Shown here in pieces: positions 1-64,000 of a stretch of 64,000 bases of DNA. Location of the stretch: positions 1 to 64,000 of the forward strand of contig BDTG01000039.1 of assembly GCA_002897695.1 (NCBI GenBank), read 5' to 3'. Within the stretch, counting starts at the first letter, position 1, and each line of letters starts with the position of its first letter. Origin of the DNA: a bacterium BMS3Abin14. Its GTDB lineage: Bacteria; BMS3Abin14. Both the position numbers and the translations under genes were made by a program. The notes below the pieces were generated by a model. That model was not told the origin of the DNA and did not search any database. It saw only the letters and a program-made list of their open reading frames with translations.

Positions 1-1
1 C

Positions 2-268
2 CTGAACGGCCATCCGGAGATGCGTTTGCCGAATACCCTTAACGTAAGTTTCAGGGGTAAAATGGGAAGTGCGATCCTGGATCGCCTGGATGGGGTCGCT
101 GCATCAACCGGATCCGCCTGCCACGCCAGCGAAACAGCTCTGTCTCCTGTCCAAAAGGCTATGGGGATTTCTGAAGAGACGGGACTGGGTGCGGTGAGGT
201 TCAGCCTGGGAAGGATGACGACAAGGGATGAAATCCTGGAGGTCGTTGAGCGGCTTAAACATGTTTAA
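2..268 (+). CDS. Cysteine desulfurase (NifS/IscS type), C-terminal part only
   Basis: The open frame enters from the left edge, so only about the last 88 residues are seen. They contain STGSACHAS (catalytic Cys codon at 119-121), the mobile active-site loop of group I (NifS/IscS) desulfurases, which carries the Cys that takes persulfide sulfur from cysteine. The following segment ending in VRFSLGRMTTRDEI matches the C-terminal small domain of these PLP enzymes. The first ATG in frame (20) is internal, not a start. It lies 21 bases before a trans-sulfuration enzyme gene on the same strand, so the pair probably forms a sulfur amino-acid unit. Assignment to NifS, IscS or another branch needs the missing N-terminus. 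Confidence 0.9.
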   Translation: MNGHPEMRLPNTLNVSFRGKMGSAILDRLDGVAASTGSACHASETALSPVQKAMGISEETGLGAVRFSLGRMTTRDEILEVVERLKHV

Positions 269-289
269 GGTTTTTTTGGAGGACAGAAA

Positions 290-1462
290 ATGAAGAAAAA
301 ATACGACCTTTCAACCCGATGTGTCCACACCGGGGAGGGAAAAAACGCAGAAGGCGCCCCTCACACCCCGATCTACAACACGACAACCTTCGGTTTCGAA
401 TCCACAGCCGACCTTCTCGACGTAGTGGAAGGCAGGAAAGAGGGAAATCTATACACCCGGTACGGCCTCAACCCGACGATCCGGAACCTCGAAGAGAAAC
501 TGGCAAGCCTGGAAAATACCGAAGCCGCCCTCGTCTTCGCTTCGGGGATGGCTGCTGAGGCGGCTCTCTTTTTCGCCCATGGCCGGAACGGGATAGTCTG
601 CCTGGGAAACGCCTACGGTGGAACACTGGAACTTCTCACCGAACAGCTTCCCCTCCTGGGAATAAACACCTACATGCTCATGGGAGAAGAGATCGGCCAA
701 CTTGAAGATATACTGAAAAAGAAACCCGGGCTCGTGTTTTTCGAAACTCCCACGAACCCCACCATGGAGATATTCGACATCCGGGAGATATCGGAACTGT
801 CCCATTCATATGGGGCAATCGTGGCGGTGGACAACACATTTGCCTCGCCGGTCAACCAGCAGGTAATTGAACTGGGTGCGGACATTGCGGTCCACAGCGC
901 CACCAAGTACCTGGGGGGACACAGTGATATCACCGGCGGTGTCGTAATGTGTTCCGGGGAACTCATGGAACCGATCGCTCCGTGGCGGAAGAACCTGGGC
1001 CAGATGATGGCTCCCGAAACCGCGGCCCTTCTCGCGAGAAGCTTAAGAACATTGCCCATCCGCGTCCAGAGGCAGAACAGCACCGCCTTCGCGGTAGCCG
1101 GGGCGCTGAGGAAACATCCCGGGATAAACCGCGTCCTTTATCCTGGCCTGGAGGATTTTCCACAGCATGAACTCGCAAGTTCCCAGATGTCGGGATATGG
1201 CGGGATGCTTACAATCGAGGTAGCCGGTTCCAGTGAGGATGCAACGAGACTTGTGGACAACCTTGAACTTTTTACCATCGCACCGAGCCTCGGTGGCGCG
1301 GAGAGCCTGGTCACCCAGCCGATGACCACAACCCACCACGGACTATCACCGGAGGAACGGTCGCAAAGAGGGATCACCGATTCCATGATCCGACTCTCCA
1401 TAGGAATGGAGGCGAAAGAGGACCTTATCGAAGATTTAATCGGTGCGCTGGAAAACCTTTAA
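290..1462 (+). CDS. PLP-dependent trans-sulfuration enzyme (cystathionine gamma-synthase / gamma-lyase / methionine gamma-lyase family)
   Basis: This is a 390-residue Cys/Met-metabolism PLP enzyme, the normal length for the family. The Schiff-base lysine is K206 in HSATKYLGGHSD. The cofactor-phosphate residues sit in the FASGMAA segment near residue 84, the YTRYGLNPT segment lies near residue 55, and the C-terminal domain carries SLGGAESLVTQP. Such enzymes make or cleave cystathionine, or release methanethiol or sulfide from methionine or homocysteine; sequence alone does not separate these activities. An ATG at 290 follows a GGAGGA ribosome site. It is downstream of and co-oriented with the cysteine desulfurase gene, which suggests sulfur transfer between cysteine and methionine. 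A strong hairpin follows at 1485. Confidence 0.88.
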   Translation: MKKKYDLSTRCVHTGEGKNAEGAPHTPIYNTTTFGFESTADLLDVVEGRKEGNLYTRYGLNPTIRNLEEKLASLENTEAALVFASGMAAEAALFFAHGRNGIVCLGNAYGGTLELLTEQLPLLGINTYMLMGEEIGQLEDILKKKPGLVFFETPTNPTMEIFDIREISELSHSYGAIVAVDNTFASPVNQQVIELGADIAVHSATKYLGGHSDITGGVVMCSGELMEPIAPWRKNLGQMMAPETAALLARSLRTLPIRVQRQNSTAFAVAGALRKHPGINRVLYPGLEDFPQHELASSQMSGYGGMLTIEVAGSSEDATRLVDNLELFTIAPSLGGAESLVTQPMTTTHHGLSPEERSQRGITDSMIRLSIGMEAKEDLIEDLIGALENL

Positions 1463-1484
1463 TTTGTGTTCGTCCGTGTTTGGC

Positions 1485-1508
1485 AAAAAGTCCCGGGTTG
1501 GACTTTTT
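1485..1508. terminator. Bidirectional intrinsic terminator, related to the dispersed repeat
   Basis: AAAAAGTCC and GGACTTTTT form a perfect 9-bp stem round a 6-base loop, with A and T runs built into the stem so that it can work in both directions. It lies between two convergent genes. A second small hairpin (AAGGGT/ACCCTT) follows at 1509-1525. The stem shares the AAAAAGTCC core of the intergenic repeat family found throughout the window. Confidence 0.75.
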
Positions 1509-1537
1509 AAGGGTCCATCACCCTTGGACATTGAAAA

Positions 1538-2080
1538 TCAGCCCAGCTTCTTGAGATACTCCAGCAGATCGTTCATGTCCTTGTCCGAGATATCCCACCT
1601 GGGCATGGTCCGGTCCAGGGACTCCCCGGAGGGTTCGATGCCCTCCCTGATGGCTTTTTTAATGCCCTCGTCGGTGTAGGCCTGTTCTTCACTCTTCTGT
1701 TCGTCCCCTGCCTCACCGTGATGTTTTCCTGAAATAAGGGCCGAATAGCGGATGTCGCCCGGTATGTGCGTCCCCATCATCACCGGCAGGCCGCCCTTGC
1801 CTTCGGGGCCGTGGCAGTTGACGCAGGCCCCCCCCCTCATGCGGAGCCAGTGGGGACCTCTCCGGAAACGGATCCTCTGTCCATCGCCGTCGATGCCGAG
1901 GTAGTAGATACGTTCACCGTTGGAAGCGTAGGAACCTTTGTCATAGGTTCCACCTGCCCCCCAGCCGGAAAAAGAAGCCATGTGCCTGCTTCCGGCGCCG
2001 TACAGGCAGATCCCGGCTATTCCCAGGATCAGCAGACCCAGACCCCACCACAGGGTCCGACGGGATTTTTTGCCGGTCAT
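1538..2080 (-). CDS. Membrane-anchored c-type cytochrome (monohaem)
   Basis: The protein has 180 residues: a basic N-terminus, one hydrophobic anchor (about 11-30) and one haem-binding CVNCH (86-90). A methionine in the TMPRW segment (M159) is the probable sixth ligand. The C-terminal helix ending in DLLEYLKKLG is typical of small class I cytochromes c. The frame can be read further upstream, but the ATG at 2080 is preferred: it overlaps the stop of the upstream gene as ATGA and has a GAGGGAAAAG ribosome site. Translational coupling to the SHOCT gene suggests a two-gene unit. A role in periplasmic electron transfer is family knowledge; its partners are unknown. Confidence 0.82.
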   Translation of the reverse strand: MTGKKSRRTLWWGLGLLILGIAGICLYGAGSRHMASFSGWGAGGTYDKGSYASNGERIYYLGIDGDGQRIRFRRGPHWLRMRGGACVNCHGPEGKGGLPVMMGTHIPGDIRYSALISGKHHGEAGDEQKSEEQAYTDEGIKKAIREGIEPSGESLDRTMPRWDISDKDMNDLLEYLKKLG

Positions 2081-2364
2081 TCTTTTCCCTCCAGGGTGCG
2101 TTTCCTCTGTTCGAACTCCTCGGTGTCGATCTCGCCCTTCGCATACCGCTCCCTCAAAATCTCCAGGGGATCCCGACCAGGAGCTATCGACCCGGCGCCC
2201 TGCCCGGCAGAGACGCCCCCGTGGCCCGTCGTGAAATAGCGGATGATCAGTACCGCGCCTACGATTATTACCGCCCAGAAAAAGATCATCATGATCATGC
2301 CTCCTATTCCCCAGCCGCCTCCCATTCCGTAGCCCTGACCACCCCATCCTCCCATCATAACCAT
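2077..2364 (-). CDS. Small SHOCT-domain membrane protein
   Basis: This 95-residue protein starts with a Gly/Met-rich stretch, then one membrane helix (about 22-42). The C-terminal DPLEILRERYAKGEIDTEEF segment is a classic SHOCT domain, a short C-terminal module thought to serve oligomerisation or protein contacts. The N-terminal Met/Gly/Trp pattern is common in small proteins encoded beside copper and cytochrome genes. Its stop overlaps the start of the cytochrome c gene by four bases. No enzymatic function can be inferred. Confidence 0.8.
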   Translation of the reverse strand: MVMMGGWGGQGYGMGGGWGIGGMIMMIFFWAVIIVGAVLIIRYFTTGHGGVSAGQGAGSIAPGRDPLEILRERYAKGEIDTEEFEQRKRTLEGKE

Positions 2365-2560
2365 ATCCTCTCTTTCTGCCGGCCGGGTGTATTATTATAA
2401 GCTTTTCCCTCGGCGCTCAATTTCAGTAAGTATAACTGTTATTTTTCAAAATGCCATTCGAAACCGGGATTTCCCCAGCCGGGCTGGAGATTTACAAGAG
2501 CAGACCGCCTTTCATTATCCGCGATTGTTTTGCCGGTGCCTTCATCATATAATTCCCTTC

Positions 2561-3298
2561 ATGACAGGTGAGAACACCGGGCGACAGATTGAGAATACCG
2601 GAAAGGCGGATGGAACGGTTCCGATTACTGAGAATCGAATACACCGCCACATACTGTTTGGATCGCTGCTTATAATCGCCTTCTCTCTGGTTTATCTTGT
2701 CCTCCATCGGACCGGCACCCTTTCTCTTTTCAGGGATATTGAAAAGCTCCGGGCGGCTATCGAAAGTTCGGGAGCCCTGGGTCCTCTGTTGATAATCGGT
2801 TTTTTCATAATTGCCGTAGTGATCAACCCTCTGCCCAGCGCTCCCATTGCTCTGGCTGCGGGTTTTGCCTATGGACACATCTGGGGAACGGTCTATGTCA
2901 TCATAGGATCGGTTACCGGCGCCTTCATTGCCTTTCTCATCGCCAGGCTCGCAGGCCGCGACCTCCTCAACAGATGGTTCGGGGAAAAGCTGAAGGTAGG
3001 GCTTCTGGGTTCCCAGATGGGGCTCATGGGGATGATCGTGGTGTTCCGCCTGCTGCCGTTCATATCCTTCGACATCGTCAGTTATGCGGCGGGGGTTACG
3101 AAGATCACCTGGTGGCGGTTCCTGCTCGCCACCACCGTGGGCATTATCCCTGTCAGTTTCCTTCTGGCCCATTTCGGCAGCGAGATGGGTTCAGGAAACC
3201 AGGCCCGCATCGGTCTTACAGTGCTGCTCCTCGGGTTCGTGACCGTAATCCCCATCGCGGTAAAAGTGATTTTGAACAAAAAACAGAAAGGGAGGTAA
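2561..3298 (+). CDS. TVP38/TMEM64 (DedA/SNARE-associated) family membrane protein
   Basis: From the ATG at 2561 the protein has 245 residues and about six hydrophobic segments. It carries the family hallmark, a Gly-rich re-entrant segment PLPSAPIALAAGFAYGHIWG followed by GSVTGAFIAFLIARLAGRD, and later RLLPFISFDIVSYAAGVTKI. Members are inner-membrane proteins linked to lipid scrambling or flippase activity and membrane homeostasis. The frame stays open back to 2387, but those residues look like non-coding translation and the later ATG gives the usual length. It diverges from the cytochrome/SHOCT pair. Confidence 0.85.
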   Translation: MTGENTGRQIENTGKADGTVPITENRIHRHILFGSLLIIAFSLVYLVLHRTGTLSLFRDIEKLRAAIESSGALGPLLIIGFFIIAVVINPLPSAPIALAAGFAYGHIWGTVYVIIGSVTGAFIAFLIARLAGRDLLNRWFGEKLKVGLLGSQMGLMGMIVVFRLLPFISFDIVSYAAGVTKITWWRFLLATTVGIIPVSFLLAHFGSEMGSGNQARIGLTVLLLGFVTVIPIAVKVILNKKQKGR

Positions 3299-3531
3299 GC
3301 GCTGCAATGGACGGACATGATCTCTATTGTATTGCCTGTTGAAGGACAGATGCGGCAACCTGTGTCAGTGAGGCCTTCCCTGACCAGAAAGTTACGCACG
3401 TGGTACGGGCTCAGTCTGACCCTCCGCCTTTACGGTACCCACTGGGCCGCCGTCGGCCCCGGGCCGCCCCACCCCCAACTGGTCAATATGCTCCTTCGCA
3501 TCTACGGCATCGGCCGAGGGTGACTCCGGGA

Positions 3532-4672
3532 TCATCCTTGCCGCATTTTGAGCGTCCGCGCGTTGATCGCGACAACAACAGTGCTCAGCGACATGAGGAG
3601 GGCACCCATGGCCGGGCTGAGGACAATGCCCTTGCCGGCAAGCACCCCCGCTGCCAGCGGGATAGCGAAGATATTGTAGCCCGTTGCCCATGCAAGATTC
3701 TGAACCATCTTGCGGTATGTGGCCCTCGCCAGTTCGAAAATAGCCGCCACGTCGCGGGGATCGCTGCGGACCAGGACAACGTCGGCCGTCTCCACAGCAA
3801 CATCGGTGCCTGCACCGATGGCAATTCCAAGATCGGCCGTTGCCAGAGCCGGCGCGTCGTTGACGCCATCCCCGATCATGGCAACTTTCTGGCCATCGTC
3901 CATTAGCTTCCTGATCGTGGCTGCCTTCTGGTCCGGAAGAACTTCCGCAAAGTACTCGTCAAGACCCAGGGTCCTGGAAACGGCGGCTGCCACCTTGCTA
4001 TGGTCCCCTGTAAGCATTACGCACTTGATCCCCATGGCATGGAGTCGCTCCACAGCCTCAACGGATGCGGGCCTTATAACATCACCCAGGGCAATGGCGC
4101 CCAGAAGGGCATCCCCCTCCAGCACGAAAACCACCGTTCGGAGGGACTTTGATCCCACGGGTGGATGCCTCGGCGACGACCCCCTTGGCAATGGGGTGCT
4201 CTGACAGGCTTTCCACCGATGCCGCGAGGCGAAGTATCTGATCCTCGGTCATGTTCTCAGAAGGGATGATCCCCTGGACCCCGAAAAGACCTTCAGTGAG
4301 AGTCCCGGTTTTGTCGAAAACCACCGCGGCGCTGTAGCCGTACGCCGATGATATAGCTACGGCGATAAGGGTCATCATCCCAGGCCGGCGGGCAGCAGCT
4401 TCGGTGAACAGACCCTTCAGGAACGGCCACCCACCGAAAAAATAAACCACTGAGGCCAGCACAAACAGGAGCAGGGAGTCGCCGGGAAAAACGATCCGGC
4501 CCTCGATCCCGAGAAACGACTGGATCATGGGGGACAGGGCGAGGACGGGGATCGTCAGGGCAAGGCAGACCTTGAATCGTCTCTTGTAATCTGCCACCAT
4601 GTGATCGTGGTGCGAAGCGTGCTCCTTGTGTTCCCCCTGCACTGGATGTGTCTGCATGTTATTTTTCTCCAT
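3532..4672 (-). pseudogene. Decayed CopB-like copper P-type ATPase with two internal deletions and a frameshift
   Basis: The 5' part (4672 to about 4150) encodes a His-rich N-terminus, three membrane helices, then jumps from AYGYSAAVVF straight to the phosphorylation motif DKTGTLTEG. The whole actuator domain (TGE motif), the next helices and the ion-binding CPC/CPH helix are missing, roughly 200 residues by family comparison. Part of the nucleotide-binding domain is also lost, and the frame changes near 4150. The 3' part (frame ending at 3532) has TGDHS, GDGVND and the last two helices. The 12-mer CGAAAACCACCG occurs at both junctions (4125-4136 and 4315-4326). Without ion-binding and actuator parts it cannot transport. 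It lies at the end of the copper operon. Confidence 0.85.
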
Positions 4673-4687
4673 GTCCCGAACCCTCCC

Positions 4688-5755
4688 TCAATGTCCTGTT
4701 TTCCTGAGGCTAAGAAGATGCTGCCTCGCAGCCATGGCCGCCTTCGCGCCCTCCCCGGAAGCAATGATTATCCTCTTTCCGAAAGCGTCGGTGACATCCC
4801 CGGCCGCAAAGAGCCCGGGACAGGACGTTGAGCAGTCGGGAGCAATGATGACCTCCCCGTTTTCATTGAGTTCGACAATATCCGAAACCAGCTGGGAGTT
4901 AGGCTGCAGGCCGATGGCAATGAATACGCCGCCGACCGGCAGGTTTAGCGTCTCCTTCCCGGCTATTTTTCTGATCGTCAAACCAGACAATGCATTCCCG
5001 CCTTTGAAATCAACCACCTTGTAGCCTTCGTAGAGGTTGAGGTTGTCGAACCTGCATATACGAGCGGCAAGCGACGGATCGGCGCTTAGTTTGCGGTCGG
5101 AGATAAGATGTATCTTTTTGACGATGGTCCGCACTTTCTCAACAATTTGCACGGCCGAATTCCCCCCTCCGATGATAGCGACATCCTCCCCGGTCACAAA
5201 TGAAAAATCCTGGATGTTGCCGTAAAAGAGCCCTTTTCTCTGGAACTCTTCCTCGCCGGGTACATCCAGTTTCCTCCTCGTCATACCGGTTGAAATGATC
5301 AGGACTCTCGCAAAATAGACCTTGGACTCCGATGTAGTAACATTGAAACCACCCCGGACATTTTCGACCTTATCCGTTTCGCCGATCAGGTGATCTATGT
5401 AATGTGAATGGATCAACTGGCGTTGAAATTTTTCAATCAGTTCAGGTCCCGTAATGAAGTTGAAACCCATGTAGTTCTCTACTTTCGTGCTGTCTATTGC
5501 CTGACCGCCAAGGTCCTTGGCCAGCAGGAAGGCATCAATTTTCAGCATATCCGCGTAGACAGCCGACGTAAGCCCGGCTGGACCGCCTCCGATGATTATG
5601 AGGTCATACGAGGAACGTGGAAGATTACAGGTCGTTTCTTTGAGAAACTTATCCCTGCAGCCTTCAGAGCAGAAATAAAAAATGTTTTTGTCACATTCCG
5701 TTGCAAGGGCGGTTCTTTCGTCGACATCCATATTGCATATGGGATCCTTTTTCAC
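4688..5755 (-). CDS. YHS-domain / thioredoxin-reductase-like flavoprotein fusion lacking the CxxC
   Basis: The 355-residue protein has an N-terminal YHS metal-binding module (DPICNMDV at 4-11, FYFCSEGCRDKF at 26-37), then a thioredoxin-reductase fold with the FAD motif GGGPAG (56-61), the NAD(P)H motif GGGNSA (196-201) and the FAD-closing AAGDVTDAF near the C-terminus. The redox CxxC expected between about 178 and 184 is absent: the sequence is LFYGNIQDFSF. The only cysteines near the N-terminus belong to the YHS module and C43. It starts with GTG at 5755 behind a strong GGGGGAGGA site. It is in the copper operon, 15 bases before the broken ATPase. A metal- or disulfide-directed reductase is an inference. 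Confidence 0.85.
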   Translation of the reverse strand: MKKDPICNMDVDERTALATECDKNIFYFCSEGCRDKFLKETTCNLPRSSYDLIIIGGGPAGLTSAVYADMLKIDAFLLAKDLGGQAIDSTKVENYMGFNFITGPELIEKFQRQLIHSHYIDHLIGETDKVENVRGGFNVTTSESKVYFARVLIISTGMTRRKLDVPGEEEFQRKGLFYGNIQDFSFVTGEDVAIIGGGNSAVQIVEKVRTIVKKIHLISDRKLSADPSLAARICRFDNLNLYEGYKVVDFKGGNALSGLTIRKIAGKETLNLPVGGVFIAIGLQPNSQLVSDIVELNENGEVIIAPDCSTSCPGLFAAGDVTDAFGKRIIIASGEGAKAAMAARQHLLSLRKTGH

Positions 5756-5813
5756 TTCCTCCCCCTTTTATCCCGTCCGGTTTTCAACTGCCTCAATCTG
5801 CAGACAAACGCTG

Positions 5814-6935
5814 TCATGCTGTTCTGGTGGGATGTTCGCATCTGCACCAGACACACGTGCAGTTCGTATGGTTGCAGCTCTCGTCCTTGACCCTGTTGAC
5901 GTAATTTCTCCTGGCCAACGGATAAAGCAGATGTTTGACCGGGAGATGGTTGTAATGGCGCTTCAGTATCCTGTTGGGATCGTTATTTGCGAGCCTTCTC
6001 GCCATGAACCTGTACCCGGCATGGCCGAACCTTTCATACAGAAACCTGTTTATGAGAGAGGCTTCCAGCATGGGCCCAAGCTCATTTTTCCACAGAACAT
6101 CGTAGCTGGATTTTTCCATGATGCTCCTGGCGGCGAGGTAGCCTGACATGACCGAATACCTCATCCCGAAACCCCACAGGCAATCCTGAAACCCACCCGA
6201 TTCCCCGACGTAGAGCTTGTCGTTTCGGACCTGTGTATCCCGCAGGAAGAAATTGCCGAAGCCACCGAATTTCCTCTCGTTTCCGATATCCATTTCCATC
6301 GTTGTATTGAAAAAGCTGATCATATTCTCGAAGAACTCTTCGCCCCTGCGATAATTGCGGTAAAGGACTGTGGCCATGGTCCCATAGCCATCATTCACAA
6401 GAAGGTAAGCATAACCTTTGGAAGCAATATCATCATCAAGAACCACGATCGCCGTGTCTTCCATGGATGTGTCAAAGGTGATGCCCACGGCGATCACATC
6501 GGCCCCCTTCGGGCCGGTTCCCACTATGGCCGGCCCCGCAAGGTGATCCGTATTGTGTTCGAACAGTATCTCCGTGCCCAGCGCCTGGGCCTGTTCCTTC
6601 AGACCTGTGTCGAGAGTACCGGACATGGACCCCCTCTTAACGAGGTAAAAAATGGGCTTTTCAGACTTTATGGAAACAGGCTCCATCCCGCGGGAATGGA
6701 TGACTCCTCCAAAATAGGGCTCGCAGAGGAAGTTTATCTCGATACCCATATCCTTCAGCGTTTCGGTGATATCGACATCCGCACTCCAGTTTTCGAGCCC
6801 CTGAAAATCACCGTTCAGCCGGTGGCCGACATCAGGGGACTTCTCAAAAATCGTCACCGGAATGCCGTAACGACGAAGAACGATGGCGGCAACGAGCCCC
6901 GCCGGACCGGCGCCGATTATTTTCACCGTGTTCAT
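5814..6935 (-). CDS. Geranylgeranyl-reductase-like FAD oxidoreductase with Cys-rich tail
   Basis: The 373-residue flavoprotein has an N-terminal dinucleotide motif KIIGAGPAGLVAA, EKSPDVG closing the first beta-alpha-beta unit, and a distal VGESGGFQDCLWGFGMRYSVMSG segment like the GD/FAD-ribityl region of geranylgeranyl reductases and related halogenases. The last 20 residues hold five cysteines (354, 359, 361, 364, 366) with two histidines, a probable metal site unusual for the family. The ATG at 6935 is chosen over GTG at 6941 because AGGAGG lies 9 bases upstream. It sits in the copper operon between a DUF5676-like gene and the YHS flavoprotein. Substrate unknown. Confidence 0.75.
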   Translation of the reverse strand: MNTVKIIGAGPAGLVAAIVLRRYGIPVTIFEKSPDVGHRLNGDFQGLENWSADVDITETLKDMGIEINFLCEPYFGGVIHSRGMEPVSIKSEKPIFYLVKRGSMSGTLDTGLKEQAQALGTEILFEHNTDHLAGPAIVGTGPKGADVIAVGITFDTSMEDTAIVVLDDDIASKGYAYLLVNDGYGTMATVLYRNYRRGEEFFENMISFFNTTMEMDIGNERKFGGFGNFFLRDTQVRNDKLYVGESGGFQDCLWGFGMRYSVMSGYLAARSIMEKSSYDVLWKNELGPMLEASLINRFLYERFGHAGYRFMARRLANNDPNRILKRHYNHLPVKHLLYPLARRNYVNRVKDESCNHTNCTCVWCRCEHPTRTA

Positions 6936-6975
6936 GATCACTCCCCTCCTCGCGGTCCACAGTTTTTTGCTTCCC

Positions 6976-7221
6976 TCACAGGATCTTGTTGTAAACAGCC
7001 CCGAGTGCGTAGAGCAGAACGAAGCTTATGACAGCCGCCTCCACCATACCCCCGATGATCCCGAGAGGGCTGAGGGAAAATACCATGTGCCACTTCATCA
7101 TCATTTCCACGGCTCCTTCGTATATCCCCATGTTGCCCAGAATTCCGAGGAGCAGCATTACCGCCGCGGAAACGACAGCGCCCGACACACCAAGCGCCCG
7201 GGGATTCAGCTTTGCCTTCAT
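6976..7221 (-). CDS. DUF5676-like two-helix membrane protein
   Basis: This small protein of 81 residues has two clear membrane helices (about 11-35 and 50-75) joined by an amphipathic segment rich in methionine (EMMMKWHM). It resembles the DUF5676 family, short membrane proteins often found beside heavy-metal ATPases. The start has a perfect GAGGAGG site. It lies between the copper ATPase and the geranylgeranyl-reductase-like gene, all on one strand with short gaps. The Met cluster could contact Cu(I), but this is speculation. Confidence 0.7.
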   Translation of the reverse strand: MKAKLNPRALGVSGAVVSAAVMLLLGILGNMGIYEGAVEMMMKWHMVFSLSPLGIIGGMVEAAVISFVLLYALGAVYNKIL

Positions 7222-7334
7222 GTTTTTTTCCTCCTCACTTTTTCCTCACCTGATTATATGGCGGATTTATTAATGTTTCCCTGTAAAACCAACCCTGATC
7301 AGGTAGATGCGAACATAGCGCGGGTTGTTTCATT

Positions 7335-10325
7335 TCATATTTTGCGCTTGTATCTGCGCATCAGCAATGAGTTCGAAACAACGGACACGGAGCTGAACGC
7401 CATGGCCGCCCCGGCGATGATGGGGCTGAGGAGGAATCCAGTGAACGGATAGAGCACACCTGCCGCTATCGGGAGACCCAGGGCGTTGTAACCGAAGGCC
7501 CAGAATAGATTCTGTTTTATCTTGCGCATGGCGAAACTGGACAGGTCTATAGCCATTACCACATCACGGATGTCGTCTTTAATGAGGACGATGTCTCCGG
7601 ACTCTATTGCCACATCCGTTCCACTGCCGATGGCGATCCCGATGTCGGCCTGGATCAAGGCGGGAGCGTCGTTGACGCCGTCCCCGACCATGGCGACCTT
7701 GCGGCCATCGTCCTGAAGTTTTTTCACCTCCGCGGCCTTATCCTGGGGAAGCACCTCGCTGAGCACCCTTTTTATACCTACCTGAGCGGCGATGGCATCC
7801 CCTGTCCGCCTGTTGTCGCCTGTGATCATGATCACTTCCTTGCCCATCTTTTGAAGCGCCTTTACGGCAGCCAAAGAGTGTTCTTTCAACGTGTCGGCCA
7901 CGGCCAGAATCCCGGCAATCTTACCGTCCACTCCGACGATCATCGCCGTTTTGCCCTGGTTCTCAAGCTCGACCATCGCCTCGTCAGGGCCTTTCAGGTC
8001 CAGACCCATTTCAGTAAAGTAAGTACGGTTCCCGATGGCCACTTTCCGGTCGCTTACAGTGCCCTCCACGCCCTTCCCGGTGATGGAATGAAAGTCTTCG
8101 GGCGGCGTCAACTCCAGGTCCCTTGCCAGGGCGCCATCCACGATGGCCTCGCCCAGGGGGTGTTCGGAATTTTTCTCCACGGAAGCGGCCAGTTCCAGCA
8201 CCTGGTCGGATCCCCACTCCCCGAAGATTACAACGTCTGTCAACTCGGGTTCGCCTTTTGTGAGGGTTCCGGTCTTGTCGAACACGACCGTATTTATCTT
8301 ATGCGCCATCTGAAGCGCCTCGGCGCTCTTGATCAGAACCCCGTTCTTCGCTCCCAACCCGGTGCCCACCATGACGGCGGTGGGCGTTGCCAACCCCAGG
8401 GCACACGGGCAGGCGATGATGAGGACCGCAATGAATACGGTCAGGGCGAAAATAAAGCTTTGGCCGGCCAGCATCCAGACAGCGAAGGCCAGCAGGGCAA
8501 GCCCGACCACCACCGGCACGAACCAGGCCGAGATCAGATCGGCCAGGGCCTGGATAGGGGCCTTGGAACCCTGGGCTTTCTCTACAAGCTTGACGATCTG
8601 CGCCAGGGCCGTATCCTTGCCAACCTTGGTGGCCCTGAACCTGAATGATCCGGTCCTGTTGATGGTGGCCCCGATAACCTCGTCGCCAGTGGATTTTTCC
8701 ACCGGCATGCTCTCACCGGTGAGCATTGACTCATCCACCGCCGAATACCCTTCTACAATGACTCCGTCCACAGGAATCTTCTGACCCGGCTTCACCAGAA
8801 CCTCGTCTCCCGTCCGCACCTCCTCAACAGGTATCTCCATCTCCCGGCCGTCTCTCACAACCAGGGCCGTTTTGGCCTGTAGCCCCATCAGTGATTTTAT
8901 AGCCTCGGAGGTCTTCCCCTTGGCGATGGCCTCAAGCCATTTTCCTAATAGTATAAAAACGATGAGGAGTCCGGCAACCTCAAAATAAAAGTTTTCCGTG
9001 CTGTAGCCGCTTTTCCCTGACCAGATGGCTATCATAACCGTTGTGCTGTAGAGCCACGCGGCGCCTGTGCCAAGAGCTACCAGGGTGTCCATGGTGGCCA
9101 TTTTCGTCTTTATGACCGCGAGGATTCCACGAGTGTAGAACTGGTAGTTGACCAGAAGGATGGGGGTCGCCAGGAGGAACTGCAGGATGGCTTCCCATCT
9201 GTCGGGAATGTGGGGCACCGGGATGCCCACCAGGGGTCCCATGGTGAGAATAAGTAGTGGTATGCCCAGAATAGCAGAGAAGATGAACTTGAACTTGATG
9301 GTCTTTATCTCCCTTTCCCTCGCCTCCTTTTCCCTGTCCAGGGTCCCTTCTGTCTCCTCCAGAGGTGTGTATCCCGCGTCCCGTATCGTCTGGAGGATCT
9401 CTTCCCTGCTGACGACGGAAGGATCAAAGTCTATCCTGGCTCGCTCGTTGATGAACAGCTCCTTGGAATTGATCCCTTTCAGACTGTTCAGGGCGCCCTG
9501 GACCGTGCCCAGGCAGTGGGGATTGTCCATCCCCACAACCTTCAGGTTAAGGTGTCCGCCGGTGCGCTCCTCCCTGATGTGGGGTGTATACCCCGCGTCC
9601 ACGATGGCCTTTCCAAGATCCTGGTGAGAGACGGTGTCGGGGTTGAATTGGACCATCACAGATTCGGCCGCAAAGTTAACGCTTGCTTCCGACACGCCAT
9701 CCAGCTTCGACAGCGCTTTTTCTATGGTCGCCGCGCAAGACGCGCAGTGCATCCCCGTGATGCCGATGGTGACGCTCAGACCGGGCGCCTCCCTCAGGTG
9801 AGGGGTGTAACCGGCATCGGTAACCGCCTTCTCGATATCTGCTACGGAAATTTTCGCAGGATCATACTGAACCGAGGCGGATTCCGACGCGATGTTCACA
9901 CCGGCGCTATGGACTCCGTCCAGTTTTTTAATCGCTTTCTCCGTATTGATAGCGCAGGAAGCGCAGTGCATCCCGATTATGCCCATTGAGACAGACTTGG
10001 TCATCGGCTCGGCCTGATCTCCTGGCATGGGAATTTCACAGGCCGCGGCTGACTTGTCTGTCTCGAGTTCCATGTCCCGGGTTCCATGTTCCAGGTCACC
10101 GTTCTCTTCCTCCGGACTCACATGCCCTGAGCTTGTCGAAGGGTGGACTCCTGACTCTGGACTTCCGGCTCCGGAATCTTGAGTCAGGAATTTATCCCTG
10201 CATCCAGGGCTGCAAAAGTACCAGGTTTTCTTGTCCTTTTCCCCCGAAAGCGCTGTACTCACATCCACTTCCATGCCACATACGGGATCGACAACCTTTT
10301 TAACATCCGCATTTTCCGACTTCAT
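7335..10325 (-). CDS. copA: Copper-exporting P1B-type ATPase with N-terminal YHS and three HMA domains
   Basis: At 996 residues this is longer than usual. A YHS domain (about 10-48: [18 protein letters not shown]) is followed by a low-complexity linker (50-108) and two good HMA domains with GMHCASC (118-124 and 191-197). A third HMA has GMDNPHC in place of GMxCxxC and so has lost one ligand. The catalytic core is complete: TGES (about 536), CPC (639-641), DKTGT (683-687), [18 protein letters not shown] and the last two helices. The CPC helix and the YN/MxxSS pattern fit Cu(I)/Ag(I) export to the periplasm. It lies behind csoR and a CsoR-type operator, so induction by Cu(I) is expected. Confidence 0.93.
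10085..10185. repeat. Dispersed low-complexity repeat sequence inside the copA linker
   Basis: The DNA coding for the linker between YHS and HMA1 contains CCTGAGCTTGTCGAAGGG, whose reverse complement is nearly repeated in non-coding DNA at about 38857-38876 (CCTTCGACCAAGCTCAGG). It also holds TTCCATGT/CCATGTTCC and GACTCTGGACTTCCGG words like those in other intergenic spaces here. It is translated in frame, giving residues such as [10 protein letters not shown], so an intergenic-type repeat seems to have been absorbed by the gene. Confidence 0.55.
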
Positions 10326-10352
10326 AAGCTTATCTCCATTTCAGGTGCAGAT

Positions 10353-10541
10353 TCATTGATTTGCCGAATCGCGGTCCTCCGGTCCGGCACCTGTCTTATC
10401 GTCTGTCTTATCGTCTGTCTTCTCACCGCCGCCATCATGCTTGCCGTGGCCGCCGTGGCCGCCGCAGCACCCGCCGCCTTTAAACATCATGTATCCCATT
10501 CCGCCAACGATAAGCAGTAAAAATAATGTGTTGAATGACAT
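10353..10541 (-). CDS. Small membrane protein with CCGGHGGHGKH metal-ligand cluster
   Basis: The 62-residue product has one N-terminal membrane helix (about 4-20), then GGGCCGGHGGHGKHDGGGEK, rich in Cys and His, and an acidic tail containing a duplicated DDKT from a 10-bp direct repeat. The start has a perfect AAGGAGG site. It lies between csoR and copA on the same strand. A helix with a soft-metal ligand patch next to a copper ATPase suggests a metal-buffering or chaperone-like role at the membrane; no family name is certain. Confidence 0.72.
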   Translation of the reverse strand: MSFNTLFLLLIVGGMGYMMFKGGGCCGGHGGHGKHDGGGEKTDDKTDDKTGAGPEDRDSANQ

Positions 10542-10580
10542 TACGCTACCTCCTTATTCATAAGGGGATGAATTCGCAAG

Positions 10581-10607
10581 AAGTCATCAATGGACTTTTT
10601 ACGACCT
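10581..10607. repeat. Fragment of the TCGTAAAAAGTCC dispersed repeat
   Basis: AAGTCATCAATGGACTTTTTACGACC lies between csoR and the downstream mini-gene. It combines the TGATGA-side arm and the inverted TCGTAAAAAGTCC core of the larger copies at 34388-34596 and 56633-56787. Confidence 0.6.
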
Positions 10608-10619
10608 GAAATAAAGTGG

Positions 10620-10880
10620 TCACCGGAACTTTGAAAGGAGTTCAAGCACTTCATCGACCTTGGCCCCCCTGTCCAGGGGATCGTCTCCGGTGAGAGAATC
10701 CCTCACGCAACTTTCAAGATGCCCTTTGAAGATGTTCTCCTGGACCCTTGCCAGGGCGTTTGACGCTGATCTGATCTGGGTCAGGATATCGACACAATAG
10801 CGACCCTCCCGGATCATCTTGCTAATACCCCTGATCTGGCCCTCTATCCTGTTGAGTCGAACGAGCTGTGCTTCATGCAT
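10620..10880 (-). CDS. csoR: CsoR-family copper-sensing repressor
   Basis: The 86-residue all-helical protein carries the Cu(I) ligand set of CsoR: C29 (RYCVD), H54 and C58 (GHLESC). The N-terminal LNRIEGQIRGISKMI is the family signature helix. The open frame runs to 10910, but ATG at 10880 is preferred because GGAGGGG sits just upstream and MHEAQLVRLNRIEGQ is the normal N-terminus. Apo-CsoR binds DNA, and Cu(I) releases it. A perfect palindrome placed inside its own promoter (10932-10953) suggests autoregulation and control of the whole run of downstream minus-strand metal genes. Confidence 0.93.
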   Translation of the reverse strand: MHEAQLVRLNRIEGQIRGISKMIREGRYCVDILTQIRSASNALARVQENIFKGHLESCVRDSLTGDDPLDRGAKVDEVLELLSKFR

Positions 10881-10928
10881 ATCAAATCCCCTCCATTGAA
10901 TTACAATCAATCCTGTCCTTGCGCCCTA

Positions 10929-10958
10929 CCTATACCATACCCCCCTATGGTATGTCAA
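10929..10958 (-). promoter_or_regulatory. Promoter of the csoR-copA operon
   Basis: On the minus strand TTGACA (10953-10958) is followed after 18 bases by TATAGG (10929-10934), a good sigma-70-type promoter about 50 bases before the csoR start. The spacer is almost entirely filled by the CsoR-like palindrome, so bound repressor would block polymerase. Confidence 0.75.
10932..10953. promoter_or_regulatory. csoR: CsoR-type operator
   Basis: ATACCATA, six C, TATGGTAT: a perfect inverted repeat with 8-bp arms round a G/C tract, the known architecture of CsoR operators. It overlaps the csoR promoter spacer. Confidence 0.8.
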
Positions 10959-11216
10959 GGGGTTTTTTACTCTCTGTTTTTAAAGCACTGCCCAGCCGGA
11001 ACCCCGTGAGATGCGTGGTATTGTTAAAGGGAAAACGGGAAAACTATTGTTTACAAACATGATGTACATATGCTAACAGGAACTCCGCTCTCAGGTTCCC
11101 CGACCACATCGAAGGCGTATCGACATCCAGCAGGGCTAATTTCTCGATGCAATGTAAACGAGGCCGACGCCAACATTCTGCGGCCGGCCCCCAGACGGGA
11201 AGGCTGCCGAAAAACC

Positions 11217-12092
11217 ATGAAAACAGCAACAGTGCCCAATGCCAAACTGGCCCACCTGCGGGAGATCCTCAGGAAACTGGATTCAGTCGTCGTCGCCTAT
11301 TCCGGAGGGGTCGACAGCACCTTCCTCATGTGGGTCGCCGCTGATGAGCTGGGGAACGGGGCCTTGGCGGTCACAGCCCGGTCGGAAACCTATCCGAAAC
11401 ACGAAGCTGAAGAAGCGTTATCCATGGCCAGGGGGTTCGGCTTTCGCCACCGGGTCGTTCAGACCTCCGAACTGGCTATCCCTGGCTTTCGCTACAATCC
11501 GCCGGAACGATGCTATTATTGCAAATCTGAGCTGTTTGCCACCCTGCGCATGATCGCCGACGAGGAAGGCATCAGATACGTTGCGGACGGGTCTACAGTT
11601 AGCGATATTACTGACTACCGTCCCGGCCGAAAGGCCGCGGAGGAGAAGGACGTGCTTTCACCTCTCATCCAGGCCGACCTGAATAAAGAAGAGGTTCGAA
11701 CCCTGTCGAAGGAACTCGGAGTTCCCACCTGGAACAAACCAGCCTTCGCCTGTCTCGCCAGCCGATTCCCCTACCATGAGGAGATAACCGAGGAGAAGCT
11801 GTCCCGTGTGGCCCTGGCAGAGGAGTACCTTCGATCTCTCGGTATCCGCCAATACCGTGTCCGTCACCACGGCCCCCTTGCCCGCATCGAAGTGGAACAT
11901 AAGGACATCGAGATCCTTCTGAAACGGGAGGACCTCATTGGGCGTTTTCGCAAGCTCGGGTTTACTTACGTCACGGTAGATCTTGAGGGCTATCGACCGG
12001 GAAGCATGAACGACACGTTGACTGTTCAATCAACGAACGGGCGTCATCATCCCTCTGTTCCTGTCAATGATGAACCTGTTAATGAAAGATAA
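11217..12092 (+). CDS. larE: LarE-family ATP-dependent sulfur transferase
   Basis: The 291-residue protein has the PP-loop ATP pyrophosphatase motif SGGVDST (29-35). Cysteines C99 and C102 lie in ERCYYCKSELF, and C179 in FACLASRFPY is the position of the sacrificial or catalytic Cys in LarE. LarE adenylates and sulfurates pyridinium dicarboxylate to build the nickel-pincer nucleotide of lactate racemase and related epimerases; family members with extra cysteines may use an Fe-S cluster instead. The ATG at 11217 gives the family N-terminus. larB, larC and a lactate racemase are not in the window, so the partner is elsewhere or the role differs. It diverges from csoR. Confidence 0.85.
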   Translation: MKTATVPNAKLAHLREILRKLDSVVVAYSGGVDSTFLMWVAADELGNGALAVTARSETYPKHEAEEALSMARGFGFRHRVVQTSELAIPGFRYNPPERCYYCKSELFATLRMIADEEGIRYVADGSTVSDITDYRPGRKAAEEKDVLSPLIQADLNKEEVRTLSKELGVPTWNKPAFACLASRFPYHEEITEEKLSRVALAEEYLRSLGIRQYRVRHHGPLARIEVEHKDIEILLKREDLIGRFRKLGFTYVTVDLEGYRPGSMNDTLTVQSTNGRHHPSVPVNDEPVNER

Positions 12093-12263
12093 GAGTGCAT
12101 TACTTTGAACGAACGTTTTACGCCATGTGTGCAAAAAAGAAACATATCCCTGATGGATGACTGTGTAAAAACGGAACACTCCAACCATTCCCGTAAAAAT
12201 TGATAAACTCATATTATTTGCAAGATCAAGGAGTTGCTGTTCTATACCATTTTTGTAAAGTTA

Positions 12264-12279
12264 TGGCACGATCTATGCT
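12264..12279 (+). promoter_or_regulatory. Sigma-54 type (-24/-12) promoter
   Basis: TGGCACG, four bases, ATGCT matches the RpoN consensus TGGCACG-N4-TTGCW with one mismatch, and GG/GC spacing is exact. The expected start point (about 12290) is some 45 bases before the small gene at 12337. An RpoN activator should bind upstream; no clear site was recognised. Confidence 0.7.
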
Positions 12280-12336
12280 TACCTCAGGGAGAAGCCAAAT
12301 GTCTGGAAAGCATAAGTGTCGACTGAGGAGGAAAAA

Positions 12337-12483
12337 ATGAGGGCAAGATCTGTAGAGATCAAGGACAATGGATGGAAATGGCTCCTGGCCGGGATTTTGG
12401 GGCTGGCATTAATTTTCGGAGGGTACGGCCTTTCCCTGGCCATGGGCATGGGCGGCGGAATGGGTATAGGTATGGTATGGTAG
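12337..12483 (+). CDS. Small membrane protein, frame interrupted by a GGTAT repeat
   Basis: As written, 48 codons follow a strong GAGGAGG site: a basic N-terminus, one membrane helix (about 14-36) and a Gly/Met stretch MGMGGGMGIGMVW ending in TAG at 12481. The bases just before the stop are GGTAT direct repeats. Removing one 5-bp unit joins this frame exactly to an open frame that continues to TAA at 12594-12596, adding VVYDNLHLKAGKITNTADSF and more, for about 84 residues. The longer version would be a membrane-anchored periplasmic protein 28 bases before the DUF302 gene. It may be a decayed gene, a phase-variable switch or a sequencing error. No family is recognised. Confidence 0.6.
   Translation: MRARSVEIKDNGWKWLLAGILGLALIFGGYGLSLAMGMGGGMGIGMVW
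12463..12482 (+). repeat. Short GGTAT direct repeats at a frameshift point
   Basis: GGTAT occurs at 12463-12467, 12469-12473 and 12474-12478, followed by GGTA at 12479-12482. A change by one 5-bp unit shifts the reading frame of the overlapping small gene. Confidence 0.75.
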
Positions 12484-12624
12484 TATATGACAACCTGCAC
12501 CTGAAAGCCGGAAAGATCACCAATACGGCGGACAGCTTCAAGGTACGGGTCATGATCCGGAGCGGCAAGGCTCCTGTTGAATCGGGTTATCTTTAACAAT
12601 GAGAAGCAACGGTGGAGGTGCAAA

Positions 12625-13020
12625 ATGATTGAGGAGAAATACTTCTTTAAAACGGTCCTGGATCTTCCCTATGAAGAGGCCAAAAGGAAAGTCACAGAAG
12701 CGCTGTCCGGGGAGGGTTTCGGAATTCTAACCGAGATCGATGTCAAGGCGACGCTTAATAAAAAGCTCGATGTCGACTTCAGGAAATACGTCATCCTTGG
12801 TGCGTGCAACCCCTCTCTGGCTTTCCAGACTCTCAAGAATGAAGAGCAGATTGGCTTGATGCTGCCCTGCAACGTGGTTGTCCAGGAGGGTAAAGACGGG
12901 ACGACCATAGTATCCGCAATCAATCCTGAGGTAGCCATGAAGTCGGTCCAGAACCCGGATATTGCGCCTGTCGCAGGAGAGGTATCCCAAAAATTGAAAA
13001 ATGTTATAGGTGGGCTTTAA
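12625..13020 (+). CDS. DUF302 domain protein
   Basis: The 131-residue protein has the alpha/beta DUF302 pattern: LPYEEAKRKVTEALSGEGFG, FRKYVILGACNPSLAFQTL, IGLMLPCNVVVQE and a C-terminal helix. This is a widespread small domain of unknown biochemistry, often found with metal-resistance or redox genes. The ATG at 12625 follows GGTGGAGG. It lies 28 bases after the end of the interrupted mini-gene frame and would share its sigma-54 promoter. The Cys residues in ACNPS and LPCNV are conserved-looking. Confidence 0.85.
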   Translation: MIEEKYFFKTVLDLPYEEAKRKVTEALSGEGFGILTEIDVKATLNKKLDVDFRKYVILGACNPSLAFQTLKNEEQIGLMLPCNVVVQEGKDGTTIVSAINPEVAMKSVQNPDIAPVAGEVSQKLKNVIGGL

Positions 13021-13048
13021 TTCACCATTTTCAAAAAGGAACTGAGCC

Positions 13049-13504
13049 ATGCTGGAAGAAACGGGGATAGTGGTGTCGGTTTCCCCGGGCCGTGCGAAGG
13101 TAGCCCTGGTCCGGTCGGAGGCATGCGGGAACTGCGCAGCCAAAAGCATGTGCCATTCCACCTCGGAGCACCTCAGGGAGATCGAGGTTGCAAACCCGAT
13201 GGGAGCCAAGCGAGGAGAAAAAGTGGTCATCACGCTCTCGCCTGAGGCTCTGCTCAAAGCAACCCTCCTGGCATACCTGTTCCCGTCGACACTTATGGTC
13301 GCCGGAGCGGCAGTGGGGTGGTTTCTCAAAGGTACTGACCTTTGGTCGCTTTTTGGAGCTCTGGCAGGCTTGACAGTTTCGTCCATGTACATTTACATGC
13401 GCGGTCGAAGAAAAAAAACTACGCAGGGGCCGGCAATTTCTAAAATCCTCCATCGAGGAGTTATTACGCAAGATCAATATGGACAAGGAACGTTGGGAAT
13501 CTGA
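13049..13504 (+). CDS. RseC/MucC-like SoxR-reducing system protein
   Basis: The protein has 151 residues. The N-terminal domain carries cysteines 26, 29 and 35 in ACGNCAAKSMC, the hallmark of RseC, followed by two membrane helices (about 72-92 and 99-116). RseC proteins in other bacteria are accessory to Rnf-type electron transport (SoxR reduction) or sigma-E signalling. No rnf or soxR gene is visible here, so only family membership is claimed. It follows the DUF302 gene by 28 bases and has an AAGGA ribosome site, suggesting the same transcript. Confidence 0.82.
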   Translation: MLEETGIVVSVSPGRAKVALVRSEACGNCAAKSMCHSTSEHLREIEVANPMGAKRGEKVVITLSPEALLKATLLAYLFPSTLMVAGAAVGWFLKGTDLWSLFGALAGLTVSSMYIYMRGRRKKTTQGPAISKILHRGVITQDQYGQGTLGI

Positions 13505-13586
13505 TCGGCAGGTTCATTTAAGCTGAAAGGGTCGCACCGGAGCCGGATCCGCGATAGACTGATTGACGTTTAGGAGAATAACCTGG

Positions 13587-13877
13587 ATGAGAGGCCGGAC
13601 GGCGAAATTGCAGCAGCGACCCCTTTTATCTATCCTGCTGGCAGGGGTAATTATCGCTGTTTTTTTACTTGCCGGATTTCACGGAATAATACCGGTCGAT
13701 TCGGAAATGACCTGCCATGCGGCCGGTGTTACTCTATGCGCAACCACCATATGCGCCGTTATTCTCATTATTCCTTTTCTCCTGACGGTTTTACTGCTCG
13801 CCTCTTCCATTTTGTATTTTACCCCTACCTTAAAGTCTGAACTCCTTTTCGTATTCGAAAGACCTCCCGAGTATTAG
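13587..13877 (+). CDS. Hypothetical two-helix membrane protein
   Basis: The 96-residue protein starts at an ATG with TTTAGGAGA upstream. It has two membrane helices (about 12-34 and 50-75) separated by a short loop with two cysteines (TCHAAGVTLC). No family is recognised. It is co-oriented with the RseC-like gene and may be the last but one gene of that unit. Confidence 0.6.
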   Translation: MRGRTAKLQQRPLLSILLAGVIIAVFLLAGFHGIIPVDSEMTCHAAGVTLCATTICAVILIIPFLLTVLLLASSILYFTPTLKSELLFVFERPPEY

Positions 13878-14010
13878 CCCTGCAGAAGATTTAGTCTCAC
13901 AATCGGGGAGCTTCATGACATGAACACGTGCCTTCCCCGCCCACTGGTGAACGGCCAATCTGTCGGTTGCCGATCATCTGTCCTCTGTGAATTATAAAAA
14001 GGTGATTAAA

Positions 14011-14247
14011 ATGAGATATTACAGTTCCGATACTATTGTTCTCTTGGGCTTTTGCTCCTTTTGCAGAGAGGATTTTCGTGATGGAGTGCCCAGGTTTATC
14101 GACGGTGATTTTCCCCGGGAACAGTTCTGCTCCTCCAGGTGCGCCGGCAACTTCCTGAAATATGACCTCGGGGCCGAGCGAGTCATGCCCACCGGATCGG
14201 CGATTTACGGACCTGACCCTCTTTTACGTCAAGAGCAGGGAGAATAG
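14011..14247 (+). CDS. Hypothetical small Cys-motif protein, probably metal-binding
   Basis: The 78-residue protein has CSFC near residue 15 and CSSRC near residue 40, a Cx2C...Cx3C spacing like TRASH or DUF3330-type treble-clef modules that bind a single metal ion. The ATG at 14011 has AAGGTG before it; an in-frame GTG at 13987 is possible. Function unknown. The nearby SPW/VKOR gene converges on it. Confidence 0.55.
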   Translation: MRYYSSDTIVLLGFCSFCREDFRDGVPRFIDGDFPREQFCSSRCAGNFLKYDLGAERVMPTGSAIYGPDPLLRQEQGE

Positions 14248-14308
14248 ACTTAACATCAACCTATGACCAGTCAATGGATCAGGTCCTTCGGGCTGCCGGC
14301 TGGAACAA

Positions 14309-14346
14309 CCTGTTCACTCTCTCCAAATTGTGAGGGAGTGAACAGG
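14309..14346. repeat. Inverted repeat between convergent genes
   Basis: CCTGTTCACTC and GAGTGAACAGG form an 11-bp perfect stem round a 16-base loop, with partial GAAC/GTTC extensions. No T-run follows, so it may be a terminator without a classic tail, a regulatory site or a stable RNA hairpin. Confidence 0.55.
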
Positions 14347-14453
14347 ACCTGGTTCATGAGAGAAACCAGTGGAGGATTACCATGCATGAATCTCCGACAG
14401 CTCAACTTAACCGGGTCGAAAACCAGTTATCGGAATCCCGGGAGAGAACTTGA

Positions 14454-15857
14454 TCAGACGATCAGCCGGTCCCACGTCCCATATTGTTCCTTGATAGTAC
14501 CGCGAGGAATGCACAGCAAGATCAGCAGAACGCCAACGATTGCATTGTTCACTCTTGTGCCGGCGCCGGCCCCTGCAAGCAGCCAGGGCGAAGCGATTAT
14601 CCACGCGCTGAATAAAACGTTGAGAAAACGGCCGGCCCTGAAAACTTCGGCCATGGCAATCACGGCGACGGTTACAATGAGCGCGCCAAAGATATTGTTG
14701 TCGGCCGCCGCCCTGCCCATCGTGCCAAGTATCACGGGCGAAAGCATGAGCCACAGGCCGAAGGCAACGCTGAGCAGCAGTGTCCATGGCAGCGTGACCC
14801 CCCAGGACATGGAGGGAAAGTACTCTTTAACGGGGGCTCCGTACAATGGCGTTCTTTCGTCCACATTCTCCACGTTCAGCGTTCCCCCGATCCAGAATGC
14901 CCGCCACATAGAATTTCCGTCACGCACGCTCTGCTTAAGGAACTGTCCCATCGCGACCAGCTCATCCACGGTGAACGGTATCATCAGGAGCATGAGCAAA
15001 GCGGTCATCAGACATAATGTACACCAGGAGCCCACAACAACCGGCTGCAGGATCACCAGCACGATGCTCGTGACGCCGAGCGGCACGACGAGGATGAAAA
15101 AACCGGTCACCATCCACGGCATGGAGCGCCAGCGTGTCTTGCCGCCCATCCAGGCCATGAGCATCTCCAGGGTATAGGCCGCCGCGCCAAGTCCGGCATC
15201 GGAGACAGGAAACTTCCGCGACACGTTTGAAGTCAACACGTTCACAGTGCCATGTCCAAAAAACGGTTCCCAGATCGTGGGGATAAAACCAAGCTGGAAT
15301 GCCGCGAGATAACGGGAGATCAACCAGCCGGCAAACGCGATGATGATCATCGGCGCACGCTGATGCCAGGTTGATGGATTGTAGCTCCAGCCCGGCGGAA
15401 TTTCCGGGCCTGATTTGGCCATCTCCATATGATGCGCCATACCGGGCATTGAGGGCACGAGAATTGACAACCCAATGACAAGCGTGCCGATCAAGGTGTC
15501 ATTCACAAACGCGGCCGGGCTTGTGGTCCAGAACACGAGGGGTGCGAACTGAAGCCATATCCCCACCAGGGCGATGCTCCAGCGCCCCCAGAAATCAAAC
15601 CGGGGCGATACTGCCGCAAGCGCAAACAACACGAGCAACGCGCCACTGGCTACATCACCCCAGATCATCGCAGGCTTCGCATAGCCGAAGGTAAACGGGC
15701 TGGTAATAAGCCAGAATCCGAAACCCACGATGGTGAAGTTGGTCCACAACCACTGGCGACGCATGTCCAGCGTCATTTTTATCATGCTCTCGTGGTCGTC
15801 CCCATGATTCATATCATGGCTGCCGTGTCCTTTAGCATGTTCGTGTTCAGCGATCAT
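14454..15857 (-). CDS. SPW-repeat / vitamin K epoxide reductase-like fusion membrane protein
   Basis: The 467-residue polytopic protein starts with a His/Asp-rich soluble segment, an SPW-type repeat (about 35-135), then a VKOR-like domain with CTLC (C279-C282) in SWCTLCLMTALLMLL, and a second SPW repeat (about 350-460). VKOR domains pass electrons from periplasmic disulfides to quinones. ATG at 15857 follows AAAGGGAG; the earlier in-frame start overlaps the epimerase and looks spurious. It sits 14 bases behind the epimerase gene, a pairing that suggests one transcript. Its substrate is unknown. Confidence 0.78.
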   Translation of the reverse strand: MIAEHEHAKGHGSHDMNHGDDHESMIKMTLDMRRQWLWTNFTIVGFGFWLITSPFTFGYAKPAMIWGDVASGALLVLFALAAVSPRFDFWGRWSIALVGIWLQFAPLVFWTTSPAAFVNDTLIGTLVIGLSILVPSMPGMAHHMEMAKSGPEIPPGWSYNPSTWHQRAPMIIIAFAGWLISRYLAAFQLGFIPTIWEPFFGHGTVNVLTSNVSRKFPVSDAGLGAAAYTLEMLMAWMGGKTRWRSMPWMVTGFFILVVPLGVTSIVLVILQPVVVGSWCTLCLMTALLMLLMIPFTVDELVAMGQFLKQSVRDGNSMWRAFWIGGTLNVENVDERTPLYGAPVKEYFPSMSWGVTLPWTLLLSVAFGLWLMLSPVILGTMGRAAADNNIFGALIVTVAVIAMAEVFRAGRFLNVLFSAWIIASPWLLAGAGAGTRVNNAIVGVLLILLCIPRGTIKEQYGTWDRLIV

Positions 15858-15871
15858 GATCAACGCTCCCT

Positions 15872-16942
15872 TTACTGAAGGCCCGACGGGGGGTCGAGTT
15901 TGTTCTGTCGATACCAGCCCAACGGATCTTTCTTCAGGGCGGCAATGATCTTCGGCAACGTTTCGCGCAATGATCGCTTCGGTTCCCAATCGAGCAGGGT
16001 CCGCGCACGAGTGATGTCGAGGGCATAATGGTCATTGGCCCGATCGATCATCCATGGCTTGATGAAAGGCTTCTGACCGGGAATCTGGTTCTCCAACCAG
16101 GCCCCGGCTTTCGCCAGCGGTGCGGGAACCTCCTGCGTTTCCCACGAATGTCCATGGAGAAGCCGGGCGATGGTGTGCTGCAGTTCGTCATAGCTCAGGG
16201 TCTCGGGTTCGCCTAGCAGAAGCGGCAACTCCGGCGGCAACTGGGACCGTCTTTCAACAATACTCTCAATGGCATCCACCAGATCATCCTTGTGCATGAA
16301 AGCCTGACCGTGCGCGACCTCCCCGGAGTACAGATGGCCGGCGATCTGCTGTTCATAGATGCGCTGGATCTGATGCGCCAGCGGTATTGAATTACAGAGA
16401 TCATCATAAACACCGGAGATACGGAGTAATACAACGGGAATGTCGCCATGTTCCGCCAGGAGGAGATGCTCGGTCTGCACTTTGGACTCCGGGTAGGCCC
16501 AGGTCGGCCCAAAGGGCCAGTCTTCTGTTATGAACAAACCCGGTTCCGAGGGTTTGTGAACCAGCATGGTGCTGGAAAACACGAATTGCTCAACCTTGAG
16601 CCCCACCTCTTTGAGTCCGCGCAGAAGGCGTTCGGTGCCCCTCACCGTGATATCTTCATACTTTGGGCTTGGCTTACCCAGAAAATCATAGTATGCCGCA
16701 AGATGGATCACCGATACAATATGCTCCCCGTGGTGTTCACGGACGATGCGGAGGCCATCCAGCACGCTTTTATCTGACGTCATCTCGACTGGAATGTACA
16801 CGCAATCCGGAGGAGGAGGATCGAGAGCCTGGCGGTCGAAACCGATGACATGTTCGAATTTACCGGTAAACCGACGCATAACGGCATCGCCGATTGAACC
16901 GTTGGAACCTGTAACAAGGACAATGCCCCTGGATGGTTTCAT
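15872..16942 (-). CDS. NAD(P)-dependent epimerase/dehydratase family protein
   Basis: The 356-residue extended short-chain dehydrogenase has the Rossmann motif VTGSNGSIGDAV, the HLAAYYD segment and the catalytic YPESK (YxxxK). The closing WEPKRSLRETLPKII is typical of sugar-nucleotide epimerases and related 3-beta-HSD-like enzymes. Substrate is not predictable. It is followed by the SPW/VKOR gene on the same strand. The GGAG start site lies just upstream. Confidence 0.82.
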   Translation of the reverse strand: MKPSRGIVLVTGSNGSIGDAVMRRFTGKFEHVIGFDRQALDPPPPDCVYIPVEMTSDKSVLDGLRIVREHHGEHIVSVIHLAAYYDFLGKPSPKYEDITVRGTERLLRGLKEVGLKVEQFVFSSTMLVHKPSEPGLFITEDWPFGPTWAYPESKVQTEHLLLAEHGDIPVVLLRISGVYDDLCNSIPLAHQIQRIYEQQIAGHLYSGEVAHGQAFMHKDDLVDAIESIVERRSQLPPELPLLLGEPETLSYDELQHTIARLLHGHSWETQEVPAPLAKAGAWLENQIPGQKPFIKPWMIDRANDHYALDITRARTLLDWEPKRSLRETLPKIIAALKKDPLGWYRQNKLDPPSGLQ

Positions 16943-17124
16943 CAGACTCCCTCCAAATCAGCTCAAACGTTTTATCGGACCAACATATTCCACGGACCCC
17001 CATGGGTGGTTGATACTTTATCATGGTTTACATGGATTGTAGAATATACAGGCGAATCAGTGTATTTTAAAGACTCTTACCATAATATCATGATACATTT
17101 TTTCGCTTTGATGGGGTCCTGATA

Positions 17125-17883
17125 ATGGAGAAATACGCGTGGCTTATCTGGTCGCTGGGTTTCCTTTCCTTCTGGGGCGTCGTATATTTTACGAGGCCTT
17201 CAACGAGAAAACAGATGCTGCGGATGAGTCTGTTCACAGCCCCGCTGGGGCTCACCGAGCCGCTGTTCGTACCGGCATACTGGAACCCCCCTACACTGTT
17301 CGGCCTGGCCCAGAGAACCGGGTTCGATATCGAGAGCCTTATTTTCTGCTTTTCGATAGGCGGTATTGCAACGGTTCTCTATGAGATGGTCGTGCCCGCG
17401 CAGCACGTCCCGATGCACGAGGACGAAAAGCACGATTCTCGCCACCGGTTTCACCTGCTCGCATTGGCAAGCCCGATCATCGTCTTCGTTCCGCTGATGC
17501 TGACCACCTCCTGGAACGCTATCTACCCCGGCATTCTGGCCATGATAATAGGAACGATGGCGTCTCTGTGGTGCCGACCGGACCTCAAGGGCAAGATATG
17601 GGTGGGCGGGGGGGTCTTCCTGGTTCTCTATTTCCTGTTTTTCCAGCTTCTGGACCTGGCCTTTCCGGGTTATGTCGAAAAATACTGGACACTTGATGCC
17701 CTTTCGGGGATCATAACCTTGGGAATCCCGATAGAAGAATACCTTTTTGCTTTCACCTTCGGTCTGATGTGGTCCAGCCTGTATGAACACATCTCGTGGC
17801 AGAAAATAACACCCTCTCCCCCGAAGGCGCATTCACCGGACAGAAAGACCCATGATTCACAGGGCGGAACATATGTCGAATAG
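17125..17883 (+). CDS. Lycopene cyclase domain-type membrane protein
   Basis: The 252-residue protein has about seven hydrophobic segments and the repeated lycopene-cyclase domain pattern. The PIEEYLFAFTFGLMWSSLYE segment carries the P-x-E-E motif thought to be catalytic in CrtYc/CrtYd-type cyclases. No phytoene synthase, desaturase or other carotenoid gene is nearby, so a true cyclase role is uncertain. It is followed 15 bases later by an ICMT-like methyltransferase on the same strand. Confidence 0.75.
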   Translation: MEKYAWLIWSLGFLSFWGVVYFTRPSTRKQMLRMSLFTAPLGLTEPLFVPAYWNPPTLFGLAQRTGFDIESLIFCFSIGGIATVLYEMVVPAQHVPMHEDEKHDSRHRFHLLALASPIIVFVPLMLTTSWNAIYPGILAMIIGTMASLWCRPDLKGKIWVGGGVFLVLYFLFFQLLDLAFPGYVEKYWTLDALSGIITLGIPIEEYLFAFTFGLMWSSLYEHISWQKITPSPPKAHSPDRKTHDSQGGTYVE

Positions 17884-17898
17884 CAGGGGGCACAGGAT

Positions 17899-18540
17899 AT
17901 GAGCCAGAGCTACGCATATGGAAACTGGCACCTGGTTGTGGGGATGATTATTGTAGCCCTTTTCTTTATAACCAGGTACATCCCTTTAAAAACCAGATTC
18001 GAAAAACGCAGCGGCGGCATGTTGTACGCCTTCATCATCGCTCTTTTCGCCGAAATGTACGGTTTTCCGCTTACTATCTATTTATTATCAACACAGTTCG
18101 GACTCAAGATCCCATTGACGCATTCATATGGTCACCTGTCCGCTTATCTCCTCACCTTTTTGGGAATCGACATAATTTACGGCTGGGCATTAGTGATGAT
18201 CGTGAGTAACATTGTCATCGTTTTCGGCCTGATCTGGATCACCAGAGGGTGGAGCCAGATCTATCATTCGGACGGAAAATTCGTAACAACGGGGATTTAT
18301 TCAAAAATGCGCCATCCCCAATACAGCGGGATCATCCTTATGTCCATAGGTTTTTTAATCCAATGGCCGACCCTGATTACCCTGTTCCTGTTCCCCTTTC
18401 TTGTAGTGATGTATTACAGGCTCGCCATGAGAGAAGAACGCGACGTCGAAAAAGTCCACGGGCCGGAATATTTCGATTACAAAAAAAATGTGCCGGCCTT
18501 TGTTCCGCGACTGAAGCCTGGTCTATTGACAGCAAAATAA
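17899..18540 (+). CDS. ICMT/PEMT-like integral membrane methyltransferase
   Basis: The 213-residue protein has four or five membrane helices and the C-terminal isoprenylcysteine carboxyl methyltransferase signature: GIYSKMRHPQYSGI, a helix, MREERDVEKVHGPEYFDYKK and PAFVPRL. These bind S-adenosylmethionine at the membrane face and methylate a lipid-like substrate. It is paired with the lycopene cyclase-domain gene, which hints at an isoprenoid or lipid substrate. Family call is firm; substrate unknown. Confidence 0.82.
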   Translation: MSQSYAYGNWHLVVGMIIVALFFITRYIPLKTRFEKRSGGMLYAFIIALFAEMYGFPLTIYLLSTQFGLKIPLTHSYGHLSAYLLTFLGIDIIYGWALVMIVSNIVIVFGLIWITRGWSQIYHSDGKFVTTGIYSKMRHPQYSGIILMSIGFLIQWPTLITLFLFPFLVVMYYRLAMREERDVEKVHGPEYFDYKKNVPAFVPRLKPGLLTAK

Positions 18541-18590
18541 TCAGTAAAAACAGCTTCTTGAAAACTGATTATAACATTCAATAAAGATAG

Positions 18591-18650
18591 AGTCGCAAAA
18601 AGTCCAACCCGGAACTTTTTGCTCCACGGAAAACGAAAAGGCATCGTGGA
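18591..18650. repeat. Copy of the TCGTAAAAAGTCC dispersed repeat, terminator-like
   Basis: GTCGCAAAAAGTCC...GGAACTTTTTGCTCCACGGAAAACGAAAA parallels the 5' half of the copy at 34443-34500. GCAAAAAGT/ACTTTTTGC (18595-18622) form a hairpin 55 bases after the ICMT-like gene and could end transcription in either direction. Confidence 0.7.
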
Positions 18651-18669
18651 TTCATCGGAAAGAGTATAA

Positions 18670-18708
18670 AAAAGCCATGACTTGAAGCTTTAACCCGTTA
18701 TGGCTTTT
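18670..18708 (+). terminator. Probable intrinsic terminator
   Basis: AAAAGCCAT and ATGGCTTTT form a 9-bp stem round a 21-base loop, with the T-run at the right. It lies in a 365-base space (18541-18905) without a gene. The rest of that space holds the repeat at 18591 and a short CATTAACCGGATG element. Confidence 0.5.
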
Positions 18709-18813
18709 GATTTAACCCTGCCTGCCACGGCGAAGTCTGGAAGACGAAGACGGGTGTAACTCCGTTAACCCCGTGAACCCTGTGTTAAAGGCTTTTCCCT
18801 TTTCGGTATTAAT

Positions 18814-18840
18814 CCAGGTACTCATTAACCGGATGGCCCA
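18814..18840. repeat. CCAGGTACTCATTAACCGGATG element
   Basis: One of three copies of a short intergenic element (others at 34829-34855 and 41009-41036), consensus AGGYACKCATTARCCGGATG. Here and at 41009 a CTGTGTTAA word lies a few tens of bases upstream. Confidence 0.6.
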
Positions 18841-18905
18841 AAAAAACAACGTCAGCGTGCCGGACCCATTCGACATGGCGCGCCTCCCCTGACAGTCCGG
18901 AGATT

Positions 18906-19580
18906 ATGATGAATTCAACACATGAGGGCACCCACACGGGGAAAGACCCCTACCGGCATTTCGGCCGGGGCCTTATACTTCTTGACTGGATGCACAGGTA
19001 CCTGCTCCCCCGCGCAGGACGGGACGTGGAAAAGATCCTGCGTGACCGGAACCTGTCACGGGTCCTGGACGTCGCCTGCGGAACCGGATACACCGCCTGC
19101 CGACTGGCCCGGGGCGGGTTTGCCGCAGTGGGGCTGGATCTTTCGCCCAGCATGCTGCGTCACGCGGCCGCCAAACGGGAACAGGGGAACTGCGCCTTCC
19201 TTATCGCCAACGCTGGATGGATGCCTTTCAACAAAGCCTTCGATGCCGCTGCGATCAGCCTGGCCCTTCACGAAATTTCCGCCGCCGACAGGGAGCAGGT
19301 CTGGGCTGAAATGACCAGGGTGGTGAGGCCCGGCGGTCTCCTGGTAGTGCTGGATTTTACAACCCCCGGAAGGTCCTTATACTGCCGCCTGATAGCCGCC
19401 GCCATCGAGTGGGTGGAAAAGGGGGCCCTTAAGATCGATCCGCCCCATTACATCAACTCTGCCCTGTTCAGGGACGGGGGCGGCCTCAGGACATGGCTTG
19501 AAGAACGGGACGCCGAAATTGTCGGGGAAAGTTCCTACCTGGGGGGTAATGTGGGGCTGTTCGCAGTTGCCGTTGGATAG
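18906..19580 (+). CDS. Class I SAM-dependent methyltransferase
   Basis: The 224-residue methyltransferase has motif I VLDVACGTGYTACRLA (about residue 49-64), motif II GLDLSPSML, and a post-IV RVVRPGGLLVVLDF, the UbiE/methyltransf_11 pattern. Substrate is unknown. ATG at 18906 is followed by a second ATG (18909). It converges on acr3; arsenite methyltransferases (ArsM) are also class I enzymes, but the conserved ArsM cysteines are not evident, so no arsenic role is claimed. Confidence 0.82.
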   Translation: MMNSTHEGTHTGKDPYRHFGRGLILLDWMHRYLLPRAGRDVEKILRDRNLSRVLDVACGTGYTACRLARGGFAAVGLDLSPSMLRHAAAKREQGNCAFLIANAGWMPFNKAFDAAAISLALHEISAADREQVWAEMTRVVRPGGLLVVLDFTTPGRSLYCRLIAAAIEWVEKGALKIDPPHYINSALFRDGGGLRTWLEERDAEIVGESSYLGGNVGLFAVAVG

Positions 19581-19627
19581 GGATCTTTGGCTTTTGGGTC
19601 ATAACTTTAACGGCCCTGAAATACAAA

Positions 19628-20716
19628 CTATGGTTCACAGCTTACATGGCAGACCCCGGTGGGAGTGGCCCTCTGGAACGGGAAATATCTGCCCTTGATC
19701 CACAATGCCACGTTCACCAGACTTATCAGAACCGGAACTTCCACCAGGGGCCCGATCACTGCCGCAAACGCCTCTCCCGAGTCGATGCCGAATACGGCGA
19801 CAGCCACAGCGATGGCAAGTTCAAAGTTGTTGGAGGCGGCGGTGAAACTGAGAGTGACCGATTGTTCATAAGTGGCGCCCGCCCTGTAGGACATGAAAAA
19901 CGACACGAAAAACATTATCATGAAGTAAATGGTGAGCGGAACGGCGATGCGCAGGACATCCAAAGGAAGATGAATAATAACATCTCCCTTCAGGGAGAAC
20001 ATGACCACAATGGTAAAGAGAAGGAAGATGAGGGTCAGAGGGCTCAGTTTGGGCAGCAGTTTTTCTTGGTACCACTCCTCCCCTTTCAGGCGCATTCCGA
20101 CGATCCGTGTCAGGATTCCGCCGATGAACGGAACACCGAGGTAGATAAAAACCGATTTGGCGATCTGGCCCATGGAGATATCCACGGCAAGGCCTTTTAG
20201 CCCGAACCACCCGGGAAGTACTGTGATGAAGAGCCAGGCGTAAAAGGAAAAGAAGATCACCTGGAATATGGAGTTAAAGGCCACCAGACCGGCGCAATAT
20301 TCGCGGTCGCCGGCGGCCAGGTCGTTCCAGACGATGACCATGGCGATGCATCGGGCCAGACCAATGAGGATCAGGCCTACCATGTACTCTTGGTGGCCGG
20401 ACAGGAATGTTATGGCAAGCCCGAACATAAGGATGGGACCAACCACCCAGTTCTGGATCAGGGATAACGCCAGCACTTTGCCGTCTCGGAACACTTCGTG
20501 AAGTTTCTCATACCGAACCTTGGCCAGCGGCGGGTACATCATGAGAATAAGCCCGATGGCCAGGGGAATATTAGTAGTCCCCACCTGGAAGGAGTAGATT
20601 AACTGCTTAACCCCGGGCGCAATGTAGCCGGTAAGCACGCCCACCCCCATGGCCAGGAAAATCCACAATGTCAGGTAACGATCGAGAAAACTCAACTGTC
20701 CTTTTACTTTGGTCAT
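19628..20716 (-). CDS. acr3: Acr3-type arsenite efflux transporter
   Basis: The 362-residue protein has ten hydrophobic segments. The ACR3 signature [16 protein letters not shown] carries C123, the conserved Cys needed for arsenite transport, and [11 protein letters not shown] precedes it. [14 protein letters not shown] is the broken helix of the BART superfamily. It exports As(III) across the inner membrane using the proton-motive force. ATG at 20716 is preferred over TTG at 20722 because GGGGAG lies about 10 bases upstream. It lies 103 bases downstream of arsR on the same strand, so the pair is an arsenite-inducible operon. Confidence 0.94.
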
Positions 20717-20819
20717 TTCCAAAGGCTCCCCTTTAAAGTTGTATTATATAATTCCGTTTATCGAACATGGCCGTTAGATGCCTGCCGGAAGGACCTGATG
20801 CATTGATACACTTTCATTA

Positions 20820-21167
20820 TTACTGACATTTATCAGACTCCTTTCGTGACATCAGCGCATCGAGTATTTTCCGGTCGGCCTGAATCTGCTCCAGGTGTCC
20901 GAGGCCGCCAGAAAGGATGTCCAGCAATTCTCTTCCTACCGGCTCCGAACTTTCGCCGAGCCGGTAGTAGATCCAGACGCCCTGCCGGCGGTCCGCAACC
21001 AGCCCAGCCTGCCGCAAAGTGGCCAGATGACGGGATACGGTGGATTGAGGCAGCTCCATGACCTCAATGAGGTCACAGACGCACAGCTCACCACACGTGA
21101 GGAGCGCCATGATCCTGAGACGGGTCTCATCGGAAAGAGCCTTGAAAAGAGAAGCCGTTTTACGCAT
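20820..21167 (-). CDS. arsR: ArsR arsenite-responsive repressor
   Basis: The 115-residue winged-helix protein has the As(III)-binding ELCVCDL motif (C29, C31) at the start of the recognition helix region, and SQSTVSRH-type DNA contacts (LPQSTVSRHLATLR). A further Cys (C25) lies nearby. The frame is open upstream to 21251, but MRKTASLFKALSDETRLRI at 21167 is the family N-terminus. A perfect palindrome just upstream (21177-21196) is the likely operator. Downstream gene acr3 is the expected target. Confidence 0.92.
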   Translation of the reverse strand: MRKTASLFKALSDETRLRIMALLTCGELCVCDLIEVMELPQSTVSRHLATLRQAGLVADRRQGVWIYYRLGESSEPVGRELLDILSGGLGHLEQIQADRKILDALMSRKESDKCQ

Positions 21168-21176
21168 TCGATTCTC

Positions 21177-21196
21177 ATATCCGGATAAACGGATAT
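21177..21196. promoter_or_regulatory. arsR: Probable ArsR operator
   Basis: ATATCCG, six bases, CGGATAT: a perfect inverted repeat 10-29 bases before the arsR start codon, at the position where a repressor would block transcription or early elongation. Confidence 0.7.
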
Positions 21197-21336
21197 TGTC
21201 AAGCCGAAAACGTCCTCCCCGGCATGACTTCATACCGGCACTCAGATCCATCCTGGAAAAGAAAAATAAAACGGCCTCGCAGCGACAAACGCGCCTTACG
21301 GCCGTAACCCGAAGCCCTTCTTCGCGAGCTTTGCGC

Positions 21337-22449
21337 TCACACTCTGCATGCCGGCTGCGGCCTCCCGTACTTCGTCAGAACGATCTGCCACACCTGGTTG
21401 CTTCGCGCCCGGAAGGCCCCGGCGAAAGAAAGCAGAAAATACTCCCACATCCGCTTGAATCTATCATCGTACAGCTCCTTCAGCCTGGGCCAGGCACGCT
21501 GGAAATTTTCGTTCCAGGCCATGAGGGTCCTGTCGTAATGGGGAGCCAGGTTATGCACATCTTCGATGACGAACAGACCCTCTACCGCCCTCCCTATCTG
21601 GGCAAGGCTGGGAAGCATCCCGTTGGGAAAGATATATTTGTCGGTCCAGGGATCACAGTTCACGCCGGACTCGTTGTCTCCGATGGTATGCAGCAGAAAA
21701 ATACCGTCATCCCTCATGCAGCGATGGACCGTTTCCATGAAGGTGCGGTAGTTCTTATACCCGACATGCTCGAACATGCCGACGGAGACGACTTTATCGA
21801 AATCGCCCCTGATCTTCCGGTAATCACAGTCGAGGAACTGGACAGGCAGACCTTCGCAGAACGTTCGGGCGTATTGCATCTGCTCATTCGAAATATTCAC
21901 GGCCGTCACGCGACAACCGATATGCTCGGCGGCATACTTTGCCAATCCTCCCCAACCACAGCCGATATCCAGAACGTGGTCCTCAGGACTGAGGTTCACC
22001 TTGCGGCAGATGAGATCCATCTTTGCCAGCTGTGCACGGTGAAGGTCCTCCGTACCGTTGAAGAGGGCGCAGCTGTACTGGTTGTAGGGATCCAGGAAGG
22101 ACAGGAACAGGTCGTTGCCGGTGTCGTAGTGCCGATTTGCGACCATTCCGGCGCGCCTTCCGGACTGGTGGTTGAACAGACGCGCCGCCATCACGGGCAG
22201 AAGATACTTCAACCCTCCCCTAACATGGCTGGTAAGACGTGCCTTCAGTATCCTTGAAAAAAACTCGTCCAATCTTTCGCAGTCCCACCAGCCGTCCATG
22301 TAGGCCTCCCCGAGGCCCAGGTGTTTCTCACGGAGCAGCCGCGCGTACAGCCTGTCGTTCCTGACCTGGATATCCCACGGGTTCGGGCCGTCAATGGCCA
22401 CACCCGCAATGGCGAGCAGTTCTTCCACGATCTGACGTTGTTTCGGCAC
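21337..22449 (-). CDS. cfa: Cyclopropane-fatty-acyl-phospholipid synthase
   Basis: The 370-residue protein has the CFA synthase layout: N-terminal lipid-binding domain, then NRHYDTGNDLFLSFLDP, a SAM motif VLDIGCGWGGLA, AVNISNEQMQYA and GMFEHVGYKNY. It transfers a methylene group from S-adenosylmethionine to unsaturated acyl chains in the membrane. GTG at 22449 is preferred over TTG at 22455 because AGGAGG is at ideal spacing (9 bases) from the GTG. It stands alone on the minus strand between arsR and the metal exporter, with its own transcription likely. Confidence 0.93.
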   Translation of the reverse strand: MPKQRQIVEELLAIAGVAIDGPNPWDIQVRNDRLYARLLREKHLGLGEAYMDGWWDCERLDEFFSRILKARLTSHVRGGLKYLLPVMAARLFNHQSGRRAGMVANRHYDTGNDLFLSFLDPYNQYSCALFNGTEDLHRAQLAKMDLICRKVNLSPEDHVLDIGCGWGGLAKYAAEHIGCRVTAVNISNEQMQYARTFCEGLPVQFLDCDYRKIRGDFDKVVSVGMFEHVGYKNYRTFMETVHRCMRDDGIFLLHTIGDNESGVNCDPWTDKYIFPNGMLPSLAQIGRAVEGLFVIEDVHNLAPHYDRTLMAWNENFQRAWPRLKELYDDRFKRMWEYFLLSFAGAFRARSNQVWQIVLTKYGRPQPACRV

Positions 22450-22675
22450 GACCAATTACCTCCTGAATTTTCACCCTTCAGCCCAGGCGATCGTTTCGTC
22501 ACCTCTCACACTTTCCAGGCCCTCCACAGGCGATCACCGTGCTTTAAGTATGACACAAGGAAAACGATGTGGGACATGGCCATGAATTGTGCAGGTGTAA
22601 CCAGGCGGATATGAATCGTAGATTGTTTCTACCTTGAAATGGTTTCCTGGATGTGAAGCCGATATTCCTGCGCCC

Positions 22676-23821
22676 TTACCTGTCGCAACCGTCTGAACAA
22701 GCGCTGTCGGAAGGCTTCGGCCTTTGCCCGGTGATTCCAATCTTCCGGATCCAACCCTTAACCATTTTCCCCAGCGGCCGGATGGATAATATAAGGAGGG
22801 CAACGGCGCCGGCGAGCTGGAGCCAACCAGGAATCACCTCCCCTGCCTGCCCTATTACAGCCTGCGGGGATATCCCTGCCAGAGAATAAATCCGGTCCAG
22901 GACCAGGCCTCCCAGAACGCTAACGAAAGCGATTACAGCCAGATAAAGGGCTGTCGCCCTTTTTCCGAGGAACCCCACGAGAACGGAAAGGGAGGCCAGG
23001 TTTGTCGCCGGGCCGACCAGGAGAAAAACCAGCGCCGCGCCCGGGCTTACTCCCTTGAGTATCATCGCGGCCGCGATGGGCGTCGAAGCCGTGGCGCAGA
23101 TGTATAGAGGGATGCCTATCACGAGCATGATCAGCATGGCCGGCAGGCCGCCGCCCAGATACGATGAAAAGAGGTCCTCCGGAACGGCTGCGGTAATGAT
23201 TCCGGCGAGGAGAAGTCCTACGAAGAACCAGCCGGCCAGATCGCCCCAGAGTTCACTGAAGGAATAACGCATCCCTATCAGAACCTTTTCGAAAAAAGAA
23301 TGGTGATGACTGTGGAGCTCGGGGGGGCAATCTTTGCCGTCACAGCAGCCGTCCACCGGACATGCGGCATCGGCCTTCTCCTCGGTGAAATCATCCGGAG
23401 GGGCCAGAAAGTTTTCGCTGATCCCCGCAATGAAAGCCGTAACGAAGGCCACCAGGGGCCTTGCTACGGTCATGATGGGATCAAGCAGGGCATAGGTGAT
23501 GGAAATGGAATCCACTCCCGACTCCGGCGTTGAGATAAGGAAGGCCACCGTGGCGCCTCTGTTGGCCCCTTGCTTTCTCAGGGACACAGCAGCCGGCAGA
23601 ACGCCGCAGGAGCAAAGAGGGATGGGTATGCCGAAGAACGCGGCCTTGACAACGGGAATAAACCGTCCGCTTCCCAGCTGCCTGGCCACGGTCTCTGGTG
23701 ACAGAAACATCTTCAGCAACCCGGCAACCAGGATGCCGAACAGGACGTAAATGCCTGATGCCATGAGGATATCCCAGGTCGCAGTAAGAACCGCCAAAAA
23801 ACCATGCAGTATTGCCGACAT
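22676..23821 (-). CDS. SO_0444-type Cu/Zn efflux permease (DUF318/YraQ family)
   Basis: The 381-residue permease has two homologous halves of four or five helices. The signature PLCSCGVLPAA lies in the first half and YICATASTPIAAAMI in the second. A central cytosolic loop is rich in metal ligands: CPVDGCCDGKDC then HSHHHSFF. The SO_0444 subfamily is associated with Cu/Zn efflux; other members handle arsenicals. It is co-directional with a CxC-type ArsR/SmtB regulator 38 bases upstream, so metal induction is likely. Confidence 0.83.
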   Translation of the reverse strand: MSAILHGFLAVLTATWDILMASGIYVLFGILVAGLLKMFLSPETVARQLGSGRFIPVVKAAFFGIPIPLCSCGVLPAAVSLRKQGANRGATVAFLISTPESGVDSISITYALLDPIMTVARPLVAFVTAFIAGISENFLAPPDDFTEEKADAACPVDGCCDGKDCPPELHSHHHSFFEKVLIGMRYSFSELWGDLAGWFFVGLLLAGIITAAVPEDLFSSYLGGGLPAMLIMLVIGIPLYICATASTPIAAAMILKGVSPGAALVFLLVGPATNLASLSVLVGFLGKRATALYLAVIAFVSVLGGLVLDRIYSLAGISPQAVIGQAGEVIPGWLQLAGAVALLILSIRPLGKMVKGWIRKIGITGQRPKPSDSACSDGCDR

Positions 23822-23859
23822 GTTTTATCGTCTCCCATTCGAGTGGTAAAACCCCGCCC

Positions 23860-24219
23860 TTATTCGTGAACGTGTTCCAGCGCCAGTTGGAGCACGTCCT
23901 CTATATGCTCATCGTTAAGGCGGTAGTACAGAACTGTGCCTTCCCTGCGGTTGGCTGCCAGGTTCAGCTGCCGCAGGTGGCGCAACTGGTGGCTGATCGC
24001 CGATTCAGTGATGCCCAAGGCGGCGGCAATGTCGCAAACGCACATTTCGCCGGATTCGAGTGCGAGAAGGATCCTGAGCCGCGTCGGGTCCCCGAACGCC
24101 TTGAAGAATCGTGCCAGAAGCTTCACCTCGTTCGAATCCAGAGCAGTTTTTTTCGCCTTTTCGACCCGTTCCTCGTGGATGATTCTGGCATCGCAGCGAT
24201 CTTCCCTGTCATTATCCAT
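23860..24219 (-). CDS. ArsR/SmtB-family metal-sensing repressor
   Basis: The 119-residue winged-helix repressor has both known metal sites of the family: an alpha3N site EMCVCD (C60, C62), and an alpha5 site at the C-terminus with D103, H105, H116 and E119 (LNDEHIEDV, LALEHVHE). Dual-site sensors such as CadC and SmtB respond to Zn, Cd or Pb. It precedes the SO_0444-type exporter gene and would control it. An AT-rich palindrome upstream (24249-24262) matches the short SmtB/CzrA-type operator. Confidence 0.88.
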   Translation of the reverse strand: MDNDREDRCDARIIHEERVEKAKKTALDSNEVKLLARFFKAFGDPTRLRILLALESGEMCVCDIAAALGITESAISHQLRHLRQLNLAANRREGTVLYYRLNDEHIEDVLQLALEHVHE

Positions 24220-24248
24220 GGCAACCCCCGAAAATACAGTTATTTGAA

Positions 24249-24262
24249 TATATGCTCATATA
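24249..24262. promoter_or_regulatory. Probable SmtB/ArsR-type operator
   Basis: TATATG-CT-CATATA is a perfect 14-base palindrome with a 2-base centre, about 30 bases before the repressor gene. Many ArsR/SmtB operators have this ATATGA-N-TCATAT form. Confidence 0.6.
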
Positions 24263-24508
24263 ATAAAAAATAGATGTTTTGTCAACCTCTGAGTTCGCCC
24301 GACGGAATTCGTGCCTCCCGCTATGAAGATCCGTTTTCACACACCCTTTCTTATCGAGTCTGCTATACTTCGAGGAGCTACCCCACCTGAGGGGTCCACA
24401 ACCGGTTTTTTTGAATGCCCTGGAAAACGATCACAGAGGGAACCGGGGTTTGTCTCGACCCCCATTTGCCCGTTAAGGATCATTTGAGACAGGACAGGAG
24501 GCAGGAAA

Positions 24509-25810
24509 ATGGCAGGCAGCAATGAAAAGGTCGTCGTTTCAACCTACACAAACGGCATTCTGGACCCAGATGAGCCGATGCTCGGCCCGGTAAAGGATGG
24601 CGGCACCATTGAGGCAAATACAATGCCCGGCTGTTGGGGGCCGATGATAACCCCAAGTTTGCGGGGCGGCCATGAGGTGACTCAGCCGGTTTATGTGGAG
24701 AACGCGGAACCTGGGGATGCCGTCGCCATCAGGATCAAGGGTATAAAAATCGCATCCACCGCCACTGCCTCTGGCCATGACCGTATGATTGATGGACATT
24801 TCCTGGGTGATCCCTATGTGGCCAAAAAATGTCCCCAATGCGGTGCCCTGCATCCCGAAACCACGGTGGAAGGGATCGGCCAGAATGCAATTCGCTGTGC
24901 CGGTTGCGGTGCGGTGATAACAGCTTTCCAGGTCGAGAATGGCTACACCGTCGTTTTTGACGATGAGAGGTCTATCGGGGTGACCGTTGATAAGAAAACA
25001 GCAGAGCGGATTGCCCACGATTCCAGGAAATATGCCCAGCTTTCGGAAAACTGCAAACAGCATTCGACTCTGCTTTTTGCTCCTCACGATATCATCGGAG
25101 CCGTGTCCCGGACCAGGCCGTTCATGGGTCAGCTGGGAACAACCCCGGCCGTGAAAATGCCGGATTCCCATAACGCCGGCGACTTCGGGGTTTTTCTCAT
25201 TGGTGCGCCTCATGAGTACGCCCTTACCGAGGAGCAGCTCGAACTGCGCACCGACGGACACATGGATATCGACGCGGTCCGGCCGGGGACGATACTGCTG
25301 GCTCCTGTGAAAGTGCCTGGTGCAGGTGTATATCTGGGCGACATGCACGCGCTCCAGGGGGACGGAGAAGTTGCCGGGCACACTATGGATGTGGCCGGGA
25401 TCGTTACGGTGCAGGTTGATGTCGTTAAGGGACGGGAGCTTCAGGGACCGGTACTTTTCCCACTTGTCGAAGATCTCCCCTATCTGGCCAGACCTGTCAG
25501 CTCCAGGGAGAAGGCAAAAGCCGAAAAACTGGCGAAGAAATGGGGTATTCCCAGGCTGGAGAAATCCGCTCCTATCTCTGTAATTGGAACAGGGGCTGAT
25601 CTGAACAAGGCTACGGAAAACGGGATGCAGCGAGCGGGCGATCTCCTTGGGATGAGCGTTCCGGAAGTGATGAACCGGGCCACAATTACCGGCGCTATTG
25701 AAATCGGCCGTCTACCGGGAGTAGTTCAGGTTACCTTCCTGGCACCGCTGGAAAACCTGGAAAGGGCCGGTCTCCTTCCCTTTGTGCAGGAGCAGTATGG
25801 GATTGGCTAA
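24509..25810 (+). CDS. Acetamidase/formamidase family protein with a zinc-ribbon insert
   Basis: The 433-residue protein has the FmdA/AmdA family pattern: GGHEVTQPVYVENAEPGD, SGHDRMIDGHF, DSHNAGDFG, LGDMHALQGDGEVAGHTMD. These enzymes hydrolyse short amides to ammonia and acid. A CPQCG...CAGCG pair (C108, C111, C130, C133) sits inside the N-terminal half as a small zinc ribbon. The AGGAGG site gives ATG at 24509. No amide transporter or urea gene lies near. It is one of two family members in the window; the other (39122) differs greatly. Confidence 0.85.
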   Translation: MAGSNEKVVVSTYTNGILDPDEPMLGPVKDGGTIEANTMPGCWGPMITPSLRGGHEVTQPVYVENAEPGDAVAIRIKGIKIASTATASGHDRMIDGHFLGDPYVAKKCPQCGALHPETTVEGIGQNAIRCAGCGAVITAFQVENGYTVVFDDERSIGVTVDKKTAERIAHDSRKYAQLSENCKQHSTLLFAPHDIIGAVSRTRPFMGQLGTTPAVKMPDSHNAGDFGVFLIGAPHEYALTEEQLELRTDGHMDIDAVRPGTILLAPVKVPGAGVYLGDMHALQGDGEVAGHTMDVAGIVTVQVDVVKGRELQGPVLFPLVEDLPYLARPVSSREKAKAEKLAKKWGIPRLEKSAPISVIGTGADLNKATENGMQRAGDLLGMSVPEVMNRATITGAIEIGRLPGVVQVTFLAPLENLERAGLLPFVQEQYGIG

Positions 25811-25870
25811 ATAAAAACATGATTTTCCCGACGAGAATCTGGAAGGCCTCGTCGTCATCAGGGTTGGAGC

Positions 25871-26491
25871 TTACCGGGTCATCAAACCTCGAATCGCCTT
25901 CGCCACGTCCCGGCTGAAATCCTCCAGAATCCTGTTCTCGGCGGCCACAACGGCATCGTAACTATGTTCAGCGACGTGGACCCGATAGGTGGACATCCGT
26001 GTCAGCAGGGACACATCTTGTCCATCGATCACATCCCACTGCACGGTAAGGACCGCGTCCCCGTCAAACCGGGCGTCGAACCGGATTACGTTCACAGGCA
26101 CCCGATACCTTATTTTCAGATCCCCCCCCCACGGGGCGGCGATGACCTTAGCCGATCCCAGGAGGATCGATACATTCTCAGTCAGCGCCTTGGGAATGCC
26201 GTCTTCCAGCGGCTCGGCCCACCAGTCGAACTCAGCCAACCGGACCTGGTTATCATCCACCCGGGTAATGATCTGCGGTCGGTTGAGATAGGCCGCCAGC
26301 CTGACCGGCCCGACACCGATGATCGCGTCACCCAACTCCTCAGAGACATTCTGTTTCTCAGCGGTATCCAAGGCTCTTAGAACATACATCTTCGTGGATG
26401 TAACCGTACCCTTACCCAGGCTCAAGCATCCGCTCATAACCAGAAGGGAAAGGAACAGTGCGGGAATCACATAACGACGGGTCCTCATCAT
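25871..26491 (-). CDS. PqiC/ABC-auxiliary lipoprotein of the MCE system
   Basis: The 206-residue protein starts with a lipoprotein signal (VMSGC lipobox near residue 20) and has the ABC-type transport auxiliary domain: VGPVRLAAYLNRPQIITR, FDWWAEPLEDGI. In Pqi and Mla-like systems such lipoproteins bridge to the outer membrane. Its ATG overlaps the stop of the MCE gene by four bases, so translation is coupled. It is last in the four-gene operon 29533-25871. Confidence 0.85.
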   Translation of the reverse strand: MMRTRRYVIPALFLSLLVMSGCLSLGKGTVTSTKMYVLRALDTAEKQNVSEELGDAIIGVGPVRLAAYLNRPQIITRVDDNQVRLAEFDWWAEPLEDGIPKALTENVSILLGSAKVIAAPWGGDLKIRYRVPVNVIRFDARFDGDAVLTVQWDVIDGQDVSLLTRMSTYRVHVAEHSYDAVVAAENRILEDFSRDVAKAIRGLMTR

Positions 26492-27543
26492 TCGCCTCTC
26501 CTCTTGCCCCTGCCGTGTAAAAACTCGTCGGGCCTTTGCGCTATGGAATCCGTCAGAACCCTGAGTGACCTGGTCGCCCTGGACAGCTCATCAAGCACCC
26601 TGGACAGCTCAAAAGCCAGTTCGGTCTTGCCGTTTGTGGTGTCCTGTATGCTGGTCAGGGTGGACGTTGCCTGGTTCAGCGTGCCATGGGCCGACTCGAC
26701 GGCGCTCCGGGCACTTTTCATCAGGGGACTGATCTGAGCGTCAACCTCCTCCACAAGCTTATCTATGGATCGGGTCAGGGCAGTGACCTCTCCGGCCAGC
26801 GGCTTGACCTGGTCATTGACGTTCCGGACGAGAATACCAGCGTCCTTCATTGTCTTGCCCGTGGCATCCATGGCAGGAACAATCCCGGCATCCACTTCCT
26901 TGACCAGCTTGTCGACTTTGATGAGGATCCCCTTTATTTCCCGTATGCTGTCCATGAGTTCCGGAGCGTTGACCACCCTGTCTATCCCCGCCAGAGAACT
27001 ACTTATTCTGCCTGCAATCTTATCCAGGGGCATCCTCTCCAGTTTTTGGACAATTTCCTGAAAGGGCGCCGGGACTGTTGGGATCTCCGGAACTCCCATG
27101 TCTGTGCCAATCAGTCGTGCCGTCTTTTCGGGCATCAGGTCGAGATTCACGACAAGCTGTCCCGTGACAATGCTCTGCATGTCGAGCTGGGCCCTTAATC
27201 CATTTTTAACCAACTCGTCAATGGGGTCAGGAGCTACCTTCCTGATGCCCTGGATCACCGTGAGTTTTTCCGGTTCAATCTCGATGATCACCGGAATCCT
27301 GGCGGTCAACTGCTGGGCATCGATCTGGAGTGTGATGTCCAGGACAGAACCGATCCTTACCCCACGGAAGTTGACCGGGGCGCCTACATGCAGACCTTTC
27401 ACCGACCCGTTGAAAAAACATACGAACTTCGGTCTGTTCTCCAGAAACCCGCCACTGCTGAATATCAAAAGAGCAACAACGATAAGCAGGATGGCTCCGA
27501 CGACGAAAACCCCGATAACCCTCGGGCTGGCTCTCTTACTCAT
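26488..27543 (-). CDS. MCE-domain lipid-transport protein (MlaD/PqiB family)
   Basis: The 351-residue protein has an N-terminal anchor (about 8-28), one MCE domain (NGSVKGLHVGAPVNFRGVRIGSV about residue 42-64), and a long helical C-terminal region with coiled-coil periodicity (about 160-330). MCE proteins form hexameric rings and tubes that ferry lipids across the periplasm. Between MlaF-like ATPase and PqiC lipoprotein genes, it is the substrate-binding part of this ABC system. The long helical part suggests a needle-like tunnel as in PqiB or LetB, with fewer MCE domains. Confidence 0.87.
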   Translation of the reverse strand: MSKRASPRVIGVFVVGAILLIVVALLIFSSGGFLENRPKFVCFFNGSVKGLHVGAPVNFRGVRIGSVLDITLQIDAQQLTARIPVIIEIEPEKLTVIQGIRKVAPDPIDELVKNGLRAQLDMQSIVTGQLVVNLDLMPEKTARLIGTDMGVPEIPTVPAPFQEIVQKLERMPLDKIAGRISSSLAGIDRVVNAPELMDSIREIKGILIKVDKLVKEVDAGIVPAMDATGKTMKDAGILVRNVNDQVKPLAGEVTALTRSIDKLVEEVDAQISPLMKSARSAVESAHGTLNQATSTLTSIQDTTNGKTELAFELSRVLDELSRATRSLRVLTDSIAQRPDEFLHGRGKRRGE

Positions 27544-27609
27544 GGTCCACCTTCATCTTTCCTGTGCAATTTTCACCATAATTTCCATCCAGAATGATAA
27601 CTGCGATCA

Positions 27610-28389
27610 TCAGGCCGTTTCTCCCGATCTCCCGCGCATGAGAAACTCACGGACCTTCTGATTCTCCGAATGGTCCCTCAGATATTTCGGATCGCCCCGG
27701 GCGATCATGGTTCTGGTATCCGGGTCCAGAAAAACCGAGTTATTGCCGATGGCGAAGATACTGAACAGCTCGTGGGTGACCACGATGATCGTGGCGCCCA
27801 GGCTCTCGCTCAGATCAACAATCAGTTCGTCAAGCAGACGGGCGCTGATGGGGTCCAGACCTGCTGAAGGCTCGTCGAAGAACAGAATCTCCGGATCAAG
27901 AGACATGGCACGCGCCAGACCGGCCCTCTTCTGCATTCCGCCGCTGATCTCAGAGGGGTAGTAGTCCTCGAACCCTTCCAGACCCACCAGGGAAAGCTTA
28001 TAGGAAACGATCTCCAGGATCCGGGAGAGCGTCAAGTCAGTATACGTCTGAAGCGGGATGGCGACGTTCTCCGCCAGTGTCATGGAACTCCACAGTGCCC
28101 CGCTCTGGTAAAGGATGCCGAAATCCCTCCTGATCTGTCTACGTTCTTCATCGGTCACATCCCAGAAACTCACTCCTTCGTAAAGAATCCTTCCCTTGGC
28201 GGGTGAAATCAAACCCACCATGTGTCTCATGAGGGTACTTTTCCCGCAACCGCTTCTCCCCATGACAATGAATATCTCACCTTTATTAACGGTGAAATTC
28301 AGATCCCGTTGGAGAACAAAGCTACCGAAAGCCATGGTCAGGTCCTCAACAACGATGTGGGGTTCTCCCTTTTTAGTTTTCCGAGCCAT
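27610..28389 (-). CDS. mlaF: MlaF-like ABC ATPase
   Basis: The 259-residue ATPase has Walker A GRSGCGKST, Q-loop YQSGALWSS, the signature EISGGMQKRAGLARA and Walker B EILFFDEPSAGLDP, followed by the H-switch TH. The GGMQKR signature is characteristic of MCE/MlaF transporters. It follows the permease gene by 10 bases and precedes the MCE protein. ATP hydrolysis drives phospholipid movement between membranes. Confidence 0.9.
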   Translation of the reverse strand: MARKTKKGEPHIVVEDLTMAFGSFVLQRDLNFTVNKGEIFIVMGRSGCGKSTLMRHMVGLISPAKGRILYEGVSFWDVTDEERRQIRRDFGILYQSGALWSSMTLAENVAIPLQTYTDLTLSRILEIVSYKLSLVGLEGFEDYYPSEISGGMQKRAGLARAMSLDPEILFFDEPSAGLDPISARLLDELIVDLSESLGATIIVVTHELFSIFAIGNNSVFLDPDTRTMIARGDPKYLRDHSENQKVREFLMRGRSGETA

Positions 28390-28399
28390 CTTCCTTTCC

Positions 28400-29533
28400 T
28401 CAGATCCCCAGTTGGTTGAAGATCATGGTCATGACAGCGCAGGAGGCAATTATCCAGGTGATTCCCGTCACCACCGCCGATGTGGCCGCCGCTCCCACAT
28501 CCCAGGCGCTGCGACCGCACTGCATACCCCGCAGGCATCCAGCGACGGCCACCAGAACACCGTACACAGCGCCCTGGAACAGTCCAACCCAGATATTGAC
28601 CATTGGGATCGCGGCCCTGGTCTGCTGGTAATACTCTATGGGGGTGATGCCGAACAGGCCAATGCCCACCACAGCTCCGCCCAGGATGCCCAGGAGATCG
28701 GCGTAAAGGCAAAGTAGCGGCGTCATCAGAATAAGGGCCATCATCCGGGGCATGACCAGAAACTCGATGGGAGAGATCCCCAGTGTTCTTAAAGCGTCGA
28801 TCTCCTCGTTTACCTGCATGGTTCCCAACTGGGCCGCGTATGAGGCGCCGGTCCTGCCGGCAAGAACAATGCCGGTCATGATTGCGGCCATGGCGCGAAC
28901 AGTGGCCAGGCCCACCAGGTTGGCCACGTAAATCTCGGCCCCGGACATCGCAAGCTGTTCCGCCCCGATGAAAGCGAGGATGACACCCACCAGAAAGCTG
29001 ATCAGGCCGACGATGCCCAGGGCCTGCGCACCCGATTCCTGGATAAAAAGGAAGAGATCCGATTTCAGGTATTGGGCATTACCTCTGAAGAACCTCCCTG
29101 TGGCAATGACAATCTCGCCCAGAAATGTGAGGGTCTCCCGCCAGGAATGACCGGCATCGATGGTGGAAGTACCCACCTTCACCAGAAATGACCTCTTGAT
29201 GTCCTCCCTGCGCATATCCTCGCGTTCGGGGACAGTCGTTGCCAGGCGCAGAAGATCCCCTGCGCCCTCTGGAAGCCCCGATGGGTCCAGCCCGATCCCT
29301 TCCCTGTCACAAACCAGTTTGATCTTTTTCAGAAATATGGGGAGAGCGGAGTCCCAGGTGATAATCTCTCGGCCATCGAAGGAAACTTTCGTCACCTCTC
29401 CTGCCGCAAAAAGCCGATTTTCAAACTCTTCCGATGTGGGTATCGGATCCCTGATCCGCCATGATCCGGACAGGGTGAGCAGGAGAATGCGGCCCTCGGC
29501 AACGGTGTATGTAATCCGGAGAGGAGTACCCAT
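28400..29533 (-). CDS. mlaE: MlaE-type permease with N-terminal STAS-like domain
   Basis: Residues 1-105 form a small alpha/beta domain like STAS (MlaB) modules, and about 125-377 are the MlaE permease with five hydrophobic segments, EQLAMSGAEIYVANLVG and AGRTGASYAAQLGTMQVNEE. In many bacteria the STAS part is a separate MlaB; here it is fused, as in several Gram-negatives. First gene of the MCE operon. It probably sits with two ATPase subunits in the inner membrane. Confidence 0.88.
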   Translation of the reverse strand: MGTPLRITYTVAEGRILLLTLSGSWRIRDPIPTSEEFENRLFAAGEVTKVSFDGREIITWDSALPIFLKKIKLVCDREGIGLDPSGLPEGAGDLLRLATTVPEREDMRREDIKRSFLVKVGTSTIDAGHSWRETLTFLGEIVIATGRFFRGNAQYLKSDLFLFIQESGAQALGIVGLISFLVGVILAFIGAEQLAMSGAEIYVANLVGLATVRAMAAIMTGIVLAGRTGASYAAQLGTMQVNEEIDALRTLGISPIEFLVMPRMMALILMTPLLCLYADLLGILGGAVVGIGLFGITPIEYYQQTRAAIPMVNIWVGLFQGAVYGVLVAVAGCLRGMQCGRSAWDVGAAATSAVVTGITWIIASCAVMTMIFNQLGI

Positions 29534-29605
29534 ATATATTCCTCAGCACAGGATGATCAGGGTGTTCGGTCATCTGTTGTCAGTGAATCGACAGGGGTCA
29601 CTACC

Positions 29606-30184
29606 CTAAACCTTGGGTTCTTCCCCCAGCTTCATCCCCAATTCGAAGGCTGCCTTCATAACCTCTTTACTATCCTTAATCTCCCCTGCTTCATACGCCG
29701 ATCCATATACGGTCCCGGCAATCCTTACGCCAAGGTAGGCTGATATATCCTGGAACATGCGCAGGGCGTTGACAGCGCCGGAAGTGAAGGGATCAGAATC
29801 GGCGTAGGTAAGGAGTATCCCGAATTCTTTGCCCCTGAAAACATTTTTTTCTCCACCACCCACTGCGTAGATCCTGTCAATCACCATTTTGATCTGGGCG
29901 GTAACGGAAAACCAGTAAATGGGACTGGCGAAAACTATGGAGTCGGCCTCCCTGAACTGACCGTAAATCCCCTGCATGTCGTCGTCGACGACGCATCCCT
30001 GTGCGTGGGCACCCTGGCAATGGTTGCACCCCGTGCAGGGGCTTATATCCATACCGTGAAGGTACAGGGTCCGGACGTCAGCTCCGGATTTTTCGGCTCC
30101 TTCCGCCAGTTGTTGGGCGAGTACCGCGCTGTTGCCGGTCTTTCGGGGGCTTCCCAGGAGAATGAGCACCTGTTTTGCAGCCAT
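29606..30184 (-). CDS. Flavodoxin-family NADPH-dependent FMN reductase / iron-sulfur flavoprotein-like
   Basis: The 192-residue flavodoxin-like protein has an FMN phosphate loop GSPRKTGNS near the N-terminus, the family SPIYW loop, and a Cys-rich insertion DISPCTGCNHCQ plus a further Cys, as in iron-sulfur flavoproteins (Isf). It would move electrons between NAD(P)H or ferredoxin and small molecules. The ATG has a GGGAGCGG ribosome site. A 36-base remnant nearly identical to the part coding for MDISPCTGCNH lies 5 kb away at 35025, pointing to a lost paralogue. Confidence 0.83.
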   Translation of the reverse strand: MAAKQVLILLGSPRKTGNSAVLAQQLAEGAEKSGADVRTLYLHGMDISPCTGCNHCQGAHAQGCVVDDDMQGIYGQFREADSIVFASPIYWFSVTAQIKMVIDRIYAVGGGEKNVFRGKEFGILLTYADSDPFTSGAVNALRMFQDISAYLGVRIAGTVYGSAYEAGEIKDSKEVMKAAFELGMKLGEEPKV

Positions 30185-30202
30185 GTCCGCTCCCGTCTGT
30201 TG

Positions 30203-30261
30203 GAAAATGACACTTTTCGCTTTCCGTTAAGTAAATAGCCATGAATGGACATTTACGACCC
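30203..30261. repeat. Inverted copy of the TCGTAAAAAGTCC repeat
   Basis: On the minus strand this reads GGTCGTAAATGTCCATTCATGG then ATTTACTTAACGGAAAGCGAAAAGTGTCATTTTCC, matching the 5' half of the copy at 34443. It begins next to the flavodoxin gene start. The remaining space up to 30554 shows no gene; promoter signals for the cytochrome operon should lie here, but none stands out. Confidence 0.7.
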
Positions 30262-30554
30262 TGTCCTGGCTGATGGTTTCGAAAACAGGGCATACTTTAT
30301 TACATTTTCGATGGAAAGGTAAGGAGGGGAAAATGTGCGCCGGCGGCGCCCATTAATAGGCACCGGTGATTCCGTAATGGACGGCCCCAGGAATTGCCCG
30401 TGTTTCGGTCTTTCGAGAAAACTTGCTAGTAAGGTCAACTGGAGGTAAACTCTCAGAAGAATATCAGCTTGGCCCGCCGAGTAAAGCGAGTCCGCGTCAT
30501 TTGCCATTTCAAAACCAGGTATCCGTCCACGATGGCTAAAGGGAGGTCAATGTA

Positions 30555-30728
30555 ATGGGAGATTTGCCGATCCAGATGCTGCCCGCAGTGCCCCATATTA
30601 TTCTCGGAGTCTTCAGCCTTGCCATTCCCAATCTTGTTTTTTGGTTGTTGGTGATTGTTCTTTTCTTCCTGGCAGCTTGGGCCCGTCTGCCCAAAGCCTT
30701 TGAACCGGGTCCAGAGAAGGAGACGTGA
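30555..30728 (+). CDS. 57-residue single-helix membrane protein of the cytochrome b operon
   Basis: The 57-residue ORF begins at ATG 30555 behind GGGAGG and ends directly before cytochrome b (stop 30726-30728, next start 30732). It contains one long hydrophobic helix with GVFSLAIPNLVFWLLVIVLF, followed by AARLPKAFEPG-like charged residues. Its position and one-helix size resemble the small subunits of cytochrome b6f-type complexes, but no homology is asserted. Confidence 0.72.
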   Translation: MGDLPIQMLPAVPHIILGVFSLAIPNLVFWLLVIVLFFLAAWARLPKAFEPGPEKET

Positions 30729-30731
30729 GTG

Positions 30732-31343
30732 ATGGCGCACCGGATAAACTTGACGGCGAAAACTCGGCAGGCGCTAACGGACAGTATCTCTCTCGAAGAC
30801 GCCCTTCCTACCAAGATGCCCGTTTATGTCGACTCCATGGCGTATCTCTTCGGCGTATCGGCGCTTTCGGCTTTGGGTATTCTGATCTTTAGCGGTCTGA
30901 CTTTAAGCATCTTCGGACCGACCTGGTACCACATCTCCGGGACAGGGCACTTTGTGCACTCCCTCCATTTCTGGGCTGTGCAGGTCTTTTTCCTGGCTCT
31001 CGTGCTCCACCTGCTCACAAAATATACATTGGCCGCATGGCGGGACGGACGCTGGAAGACCTGGATGGTGGGCATTCTGGCCTTTGGAATCGCGGTTTTC
31101 ACCGGTTTGACCGGCTTTCTGATTCAGACCAACTTCGATGCCCAGTGGATCGCCGTACAGGCGAAAGACGCCATGAACGCCCTGGGAGTGGGTGCCTTTT
31201 TCAACACCATGAATACCGGCCAGGTGCTGACCTTGCACGTGGTTTTCCTCCCGGCACTGCTTACGGCATTGGTGCTTGTCCATCTTTTCCTGATTCGCCG
31301 CGAGGGCCCGGTCAAACCATTTGGAGCGGGGAGGGATAGCTGA
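30732..31343 (+). CDS. Cytochrome b, N-terminal (b6-type) domain
   Basis: The 203-residue protein is a four-helix b-type cytochrome. Haem-ligand histidines are H79 and H93 (13 residues between) and H169 and H184 (14 between), which is the b6f spacing rather than the 13/13 of cytochrome bc1. Also present are SLHFWAVQVFFLALVLHLL and GFLIQTNFDAQWIA. ATG at 30732 directly follows the 57-residue gene; a GTG at 30729 is possible. It should accept electrons from quinol in the inner membrane. No Rieske protein, c1/f cytochrome or normal subunit IV is present nearby. Confidence 0.88.
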   Translation: MAHRINLTAKTRQALTDSISLEDALPTKMPVYVDSMAYLFGVSALSALGILIFSGLTLSIFGPTWYHISGTGHFVHSLHFWAVQVFFLALVLHLLTKYTLAAWRDGRWKTWMVGILAFGIAVFTGLTGFLIQTNFDAQWIAVQAKDAMNALGVGAFFNTMNTGQVLTLHVVFLPALLTALVLVHLFLIRREGPVKPFGAGRDS

Positions 31344-32296
31344 TGAGCCGCAAATCAGAGGCGTATTTTCGCGACGTTCCCATGAAACCGTATGACTTGC
31401 TGCGGGAAGGGCTTGTGGTGTTTTTGTTTCTGGCGGGAATAATCTTCGTGCTGGCCGCTGTCTTCGGTTCGCCGGATTACCCCCCTGTGAACAGTCATGA
31501 TGTGGCGAAATACCAACCCGTCGCCTATCTCAAGACAACCGCCAATATCCTGGCCGGTAACTCCGGCATCCAGGACTACGGTCCGCCGTATACGTCGGAT
31601 ACCGCCAATGTGCAGCAGGTTCTGTCTCTTGCTCCGGCGGCCTGGTTCGGGGTGCGCTATCCGCTCGATGCTTCCAGGGATTTTGTCCTCAAGCCCCTGG
31701 AGCGGGTTGCCGCCATGGACAAGGGGGTGGCCCGCGCCCTCAAGGCCTATGAGGCTGTCGGCCACGACCGGCAACAGACCTGGTTGAAGGCCTACCTTGC
31801 CGCCCTTGATAAGGCCGCCGTAAACAATGGCGAGGTGCAGGTACCCGCCGGCGACTACGGCCCGGTCCCCGTTTTGATGAACGGCATGCTCGGACTGGGA
31901 CGGGCGGGCCTGTTGGAAGGCGCCCTGGATAGCAGTGCCTGGACCCCTTTCAACCTGGATTTCACCAGGTCGCTGTTGTTCTTTTCGGAGGATGTGGACG
32001 GTAGTGTGGCGGACAATCTGAATATGTCGGGCGAGCAGATGGGTATCTCCCATGAGACGGGCCCTTTCCCAGGGGCATGGTGGCTTATGCCTTACGCAGC
32101 CCTCTACCAGATACCGTTCATGTCCGCATCTCCCAACGCCGATCTGCTGGCGGGCGTGATCATGATTGGACTTTTCCTGGTGCTGCTTTTCATACCCTTT
32201 CTGCCGGTCTTAAACCGCGTGCCTTTTTGGGTGAAAATATACAGGATTATCTGGCGCGATTGGTATTCCCGTTCCGGCGAAGACAAGTCGGCGTAG
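31343..32296 (+). CDS. Cytochrome b partner: membrane protein with large extracytoplasmic domain
   Basis: The 317-residue protein has one N-terminal helix (about 20-43), a soluble region of about 190 residues, and a C-terminal helix ADLLAGVIMIGLFLVLLFIPFLP followed by NRVPFWVKIYRIIWRDWY. The last part resembles the end of cytochrome b subunit IV (hydrophobic helix and basic tail), but the three-helix subunit IV fold is not seen. No haem CxxCH occurs in it. ATG at 31343 is the last base of the cytochrome b stop. It is probably part of the quinol-oxidising unit; function of the soluble part unknown. Confidence 0.72.
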   Translation: MSRKSEAYFRDVPMKPYDLLREGLVVFLFLAGIIFVLAAVFGSPDYPPVNSHDVAKYQPVAYLKTTANILAGNSGIQDYGPPYTSDTANVQQVLSLAPAAWFGVRYPLDASRDFVLKPLERVAAMDKGVARALKAYEAVGHDRQQTWLKAYLAALDKAAVNNGEVQVPAGDYGPVPVLMNGMLGLGRAGLLEGALDSSAWTPFNLDFTRSLLFFSEDVDGSVADNLNMSGEQMGISHETGPFPGAWWLMPYAALYQIPFMSASPNADLLAGVIMIGLFLVLLFIPFLPVLNRVPFWVKIYRIIWRDWYSRSGEDKSA

Positions 32297-32452
32297 CCGC
32301 CTGAAAGGCATGTTCAAAAAAAATCTGCTCTTCAGCAAATTCATACCAAAGTGCTCCGAACCACCCCGGCTTTTTTTCGGCCTGGTATTTGCCAATCTGA
32401 AAAACCGGAGATATACTCTAACCAGACACCTCCAGGGAATATCCAGTGCGTA

Positions 32453-32485
32453 GAGTAAAAAACCATTCATGGACTTTTTACGACA
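32453..32485. repeat. Inverted fragment of the TCGTAAAAAGTCC repeat
   Basis: GAGTAAAAAACCATTCATGG then ACTTTTTACGAC between the cytochrome operon and FprA; the ends form an imperfect stem and could act as a terminator. Confidence 0.65.
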
Positions 32486-32522
32486 CTAAACATAAACCGG
32501 TACAAGTAGAGGAGATGTATCC

Positions 32523-33701
32523 ATGTACAAAAGGCAGATAAAGAAAAGGATTTACTGGATGGGAGCCGTTGATTGGGACAGGCGCCTTTTTGATTCTCTC
32601 ATTCCGCTTCCAGACGGCACTACGTACAATGCCTACCTGGTTGAAGGGAGCGAAAAAACCGCTTTACTGGACACAGTCGATCTGTCCATGGTCGATGAAT
32701 TGATGGCACAACTGGACGGGGTCCCCAAAATCGACTTTATCATCTCTCATCATGCCGAGCAGGATCATTCCGGGGCCATCCCCCGGGTTCTCGACAGGTT
32801 TCCAGAAGCAACAGTGGTCGCGACCCCCAAAGCCAGGGGCATGCTCATTGATCTGCTAAGAATTCCCGAAAACAAATTTGTCACGGTGAAGGACGGCGAG
32901 ACGCTATCGCTCGGCGACAAGACCCTCAGGTTTATTCACACGCCCTGGGTACACTGGCCGGAAACCATGGTGACCTACCTGGAAGAAGATCGCATCCTTT
33001 TCAGTTGTGATTTTTATGGGTCCCATATCGCGACCACCGATCTTTTCGTGAACGACCAAGGACGTGTGTACGAAGCCGCAAAACGCTACTTTGCCGAGAT
33101 AATGATGCCATTTCGGAATGTGATCGCAAAGAATGTCGAAAAACTCAAAGGATACGACATTCAAATGATCGCCCCTAGCCACGGACAGATCTATGACCGT
33201 CCGGCCTGGATCATGGATGCTTACCTGGAGTGGACTCTTGGAACGCCCAAAAACATGGTTGTGCTCCCCTATGTTTCCATGCATGCCAGTACCAGGCTTA
33301 TGGTGGATTATATGGTGTCCTCTCTGGTGAAAAAAGGGGTGAGTGTTGAGCCGTTTAACCTGACGGTGACCGATATCGGAAAGCTCGCCATGGCGCTGAT
33401 CGATGGGGGAACGATTGTCCTTGGAACGCCCACGGTCCTGGCCGGCCCTCATCCTCTGGTCGCGTACTGCGCCTTTCTGGCCAATGCCTTGCGGCCCAAG
33501 GCTCAATTTCTTTCAATTGTCGGTTCGTATGGATGGGGTGGCAAAACCGTGGAAACGCTTGCGGGGATGATACCCAATCTCAAGGTCGAGGTGTTGGACC
33601 CTGTATTGTGTAAAGGGGTTCCATCGGAAAATGATTTCAGGGCGATGGATAAACTGGCTGACGCCATTGCAAAAAAACACACGCAGCACGGATTCAGATA
33701 A
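32523..33701 (+). CDS. fprA: FprA-type A flavoprotein (flavodiiron protein)
   Basis: At 392 residues this is the usual length: an N-terminal metallo-beta-lactamase-like diiron domain (H-x-E-x-D-H at 77-82, with later His and Asp ligands in SCDFYGSH and PSHG) and a C-terminal flavodoxin domain (YVSMHASTRLMVDYM, SYGWGGKT). These soluble enzymes reduce O2 to water or NO to N2O, a protection system of anaerobes. A GAGGAG site precedes ATG 32523. It is preceded by a repeat hairpin, so it probably has its own promoter. Confidence 0.93.
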   Translation: MYKRQIKKRIYWMGAVDWDRRLFDSLIPLPDGTTYNAYLVEGSEKTALLDTVDLSMVDELMAQLDGVPKIDFIISHHAEQDHSGAIPRVLDRFPEATVVATPKARGMLIDLLRIPENKFVTVKDGETLSLGDKTLRFIHTPWVHWPETMVTYLEEDRILFSCDFYGSHIATTDLFVNDQGRVYEAAKRYFAEIMMPFRNVIAKNVEKLKGYDIQMIAPSHGQIYDRPAWIMDAYLEWTLGTPKNMVVLPYVSMHASTRLMVDYMVSSLVKKGVSVEPFNLTVTDIGKLAMALIDGGTIVLGTPTVLAGPHPLVAYCAFLANALRPKAQFLSIVGSYGWGGKTVETLAGMIPNLKVEVLDPVLCKGVPSENDFRAMDKLADAIAKKHTQHGFR

Positions 33702-33767
33702 TACTGGGGTTCCCCCTACCCACAGATTTTGCGGAAAAGGCTGAGTAGTTATGTTCTTATTTGATAT

Positions 33768-33787
33768 GGTCGCAGAAAGTCCATCTT
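33768..33787. repeat. Degenerate fragment of the TCGTAAAAAGTCC repeat
   Basis: GGTCGCAGAAAGTCCATC lies between the convergent FprA and carbonic anhydrase genes and resembles the repeat core. It is weaker than the other copies. Confidence 0.4.
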
Positions 33788-34367
33788 ATTTGGCCTTACC
33801 AATTTCCATTGCTTCAGGAACCTCAACGACCTTTCCTGTCCTTACATCAAAGACGAATCCGTAAATTGGGATTTCAGGAGGTACCAATGGATGAAATCGT
33901 AGGCGCCGGACATCCGCGGTAACGCTCCTGGTTTGATCACTGATTGTTAGCCAATCGATGTAATCTCCTTCAGTTGAACCAGGCCCTTCCCCGGAATCAT
34001 GCCATCCGCTTGCGTCAATTGTAGCTGTCTTCAGGCTACTTGCCAACAATGATCGCATAACATCATCAGTGAATGTCTGCATTCCACAATCAGTATGGTG
34101 GATGACAAACCACTCGTTTGTTCCCAGAAGCTTGTATGAGATTACAAAGGAGCGGACAGCATCTTCACTGACTCTGCCACCTGCATTACGAATTACATGA
34201 GCATCTCCCTCGCATACCCCACAAAATTGAGCAGGATCAAGACGCGCATCCATACAGGTCAGGATGGCTATGCGCCTCCCTGGAGGCATTGGTAAATTTG
34301 CTTTATCACCAAAGTCTTTAGCATAAGCAGTATTTGCAGCTAATACCTCGTCTAATATTTTGCTCAT
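33786..34367 (-). CDS. Beta-class carbonic anhydrase
   Basis: The 193-residue enzyme has the zinc ligands C38-x-D40-x-R42 and H91-x2-C94 ([15 protein letters not shown]) of beta carbonic anhydrases. It interconverts CO2 and bicarbonate. The ATG at 34367 has GGAG upstream. The gene is visibly richer in A+T than its neighbours and is framed by copies of the dispersed repeat, which suggests recent transfer or mobility of the segment. It converges with FprA. Confidence 0.92.
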
Positions 34368-34387
34368 TTTTATATCTCCACATACTT

Positions 34388-34596
34388 GGACGCCCCTTAG
34401 TGGGCGCATTGATGATTTCTTACGAAATCATCAATTATGACAGGGTCGTAAAAAGTCCGTTTATGGCTTTTTACTCCACGGAAAGCGAAAAACGTCGTTT
34501 TCACTTTCCTCACAAATCAACAACTTGCCCTGCAAGTCATTGATTTGGACGCCCTTCAATGGGCGCATTGATGATTTCTTGCGAAATCATCAATGG
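34388..34596. repeat. Full copy of the TCGTAAAAAGTCC repeat with duplicated end
   Basis: This is the most complete copy. Order: GGACGCCCCTTAGTGGGCGC with ATTGATGATTTC-TTAC-GAAATCATCAAT (34388-34435); then GGTCGTAAAAAGTCCGTTTA...GGCTTTTTACTCCACGGAAAGCG; TCGTTTTCACTTTCCTC; CAAGTCATTGATTTGG; and the GGGCGC/ATTGATGATTTC-TTGC-GAAATCATCAAT module again (34548-34596). Several self-complementary arms are present. It lies 20 bases upstream of the carbonic anhydrase start codon. Almost all of the 700-base space 34368-35070 consists of repeats and gene remnants. Confidence 0.85.
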
Positions 34597-34649
34597 TGTA
34601 TATTTTATGGATCATCCAGCTAATGAGTACCTGGATAAGAACCATACCC

Positions 34650-34775
34650 ACCATTTGTCATCGCGAGCTGTAACCCATGCGAAGCGATCCCATAGCGGCC
34701 GGAGGGCGCCGTGACAAGCTTTTTGGCTCCGCCCGGGATTGCCGCGTCACTCTCGTCTCCCTCGATGCTCCTTCC
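34650..34775. repeat. TGTCATCGCGAG-type dispersed repeat
   Basis: TTGTCATCGCGAGCTGTAA, GCGAAGCGATCCC and GGGATTGCCGCG are the same blocks, differently arranged, as at 62333-62421 (CATTGCGAGCG, GCGGCAATCCCG, GGGATCGCTTCGC, CTCGCGATGACAA). The element has inverted ends. Confidence 0.65.
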
Positions 34776-34828
34776 ACCTTCGCGTAAAGCTTCGGCGGAC
34801 AGGCACAATGACAGCAAAATAATAATAT

Positions 34829-34855
34829 AAGGTACGCATTAGCCGGATGAACCCT
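34829..34855. repeat. CATTAACCGGATG element, second copy
   Basis: AAGGTACGCATTAGCCGGATGAACC is the second of three copies of the short intergenic element seen at 18814 and 41009. Confidence 0.6.
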
Positions 34856-35024
34856 ATTTTATAAATATCTTAGCTCATTTTGTCAAGGATAAAATACATT
34901 ATGTGTACACATATACCACTAAATTAGTGTGGTACTGGTTTTCCCCTGGAATGACAGGAGCAGAACACCCCACGGGGTTCTGACACCGGATTTTCACTCA
35001 ACGAACTGATCTAATTGAGTTGTA

Positions 35025-35060
35025 ATGGTTGCATCCTGTGCAGGGGCTTATATTCATACC
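35025..35060 (-). pseudogene. Remnant of a flavodoxin-family gene
   Basis: 36 bases match the stretch at 30020-30055 of the intact FMN-reductase gene with three C/T differences. On the minus strand they read (M)NISPCTGCNH, the Cys motif of that protein. No flanking similarity is recognisable, so this is the decayed end of a second copy. Confidence 0.55.
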
Positions 35061-35070
35061 GTTCTCCTGT

Positions 35071-36828
35071 TTAGACAAGAGTCTTGCGCACGTGATCCAG
35101 GGTTGCCCTGATGTACTCCTCACTCAACCCGGAAGCGGGCGCTTTCGTCTGGAGGATCCGCTCAGGTATTCGCAGACCGTCGAAAGTAAACCCCTCCCGA
35201 GTCTTGAACCTGAATTTCTCGCGGTGGATGTCCCTTCCCGTCTTCTGCAACCGATCCACGTCCAGATCGAAGCCGGCTGCTTTAAGGCAGCCAAGAACCG
35301 TATCCCGATCGTAGATCTCTCTGGCGAAAAAACAGACGACGATGGAGGAGAGGATCTGTCTCCAGCTTTCCTCCTTGAGCAAAGCGTCGCCAAGCGCCTC
35401 GGGACTCAACTCCCCCTTTACCAGGATCTTCTGGTCCACGCTGTAGCCCGCATTGTCAAGGTGGCTGTGCCTGGCGCCCATCAGGCAGCCCACGTGGGCC
35501 GCCGGACCCGTGTGATAGCCGGGCATCTCGTTCCCTCCGAGGGCGAGGGCGAACTCCTCGCCTCCGTAGATGGACGACGCGTGTTCCACCCCTCTGGCCA
35601 GGGCGGCAAAATAATCGTTTGGCTGCTCGACGATCCTCTGGGTGGCCTCAAGGTAGGTTTTCCAGTCACCCCACGAAAGCCTGAGTCCTCCCGTGTCTTT
35701 TTCGGAAACGAGCCCCTTTTCCTGGGCTTCGGTGGCCCAGGACAGGACGGGACCGGTGGTCATGAGATCCAGGCCCAGAACCTCGGCACGGTCCAACAAC
35801 CGCAGCAGGCCCTCGGGATCACCCACCCCAAGCATGGAGCCCATGGCGTAGATGGGCTCGTAGTCGTAGGAAATCATGGAGGTCTTGTAGAAATAAGGCT
35901 CGACCTCGTGGGGTTCCCTGAGGGCGGCGATGTGGATGCACGCCACAGGGCAGTGGGAACAGGCCAGCCGTCTTCCCAGGTATCTCTCGGCAAAGGTCTC
36001 GCCTGAGAGTTCCTCCGCCGCTTCGAACTTCGTCTCCTGCAGGTTCCTGGTCGGGAAAGCGCTCAGTTTGTTGAGTGGGCGGACATTCTGGGCTGTACCG
36101 AGATCGTGGTATTTTTTCATGGCCTCCGATGTGGTGGCTGCTTCGTAAATGTCCTTGTATATGCGACGGTAGGCCTGGTTGTCCGCCACAGGGAGAGATC
36201 TTTTGCCGGACACGACGACAGCCTTGAGGTTTTTGCTGCCGAACACGGCACCAAGACCGAGCCTCCCGAAGTGCCGGTAGGTTTCAGCGGCGACGCACGC
36301 ATAGGTCACCATCCTCTCGCCCGCAAGGCCGATACGCATAATCGTGCGAAGACCCGACCCCGACTCTCTTTCCCTGATGATGTGTCCTACTGTGAGGCTG
36401 CTGCTAATGCCCCACAGGGTGGAGGCATCTCGAAAGTACACTTCACTGCCATGAATGGCCAGATAGATAGGGATCTCGCTCTTCCCCTCAATGACGATGG
36501 CCCCGTAACCGGCCATCCTTATGGCCACGGCGCTCCTTCCCCCGCAGTGGCTCTCGCCGAGGTTCCCCGTGTGGGGTGACTTGAACATGGCCACCGTTTT
36601 GGAGGCCAGGGGGAACAGCCCGGTAAGAGGGCCGACGGCAAAGATGATGGGGTTTTCCGGCCCCAGGGGATCGCACCCTTCCGGGCAGGACTGGTACAGA
36701 AGCTGAGTGGCCACACCCGCGCCCCCAAGGTACCTGTCGAAGAGGTTCTGTCTCTGTTCAACCCTGAACCGTTTTCGGGTGAGATCCACGTAAAGGACGT
36801 TGCACAACGGATCGCTATTTAGCATCAT
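35071..36828 (-). CDS. Aldehyde:ferredoxin oxidoreductase (AOR) family tungsten/molybdenum enzyme
   Basis: The 585-residue protein is a complete AOR-family member: N-terminal GGAGVATQLLY and SKTVAMFKSPHTGNLGES (pterin contacts), the GRLGLGAVFGSKNLKAVVV segment, the Fe-S ligand motif CSHCPVACIH (CxxCxxxC) and a fourth Cys (VLGCLKAAGFD) near the C-terminus. AOR enzymes oxidise aldehydes or reduce acids with a bis-pterin W cofactor. Directly upstream, overlapping by 14 bases, is a polyferredoxin gene that should be its electron partner. Substrate not predictable. Confidence 0.9.
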   Translation of the reverse strand: MMLNSDPLCNVLYVDLTRKRFRVEQRQNLFDRYLGGAGVATQLLYQSCPEGCDPLGPENPIIFAVGPLTGLFPLASKTVAMFKSPHTGNLGESHCGGRSAVAIRMAGYGAIVIEGKSEIPIYLAIHGSEVYFRDASTLWGISSSLTVGHIIRERESGSGLRTIMRIGLAGERMVTYACVAAETYRHFGRLGLGAVFGSKNLKAVVVSGKRSLPVADNQAYRRIYKDIYEAATTSEAMKKYHDLGTAQNVRPLNKLSAFPTRNLQETKFEAAEELSGETFAERYLGRRLACSHCPVACIHIAALREPHEVEPYFYKTSMISYDYEPIYAMGSMLGVGDPEGLLRLLDRAEVLGLDLMTTGPVLSWATEAQEKGLVSEKDTGGLRLSWGDWKTYLEATQRIVEQPNDYFAALARGVEHASSIYGGEEFALALGGNEMPGYHTGPAAHVGCLMGARHSHLDNAGYSVDQKILVKGELSPEALGDALLKEESWRQILSSIVVCFFAREIYDRDTVLGCLKAAGFDLDVDRLQKTGRDIHREKFRFKTREGFTFDGLRIPERILQTKAPASGLSEEYIRATLDHVRKTLV

Positions 36829-37234
36829 CGGCCGCCTTTCTTTCCCTCATCTCGATGACCCCGTGGGGACAGAAGTCAACACAGAAGCCGCATTGAATGC
36901 AGATCATGGGTTTATTGATCTCACTGTCCCAGTAGACGGCCCCCACAACGCACGCCTCGGCGCAGCTGCCGCACCCGGTGCATTTCTCCTCGGCAAGGTG
37001 TATTCCCCTCTTTTCAGTACGGGTGAGGGCCTCCATGGGGCAGGCCCTGACACAAGGGGGGTCCTCGCAGACTCTGCAGACCACCACGGTGAACCCGTGC
37101 TCCATCCCGCCGCTGGACCTGATCCCGATACACGACTCCGACAGGCCGTGGCTGTTCGTCCTCCGGGAGCATGCGAACATGCAGCACTGACACCCGACAC
37201 ACCTTTCCGCATCAACTACAGACAGCCTTTTCAT
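36815..37234 (-). CDS. Four-cluster ferredoxin-like subunit (AOR partner)
   Basis: This 139-residue protein has four Cys groups: CVGCQCCMFAC, CRVCEDPPCVRAC, CTGCGSCAEAC and CIQCGFCVDFC, the DMSO-reductase electron-transfer-subunit (HycB/DmsB) pattern with four [4Fe-4S] sites. It overlaps the AOR gene by 14 bases, so translation is coupled. It should link the AOR enzyme to another donor or acceptor. Confidence 0.9.
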   Translation of the reverse strand: MKRLSVVDAERCVGCQCCMFACSRRTNSHGLSESCIGIRSSGGMEHGFTVVVCRVCEDPPCVRACPMEALTRTEKRGIHLAEEKCTGCGSCAEACVVGAVYWDSEINKPMICIQCGFCVDFCPHGVIEMRERKAADDAK

Positions 37235-37305
37235 CCGCAGGCACCTCCCGGGCTATGGTACCCTTATATTATACGCCTGAAATCGGGATTTAGTCGTAAG
37301 TTCGC

Positions 37306-38526
37306 CTAAAAAAACGAGCTGACCGCAGCGTACAGCCCTAAAATGCTTGTCATTGCCACTACCACACCTACCACCACGGAGTAGACCCCGTGCAGGCAGT
37401 ACGGTTTTGGCAAGGCCTTGAGCGCCAGTATGTAGAGAAATCCCAGCACAATCGGCAGCAGTGCCGCGTTCATCACCTGTACGGCCACGCTTAGGTTGAC
37501 CAGGTTGATTCCCGAAACCACCATAAGGCCCCCTATTCCCAGCATAACGGTGTAGACTATGTAAAACCAAGGCGCCTTATGAGGTTGGTGTTCGAGAGAC
37601 CGCTGGTAACCGCTTACTTCGCCTAACCCCCAAGCCGTTGCAAGTGAGACCACAATCGCTGCCACCAGTGACGCCCCGACCATACCCAGGGCAAACAGGA
37701 TTGTCCCGACCGTCTTACCTAAAAATGGGGTCAATGCGTCCGCTATCTGTTGTACCGTGTTCAGGGATTCACCGGGATGGTATACGCCAATGGTCGCGGC
37801 GGTCGCCGTCAGTATCGCAATCATGATAGATTGTGTGATAATTGCGCCTATGGCCGTGTCCCTGCGGGATGTCCGTAGATCTTTGGCTTGCAGGCCTTTA
37901 TCCACGACCGCAGACTGATGGTAGAATACCATCCAGGGCATAATCACCGCGCCGATGTTAGCCGCGACCAGGTACATATATCCGGGCTGACGCCATGGGA
38001 TCTGGGTCAAGCCACTCAACATGGCCGTAGGGCTGGGATGGGCCCGCCAGGCCACCAGCAGGAAGACCAATTCAAAGCTGCCGATCAGGATGGCAATACG
38101 CTCAACAGAGAGATACGAACCGGTCCAGGCCACAATCGAAAGCAGCAGCACTGCCATACCTACGCTTAGCCAGGGTGGTATCCCAAACAGCAATCCGGCA
38201 CCGGCCACCCCGGCAAACTCGGTGATTAAAGCTCCCATGCAGGCAACCATCAGGGTGGAGACCGAAAGCCATGCCCAGCCCTTACCGAAATGTTCACGGA
38301 TGAGTTCGCCATGTCCTTTGCCGGTTACCAGCCCCAGCCGCACCGCAAGTTCCTGCACCATGTAGACAACAGGGATCAGTACAAGTTGAAGCAGAAGCAG
38401 TTTGTACCCCCACACCGCACCGCTCTGTGCAGCGGTGATTACACTCCCCGCGTCGGTATCGGCGAACATCACCACCAGCCCCGGCCCGAACATCGCAAGA
38501 AAACCCAGCGTGCGGCGACGCTTCAT
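37306..38526 (-). CDS. Nramp-family divalent metal transporter with altered TM1/TM6 motifs
   Basis: The 406-residue protein has eleven hydrophobic segments in the LeuT-fold Nramp pattern. The TM1 motif, DPGN in canonical Mn/Fe Nramp, is here D25-A-G-S28 (FADTDAGSVITAA); the TM6 motif MPH is MPW (GAVIMPWMVFYHQS). Asp25 and the TM6 Met remain, but the Asn and His do not. The protein is thus a non-canonical Nramp relative, perhaps closer to the NRAMP-related Mg transporters. Metal not predictable. It stands alone upstream of a repeat-rich space. Confidence 0.8.
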   Translation of the reverse strand: MKRRRTLGFLAMFGPGLVVMFADTDAGSVITAAQSGAVWGYKLLLLQLVLIPVVYMVQELAVRLGLVTGKGHGELIREHFGKGWAWLSVSTLMVACMGALITEFAGVAGAGLLFGIPPWLSVGMAVLLLSIVAWTGSYLSVERIAILIGSFELVFLLVAWRAHPSPTAMLSGLTQIPWRQPGYMYLVAANIGAVIMPWMVFYHQSAVVDKGLQAKDLRTSRRDTAIGAIITQSIMIAILTATAATIGVYHPGESLNTVQQIADALTPFLGKTVGTILFALGMVGASLVAAIVVSLATAWGLGEVSGYQRSLEHQPHKAPWFYIVYTVMLGIGGLMVVSGINLVNLSVAVQVMNAALLPIVLGFLYILALKALPKPYCLHGVYSVVVGVVVAMTSILGLYAAVSSFF

Positions 38527-38711
38527 AACTGCCTTTCTCTAAAAACTTCTGCCTCTATGCACGGCAAGGTTTAATGGAGCATCCCATATGCCCATGGAAA
38601 CACCGAAGCCCATGTGCAAACACATCATCTTTTTTTATCTTGTTTAATTTTTGTGTCGCCTGACGAAGGGACCCCAGTTGGGACCAACTTCAAACTTCAC
38701 CTCTAAAACCT

Positions 38712-38830
38712 TGACGACTTCGCAAAAAGTCACCAACGCGCCCGTTAGAGGGCGCACAAATCAATGATTTGTCACGCAAGTCATTGATTTGAGGGACAAG
38801 TCGTTGTTTTGTGAGAAAAGGAAAAATGAC
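38712..38830. repeat. Inverted copy of the TCGTAAAAAGTCC repeat
   Basis: GACTTCGCAAAAAGTCACC, GCGCCCGTTAGAGGGCGC, CAAATCAATGATTTG, CAAGTCATTGATTTGAGG and GTTGTTTTGTGAGAAAAGG appear in reverse order to the copy at 34443-34560. The following stretch (38850-38880) holds CCTTCGACCAAGCTCAGGACAGG, like the copA-linker repeat. The 595-base space 38527-39121 otherwise shows no gene. Confidence 0.7.
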
Positions 38831-39121
38831 ACTTTTAATGCTGGCTGCTCCGCCCTTCGACCAAGCTCAGGACAGGCATCATTCACGGTGGAAACCATAA
38901 ATCTTCCTCTCTGGCCCATCGAAGCTTTATGCAAGGGAGGCTGGGGGGAGAAAATCGGGGTGAGGGGGGAAGAGAGGATAATACTTCCTTGGGTAAACAG
39001 GGGAACTCTTTGTGCCCTGACAGGTCGCCGCTCAATGGTCGTTTTTAAAGGCCGCCATTCATCCTCCAGGCTTACCTGGTGGATGAATGACGTATGTAAC
39101 AAAGGATGGCCAAGAGGGTTG

Positions 39122-40423
39122 TTAATTGACAAAAATTCCCTTCTTCAAGATACCATGCATGCCCCAATTTCCGTTGGCCACCTGGGTAACCCCAAAGTCT
39201 GCAGCGATCGACATCAACGTGATCGACTCATCTTCGGTGAGTCCTTTCGCCGTCATCATGAACCGGCGCATCTTGTTGACAGCGTCTTTGAACGCGAGGT
39301 CCAGGGAGGATTTCTGGAATATCTCGGATTGAGCATTTTTACCGAGATCAGCAAGGTAATTGGGATAAGTGAAACCCTGGACTATGTACTCGTCCGGGGT
39401 TTCGACCAATGGATAATCCAGGTTCTGAAGAGAAGTCCCCCGCAGGGAATTCTGAGGATGCAGAATCACCTGCAGGAGAACTGTTATGGACATTTCTATC
39501 GCAGTGCCCGCCAGTTCCGAGTCCCCTTGCACAGCGTGGGAATCCCCCATTGACAATAATGCGTCTTTCACAGCCACAGGAAGATACAGCTTTGTACCCT
39601 CGCCAAGTCTGCACTGATCCATGTTCCCACCTATGTAGCTCGGCGGAATAGAATTGACCAGACCGTCTGCATCCGCTGCCAGGCCCAAAGTACCGGGATG
39701 CATCTTCAACGGCACGTGAACATTCTCGTGAACAGGCTTAATTTCCTGAATCGTGTTTGGGTCCCTGACTACGCCAGGATAATCCATGATCTTATGCACA
39801 ACTCCAAAAGGATCGGTTGATGGAGTCCAGCGATAGCTGTATACGGCTCTGGCGGAGGGGATATTCATGCTGCTATCCACTTCATAGATCGTTATCACCT
39901 CTCGGGGCTTTGGTGACTCTATCTGGTTGTTATACAGGTATCCCCACCAGGCTGCCGCGTTGCATCCGTACGTCTTCCCGGGGTATTTCGGGTTTGCGCA
40001 GGGTCGCGGCCACAGTTTCAGCAGGCGGACCTCAAGTATGTCACCCGGCCTGGCCCCGGATACCGCGATCGGACCTGTAAGAATGTGGACACCAAGTCCC
40101 TCACCATGACCAATTTGGGCATCCATAGAACCCGAGCCACGACGTTCGACGTTTTTCTCACGCGAGGTCCAGTGGAAAATACTTTCGATGCCGTCATCCC
40201 CCTTGATCATTCGGTCGTAGTCATCTCCAGCATGATGGGATATGGTTTCCACGGTGATGTAGTCACCTGACTGCACGGTCAGTGCCGGGGGAAGATCCCT
40301 GCTCCAGTAGCCCCAATGCACTGTATCCTTGTTTGCCGGCAACAGATAATGCGCCGACGAAGAGGGGTTTTCCTTGCCGGAAGCGTTAGCCGGCCCTGTG
40401 GTCGAAGGAACGATTTTGCCCAT
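39122..40423 (-). CDS. Acetamidase/formamidase family protein (second paralogue)
   Basis: The 433-residue protein has the FmdA/AmdA pattern: ISHHAGDDYDRMI, SGARPGDILEVRLLKLWPRP, HPGTLGLAADADGLV, MGDSHAVQGDSELAGTAIE. It has no zinc ribbon and diverges strongly from the protein at 24509, so substrates probably differ. ATG at 40423 has GAGGAG 8 bases upstream. It stands alone. Confidence 0.85.
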   Translation of the reverse strand: MGKIVPSTTGPANASGKENPSSSAHYLLPANKDTVHWGYWSRDLPPALTVQSGDYITVETISHHAGDDYDRMIKGDDGIESIFHWTSREKNVERRGSGSMDAQIGHGEGLGVHILTGPIAVSGARPGDILEVRLLKLWPRPCANPKYPGKTYGCNAAAWWGYLYNNQIESPKPREVITIYEVDSSMNIPSARAVYSYRWTPSTDPFGVVHKIMDYPGVVRDPNTIQEIKPVHENVHVPLKMHPGTLGLAADADGLVNSIPPSYIGGNMDQCRLGEGTKLYLPVAVKDALLSMGDSHAVQGDSELAGTAIEMSITVLLQVILHPQNSLRGTSLQNLDYPLVETPDEYIVQGFTYPNYLADLGKNAQSEIFQKSSLDLAFKDAVNKMRRFMMTAKGLTEDESITLMSIAADFGVTQVANGNWGMHGILKKGIFVN

Positions 40424-40666
40424 GACACATCTCCTCATCTAATGAACTTATTGGAATAAACAGCGGCTACCTGGGGGCAGAAGGACTTTATTGCAAAGGC
40501 AACCACCCCCCAAGAGAGCTTATGCAGATAAGTATATAAGGTCCTTTCAGGATGTCAAAAAAAAGAGTCCGGTTCGGGGCGATCCGTCATGATCCGATGG
40601 CCCCTCCCATCAGGAGACATCGGAGGTTTTCCAGCACCCTGAACCTCGTTACAGCCTGAACCACAT

Positions 40667-40692
40667 AAAAAAGCCCTCTCGAGGGCTTTTTT
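40667..40692. terminator. Bidirectional intrinsic terminator
   Basis: AAAAAAGCCC...GGGCTTTTTT with GAGGGC/GCCCTC: a GC stem between A and T runs, active either way. The 655-base space 40424-41078 holds this hairpin, a repeat fragment at 40808, a CTCCCCTCGAGGGAGGG palindrome near 40935 and the element at 41009. No gene is seen. Confidence 0.75.
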
Positions 40693-40807
40693 ATAGTTTA
40701 AAGGGGCCTTTTACCGTCCTGCCCGGGACTTCGCTTACAGCCGCCTTCGCAGTGAGCGATACGGGGAATCAAAAAGCGCTCCATGTCATCACCTCCCTTT
40801 ATGATTT

Positions 40808-40830
40808 GGTCGTAAAAAGGTCATTCGCGG
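40808..40830. repeat. Fragment of the TCGTAAAAAGTCC repeat
   Basis: GGTCGTAAAAAGGTCATTCGCGG, close to the 5' core of the larger copies. Confidence 0.6.
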
Positions 40831-41008
40831 TTGTGTACTTCCTTTATATTATTTCCGGCATATCAGCAGCTCGGATCGAAACCATGTTGGTAAACAATAT
40901 AACAACTTTTTCCTGTTTTTCAACCCCCCAACCCCTCCCCTCGAGGGAGGGGGTAACCCAATGACCCTCTGTGTTAAGTCAGCTTTCCACCCATTTCAAT
41001 TTTCATCC

Positions 41009-41036
41009 AGGCACGCATAAACCGGATGAACCTAAA
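41009..41036. repeat. CATTAACCGGATG element, third copy
   Basis: CCAGGCACGCATAAACCGGATGAACC; third copy of the element at 18814 and 34829. It lies directly after the tRNA terminator hairpin on the minus strand. Confidence 0.6.
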
Positions 41037-41039
41037 AAA

Positions 41040-41069
41040 AGAGGGCCTCGCTATCATGCAAGGCCCTCT
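41040..41069 (-). terminator. Intrinsic terminator of the tRNA-fMet transcript
   Basis: AGAGGGCCT and AGGCCCTCT form a 9-bp stem, followed on the minus strand by seven T (A-run at 41034-41040), 10 bases after the tRNA 3' end. Confidence 0.85.
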
Positions 41070-41078
41070 GATTTTTAT

Positions 41079-41155
<77 letters not shown>

Positions 41156-41168
41156 ACAAAAGAGGTTC

Positions 41169-41948
41169 TTACCTACCACCGGGAACGGGGTTTGTCAAGG
41201 AATCAGGGGGTGAATTGAGATAGAATACCTCCATTAGGGTCAGCCCCTGGGCGGGTGCCTTGCGGGGAGCGTTCAGACGGGACCTGGAATCCAGGAGTTT
41301 TTTCAGGTTCCCGGGCTCCATCCTGCCTCTTCCCACCTCAACGAGGGCGCCAACGATGTTTCTGACCATGTGTTTAAGAAATCCGTTGGCCTCAAAGAAG
41401 ATGGTGACCATATCTCCGTCCTTCTCAATGGAGATATCCCTCATATCCCTCACGGTCGTTCCGGGGTCTCCGGAGGACCTGAAGGAAAAAAAATCCTTTT
41501 CCCCAATAAGGTAAAAAGCCCCTCCCCTCATGTTGTCCAGGTCCAGGGGATGACGTATATTCCATACCCTGTTTCTCAGGAGAGCGGTGGGCTTCCGGCG
41601 ATTGAGGATAAGATAACGGTATCTTTTCCCCGTTGCCCTGAAACGCGAGTGAAAGCCCTCGGGTGCCCACCTGCACTCAACAACCCTCACATCCCCGGGG
41701 AGGATGCTGTTTAATCCCAATGCTACGTTTTCAGGTGGAATCCTTTTGGGAACATCACAGTGGGCAACCTGCCCAAGGGCATGCACACCGGCGTCTGTCC
41801 TTCCCGAGGCTGACACCCTGATTGTCTGGCCCATCATCCTGGTCAATGCACTCTCAATATTCAACTGGACGGTCCGGAGGCCGGGCTGTACCTGCCAGCC
41901 GTGGAAGAAAGTCCCGTCGTACTCGATGGTAAGCACAAGTCTTTTCAC
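41169..41948 (-). CDS. truA: tRNA pseudouridine synthase A
   Basis: The 259-residue enzyme has EYDGTFFHGWQVQPGLRTVQ at the N-terminus and the catalytic Asp in ASGRTDAGVHA. It converts U38-40 of the tRNA anticodon arm to pseudouridine. Start is GTG at 41948. It lies just upstream of the initiator tRNA on the same strand and follows ecfT by 31 bases. Confidence 0.93.
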   Translation of the reverse strand: MKRLVLTIEYDGTFFHGWQVQPGLRTVQLNIESALTRMMGQTIRVSASGRTDAGVHALGQVAHCDVPKRIPPENVALGLNSILPGDVRVVECRWAPEGFHSRFRATGKRYRYLILNRRKPTALLRNRVWNIRHPLDLDNMRGGAFYLIGEKDFFSFRSSGDPGTTVRDMRDISIEKDGDMVTIFFEANGFLKHMVRNIVGALVEVGRGRMEPGNLKKLLDSRSRLNAPRKAPAQGLTLMEVFYLNSPPDSLTNPVPGGR

Positions 41949-41979
41949 TGGAAAAGTCCATCCATCGCTTTTTCCAAAA

Positions 41980-42792
41980 TCATAAGCTCTGAAGGGTCAA
42001 AAGCGAAAATGACAGGATAAGGATTATGATAAGGGCCATGCTCTCCCTGCCGGTCCAGATGAGTTCCTTCATGCTTGTCCTTCGCTTTCCAGGCACATAC
42101 CCCCTCGCCTCCAGGGCCTTTGCCAGATCATCCGCCCGTCGAAATATCCCTACAAAAACCGGCAGCAGGATGGAGACAAGAGCTCTGGTCCTCCTCTTTA
42201 TTCCGCCGTGCCCCAGATCGGCCCCCCTGGATTTCTGGGCCTTCCATATTTTCTGGGTTTCATCCGAAAGCACAGGAATAAACCTGATGGCCATCATCAT
42301 CATGAGGGAGAAATCCTGGACGGGGAAATGGAGCTTCCCCAACGGCGACAGGATGGATTCCATGCCACGGGTTATCTCAAGAGGAGTAGTGGTGGAGGTA
42401 AAGATGGATGAAAGGGCGATAACCGTAATGAGCCTCCATGATATAAGCCCCCCCTCTGCTATCCCCTCGTATGTGACCCGGATAAATCCCAGGAACGGGC
42501 TGCCGGGAACGGGTTCCCCGGGGGTAAAGAAGAGATGGAGAACCGCGGTGAAGAAAAAGAGCCAGACAAAGAACCTCAGGCTCCTCAGGAAATACGTCAT
42601 GGGGATTCGTGACAGCCGCACCGCCGCGATAATGGCCAATGATTGCAGTAAAATAGCCCACGGATTGCTGACGGCAAAGGTCATACCCATCAACAGGGCC
42701 ATGGCGGTCATCTTCAGGCGCGGGTCAAGACGATGCACGACCGAATCAGCGGGATAATAATTACCCAGGGTGATGTCCTGAAACCAGCGCAT
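41980..42792 (-). CDS. ecfT: ECF transporter transmembrane (T) component
   Basis: The 270-residue protein has five or six membrane helices and the two Ala-Arg-Gly-like coupling motifs of EcfT (KSRGAD and EARGY) that bind the ATPases. N-terminal VHRLDPRLKM is also typical. No EcfA ATPase or S component is next to it, so it probably serves shared modules encoded elsewhere. It sits between asd and truA on the minus strand. Confidence 0.88.
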   Translation of the reverse strand: MRWFQDITLGNYYPADSVVHRLDPRLKMTAMALLMGMTFAVSNPWAILLQSLAIIAAVRLSRIPMTYFLRSLRFFVWLFFFTAVLHLFFTPGEPVPGSPFLGFIRVTYEGIAEGGLISWRLITVIALSSIFTSTTTPLEITRGMESILSPLGKLHFPVQDFSLMMMMAIRFIPVLSDETQKIWKAQKSRGADLGHGGIKRRTRALVSILLPVFVGIFRRADDLAKALEARGYVPGKRRTSMKELIWTGRESMALIIILILSFSLLTLQSL

Positions 42793-42862
42793 TTTTTATG
42801 TCAGGCGGGCCGAAGGCCGGGGGGCTGTGTTCAATGTCCCACGGGACTGCGCAGCCGGGCTC

Positions 42863-43885
42863 CTAGAGATACTTCCCGGCAAGAATCTCGGCGATCTGGA
42901 CCGCGTTAGTGGCGGCGCCTTTCCGAAGTTGATCGCCCGAAACCCAGAATGCCAGGCCGTTCACGGCAGAATAGTCCTTTCTGATCCTGCCCACGTAGCA
43001 GGTGTCACCCCCGGCGGTATAGATGGGCATCGGGTACTTATTCCCTGCCGGGTCGTCGAGCACCTCAACCCCGGGAGCAGCCGACAGAATTTCCCTGGCC
43101 TTTTCCGGCGTAATCTCTTTTTCAGTCTCTATGTTCACCGCTTCCGAATGGGCAGTCAGAACCGGCACCCTTACACAGGTTGCGGAAACCTGGATCTCAT
43201 TATCATGGAACATTTTGCGGGTCTCGTTATGCATCTTCATCTCTTCCCTGGTATAGCCATTTTCAAGGAAGGAATCGACGTGGGGAATCACGTTAAAGAG
43301 CAGCGGATGAACAAAAGCCTGGACTTCCAGCGGTTTGCCGCTGCTCCAGTCCTTCGTCTGCTTTTTCAGCTCCTCAATGGCTTTGGCCCCGGCGCCGCTG
43401 GCGGACTGATAACTTGAGACAACGACCCTCTTGACCCGGCTGTAATCGTACAGGGGTTTGAGCGCCACCACCATGATAATGGTCGTACAGTTCGGGTTGG
43501 CCACAATCCCTTTTTTCGCGTAGTACCCCACGTCCCCGGGATTGACCTCCGGGACGATCAGGGGCACATCCGCATCCATTCGAAATGCCGAGGAGTTATC
43601 CACAACCACCGCCCCTGCATCCACCGCTGCCGGCGCAAATTCCAGGCTTTTTCCACCACCGGCGGAAAACAGGGCGATATCCACCCCGGAGAAGGAATCT
43701 TTCGTCAGCTCCTGTACTGCCACATCTTCATCCAGCCACTTCAGGATTTTTCCTTTGGAACGGGAAGAAGCGAGATATCGGATCTCCCCTACAGGAAAGT
43801 TCCTCTCCTGGAGAACCTTAATCATCAATTCTCCCACGGCGCCGGTGGCGCCGGCTATAGCTACCGTAAATTTTTTGCTGCCCAT
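42863..43885 (-). CDS. asd: Aspartate-semialdehyde dehydrogenase
   Basis: The 340-residue enzyme has the NADP motif AGATGAVGELM, the active-site Cys C133 in VANPNCTTI, and QSASGAGAKA. It reduces aspartyl phosphate to the semialdehyde for lysine, threonine and methionine synthesis. The GGAG site precedes ATG. It lies 41 bases after the aminotransferase stop. Confidence 0.95.
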   Translation of the reverse strand: MGSKKFTVAIAGATGAVGELMIKVLQERNFPVGEIRYLASSRSKGKILKWLDEDVAVQELTKDSFSGVDIALFSAGGGKSLEFAPAAVDAGAVVVDNSSAFRMDADVPLIVPEVNPGDVGYYAKKGIVANPNCTTIIMVVALKPLYDYSRVKRVVVSSYQSASGAGAKAIEELKKQTKDWSSGKPLEVQAFVHPLLFNVIPHVDSFLENGYTREEMKMHNETRKMFHDNEIQVSATCVRVPVLTAHSEAVNIETEKEITPEKAREILSAAPGVEVLDDPAGNKYPMPIYTAGGDTCYVGRIRKDYSAVNGLAFWVSGDQLRKGAATNAVQIAEILAGKYL

Positions 43886-43926
43886 TCGGACTTCTCCTTC
43901 GATTCCGGGACCTGAGTCCCACGTTC

Positions 43927-45096
43927 CTAAAACAGCGTTCGCAGCCCTCGAATAGCCTGTCTCGTCCTGTGTTCGTTTTCCACAAGGGCGAATCGAACAT
44001 GACCATCACCCCCGGCGCCGAAACCGATCCCGGGAGACACTGCTACCTTGGTCTTCTTCATCGCCATGAGCGAAAACTCGAGGCTTCCCATCTCGCGAAA
44101 TTTTTCGGGGATGGGTGCCCAAAGGAACATCGTCGCTTCCGGTTTTTCTACTTTCCACCCAATTCTGTTCAGCCCTTCAACCAGCACATCACGGCGGTTC
44201 CGGTAAATATCCACAGTTTCCTTAACACATTCCTCGGGGCCGTTCAGCGCTATTATGGACGCTATCTGTATCGGTTGAAACATCCCATAGTCCAGATAAC
44301 TTTTGATACGGACCAGGGCTCCAACAAGTCTCGGATTTCCCACGACGAACCCCACACGCCAGCCCGGCATATTGTAGCTCTTGGAAAGCGTGAATATCTC
44401 AACACCAATATCCTTTGCCCCCGGCACCTGAAGGAGGCTGGGCGCCTTGTAGCCGTCAAAGACGATGTCAGCGTAGGCCAGATCATGGATCACGAACAGA
44501 TCGTACTCCCTGGCCAACTCAACTACCCTCTCGAAAAATGAAAGATGGACCGTGTAGGTTGTGGGGTTGTTGGGATAGTTGAGCAGGAGGATCTTCGGCC
44601 TCGGCCACGTACCCTTGATCGTTTCTTCCACCCCCGCGAGGAAATCATCCTCGTTGCCGAGACTGGGGACGCTTTTGACGTCGGCGTTGGCGATAATCGC
44701 GCTGTAAAAGTGTATTGGATAGCATGGATCCGGGACGATCACCGTATCGCCAGGCGCTACCATGGCGAGGATCAGGTGTGAAATGCCCTCCTTGGACCCG
44801 ATTGTGGCAACCACCTCGCTGTCGGGGTCCAGATCCACACCGTACCTCCTGTCATACCAGTCGGCCATGGCGGACCGTAGCTTGTATATCCCCCGGGAAA
44901 CGGAATACCGGTGGTTCCGGGGATCCTTTACGGCCGAAATCATCTTCTCGACGATATGGGGAGGCGTAGGAAGATCCGGGTTGCCCATGCCGAAATCAAC
45001 GATGTCATCACCCCTGACCCGGGCCTTGTACTTGTGCTCGTTTACAATGTTGAAGACGTAGGGCGGAAGCCTCTTAATCCGGTAGAACTCTTCCAT
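43927..45096 (-). CDS. Class I aminotransferase, AlaC-like
   Basis: The 389-residue PLP enzyme begins [20 protein letters not shown], as alanine-forming AlaC proteins do, and has [21 protein letters not shown] (Schiff-base lysine in TLSKSY) and a terminal [10 protein letters not shown]. It transfers amino groups between alanine/pyruvate and glutamate/2-oxoglutarate, or another pair; LL-diaminopimelate aminotransferase is related but less likely. It is followed by asd on the same strand. Confidence 0.85.
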
Positions 45097-45127
45097 GGGA
45101 AATCCTCTCCGTTAATTACTGTGATAA

Positions 45128-45150
45128 AATCGTAAGAAGTCCATTCGTGG
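45128..45150. repeat. Fragment of the TCGTAAAAAGTCC repeat
   Basis: AATCGTAAGAAGTCCATTCGTGG upstream of the aminotransferase gene; a second piece (GGTCGTAAAAAATCCATCAATG) follows at 45198-45219 by the end of tsaE. Confidence 0.6.
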
Positions 45151-45213
45151 AAAAACATTTCCTTACCACCAGGCCCATGAGGTGTCAATAATTCCAAGGT
45201 CGTAAAAAATCCA

Positions 45214-45702
45214 TCAATGAAGTACGAGATATTCGTCAATGGCCGAAGCCGCCAGTGTTCTGTATGCGTCTCCCCTGGGGAAGAAGGTCACTTTTCTGCC
45301 GATATCTTCATATTCCATCTCGATTAACAGATTCTCGGGGGTCATGGCGTCCGGCTCTCGCTCAACCCATTCGATAATGACAACTCCGGCGCCGTCAAGG
45401 ACATCCCGGTAGCCGGTGGAATCCAGGTCCTCCCGTCCCGCAATTCGATAGAGATCAAGATGATACAGGGTCAACTCACGGCATGGATAATTTTGAAGGA
45501 TGGTAAATGTCGGGCTGGAAACAGAATGTCCCTCAGCAATCCCCATGCCCTCCGCCAGACCCCGGACAAGGGTCGTCTTCCCCGCGCCCATAGGCCCGGA
45601 AAGACCGATGACGGCGCCCTCGAATACATGCCTCCCAACGGACAGCCCAAGGGCCAGCATCTCATCGGGTCCGGTGATGGAGAGAGGTTTGGGTCCTTTC
45701 AT
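45214..45702 (-). CDS. tsaE: tRNA threonylcarbamoyladenosine synthesis ATPase TsaE
   Basis: The 162-residue P-loop protein has GPMGAGKTT (36-44), SSPTFTILQNYP and the YHLDLYRI and EWVER segments. It works with TsaB and TsaD to make t6A37. It overlaps the CBS-domain gene as ATGA at 45699-45702. It follows nnr and the CBS gene in the conserved cluster. Confidence 0.93.
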   Translation of the reverse strand: MKGPKPLSITGPDEMLALGLSVGRHVFEGAVIGLSGPMGAGKTTLVRGLAEGMGIAEGHSVSSPTFTILQNYPCRELTLYHLDLYRIAGREDLDSTGYRDVLDGAGVVIIEWVEREPDAMTPENLLIEMEYEDIGRKVTFFPRGDAYRTLAASAIDEYLVLH

Positions 45703-46157
45703 CCCCTGGTTGATGCGAGGGCCCTGATAATTTCCCGTTTTCCAACAATACCGGCGGCATGGCCGTTTTCCATGACGGGCAGAAAGTGTACGCCATCCTC
45801 GGTCATGATGGTGGCAATGTCCGGCAGAGATGTGTCGGGCTTGATTGTTACCGGGTTCATGGTGTAGATGTCAGCGACTTTGCTTGCCAGCATTCGATGA
45901 AGCTCCTTCTTGAAATGTTCGGAACTCTCCAGGTAGATAGCCGCATCGAAGAGCGAGACGACAGTGGGCAGGTGGAGGTTCTTCTCCTTGGCGATCAGGT
46001 CGCTCTCTGTCACCACCCCGAGGAGTTTACTTTTTTTATCAACCACGACCGCCCCGGTGACATGCTGCCGCAAGAAAAGCCGGGCAAGTTCCTCAACCCC
46101 CATGTCGGGAGACACTGTCAGAAACGTTTTTTTCATCATCTGTGAAGCATTCAACAT
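45699..46157 (-). CDS. Two-CBS-domain protein
   Basis: The 152-residue protein has two CBS motifs (residues about 5-60 with the GVVTESDLI loop and about 85-150 with MNPVTIKPDTSLPDIATIMTED). CBS pairs bind adenyl nucleotides and regulate partners. ATG at 46157 is chosen because GGAG lies 7 bases upstream; the frame opens earlier at 46217. The final bases overlap the start of tsaE. Partner unknown. Confidence 0.85.
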   Translation of the reverse strand: MLNASQMMKKTFLTVSPDMGVEELARLFLRQHVTGAVVVDKKSKLLGVVTESDLIAKEKNLHLPTVVSLFDAAIYLESSEHFKKELHRMLASKVADIYTMNPVTIKPDTSLPDIATIMTEDGVHFLPVMENGHAAGIVGKREIIRALASTRG

Positions 46158-46252
46158 CGGCATCTCCATTGGGCTGAAGATCACCCATCCAGATTGATAG
46201 GGGGGCAACAAATCCACCTGTCTGCGTGCGAGGCGCAGGCAAGTTCATGGTT

Positions 46253-47827
46253 CTATGCTCCATGTAAATCGAACAGAATCTTTTTCAACGCGCAGCCTAT
46301 ATTGTCAAGGATGCTCACGGCCGTCAGACTGTGCTGGGTCAACGCTTCAGCTGCCAGGTCCCCGGCAACCCCATGCAGATATACGGAAGCCAGCGCGCTT
46401 GTAAGAGCATCTTCGCCCCGGGCCAGAAGGGCGCCGATCATTCCGGTCAGGACATCCCCGGCGCCCGCGGTCGCCATCCCTGGATTTCCTGTAGGATTAA
46501 TGAAAAATCTGCCGTCCGGAGTGGCCACGACCGTCCCGGCGCCCTTGAGAACGACAACGCAGCCGGATCTTCCGGCACAGGACAGGGCTGCCCCTACCCG
46601 ATCTTCCTGGACCATGGAGCTGCTCATGTCCAGCAGCCGGGCCATCTCTCCGGGATGTGGTGTCAAGACCGTTTTCCCTTTTCTTTTGCGCAGGGATTCC
46701 GGATTCCCGTTCAGGGCGTTTAAAGCATCAGCGTCAGCCACGACGGGAAATCCCTCCCAGGAGAGAACCTCTCTCACCAGTTCCGCAGTCTCATTCTGCA
46801 CCGTGAGCCCCGGTCCGATGGCCATGGCGCTCCTCTCGCCGACAAGCTGTTTCAGGGCAATTTTCCCGTTAGCGGAGAGGGTTCCGTCGCTGGTTTCAGG
46901 AATAGGAGCCGTCATTATCTCCGGGACTGCGGCATCCACCGCCCAGACCGCAGAGACGGGCAGGGCGAGGGTTACCAGACCAGCACCGGAGGCGAGAGCG
47001 GCCCTGGCAGCAAGGATCCCGGCGCCCGTTTTTCCCATGGACCCGGAACAGACGAGAAGATGTCCGAAGGTACCCTTATGGGAATCCTCCCAACGCGGGG
47101 AAAAGGCTGAAATGACCGGTTCCGGCCCCATAATCTCACCGGGAAATTCCGTTCCGTTCTCCGCGGCCGCGGGAATGCCGATATCGGCGACAACAACCTC
47201 TCCGGCAAAATGGGCTCCTGGATACAGAACAAGTCCCAGTTTGGGATATCCAAAGGTGACCGTCACGTCAGCCATCACAGCCTCCCCCATGGGAAGGCCC
47301 GTATGGCCGTTGATTCCGGAAGGGATATCCGCGGAGACAACGATGCCGGGACATGCGTTAATGGCCCTGACCGATTCCGCAGACAGCCCATCGATGTCTC
47401 TGTGGAGGCCCGTGCCAAAAAGCGCGTCAATGACGATATCAGAGTCTCCCAGGCGTTTTCGCTCCATTTCCATGTCGGCCGGGAAATGAACTACCTTAAC
47501 CGGCAGGCCCAAGTTCCCCAGAATACGAAGTTGGGACCTGGCATCCCCCCGAAAGGAACCTTTTCGGGCAGTCAGAAATACCATTACCTCATGCCCACGA
47601 TCGGCGAGATGCCTGGCAGCCACCATGCCGTCTCCGCCATTGTTTCCGGGGCCGCAGACAACCGATATCTTCGCAGGACCCTGGCCGGCCCCCTGGGGAA
47701 GACGCCTCTCGACCTCATCAACGAGAGAAAGGCCCGCGTTTTCCATAAGGACCATGGATGGAATCCCGATCTCCTGTATGGCCCTGGAATCGAGCTCCCT
47801 CATCTGCGAAGGGGTGACCAGCCTCAA
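46253..47827 (-). CDS. nnr: Bifunctional NAD(P)HX epimerase/dehydratase
   Basis: The 524-residue fusion has an N-terminal YjeF epimerase domain (VTPSQMRELDSRAI, CGPGNNGGDGMVAA) and a C-terminal ADP-dependent dehydratase domain (TPHPGEMARLL, AGAGDVLTGMIGALLARG). It repairs hydrated NADH and NADPH. TTG at 47827 is the preferred start: it gives the standard RLVTPSQMREL N-terminus and GGAG lies 8 bases upstream. It is one base from the acpS stop. An earlier TTG (47854) is possible. Confidence 0.9.
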   Translation of the reverse strand: MRLVTPSQMRELDSRAIQEIGIPSMVLMENAGLSLVDEVERRLPQGAGQGPAKISVVCGPGNNGGDGMVAARHLADRGHEVMVFLTARKGSFRGDARSQLRILGNLGLPVKVVHFPADMEMERKRLGDSDIVIDALFGTGLHRDIDGLSAESVRAINACPGIVVSADIPSGINGHTGLPMGEAVMADVTVTFGYPKLGLVLYPGAHFAGEVVVADIGIPAAAENGTEFPGEIMGPEPVISAFSPRWEDSHKGTFGHLLVCSGSMGKTGAGILAARAALASGAGLVTLALPVSAVWAVDAAVPEIMTAPIPETSDGTLSANGKIALKQLVGERSAMAIGPGLTVQNETAELVREVLSWEGFPVVADADALNALNGNPESLRKRKGKTVLTPHPGEMARLLDMSSSMVQEDRVGAALSCAGRSGCVVVLKGAGTVVATPDGRFFINPTGNPGMATAGAGDVLTGMIGALLARGEDALTSALASVYLHGVAGDLAAEALTQHSLTAVSILDNIGCALKKILFDLHGA

Positions 47828-47828
47828 G

Positions 47829-48206
47829 TTATTTCTCCAGAATGACGATCGCAATGGCGCATTCGTCGGTATGCGTCAGGCTCAGATGTATTTTTTCCAC
47901 CTCCATGGAGTCCGCCAGTTCCCTGGCTCTTCCCTGAAGGGTGATATATGGCTTCCCGAGTTCATCGTTAAGAATATTTACGTTTGTCCAGGACATGCCC
48001 TCCCTAAGTCCCTTGCCCAGCGCCTTGAAGAAAGCCTCCTTTGCGGCGAATCTTGCCGCCAGGTGGAAATGCGGCTCCCCCTTGGACCTGGAATAGTTCA
48101 ACTCATCCTCCGTAAATACCCGGTCCTCCACTCTCTCGGCCCATTTAAGCAGCATCTCCTGCATGCGTTTGGTCTGGACATTATCCAGCCCCACCCCGAT
48201 GATCAT
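47829..48206 (-). CDS. acpS: Holo-[acyl-carrier-protein] synthase
   Basis: The 125-residue enzyme has the magnesium-binding [12 protein letters not shown] at the start and [11 protein letters not shown], and ends in the [16 protein letters not shown] strand. It transfers phosphopantetheine from CoA to acyl carrier protein. It overlaps pdxJ as ATGA at 48203-48206. Confidence 0.93.
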
Positions 48207-48949
48207 TTTGCCCCTCCCATCACCGCCTTCATGTCGTGGACGGCCCTCTCAATCCCTACCATAATGGCCTTGGCAATTATGCTGTGGCCGATATTCACCT
48301 CTACAACCTCTGCAATACCGACGATTCTTTGAACATTTCTGTAATCCAGCCCGTGTCCCGCCACGACCTCCATACGCAGCTTGTCGGTGATTTTGGCTGC
48401 GTTAAGGATTCTCTGAAATTCGGCCTCGGCATCCTCCGGGGTTTTTGCATCGGCATATTTACCCGTGTGGAGCTCCACGGCGTTCGCCCCTATTCTGTGA
48501 CATGCCTTGATCTGGTCAACGTCAGGATCTACAAAAATGCTCACCCGTATCTCGGCATCCTGGAGCAGCCGAACAGTTTTTTTGAGGAAATCCACGTTCA
48601 TGCCGACCTCAAGGCCGCCCTCGGTGGTCAGTTCCTCCCTGCGTTCCGGAACCAGGGTCGCGGAATCCGGTTTTATCTCCAGCGCAGTTTTCACCATCTC
48701 CGAAGTGGCAGCCATCTCAAGATTGAGCCTGGTTTTTACCGTCTTCCTCAGGATAAACAGGTCCCGGTCCTGAATGTGGCGCCGGTCCTCCCTCAGGTGT
48801 ACCGTAATCCCGTCACACCCGGCCAATTCTGCCAGGACAGCGGCTTCCACCGGATCCGGCACCTGCACCCGCCGGGCCTGTCTGACCGTGGCAACGTGGT
48901 CAACATTGACCCCCAATCTTACATAACCCTCACCTGTTCGGCGCATCAT
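48203..48949 (-). CDS. pdxJ: Pyridoxine 5'-phosphate synthase
   Basis: The 248-residue TIM-barrel enzyme has the signature [27 protein letters not shown] and [13 protein letters not shown]. It condenses 3-amino-2-oxopropyl phosphate and deoxyxylulose phosphate in vitamin B6 synthesis. Two ATG codons begin the frame. It overlaps acpS. Confidence 0.95.
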
Positions 48950-48973
48950 GTCCCGTCACCTTCTTTCTTTGGT

Positions 48974-50341
48974 TCATCCGATATCTCCGCACCCGAGGCG
49001 GCTGGTCAGTTCATCACAAATACGTTGGGAAACCTCCTTTGCCAACGGCCCCGAAGCACACGATACCGTCACACGGAGGAGAGGTTCTGTTCCGGAATAC
49101 CTCAGGCTGAGGAGGTGGTCATCCCCCATGGCATCTCTTGCATCGAGGATGATCCGCCGGTACCAGGATTGTTCCTCCAGGGGTGGTTTACTCTGGACCT
49201 TCAGGTTTCTCATGACCTGGGGATAGCGTACCCATCCGCCCTTCAACTCACTGAGGGTTCTGCCGGTCCTCACCATGACCCTGAGAACCTGAAGTGCGGT
49301 GATTATCCCGTCACCCGTGGTGGTGTGATCAAGAAAAATTATGTGTCCTGAGGGTTCTCCACCGACAATGGCCCCGGTGCTGATCATCTCCTCAAGAACG
49401 TAGCGGTCTCCGACCGGAGCCCGGATAACCCTGATGCCCCGGCTCTTCATGCTGCTCTCAAGGCCCATGTTGGTCATCACAGTTCCCACCATTGTGCGCC
49501 CTGAAAGATTTTTTTCCTCGTCCATCCGGGAGGCGCAGATAAAGAGGACGTCATCACCGTCGAGGATCTCTCCCCCGGAATCGGCCAGAATCACCCTGTC
49601 TCCGTCACCGTCCAATGCCAGCCCGAGGTCTGCGCCGGTTTCCACTACTTTGCGGGCCATAAACTCCGGATTGGTTGAACCACACCCTAAATTTATGTTC
49701 ATGCCGTCCGGATCATCGCCAATGGTAATGACATCGGCGCCAAGCTCGGAAAAAATGGCGGGGGCAACCTTGTAGGTGGCTCCATGGGCGCAGTCCACAA
49801 CAATTTTTAACCCGTCAAGGGTCATATCCCTCGGGATGCTGGACTTGGCAAAAACTATGTAGCGTCCCTCGGCATCGTCTAACCGGAATGCCCGGCCAAC
49901 GTCAGAATGGGTAGGTCTGGGAAGGTCCTCACGATCCATGAGATGTTCAATTTCCGCCTCATCTGCGTCCGGGAGCTTCATTCCGTCCCGCCCGAAAAAT
50001 TTGATCCCGTTGTCCTGAAAAGGGTTATGGGACGCAGAAATTATGATCCCGGCATCTGCCCTCATGGAACGGGTAATAAAGGCAATTGCAGGGGTCGGCA
50101 TGGGACCGACCAGGTAAACGTCCGTTCCCATGGAACATATGCCGGACATCAGGGCTGATTCGATCATGTAACCGGAAAGTCTGGTGTCCTTTCCGATAAT
50201 TATCCTGGGTTTGCCCTTTCTGTTATGAAAAAAAACACCGGCGGCCATTCCGAGTTTAAGGGCAACTTCGGGCACGATAGGAAAACGGTTGGCCTCTCCT
50301 CTAACTCCATCAGTGCCGAAAAGTTCTCTTTTATTGGTCAT
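48974..50341 (-). CDS. glmM: Phosphoglucosamine mutase
   Basis: The 455-residue enzyme from ATG 50341 has LFGTDGVRGEAN at the start, the phosphoserine loop ISASHNPFQDNG (S104), GDGDRV metal loop, and RYSGTEPLLR. It makes glucosamine-1-phosphate for cell-wall and LPS precursors. An upstream ATG (50359) has no ribosome site, while AGGA lies 11 bases before 50341. cdaA and cdaR adjacent are the usual neighbours. Confidence 0.93.
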   Translation of the reverse strand: MTNKRELFGTDGVRGEANRFPIVPEVALKLGMAAGVFFHNRKGKPRIIIGKDTRLSGYMIESALMSGICSMGTDVYLVGPMPTPAIAFITRSMRADAGIIISASHNPFQDNGIKFFGRDGMKLPDADEAEIEHLMDREDLPRPTHSDVGRAFRLDDAEGRYIVFAKSSIPRDMTLDGLKIVVDCAHGATYKVAPAIFSELGADVITIGDDPDGMNINLGCGSTNPEFMARKVVETGADLGLALDGDGDRVILADSGGEILDGDDVLFICASRMDEEKNLSGRTMVGTVMTNMGLESSMKSRGIRVIRAPVGDRYVLEEMISTGAIVGGEPSGHIIFLDHTTTGDGIITALQVLRVMVRTGRTLSELKGGWVRYPQVMRNLKVQSKPPLEEQSWYRRIILDARDAMGDDHLLSLRYSGTEPLLRVTVSCASGPLAKEVSQRICDELTSRLGCGDIG

Positions 50342-50392
50342 TTCAGGCATTATCCTCATGTTTTACATCAATTCCAGCACGCCGGGCGGCGA

Positions 50393-51088
50393 TCATTTTC
50401 CCTTTGATCCCGGTTTGCTGGGCGGAATCTTATCCTTTACGTGCGTTATGGGTACAGTAACAGTGACCATGGGCTTTCCTACAACACGAACCATGTGATC
50501 AGGCCTTACAAGGGACACCTTCATTTTTACGGTCGCAACTGCACCTTCGATAATCACCGGAGCTGTCATGACTGAATGAAGCGGCCTGACCTGGGACCTG
50601 GGGCCACGTATCTCGATCGTTGCAGGATCCGAGACCGGATCACCGGCCACAAACCCTTTAGAGGGTTCGCCCTTAACCACAGGGACAACGTGCAACCGCC
50701 TCTGGAGGGTCATCTCAAGTTTGAGACTCACGGAAGAGGGGCTGATCCTCCGTACGGTTGTTTGTTCAGGAACCCTGACATCCCCGGGATAAAGTTCAAA
50801 AGTTGTCACGCCCTCAACGGCTCCGCTCAGGTCCAGGGGAATGGTAATACCCATCCGGGATATTCGGGCAACGATTCTCCTTGGTCCGGAGATACGGACA
50901 TCCGTCCTTTCCACCGGCCCCTTGACCACCTCCATCTCTGAGGGAAGATTATGAAGCACAATAGGAATCCCCAGACTGATCTCCATCTCTCTGCCTCCTG
51001 TGCCTCTGTTGATTACAACCCAGAGGAAAAGGGCCAGAAACAGGGAAAAAAGCTTAAGCGGCAGGTTTTTTTTCAGTACCGACAGCAA
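50393..51088 (-). CDS. cdaR: YbbR-domain protein, CdaA regulator
   Basis: The 231-residue protein has an N-terminal membrane helix and two YbbR-like repeats rich in beta strands (about 40-110 and 115-190). TTG at 51088 is the start, with GGGAGAG 8 bases upstream; the gene overlaps cdaA by 35 bases. CdaR binds and modulates diadenylate cyclase CdaA. Confidence 0.87.
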   Translation of the reverse strand: MLSVLKKNLPLKLFSLFLALFLWVVINRGTGGREMEISLGIPIVLHNLPSEMEVVKGPVERTDVRISGPRRIVARISRMGITIPLDLSGAVEGVTTFELYPGDVRVPEQTTVRRISPSSVSLKLEMTLQRRLHVVPVVKGEPSKGFVAGDPVSDPATIEIRGPRSQVRPLHSVMTAPVIIEGAVATVKMKVSLVRPDHMVRVVGKPMVTVTVPITHVKDKIPPSKPGSKGK

Positions 51089-51890
51089 CGCGTAATCTCT
51101 CCCACCAGTGCCCCGGCTTCAGCGGTTTTCTGCTTCCGGCCAGGAGTTTTTCCAGCATCATCTTCAGTTCATCCGTTTCCAGGCGCGAATACAGTTTTCC
51201 CTCGCAGGCTGTTGATATTTTTCCGGTCTCCTCAGATACAACAACTACAACCGCGTCTGTCTCCTCTGTCAGCCCCAGGGCGGCTCTGTGACGAGTCCCC
51301 AGGATTTTCTCCAGACGAGGATTGAGGGTCAAAGGGAGGAAGCAGCGGGCCGCGGCCACAGTGCCTCCGCCTATGATTACCGCGCCATCGTGAATTGGCG
51401 AGAAGGGCATGAAGATTGACATAAGAAGGTCCTTGCTGATGTTTCCGTTGATGGCCAATCCCTTCTCGATGTAGTTTTTCAGCCCGGTGGAACGTTCCAG
51501 AACAATCAGTGCCCCAATGCGACGGTTTGACAGAGCAGCGACAGTCTTTACAACCTCTTCAATAAGGTGTTTCTGCTCCCCTGGGTTGGCCCCGGTCAAA
51601 GGGTTGGACCCAACCAGAGCCAGCGCTCTTCTTATCTCGTTCTGGAACAGGATGACGATGATTATGACGATGGATCCAAGGAATGTCTGAAGAATCCATG
51701 TTAGCGTATTGAGTTCGGTACCCTGGGCGAACAGATAAGCGACCCCAAGAACGACAAGCCCAAAGACCATCTGTATGGCTCTGGTCCCGCGTATAAGAGT
51801 CAGGATCCAGTAGAGGATCACCGTAACCAGAGCAACGTCGGCTATATCCTGCCACCTTAAACTCTTGAGAAACTCCAGGATGAGCGGCAT
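51054..51890 (-). CDS. cdaA: Diadenylate cyclase
   Basis: The 278-residue enzyme has three membrane helices (about 15-80) and a DAC domain with DGA (168-170) and RHR (200-202) motifs. It makes cyclic di-AMP from two ATP, which controls potassium and osmotic balance. The cyclase overlaps folP upstream and cdaR downstream, a dense cluster that ends with glmM. Confidence 0.94.
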   Translation of the reverse strand: MPLILEFLKSLRWQDIADVALVTVILYWILTLIRGTRAIQMVFGLVVLGVAYLFAQGTELNTLTWILQTFLGSIVIIIVILFQNEIRRALALVGSNPLTGANPGEQKHLIEEVVKTVAALSNRRIGALIVLERSTGLKNYIEKGLAINGNISKDLLMSIFMPFSPIHDGAVIIGGGTVAAARCFLPLTLNPRLEKILGTRHRAALGLTEETDAVVVVVSEETGKISTACEGKLYSRLETDELKMMLEKLLAGSRKPLKPGHWWERLRVAVGTEKKPAA

Positions 51891-53092
51891 CAGTTTACCC
51901 GTACCTTGATCCGATCAACAATCTTCAGTGCCCTGACCGTTTGGACCACATCGTGGACCCTGACCATATCGGCGCCACCGAGCACAGCTGCCGAGGCAGC
52001 AGCCACAGAACCTTCCAGCCGGTCGGTCACCTCCGTCCCGAGGATGTTTCCTATGAACGACTTCCTTGATGCTCCGACCATAACGGCTGTCCCGATGGAC
52101 CTGAGTTCCCCTGCCCGGGCAATAAGTTCCACATTCTGCTCCGTATCCTTCCCGAAGCCTATCCCGGGGTCTACACAGAGCCTTTCGTGCGGGTTCCCTG
52201 CTGCCTCCGCCCGGCAAACGGCCGCATCAAGAAAGGAATAAACCTCCGCCATGAGGTCCCGGTATGAGAGGCCGGCCTGCATGTTCCGTGGTTCTCCCCT
52301 GGTGTGCATGAGGATGGCGGACGCCTCGGCATCCACCGCAACGGACGCCATCCCGTCATCGAAGGACATCCCGCTGATATCATTGATGACCGAGGCTCCC
52401 GAGGCAAGAGCCCTCCTGGCCACCGAAGCCCGGGTCGTGTCAACAGAGATCACCCGAACCCCTTCCCCGGCTAGCTCCTCGATCACGGGAATGACCCTGG
52501 AAAGCTCCACTTCAGGGTCCACCCTTCCGGCGCCTGGTCTGGTGGACTCCCCACCGACATCCACGATGTCAGCTCCCTGCCGGATCATCTCCAACCCTCT
52601 GGCGACGGCCTTTGACGGATCGACGTACTGTCCGCCATCCGAGAATGAATCCTCCGTGACGTTGAGAATCCCCATGACAAGGGTCTTGCCGTCTTCCAGA
52701 AGGTTCCTGCCGTTAACCACAAAATGGCGGGAAGAGCCAAGTGTTTTCACGGCGCCCTCCAGGGAGTCGGCAAGCCCTCCCAGTCCAAACGGCTGGCCTT
52801 TCAGCTTACTGACCAGTCTTCCAACCTGGAGGGAAGTGCCCATGATCAAAGCCGGAGTTTTGTCAATGGTCAATCCGGCGGCATCACGCCGCAACGCCAC
52901 ATCTCCGCCAAGGGAAAGCATATCCTGCTTGAGAATCAGAGCGGCTCTGATATCTATGGCATCAACCCTGATCAGGAGGTGGGATGCCTTGTCCTGCATG
53001 ATCCTGATTCCCTCTGGATCAACACCCAGACGGGTCATTTCATCACGGATGCCCTCAGGAGTCAGACGAAGGATTCTCGGTCGCAGTGTCAT
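51890..53092 (-). CDS. folP: Dihydropteroate synthase with N-terminal extension
   Basis: At 400 residues this is longer than the usual 280. The TIM barrel begins near residue 140 with [15 protein letters not shown], then GGESTRPGA, a VINDISG strand and GASRKSFIG; residues 1-130 form an extra alpha/beta domain of unknown role. It makes dihydropteroate in folate synthesis. The start overlaps the end of ftsH by 38 bases, and its stop overlaps cdaA. Confidence 0.92.
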
Positions 53093-55001
53093 CTGAACTT
53101 TCCGGGGAATCCGTTTCGGGCTTCTCCAACTGCTCTGCGGATGAGTCTTCCCGGCGTGTCTCGGCCTTTGGTTCCTCTGGTTTCATGGTATGGTTTCTCT
53201 TGGGCGCGGGCAGCTCTTTCCCCTTGATAACCGCCTCTATCTCAACCCCGTCGAGAACCTCCCGCTCGAGCAGGATGTCGGCCAGTTTGTGCAGGATCTC
53301 TATATTTTCTTCCAGAAGTTTGGTGGCCCTGTCATGGGAGTTCTGGACCAGCTTTTTAACCTCATCGTCAATCTTGATTGCCGTATTCTCGCTGTAGTCG
53401 CGGTGCTGGCTGATCTCCCGGCCCAGAAATATCTGCTCTTCCTTCTTTCCGAAGGACAGCGGGCCCATCGCCTCACTCATCCCCCATTCGCATACCATCT
53501 TCCTGGCGAGTTCAGTCGCGCGTTCGATGTCGTTCCCGGCGCCGGTCGTCTGCTGCTTGAGTACCAGCTCCTCGGCAACGCGGCCGCCCATGAGGATGGC
53601 AATCCGGTCGACAAGGTAGTCCATGGGGTAGGTGTGCCGCTCATCTATGGGCAACTGTTGAGTGAGGCCCAGGGCTCTCCCTCTGGGAATAATGGTAACC
53701 TTGTGAATGGGATCGGTCCCTGGAATCATCTTGGCCACAAGCGTATGTCCCGCCTCATGATAGGCCGTTATCCTCTTTTCCTCATCGCTGATGATCATGC
53801 TCTTTCGCTCGACGCCCATGAGGACCTTGTCCTTGGCGTCCTCGAAATCTTCCATCATAACAGCCTGCCGGTCCCGGCGTGCAGCCAGGAGCGCGGCCTC
53901 ATTGACCAGATTGGCAAGGTCTGCTCCAGAAAACCCGGGTGTCCCACGCGCGACAACTTCAAGCGCCACATCATCATCAAGGGGAATATGCTTTACGTGA
54001 ACAAGCAGGATGCCCTCCCGGCCCTTGACGTCCGGATTTGGAACCACAATCTGCCTGTCAAATCTGCCGGGCCGCATGAGGGCTGGGTCCAGGACATCGG
54101 GGCGGTTGGTCGCCGCGATAAGGATGACCCCCTCGTTGGATTCGAACCCGTCCATCTCAACCAGGAGCTGGTTCAGAGTCTGTTCTCGCTCATCGTGCCC
54201 GCCTCCCAGACCGGCCCCCCGATGACGACCGACTGCGTCGATTTCATCAATAAATACGATGCAGGGCGCGCTTTTCTTCCCCTGTTCAAAGAGGTCTCTG
54301 ACCCTGGAAGCCCCGACCCCGACGAACATTTCCACAAAATCGGACCCGCTGATGGAAAAAAACGGGACGCTCGCCTCACCGGCAATTGCTTTGGCAAGCA
54401 GGGTCTTGCCCGTTCCGGGAGGCCCCATGAGCAGAACACCTTTGGGTATTTTCCCGCCAAGTCGCTGAAATCTCTGGGGATCCTTCAGAAAGTCGATAAT
54501 TTCTTCCAGTTCCTCCTTGGCCTCGTTAATCCCCGCAACGTCCTCGAATGTGACCTTGACCGAGGAGTCCGTCAGCAAACGTGCCTTCGATTTTCCAAAT
54601 GACAGGGCTTTGCTGCCCCCGGCCTGCATCTGTCTCATGAAGAAGATCCAGACCCCGATAAGCAAAAGCATGGGGAACCAGGAGACCAGGATGGTCACAT
54701 ACCAGGGACTTTGCTGGGACGGTCCTGCGTTAATTTTTACATCCTTGCCCCTCAGGAACGAGACGAGGTTGGGATCATCCGCAGCGTAGGATTTGAAGTG
54801 TTTCCCATCGTCGAGTGTGCCGGTGATTACTTTTCCCTTGAGCATAACATCCTGGACACTGCCATCCTCGACGCGGGAGAGAAAATCACTGTATCCCAAT
54901 TCGGTTATCTGCTGGGGCCGGACGGAAAAAAGGTTATATAGCAGGATCATTACCAGGGCGATAACGACCCACAATGATAGATGACGCAAGAAGTTATTCA
55001 A
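53055..55001 (-). CDS. ftsH: ATP-dependent membrane zinc metalloprotease FtsH
   Basis: The 648-residue protease has two N-terminal membrane helices (about 8-26 and 101-121), Walker A GPPGTGKT (193-200), AAA second region of homology, and the zinc site HEAGH near residue 418. The C-terminal tail is acidic and Ser/Glu-rich. It degrades membrane and soluble regulatory proteins. It ends inside the first bases of folP. Confidence 0.96.
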
Positions 55002-55049
55002 GGGTGGTGACCTCCATTTTCTCCAGTTATATTAGACATTTACCATATT

Positions 55050-56477
55050 TCACTTAATGTAACAACCATAATCATTTCCCGGCGTGGTTCCATTGAGGCG
55101 AAGGAGATAGGCCTCCGATGGAATTCCTGCCTTCAGGGCGATCATCTGGGAGATTTCAACACCCCCGATCCAGATGATGGTCCCCTCCCTGTCAGTAACA
55201 ACCGGAAGGCCATCCCTGTCTGGCCGGGGAACCTTCCGGTCCATGAGAAAACGCTTAAGTGTCTTCGAATGCCGCATTCCCAACGGCTGAAAACGGTCCC
55301 CGGGTCTTCGTTTGCGGACAAAAAGGGGCTTTTTCAGGCCTTTTTTTGCAACCAGAGCCTCCAGACCGCGTGGAAAAACGCGTTTGCCGTCATAAAGCGC
55401 TTCAGAGGCAGTCAGAAACGCACCCAGTTCCGGGACATTAACCCTGCCCGGCACCTGCCACTCCCGCTCACGGAAGATCGCCGGAACACGGTCGCAGCCG
55501 GGGCCTTTCCCAAGGACCACCTTTTCACGGAGAACCTCGATCTCCAGGCGGTCGGACAGTTTGACCTTTCCCGCTCCCTTCTCCAGACACCCGACAAATT
55601 GCTGAACAACGGACCTTTTGGGATATCCGGGCATCACCGCCTGAACCATCCTGATGGCAGCTCTTTCCATCAAGCATCGAGGGATGCGGTCAATAACACC
55701 GCGGTCAACGGCAGTTGCCGACAGGTCGAATCCCTGTCCGGCCAGATGACCAAGGGCACGGGTTTCCCATCTTGCCAAGGCCCCTGCTGTTTTACCAAGC
55801 CGCACGAGCAATGGGGAGATATCCGTTTCAAATCGCCTGTTTAAGCCCGGGATAGTGATATGCCTCAACCTGTTTCTTGAAAAAATCATATCACGGTTGG
55901 ATCTGTCCTCCAGTGGAATCAACCCGGCCAGGGCACAGCATTCCTCGGTATCACGGCGAAAAACGCCCAGCAGTGGGCGAAGAACCTGCCCTTCCTTCTC
56001 ACTGATCCCCCCAAGGGACCGCCAATCCATCGCTCTGAGGGTACGGAAGAGTACGGTCTCGGCCTGGTCGTCAGCCTGGTGGCCGGTCAGTATCCAGCTC
56101 GCCCCAACCTTCAGGGCGGCTTCACGAAGGAAGCTGTACCGCATTTCCCTCAGGGCCGCTTCCAGGGACCGCAACCGATTCCTCGCCGCGCGGACATCAG
56201 CTTTTACAAGAACACCGGTGACAAGAGGCACGCTCATTTTCCTGCAGATTTCCCGGACGGCCAGGGCATCACGTGCAGAATCACCTTCCCGGACATTATG
56301 GTCAAGATGCGCGGCTGTCAGCACCCCGGAGCGGCCCGCCTGCAACAGGGAGAGCGCTTTTAAAAGAGCCAGGGAATCCGCCCCCCCTGATACGGCAACG
56401 AGAAGGCCCTGATCGGGATCAACACCCAATCGTCCGAGGGACTCTGACACCAGGTTCTGGAAGTCTTCCGCTTTCAT
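55050..56477 (-). CDS. tilS: tRNA(Ile)-lysidine synthase
   Basis: The 475-residue protein has the PP-loop motif SGGADS (30-35), THe AAHLDHNVRE and GHQADDQAET segments typical of TilS, and a C-terminal substrate-recognition domain (RPGDRFQPLG). It modifies C34 of tRNA-Ile2 with lysine. It is followed by ftsH, a common neighbour. Confidence 0.95.
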   Translation of the reverse strand: MKAEDFQNLVSESLGRLGVDPDQGLLVAVSGGADSLALLKALSLLQAGRSGVLTAAHLDHNVREGDSARDALAVREICRKMSVPLVTGVLVKADVRAARNRLRSLEAALREMRYSFLREAALKVGASWILTGHQADDQAETVLFRTLRAMDWRSLGGISEKEGQVLRPLLGVFRRDTEECCALAGLIPLEDRSNRDMIFSRNRLRHITIPGLNRRFETDISPLLVRLGKTAGALARWETRALGHLAGQGFDLSATAVDRGVIDRIPRCLMERAAIRMVQAVMPGYPKRSVVQQFVGCLEKGAGKVKLSDRLEIEVLREKVVLGKGPGCDRVPAIFREREWQVPGRVNVPELGAFLTASEALYDGKRVFPRGLEALVAKKGLKKPLFVRKRRPGDRFQPLGMRHSKTLKRFLMDRKVPRPDRDGLPVVTDREGTIIWIGGVEISQMIALKAGIPSEAYLLRLNGTTPGNDYGCYIK

Positions 56478-56543
56478 GTTTTATTGCACATCCCCGCCCG
56501 CATCCCGGTTGGCTGGCTGTTTTACCGGCTCATCGGCGCCTAT

Positions 56544-56573
56544 AAAAAACCCGGAGCCACGGGGCTCCGGGTT
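56544..56573 (-). terminator. Intrinsic terminator
   Basis: AACCCGGAGCC / GGCTCCGGGTT: 11-bp stem with a 4-base loop, followed on the minus strand by TTTTTTATA. It ends the ferritin-like transcript ahead of tilS. The rest of the space 56478-56776 is a repeat copy (56633-56787). Confidence 0.85.
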
Positions 56574-56632
56574 CATTCCATGAGAGGAGATCATACTTGG
56601 AAATACTGCCAAAGCCTATCTATTTTTATGGA

Positions 56633-56787
56633 ATCGTAAAAAGGCCATTCGTGGCTTTTTACTCAGCGGAAGGCGGAAAGTGTCATTTTCGCTTTCCTTA
56701 CAAATCAATGACTTGCTTTGCAAATCTTTGATTTGGGCGCCCTTCCCGGGCGCATTGATGATTTATTACGAAGTCATCAATTTTCAA
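56633..56787. repeat. Full copy of the TCGTAAAAAGTCC repeat
   Basis: TCGTAAAAAGGCCATTCGTGG, CTTTTTACTCAGCGGAAGGCG, TGTCATTTTCGCTTTCCTT, CAAATCAATGACTTG, GGGCGCCC and CATTGATGATTTATTACGA follow in the same order as at 34443-34596. Its right arm ends in the stop codon of the ferritin-like gene. Confidence 0.85.
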
Positions 56788-57250
56788 TCTCCTGATTCTC
56801 CCAGCCCGGTCTGCTTTTTATCAGATCGAGTTCATTTGAAAGTATCTCGTAGTGTCCTCGCTCCATATCGGCGAGGTACTCGAGAAAGCCACGTGCCCTG
56901 GCATCGTCTGCCTTACCGGCCATCTCATCGTACACCTTTGCGGCATTTTTTTCGTTTTCCATCGCCAACAGGAGGATATTCTCCATGGACATCCTGGCCA
57001 CATCCGGATCGACTCCTTCGCGGTTTTCGGACTTCGCCTCGCCTGGTTCCATGCCCGTCTGGGCCCAGTAAAGCCGGCTCAGGGTGTTCCGGTGTTCCAT
57101 TTCGTCATCGGCCAGGCCCAGAAGCCTCCTTCGGACAAGCGGGTTTCTTACCTTTTGCGCCGCGGCCAGGTAGAAATCTCTTCCTTCCATCTCGGCTTTA
57201 ATGGCGTTCAGGATTGTCTCTCCGGTTTTTACGTTTACAGCCATCGGCAT
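56777..57250 (-). CDS. Ferritin-like diiron protein (rubrerythrin-related)
   Basis: The 157-residue protein is a four-helix bundle with diiron-type E...ExxH sites: EMEGRDFYLAAAQ, DDEMEHR, ENEKNAAKVYDEMA and DMERGHYEIL. No rubredoxin CxxC is present, so it is a truncated rubrerythrin-like or ferritin-like protein used against oxidative stress. The stop codon lies within the arm of the repeat at 56633-56787, so the last residues (EIEN) may come from the repeat. ATG 57250 follows a GGGGG site. Confidence 0.85.
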   Translation of the reverse strand: MPMAVNVKTGETILNAIKAEMEGRDFYLAAAQKVRNPLVRRRLLGLADDEMEHRNTLSRLYWAQTGMEPGEAKSENREGVDPDVARMSMENILLLAMENEKNAAKVYDEMAGKADDARARGFLEYLADMERGHYEILSNELDLIKSRPGWENQEIEN

Positions 57251-57344
57251 CGCCCCCTTGGATTTTTTATGAACCTAGCATTTTCCGGTGATCCATTCCA
57301 GATAAAGATGATGACCTGCTGCAAAATTCGTCCAGCTTGAAGCC

Positions 57345-58250
57345 CTAAATGATTTCATCCAGGGAGATGTTGAGCCTCATGGTGATTTTTTTCAGCTTTC
57401 TGATCGCAGTTGCTTCGATCTGACGGATCCTTTCCCTCGTGACGCCATAGCTCAATCCTATAGCCTCAAGGGTCTTCGGTTCCCCGTCGTCAAGGCCGAA
57501 CCGCATGATAATGATCTCTTTTTCGTTCTCGTGGAGCTCGTCCAGCCATCCATAAATTAATGAAACCCTCTTTTCATTCTCGACCATTGCCGAGGGCGAC
57601 ACGGCTTTTTTATCCTCGATAAGGTCAATCAGCTCCTGTTTCTCGTCAGCGCCGACAGGGGCGTCAATGGAGGAGGTTCGCCTGACTAACTGAAGGATGT
57701 TATGAACCTTGGAAATGGGCATATCAAGATGTTCGGATATGTCCTGCGGGAGAGGATCCCTGCCTAAATCCCGCATGAGCTGGCGTTCCGCCTTCAGGAC
57801 CTTGTTTATGGTCTCAGATACGTGCACGGGCAGTCTTATAATCCGTGCCTGATTGACGATCGCCCTCTCAACCGCCTGACGAATCCACCAGGTGGCATAG
57901 GTGCTGAACCTGAATCCCCTCCTGTAGTCAAATTTTTCGACAGCCCGGATAAGGCCCAGATTACCCTCGTCAATGAGGTCCAGAAGCGGCAGCCCCCGGT
58001 GGATATACCTTTTGGCGATGTTGACCACCAGACGAAGGTTGCATTCGATCATCTCACGTCTGGCGTCGTCGTCGGATTCGGAAACGCGCCTGGCAAGTTC
58101 CAGTTCCTCTTCAGGGCGAAGCAGTCTTGTCCTCCGTATCTCCTGGAGGTATAGCTTTATGGGGTCCTTCGATGCGGATGATGATGTTCCTGGAGGTTTG
58201 AAATTTTTTTCAGGATCCCCGGAAAATGATTCGTCCTTTTTTTTGGCCAT
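57345..58250 (-). CDS. rpoS: RpoS-like sigma-70 family factor
   Basis: The 301-residue sigma factor has region 1.2 ([16 protein letters not shown]), 2.1-2.4 ([26 protein letters not shown] and [11 protein letters not shown]), region 3 and 4.2 ([21 protein letters not shown]). No long region 1.1 is present, unlike RpoD. With nlpD, pcm and surE upstream, the order galE-surE-pcm-yqaA-nlpD-rpoS argues for the general-stress RpoS rather than RpoD. It would control stationary-phase or stress genes. Confidence 0.85.
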
Positions 58251-58266
58251 ATCCCCCGAAAATTAT

Positions 58267-58298
58267 AGTTTGAGAGTTTGAGAGTTTGAGAGTTTGAG
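58267..58298. repeat. Four tandem AGTTTGAG units
   Basis: AGTTTGAG is repeated four times without change (58267-58298), 16 bases upstream of the rpoS start and in its 5' untranslated region. A C/T-rich stretch of CTCCC and GCGTCTTCGCGTCC words (58320-58400) follows upstream. Confidence 0.8.
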
Positions 58299-58404
58299 GT
58301 TAAGAGCAAATAACTCCCCTGCTCCCAAGCCCGCTCTCTCCCGCGTCTTCGCGTCCCCGTGTCTGTCCCTTCACCCTCCTCCCCATGCTCCCATGCGCCG
58401 ATCT

Positions 58405-59109
58405 TCAGGTCCTCGGAAGGTACGCCATGGGATTTTCTGGAACCCCGCGCACACGCACCTCGAAGTGGAGATGAGGTCCCGTTGCCCATCCTGTTTTTCC
58501 GACTCTGGAAATGATCTGCCCCTTCTTGACACGGTCGCCCATCCTCACGAGGATGACCGAGTTGTGGGCATAAACAGTCGATACCTCATCGGCATGCTTG
58601 AGGACAACCACATTTCCGTATCCTCTCATGCCATGGCCGCTGTAAACCACTTTTCCATCGGCCGCCGCCCTGACGGGTGTCCCGACGGGAGCGGGGAGAT
58701 CTATACCCTGGTGTTTTTTCCCATTCCTGAGCCCGAACCCGGAGGAGATAGTAGCTGTGAGAGGCCAGGCAATCCGGACGACCCCGGGAGAAGGCGGTTT
58801 TAAAAGGCCGGGGTGATAGGGCTCGACATGCAGAACCCTCCTGGCGCCGGGGATGAAGAGCCTGCGGCCAACCGGAATGGCCGTTACATCCTCAATACCG
58901 TTAACCCATTGAAGGGTTTCCAGTTCCACCCCGTAGGCCTTCGCGATACGCCACAGGGTCTGGCCCTTCTCCACGGTATGGTAAACGCCTCCGAAGTCCG
59001 CGGAGTATTGCGGAGCGCCCCTTTCGCTGCGCACCCCCCCGTACTGGGCACAAGCGACCGTAAGCATAATAACAGGAATCAGGAACCACAGTCGAATATT
59101 AAATTTCAC
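58405..59109 (-). CDS. nlpD: LysM-M23 peptidoglycan-binding lipoprotein (NlpD-like)
   Basis: The 234-residue lipoprotein (LTVAC lipobox) has a LysM domain (YHTVEKGQTLWRIAKAYGVE) and an M23/LytM domain with HQGIDLP and GPHLHFE. NlpD-type proteins activate amidases or cut peptidoglycan directly; here the zinc ligands HxxxD and HxH are present, so it may be an active endopeptidase. GTG at 59109 is the start (GGAAGGA 5 bases upstream). It precedes rpoS, as in enterobacteria. Confidence 0.88.
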   Translation of the reverse strand: MKFNIRLWFLIPVIMLTVACAQYGGVRSERGAPQYSADFGGVYHTVEKGQTLWRIAKAYGVELETLQWVNGIEDVTAIPVGRRLFIPGARRVLHVEPYHPGLLKPPSPGVVRIAWPLTATISSGFGLRNGKKHQGIDLPAPVGTPVRAAADGKVVYSGHGMRGYGNVVVLKHADEVSTVYAHNSVILVRMGDRVKKGQIISRVGKTGWATGPHLHFEVRVRGVPENPMAYLPRT

Positions 59110-59141
59110 AAGGTCCTTCCGACAGGGCCGCAAAAAGCTAA

Positions 59142-59735
59142 TCAATTATCCGTCTGGCTACTGTTTCGCTTCACCAGTGGTTTCAGGATAAGAAAACCGC
59201 CCAGAAGGAGCGCCACGAATACCAGCGTGAACCAGTTGAAATACCGCTCGATGAGGACTTTCATCTCCTCACCCCAAAGGAAAATGGATCCCGCCACCAG
59301 GAAAAACCTGGCGCTTCGGCTGATGGCCGAGACCGCGGCAAACGGGATAAACGGGATGGCAAAGGTTCCAGCCGACAGGGTGAACACCTTGTAGGGAATG
59401 GGGGTGAAGCCGGCAATACCGATAGCCCACACTTCATACTTCTCGTAGGCGTCCTTCACCATGTTGATTTTCGCCTCGGAAAAAAACCGGTGGAGCAGCG
59501 GCCGTCCTCCCACCCAGCCCAGGAAGTACCCGAACATGCCTCCGATAAGGGAACCGGCGGAGCAGACGAGGGCAAAAACAAAAGCTTCCCTGGGGCGAAT
59601 GAGTGCCATGGCGATGAGAAGGACGTCGGGCGGAATGGGAAAGAATGAGGATTCTGCGAAAGCCAGTCCGAAGAGGGCAATGACGCTCGATGGGTTATGG
59701 GACCAGGCAATGACCCACTGGACTAGTCCGCTCAT
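59142..59735 (-). CDS. YqaA/DedA-family membrane protein
   Basis: The 197-residue protein has five hydrophobic segments with the DedA-like FAESSFFPIPPDVLLIAMAL and GFTPIPYKVFTLSAGTF. YqaA proteins are inner-membrane DedA relatives with a role in membrane homeostasis. It overlaps pcm by four bases. It is between pcm and nlpD. Confidence 0.86.
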   Translation of the reverse strand: MSGLVQWVIAWSHNPSSVIALFGLAFAESSFFPIPPDVLLIAMALIRPREAFVFALVCSAGSLIGGMFGYFLGWVGGRPLLHRFFSEAKINMVKDAYEKYEVWAIGIAGFTPIPYKVFTLSAGTFAIPFIPFAAVSAISRSARFFLVAGSIFLWGEEMKVLIERYFNWFTLVFVALLLGGFLILKPLVKRNSSQTDN

Positions 59736-60400
59736 CGGCCGTTTGTCTCCCAGCCGTGTTTTCCGACGAGTCTGACAAAAACGCAGCCTCCCATCTTTCT
59801 CTGACTTACGGAACCATCCTGCTTCCGGGTCACCTGGACAAGTTCCTGACTGAGGCTGCTTCCCACAGGCACCACCAGGATTCCGCCCTCGGCGAGCTGT
59901 TCCACCAGGGGCTCCGGGATGGACGGGGCCCCGGCCGTCACCATGATGCGATCAAAGGGCGCGTATTCCGGCCACCCCAGGGAACCGTCGGAGAGACGAA
60001 CGAGAATGTTTTTATAGCCCAGGGAATCAAGGGTCTTCCGGGCCTGCCCGGCAAGGGATGGTATCCTCTCAACCGAATAGACCTTGCAGGAGAGCTCCGC
60101 GAGAACAGCAGTCTGGTACCCGGACCCGGTCCCTACCTCGAGGACAGACTCCTCCCCGGTGAGGTTCAGCGCTTCCGTCATGAGCGCAACCATGAAAGGT
60201 TGGGATATGGTCTGCCCATCGCCTATGGGGAGCGGATAGTCTTCATACGCGCTCCCACGTTGGGTCTCCTGGACAAAAAGGTGCCTGGGTACCTTCCTCA
60301 TGGCTTCCAGCACTCGGGGGTCCTTTATCCCCCTGGGCACGAGCTGGCTATCCACCATCTTTTTTCTGGCCCAGTCGAGCCTTCCGGCCTTGCGGTTCAA
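59732..60400 (-). CDS. pcm: Protein-L-isoaspartate O-methyltransferase
   Basis: The 222-residue methyltransferase has the SAM motif VLEVGTGSGYQTAVLAEL, the PCMT start RKKMVDSQLVPRGIKDPRVLEAM and YEDYPLPIGDGQTISQPFMV. It repairs isoaspartyl residues. TTG at 60400 overlaps the surE stop and has GGAAGGA upstream. It is the usual partner of surE. Confidence 0.94.
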   Translation of the reverse strand: MNRKAGRLDWARKKMVDSQLVPRGIKDPRVLEAMRKVPRHLFVQETQRGSAYEDYPLPIGDGQTISQPFMVALMTEALNLTGEESVLEVGTGSGYQTAVLAELSCKVYSVERIPSLAGQARKTLDSLGYKNILVRLSDGSLGWPEYAPFDRIMVTAGAPSIPEPLVEQLAEGGILVVPVGSSLSQELVQVTRKQDGSVSQRKMGGCVFVRLVGKHGWETNGR

Positions 60401-61164
60401 GTGTTGTCCTTCCTTTCCCGAACGCCGTTCCAGGAACGGACGGCGTCCAGCGCGTCATGGTCGGTTAAATCGGAATGCAGGGGTGTCACGCTGATGTATC
60501 CCCGCCCGACTGCCCCCACATCTGTTTCTTCGTCCTCCTCCACGCTGACCTGGTCTCCGCCTATCCAGAAGTAGGGCCTTTCCCTCGGGTCTTTCTTCTC
60601 GATAACGCTCTCGAGAAATTGGCGGCATCCCTGGCGCGTGACGATGAACTTCTCCAGGTCCTGCCGCGGGTTGTCGGGAACGTTGACATTCAGTATGGTG
60701 CCCTCGGGGAGGCCGTTGCGTTCAACCCAGCGCCCCACCTTCAGGGCGAAGAGCCCCGCCGGTCCGTAATCCAGGCTCCCGGCCTCAACGAGGGACATGG
60801 CGAAGGAGGGTACACCCATCATGTTTCCCTCCATGGCGGCCCATACCGTTCCCGAATAGGTTATGTTGTGGCCGAGATTCCCCCCCCTGTTGATACCCGA
60901 CACGATGAGGTCGGGCTTTTTGCCTTTCAGAATCACGTGCACGCCCAGATGGATACAGTCCGTTGGGGTACCGTCAATGGCGTAACAATCCTCCCTTACC
61001 CTTTCAATCCTCAGTGGATGATGCAGGGTCAGGGAGTGGCTCACAGCACTGCGTTCCCTGTCGGGGGCGGCGACCACCACCCTGCCAAGCCCCTTCATCG
61101 CCCTGGCGAGGGCCTGGATTCCGGGAGCGTTGACGCCATCGTCGTTGGTTACGAGAATGATCAC
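60397..61164 (-). CDS. surE: 5'/3'-nucleotidase SurE
   Basis: The 255-residue phosphatase begins VTNDDGVNAPGIQALA, followed by ERSAVSHSLTL and VSGINRGGNLGHNITYSGTV. It removes phosphate from nucleotides in stress. ATG at 61164 overlaps the galE stop as ATGA, and its own stop overlaps pcm. Confidence 0.95.
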   Translation of the reverse strand: MIILVTNDDGVNAPGIQALARAMKGLGRVVVAAPDRERSAVSHSLTLHHPLRIERVREDCYAIDGTPTDCIHLGVHVILKGKKPDLIVSGINRGGNLGHNITYSGTVWAAMEGNMMGVPSFAMSLVEAGSLDYGPAGLFALKVGRWVERNGLPEGTILNVNVPDNPRQDLEKFIVTRQGCRQFLESVIEKKDPRERPYFWIGGDQVSVEEDEETDVGAVGRGYISVTPLHSDLTDHDALDAVRSWNGVRERKDNT

Positions 61165-62159
61165 CGTTTTGCCTCTTTCCGCCCTGAATGGAACTGCCAG
61201 GCTGTTCCTATGATTTCATTCAGACCGGAATGCCTTGGCTCCCAACCCAGCTCGGCCTTTGCCCTTGAGGAATCGGCGACGAGGACCGCCGGATCCCCCT
61301 CCCTCCTGCCTCCCATGACAATGGGTACCCTTTTCTCCGTCACCCGTTCGGCCTCCCGGATCACCTCCATAACCGAGAACCCCTCTCCGATTCCCAGGTT
61401 AAAGGCCCTGGCTGTTTCGCCGGCGTCGATCCTTTCCAATGCCAGGACGTGCGCCCGCGCCAGATCAGTGACGTGGATGTAGTCCCGAAGGCAGGTACCG
61501 TCCGGAGTTTGATAGTCGTTGCCGAAGACTGTAATGTCGGGCCTGCTCCCCATAGCCGCCTGGAGAACGAGGGGTATCAGGTGGGTTTCCGGGTCATGCA
61601 GCTCCCCCGACTCCCCCTCCGGATCCGCCCCGGCGGCATTGAAATACCGCAGGGAGACGGACCTCATCCCGTGGGCGGCGGCGAAATCGCTCAGGATGCC
61701 CTCCACGATGCGTTTGGATTCGCCGTAGGGGTTGATGGGGGCTGGAGGGTAATCATCGGGGATGGGCGAAATTCGGGGAATACCGTACACCGCGGCGCTG
61801 GACGAAAAGATGAAGCTCATCACGCCGGATTCCAGAAGCGATCCCAGCAGGGCGATAGACCCCGAAACGTTGTTTCGGTAGTATTTGAGCGGATCCAGGA
61901 CCGATTCCCCCACCTGTATGTATCCTGCAAAGTGGATGCAGGCCGATGGGCGGTATTTTTTCAGAACATCCTTTACCCTCTTCCCGTCACCTACATCCCC
62001 CACCTCCAGGGGACCCCACTTCACCAGGTCCGCATGACCGGTGGAGAGGTTGTCCAAAGAGACTGGAGTGTATCCGGCCGTGGCCAGGGCCTTGCAGGTG
62101 TGACTGCCGATGTATCCCGCGCCGCCGGTGACCAGGACTGTTTTTTCGCTGGTATCCAC
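61161..62159 (-). CDS. galE: UDP-glucose 4-epimerase
   Basis: The 332-residue SDR enzyme has GGAGYIGSH, a FAGYIQVGESV segment, and YGESK (YxxxK) active site, typical of GalE. GTG at 62159 gives the usual short N-terminus. The frame extends to a TTG at 62195, so the start is uncertain. First gene in the surE-rpoS cluster. Confidence 0.92.
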   Translation of the reverse strand: MDTSEKTVLVTGGAGYIGSHTCKALATAGYTPVSLDNLSTGHADLVKWGPLEVGDVGDGKRVKDVLKKYRPSACIHFAGYIQVGESVLDPLKYYRNNVSGSIALLGSLLESGVMSFIFSSSAAVYGIPRISPIPDDYPPAPINPYGESKRIVEGILSDFAAAHGMRSVSLRYFNAAGADPEGESGELHDPETHLIPLVLQAAMGSRPDITVFGNDYQTPDGTCLRDYIHVTDLARAHVLALERIDAGETARAFNLGIGEGFSVMEVIREAERVTEKRVPIVMGGRREGDPAVLVADSSRAKAELGWEPRHSGLNEIIGTAWQFHSGRKEAKR

Positions 62160-62189
62160 GGGGCACAACTTACATGGTCCGGAGGAATG

Positions 62190-62430
62190 AGACAAGGTTC
62201 AGGTTTCAGGAATCTGAAACCCGGGGCCAACGTCTAAAGTCCAACGTCCAACGTGGAAAAGCAGTCAAAGGGGCCGTATGGGAGTGAGGGAGTAAGGGAA
62301 GAGCTGACGCGGAGACACGGGAAATAAAACGAAGCCATTGCGAGCGACTGATCCAGGAGCGCGGCAATCCCGTGAATATTGGCGGGATCGCTTCGCACAT
62401 GTTCTGCTCGCGATGACAACCCTTTGGACC
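62190..62430. repeat. Dispersed repeat words and TGTCATCGCGAG-type element
   Basis: GGTTTCAG-GAAT-CTGAAACC (near 62199-62220) is a perfect palindrome. GTCCAACGTCCAACGTGG words follow at 62236-62256. From 62333 to 62421 lie CATTGCGAGCG, GCGGCAATCCCG, GGGATCGCTTCGC and CTCGCGATGACAA, the blocks of the element at 34650. No gene is seen. Confidence 0.7.
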
Positions 62431-62454
62431 CTGGACTTTGGACATTTTTTAAAA

Positions 62455-64000
62455 CTAATTCAAAAACAGCACTGCAATAACCAGGATCACGGGCATTGCC
62501 GCATAGGCCTTTCTCATACCGAAAGTGGCATGGGTGTTGTTTATCAGTATCCGAAAGATGAAAAAGAGAAGAAACGTATTGAGCAGGATAAGGAAAAGCG
62601 GTACGGGAGCGTAAATTCCCCGAGAGTAGTTGAAAACGGCAATGATCAGGCCCGCCATGTTCAGGCAGATGAAATCCATCGGGTCCAGAAGAAAAATCGA
62701 GAACCGCCCCTTCAAAATGCGAGCAGCCAGAAACCAGGCGATAAACATCAAAAGGAAGGAGAGAAGTAGCCATTGTTCAACTGGAAACCCGGTCTGATAC
62801 CGTAAGACCAGTGACAGGTTCATGGTCAGGATGAGGAAGAAAATGACCCCATTTGAGAAGAACATGGGCCTGGCAAAGCCGTTTTCCGTCCGGTCCATAA
62901 GATCCGGTATGGCAAGAAGCGGTAAAAGCAGTGTCATCGCAAGGAACACCCCTCTCCCTGCCTCCACGTAGAATGCGGCCAGACCGAGATTAAAAATCAG
63001 CATCAGGATGATCGCGGCTAAAGTGCCGTTATAGACACCTCTAATGTCCGGCCGCTTCCCGTCCAACTTCCCAAATGATCGCAACTTCGTGTTGACCGTC
63101 TTTATTTTCGCGTTGAAGTTATAGACGTTGAGGGTCCTGATGATGATTATCATGAGGGCGACCAGGAGCAGAGAGACAGTAAGGGCATAGAGACTGCGGC
63201 GGTGGCTGAGATGGATCGCTATCTGGCCAAGAAAAAAGGAAAAAGCCAGGAAATAGATCAGGGTCTGGCGTGGGGTGAAGTTGAGGTCGAGGAGCCTGTG
63301 ATGCAGGTGTCCCCTGTCCGGCTTGAAGGGATTGTTTCCGGAAGATACCCTTCTCACGAAGGCGAGGGACGTGTCCACCATGGGAATGGCCAGGAAGAGG
63401 ATGGGGATGAGCAGGACCATCAGGGTGGTTGTCTTGGCCGACTGGATGATGGCGATCACCGCGACGGAAAACCCAAGAAGCAGGCTTCCGCTGTCCCCCA
63501 GAAAAATCCTGGCAGGGTGAAGATTGAACTTCAGCAGGCCGAACAGCGCTCCCGAAACAACAAGGCAGAAGAGGACGAGAGCTGTCTGCCCCTGCAGGAA
63601 GGCGATAGCCCCGATCCCCAGGAAGGCGTTGAGTGAAAGAGCGGTGGCAAGCCCGTCCAGACCGTCGATGAGATTAACGGCGTTGGTCAACCCCACGATC
63701 CAGAAGACTGTCAATAGAACGGAAAACAGGTTTTCCTCGCTGGAAGAAAGATTTCCGAATATCCCGAAATGGAGGAGATTGATTCGAATTCCACACTGAA
63801 CGACCAGCAACGCCGCGGTGACCTGGGCGAAAAATTTCGTCGAGTACGCAACGCCCCGCAGATCATCCAGAATGCCCACGGTGAAAACGATGAGAACCGC
63901 GAAAAATACATATGGTAAGCGCTGGTCGCCCCAAAGGGGCAGAGAGAAACCAGCGAGAATGACCGGGAAGAGGAGCAGACCTCCGGCCAGCGGCATGGGT
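62455..64000 (-). CDS. MraY/WecA-type phospho-sugar transferase with C-terminal extension, 5' end missing
   Basis: The frame leaves the window at the right edge. The visible MPLAGGL is internal (TP-x-PLAGG motif), so the start is outside. It has VGILDDLRG (DD), NLIDGLDGLAT, FLGDSGSLLLGF and HLHHRLLDL motifs of polyprenyl-phosphate GlcNAc- or sugar-1-phosphate transferases (WecA/TagO). After about residue 300 a further six or so hydrophobic segments extend the protein by some 200 residues, unlike WecA. Its role may be O-antigen or exopolysaccharide initiation. Confidence 0.85.
   Translation of the reverse strand, partial: PMPLAGGLLLFPVILAGFSLPLWGDQRLPYVFFAVLIVFTVGILDDLRGVAYSTKFFAQVTAALLVVQCGIRINLLHFGIFGNLSSSEENLFSVLLTVFWIVGLTNAVNLIDGLDGLATALSLNAFLGIGAIAFLQGQTALVLFCLVVSGALFGLLKFNLHPARIFLGDSGSLLLGFSVAVIAIIQSAKTTTLMVLLIPILFLAIPMVDTSLAFVRRVSSGNNPFKPDRGHLHHRLLDLNFTPRQTLIYFLAFSFFLGQIAIHLSHRRSLYALTVSLLLVALMIIIIRTLNVYNFNAKIKTVNTKLRSFGKLDGKRPDIRGVYNGTLAAIILMLIFNLGLAAFYVEAGRGVFLAMTLLLPLLAIPDLMDRTENGFARPMFFSNGVIFFLILTMNLSLVLRYQTGFPVEQWLLLSFLLMFIAWFLAARILKGRFSIFLLDPMDFICLNMAGLIIAVFNYSRGIYAPVPLFLILLNTFLLFFIFRILINNTHATFGMRKAYAAMPVILVIAVLFLN

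Follow-up and report, generated by a model that had tools for sequence, protein, structure and literature searches.

A YHS-tagged, CxxC-less relative of AhpF and thioredoxin reductase in a copper gene cluster of the bacterium BMS3Abin14

The window analysed here, a stretch of 64,000 nucleotides, carries a flavoprotein gene within a same-strand cluster of copper-related genes. The features that matter for the argument are:

4688..5755, minus strand: YHS-tagged, CxxC-less flavoprotein of the thioredoxin reductase (TrxR)/AhpF type, 355 aa, GTG start
5636..5755, minus strand: its YHS module, aa 1-40, with D4, C7, C29 and C33 kept family-wide
4706..5611, minus strand: its FAD/NAD core, aa 49-350, nearest to AhpF and AhpF-like TrxRs
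5207..5224, minus strand: its Y178-G-N-I-Q-D183 motif, in which GxxQ replaces CxxC and D183 is retained
5153..5170, minus strand: its NAD(P)-binding motif GGGNSA, aa 196-201, with the HRRxxxR of NADPH enzymes absent downstream
10933..10952, minus strand: CsoR-operator-like palindrome of 20 bp with a G-tract, TACCATAGGGGGGTATGGTA, upstream of csoR
10620..10910, minus strand: CsoR-family repressor with C39/H64/C68, the Cu(I) C-H-C triad
7335..10325, minus strand: CopA-type P1B ATPase with a CPC motif and N-terminal YHS and HMA domains
6976..7221, minus strand: membrane-like ORF of 81 aa inside the cluster
5814..6941, minus strand: GGR-like FAD flavoprotein with the conserved Cys tail CxxxxCxCxxCxC
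3532..4672, minus strand: broken copB-type P1B ATPase with a His-rich N-terminus

Read along the minus strand, the order is csoR, copA, the 81-aa ORF, the GGR-like gene, the YHS flavoprotein and the broken copB. By ORF coordinates, csoR is separated from copA by about 294 bp, and the gaps that follow copA measure 15-113 bp; the genes from csoR to copB presumably form one operon. The 20-bp palindrome is the sole copy in the window and did not occur in shuffled sequences at up to 3 mismatches; a scan with the short ACCC-N-GGGT operator stayed at chance level, so that the full 20-mer alone stood out. G-tract palindromes are the kind of site bound by CsoR (PMC3902906). In the csoR-copA gap, a small ORF (about 10360-10541, minus strand), as judged by eye, begins with hydrophobic residues and contains a stretch rich in Gly, Cys and His; its product is possibly a small copper-binding membrane protein. 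The copB gene differs from the intact 669-aa copy of a genus-mate (L058, 8271-10277) by a deletion of aa 124-358 (about 235 residues), which takes out the CPH membrane helix, and by the loss of aa 431-469 with a change of frame. In the tail of the GGR-like protein, C356, C361, C363 and C366 are invariant and C368 is mostly so. This second flavoprotein may likewise carry a metal-thiolate module; its gene lies beside 9 of 29 family members. Genome-wide, a P1B search found heavy-metal ATPase sequences in this cluster alone, namely copA and the broken copB; its other matches are weaker and resemble other P-type classes or HAD proteins in size and score. Likewise, YHS exceeds the cut-off genome-wide only in copA and in the flavoprotein, and these two modules are 59% identical over 39 aa.

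An earlier note on this DNA had described the gene product as a TrxR-like flavoprotein fused to YHS, and Pfam supports both parts: Pyr_redox_2 covers aa 50-333 (E 1.7e-29) and YHS covers aa 3-40 (E 1.6e-6), the latter at 28.5 bits and thus slightly below the curated 30.3, with the same module reaching 31.9 bits, above the cut-off, in the whole-genome search. Its reading that the CxxC is gone while the dinucleotide sites are intact also holds. The CxxC position of TrxR and AhpF corresponds to aa 179-182, which read G-N-I-Q within KGLFYGNIQDFSF, and the FAD motifs GGGPAG and GDV are intact alongside the NAD motif GGGNSA. The protein scores 226.3 bits against the thioredoxin reductase profile TIGR01292 (curated cut-off 343.45) and 219 bits against the AhpF profile TIGR03140 (cut-off 503). 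The double-thioredoxin domain of AhpF is absent, and the 40-aa YHS module alone precedes the core, joined to it by a short linker of about 8 residues. No redox Cys pair of the class I (MerA-type) kind was found in the sequence, which reaches 49 bits against the NCBIfam MerA profile TIGR02053 (cut-off 454). The earlier note had further placed the only clustered cysteines in the YHS module; this stands for the cluster, but C308 is invariant across the family as well, and C43 and C312 occur in some members. As for the electron donor, it had proposed NAD(P)H. The search for the NADPH motif HRRxxxR in the flavoprotein found ISDRKLSAD at its place, so the donor would lean to NADH. Residues D4, C7, C29 and C33 match the YHS/TRASH ligand set D/C-x2-C-xn-C-x3-C, and we consider it probable from these residues that the tag binds copper. 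A sequence search for PDB relatives of the YHS part returned chance-level matches alone, including L24e (E 0.54).

Among solved structures, the profile matches rank AhpF cores first (206 bits) and TrxRs second (about 190 bits), with TrxR-like ferredoxin/flavodoxin reductases (FNRs) far lower at 123 bits or less; the flavoprotein ends no more than about 8 residues past the end of the PDB match, and most FNR chains extend well beyond it. In TrxR-like FNRs a C-terminal extension contributes an FAD-stacking residue from the partner subunit. An AF2 run with 21 close homologues gave a poor model (pLDDT 69, pTM 0.55); the better model, on a diverse alignment, came from adding 28 TrxR-like sequences from viral contigs (pLDDT 89.7, pTM 0.76), and Foldseek matched it to AhpF and TrxR chains in the PDB with TMt up to 0.88. 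The predicted fold is that of a low-Mr TrxR with both dinucleotide motifs.

The gene belongs to a family of at least 25 members from several phyla that are 48-88% identical. A genome scan yielded 23 loci, mostly 59-84% identical, in MAGs labelled Nitrospirota, Stahlbacteria, Deltaproteobacteria, Gammaproteobacteria and unclassified bacteria. Of the 12 genomes covered from the window's own family, which makes up a small phylum, 4 carry the gene, and a survey of 386 genomes (about 374 outside that family) added four more full-length members (G256, G118, G385 and G282) with a clear score gap between tagged members and untagged proteins. The motif YG-x-(I/V)-(Q/H)-D is present in all 22 members of alignment A1 and in four further ones (L125-L128), the most divergent of which, L128 (48% identity), has GxxH rather than GxxQ. 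Throughout A1, D4, C7, C29, C33, Y178, G179, Q182 and D183 are invariant, and the four YHS ligand positions are also legible in the longer copies of four further loci (L144-L147). Compared with the genus-mate's copy, the window's gene has a dN/dS ratio of about 0.12 (0.063/0.543), which indicates purifying selection. One homologue (L055, 6001-7094) is broken by an in-frame TAG or a frameshift and is either a pseudogene or a sequencing error. On plasmids, no YHS fusion was seen among the best 15 places listed, and no match reached 60% identity. We did not find a YHS-tagged, CxxC-less flavoprotein described in the open-access papers searched.

In a tree of the core alone, from which the YHS columns had been left out, all 25 tagged proteins form one clade with support of 100/100, which shows a single origin; this clade joins CxxC-bearing AhpF-like proteins at 100/100 and 100/99. 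Sites 179 and 182 are G and Q/H in 25/25 tagged proteins and C and C in 36/36 untagged AhpF-like and TrxR proteins. The loss of CxxC and the gain of YHS thus fall on one stem branch without exception among these proteins, which supports the link that the earlier note drew between the two. The homologue that would have marked the window's copy as a mere mutant, a close relative with CxxC, was not seen in the tagged family. Further clade-specific residues are Q203, R328, A280, Y119 and H122; site 328, which we take to lie near the flavin N1/C2=O, is Q in AhpF-like and nearly all TrxR sequences and R in the tagged clade. A separate set of TrxR-like proteins without CxxC (among them L100, L104, L112 and L143), one of which (WP_043976590.1) is annotated with a cNMP-binding domain, has Q203 in common with the YHS clade and R328 in 6/7 cases. 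A quick tree had favoured the two sets as a single clade, whereas a careful tree with long branches removed keeps them apart; since the test does not reject a joint clade (p-AU 0.13), CxxC was lost either once or twice.

The copper linkage extends across the family. Heavy-metal P1B ATPase genes lie near 19 of 29 family loci, often directly adjacent, where about 1% would be expected from the window genome's own count in a 12-kb neighbourhood, although the loci are partly dependent (L058 is the genus-mate, and L041 and L057 share one assembly). CPH ATPases with a His-rich N-terminus adjoin the gene at L058, L035, L043, L052 and L054, and CPC P1B ATPases, often YHS-bearing, are found at others; of the 10 loci at which none was seen, most have a contig that is short or ends nearby. 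YHS-bearing signalling-type proteins, histidine-kinase-like or HD-GYP-like as judged by eye from their sequence starts, are also encoded near members (L044, 2368-3237; L052, 6040-6906; L144, 6191-7057), and YHS appears to have moved between proteins encoded in these copper regions. Small, Met-rich (MMGxGMM-like) and probably exported proteins recur near members as well (L038, 7281-7841; L042, 22-465; L053, 3728-4405). The link of the flavoprotein to copper is strong, and it very probably has some part in copper homeostasis.

We propose, with a probability of roughly 0.4, that the protein is an NADH-dependent copper-homeostasis flavoprotein whose electrons would pass directly from FAD to copper or to an oxidised thiolate on the YHS module. 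For this reading we infer copper as the ligand, a preference for NADH and an electron path from FAD to YHS. The hypothetical sequence would be as follows: (i) the protein would have descended from AhpF/TrxR-type enzymes; (ii) YHS would hold copper via D4, C7, C29 and C33; (iii) the FAD in the core would be reduced by NADH and, there being no core disulfide, the reduced flavin would hand its electrons straight to the YHS site; (iv) the electrons would there turn Cu(II) into Cu(I), or would reduce a YHS thiolate that had become oxidised; (v) copper kept as Cu(I) would be exported by the co-encoded P1B ATPases. Several precedents bear on individual steps. A YHS domain with Asp and three Cys as the proposed ligand set makes an adenylyl cyclase copper-responsive (PMC4626032), and the ligand spacing there, D+3 C+23 C+4 C, is nearly that seen here, D+3 C+22 C+4 C. 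E. coli NDH-2, likewise a flavoprotein from the broader superfamily, acts as a Cu(II) reductase (PMC1847454), and NmerA, a metal-binding tag on a flavoprotein reductase, delivers metal to MerA, as cited in PMC8261052. The reach of the relay is not assured, given a linker of just about 8 residues. Bacterial copper export proceeds mainly as Cu(I), whose reduced state is usually ascribed to bulk thiols. That cytosolic Cu(II) is mostly reduced anyway counts against the relay. A bolder form of the proposal, which we put forward tentatively, is that the catalytic disulfide of the TrxR/AhpF fold gave way to a fused copper-thiolate module, which would make the protein a dedicated NADH-driven copper (or copper-thiolate) reductase feeding P1B exporters and the first of a new class of pyridine-nucleotide flavoproteins.

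Other readings place the electron acceptor elsewhere. The YHS module could sense copper and so turn the flavoenzyme on or off, while the electrons of NADH would go via FAD to a different acceptor such as oxygen, a quinone or a protein. The occurrence of YHS on non-redox enzymes favours such a role, namely on the histidine-kinase-like neighbours at L044 and L052, with the HD-GYP-like fusions beside members pointing the same way, and on the adenylyl cyclase that it renders copper-activated (PMC4626032); the other CxxC-less TrxR-like proteins, with their fused regulatory cNMP-binding domains, their common residues and the p-AU of the joint clade, can be added to this. However, disulfide loss and YHS gain coincide exactly, which speaks for a replacement more than for an added switch, and we regard the sensor as possible but on the unlikely side. 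Less probable still, the flavoprotein may serve as electron donor for a partner, for example the GGR-like protein, with YHS just docking or carrying copper. CxxC-less TrxR-like FNRs do reduce ferredoxin or flavodoxin (PMC10294844), and the GGR-like gene with its invariant Cys-rich tail is adjacent in the window; yet it is absent near 20/29 loci, and the copper ATPase is the commoner neighbour.

An ordinary ferredoxin/flavodoxin reductase of the TrxR-like kind, whose YHS tag would be incidental, would also lack CxxC (PMC10294844), but we consider this improbable in view of the ranking of profile scores, the seemingly early C-terminal stop relative to most FNR chains and the copper-locus linkage, which it leaves without explanation. 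A genuine TrxR was rejected, since the protein has neither CxxC nor the NADPH motif and stays below the profile cut-off, and since the same genome encodes another TrxR (L002), which keeps its CxxC as CATC and scores 363.3 bits against TIGR01292. All 15 family genomes searched hold at least one further TrxR-like match, counted irrespective of CxxC, so that other proteins probably carry out general disulfide reduction. We likewise rejected a degenerate TrxR that had mutated its CxxC away and was non-functional, or a MAG artefact. The broken neighbouring copB and the in-frame TAG of L055 would suit it, but GxxQ/H is kept in at least 25 members across phyla at a dN/dS of about 0.12, which leaves it a very slight chance.

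If the relay from FAD to YHS is correct, the step that keeps copper reduced would have a direct candidate in this NADH flavoprotein, which is conserved, brings its own metal module and is encoded in CsoR/CopA clusters of uncultured phyla. A TrxR-fold enzyme that loses its disulfide while gaining a metal site would offer a testable route to new electron acceptors, and the conserved swap of disulfide for tag, usually beside copper pumps, suggests that copper handling includes a redox step not described so far.

Of the characterised systems, the AhpF core (E. coli AhpF, PDB 1hyu/4o5q/1fl2) and the untagged AhpF-like TrxRs are the best match in sequence and fold (about 33% identity, Foldseek E about 1e-32). 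Like AhpF, the flavoprotein has a KxIIIAxGEGAKA tail, lacks the NADPH motif and carries a Cys-bearing N-terminal module on an FAD/NAD core; it differs by GxxQ for CxxC, YHS for the double-thioredoxin domain, R for Q at site 328 and a setting of copper rather than peroxide. With the YumC-type TrxR-like ferredoxin/flavodoxin reductases and the bacillithiol disulfide reductase YpdA it shares a TrxR fold without CxxC, although the profile score to these is much lower and the flavoprotein has a seemingly shorter C-terminus and the YHS module. The 'thioredoxin-disulfide reductase' with a cNMP-binding domain (WP_043976590.1) resembles it in the CxxC-less core, the N-terminal sensory-type domain, Q203 and, mostly, R328, but this type has another fused domain and sits on a long branch. 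MerA with NmerA likewise combines a soft-metal N-terminal tag with an NAD(P)H flavoprotein beside metal-resistance genes; in contrast to the flavoprotein, MerA retains its redox Cys pair and its tag is of the HMA type. The YHS-adenylyl cyclase of Mycobacterium phlei, finally, also bears a YHS with D and three Cys on an enzyme, copper-responsive in that case, whereas its YHS is C-terminal and attached to a cyclase.
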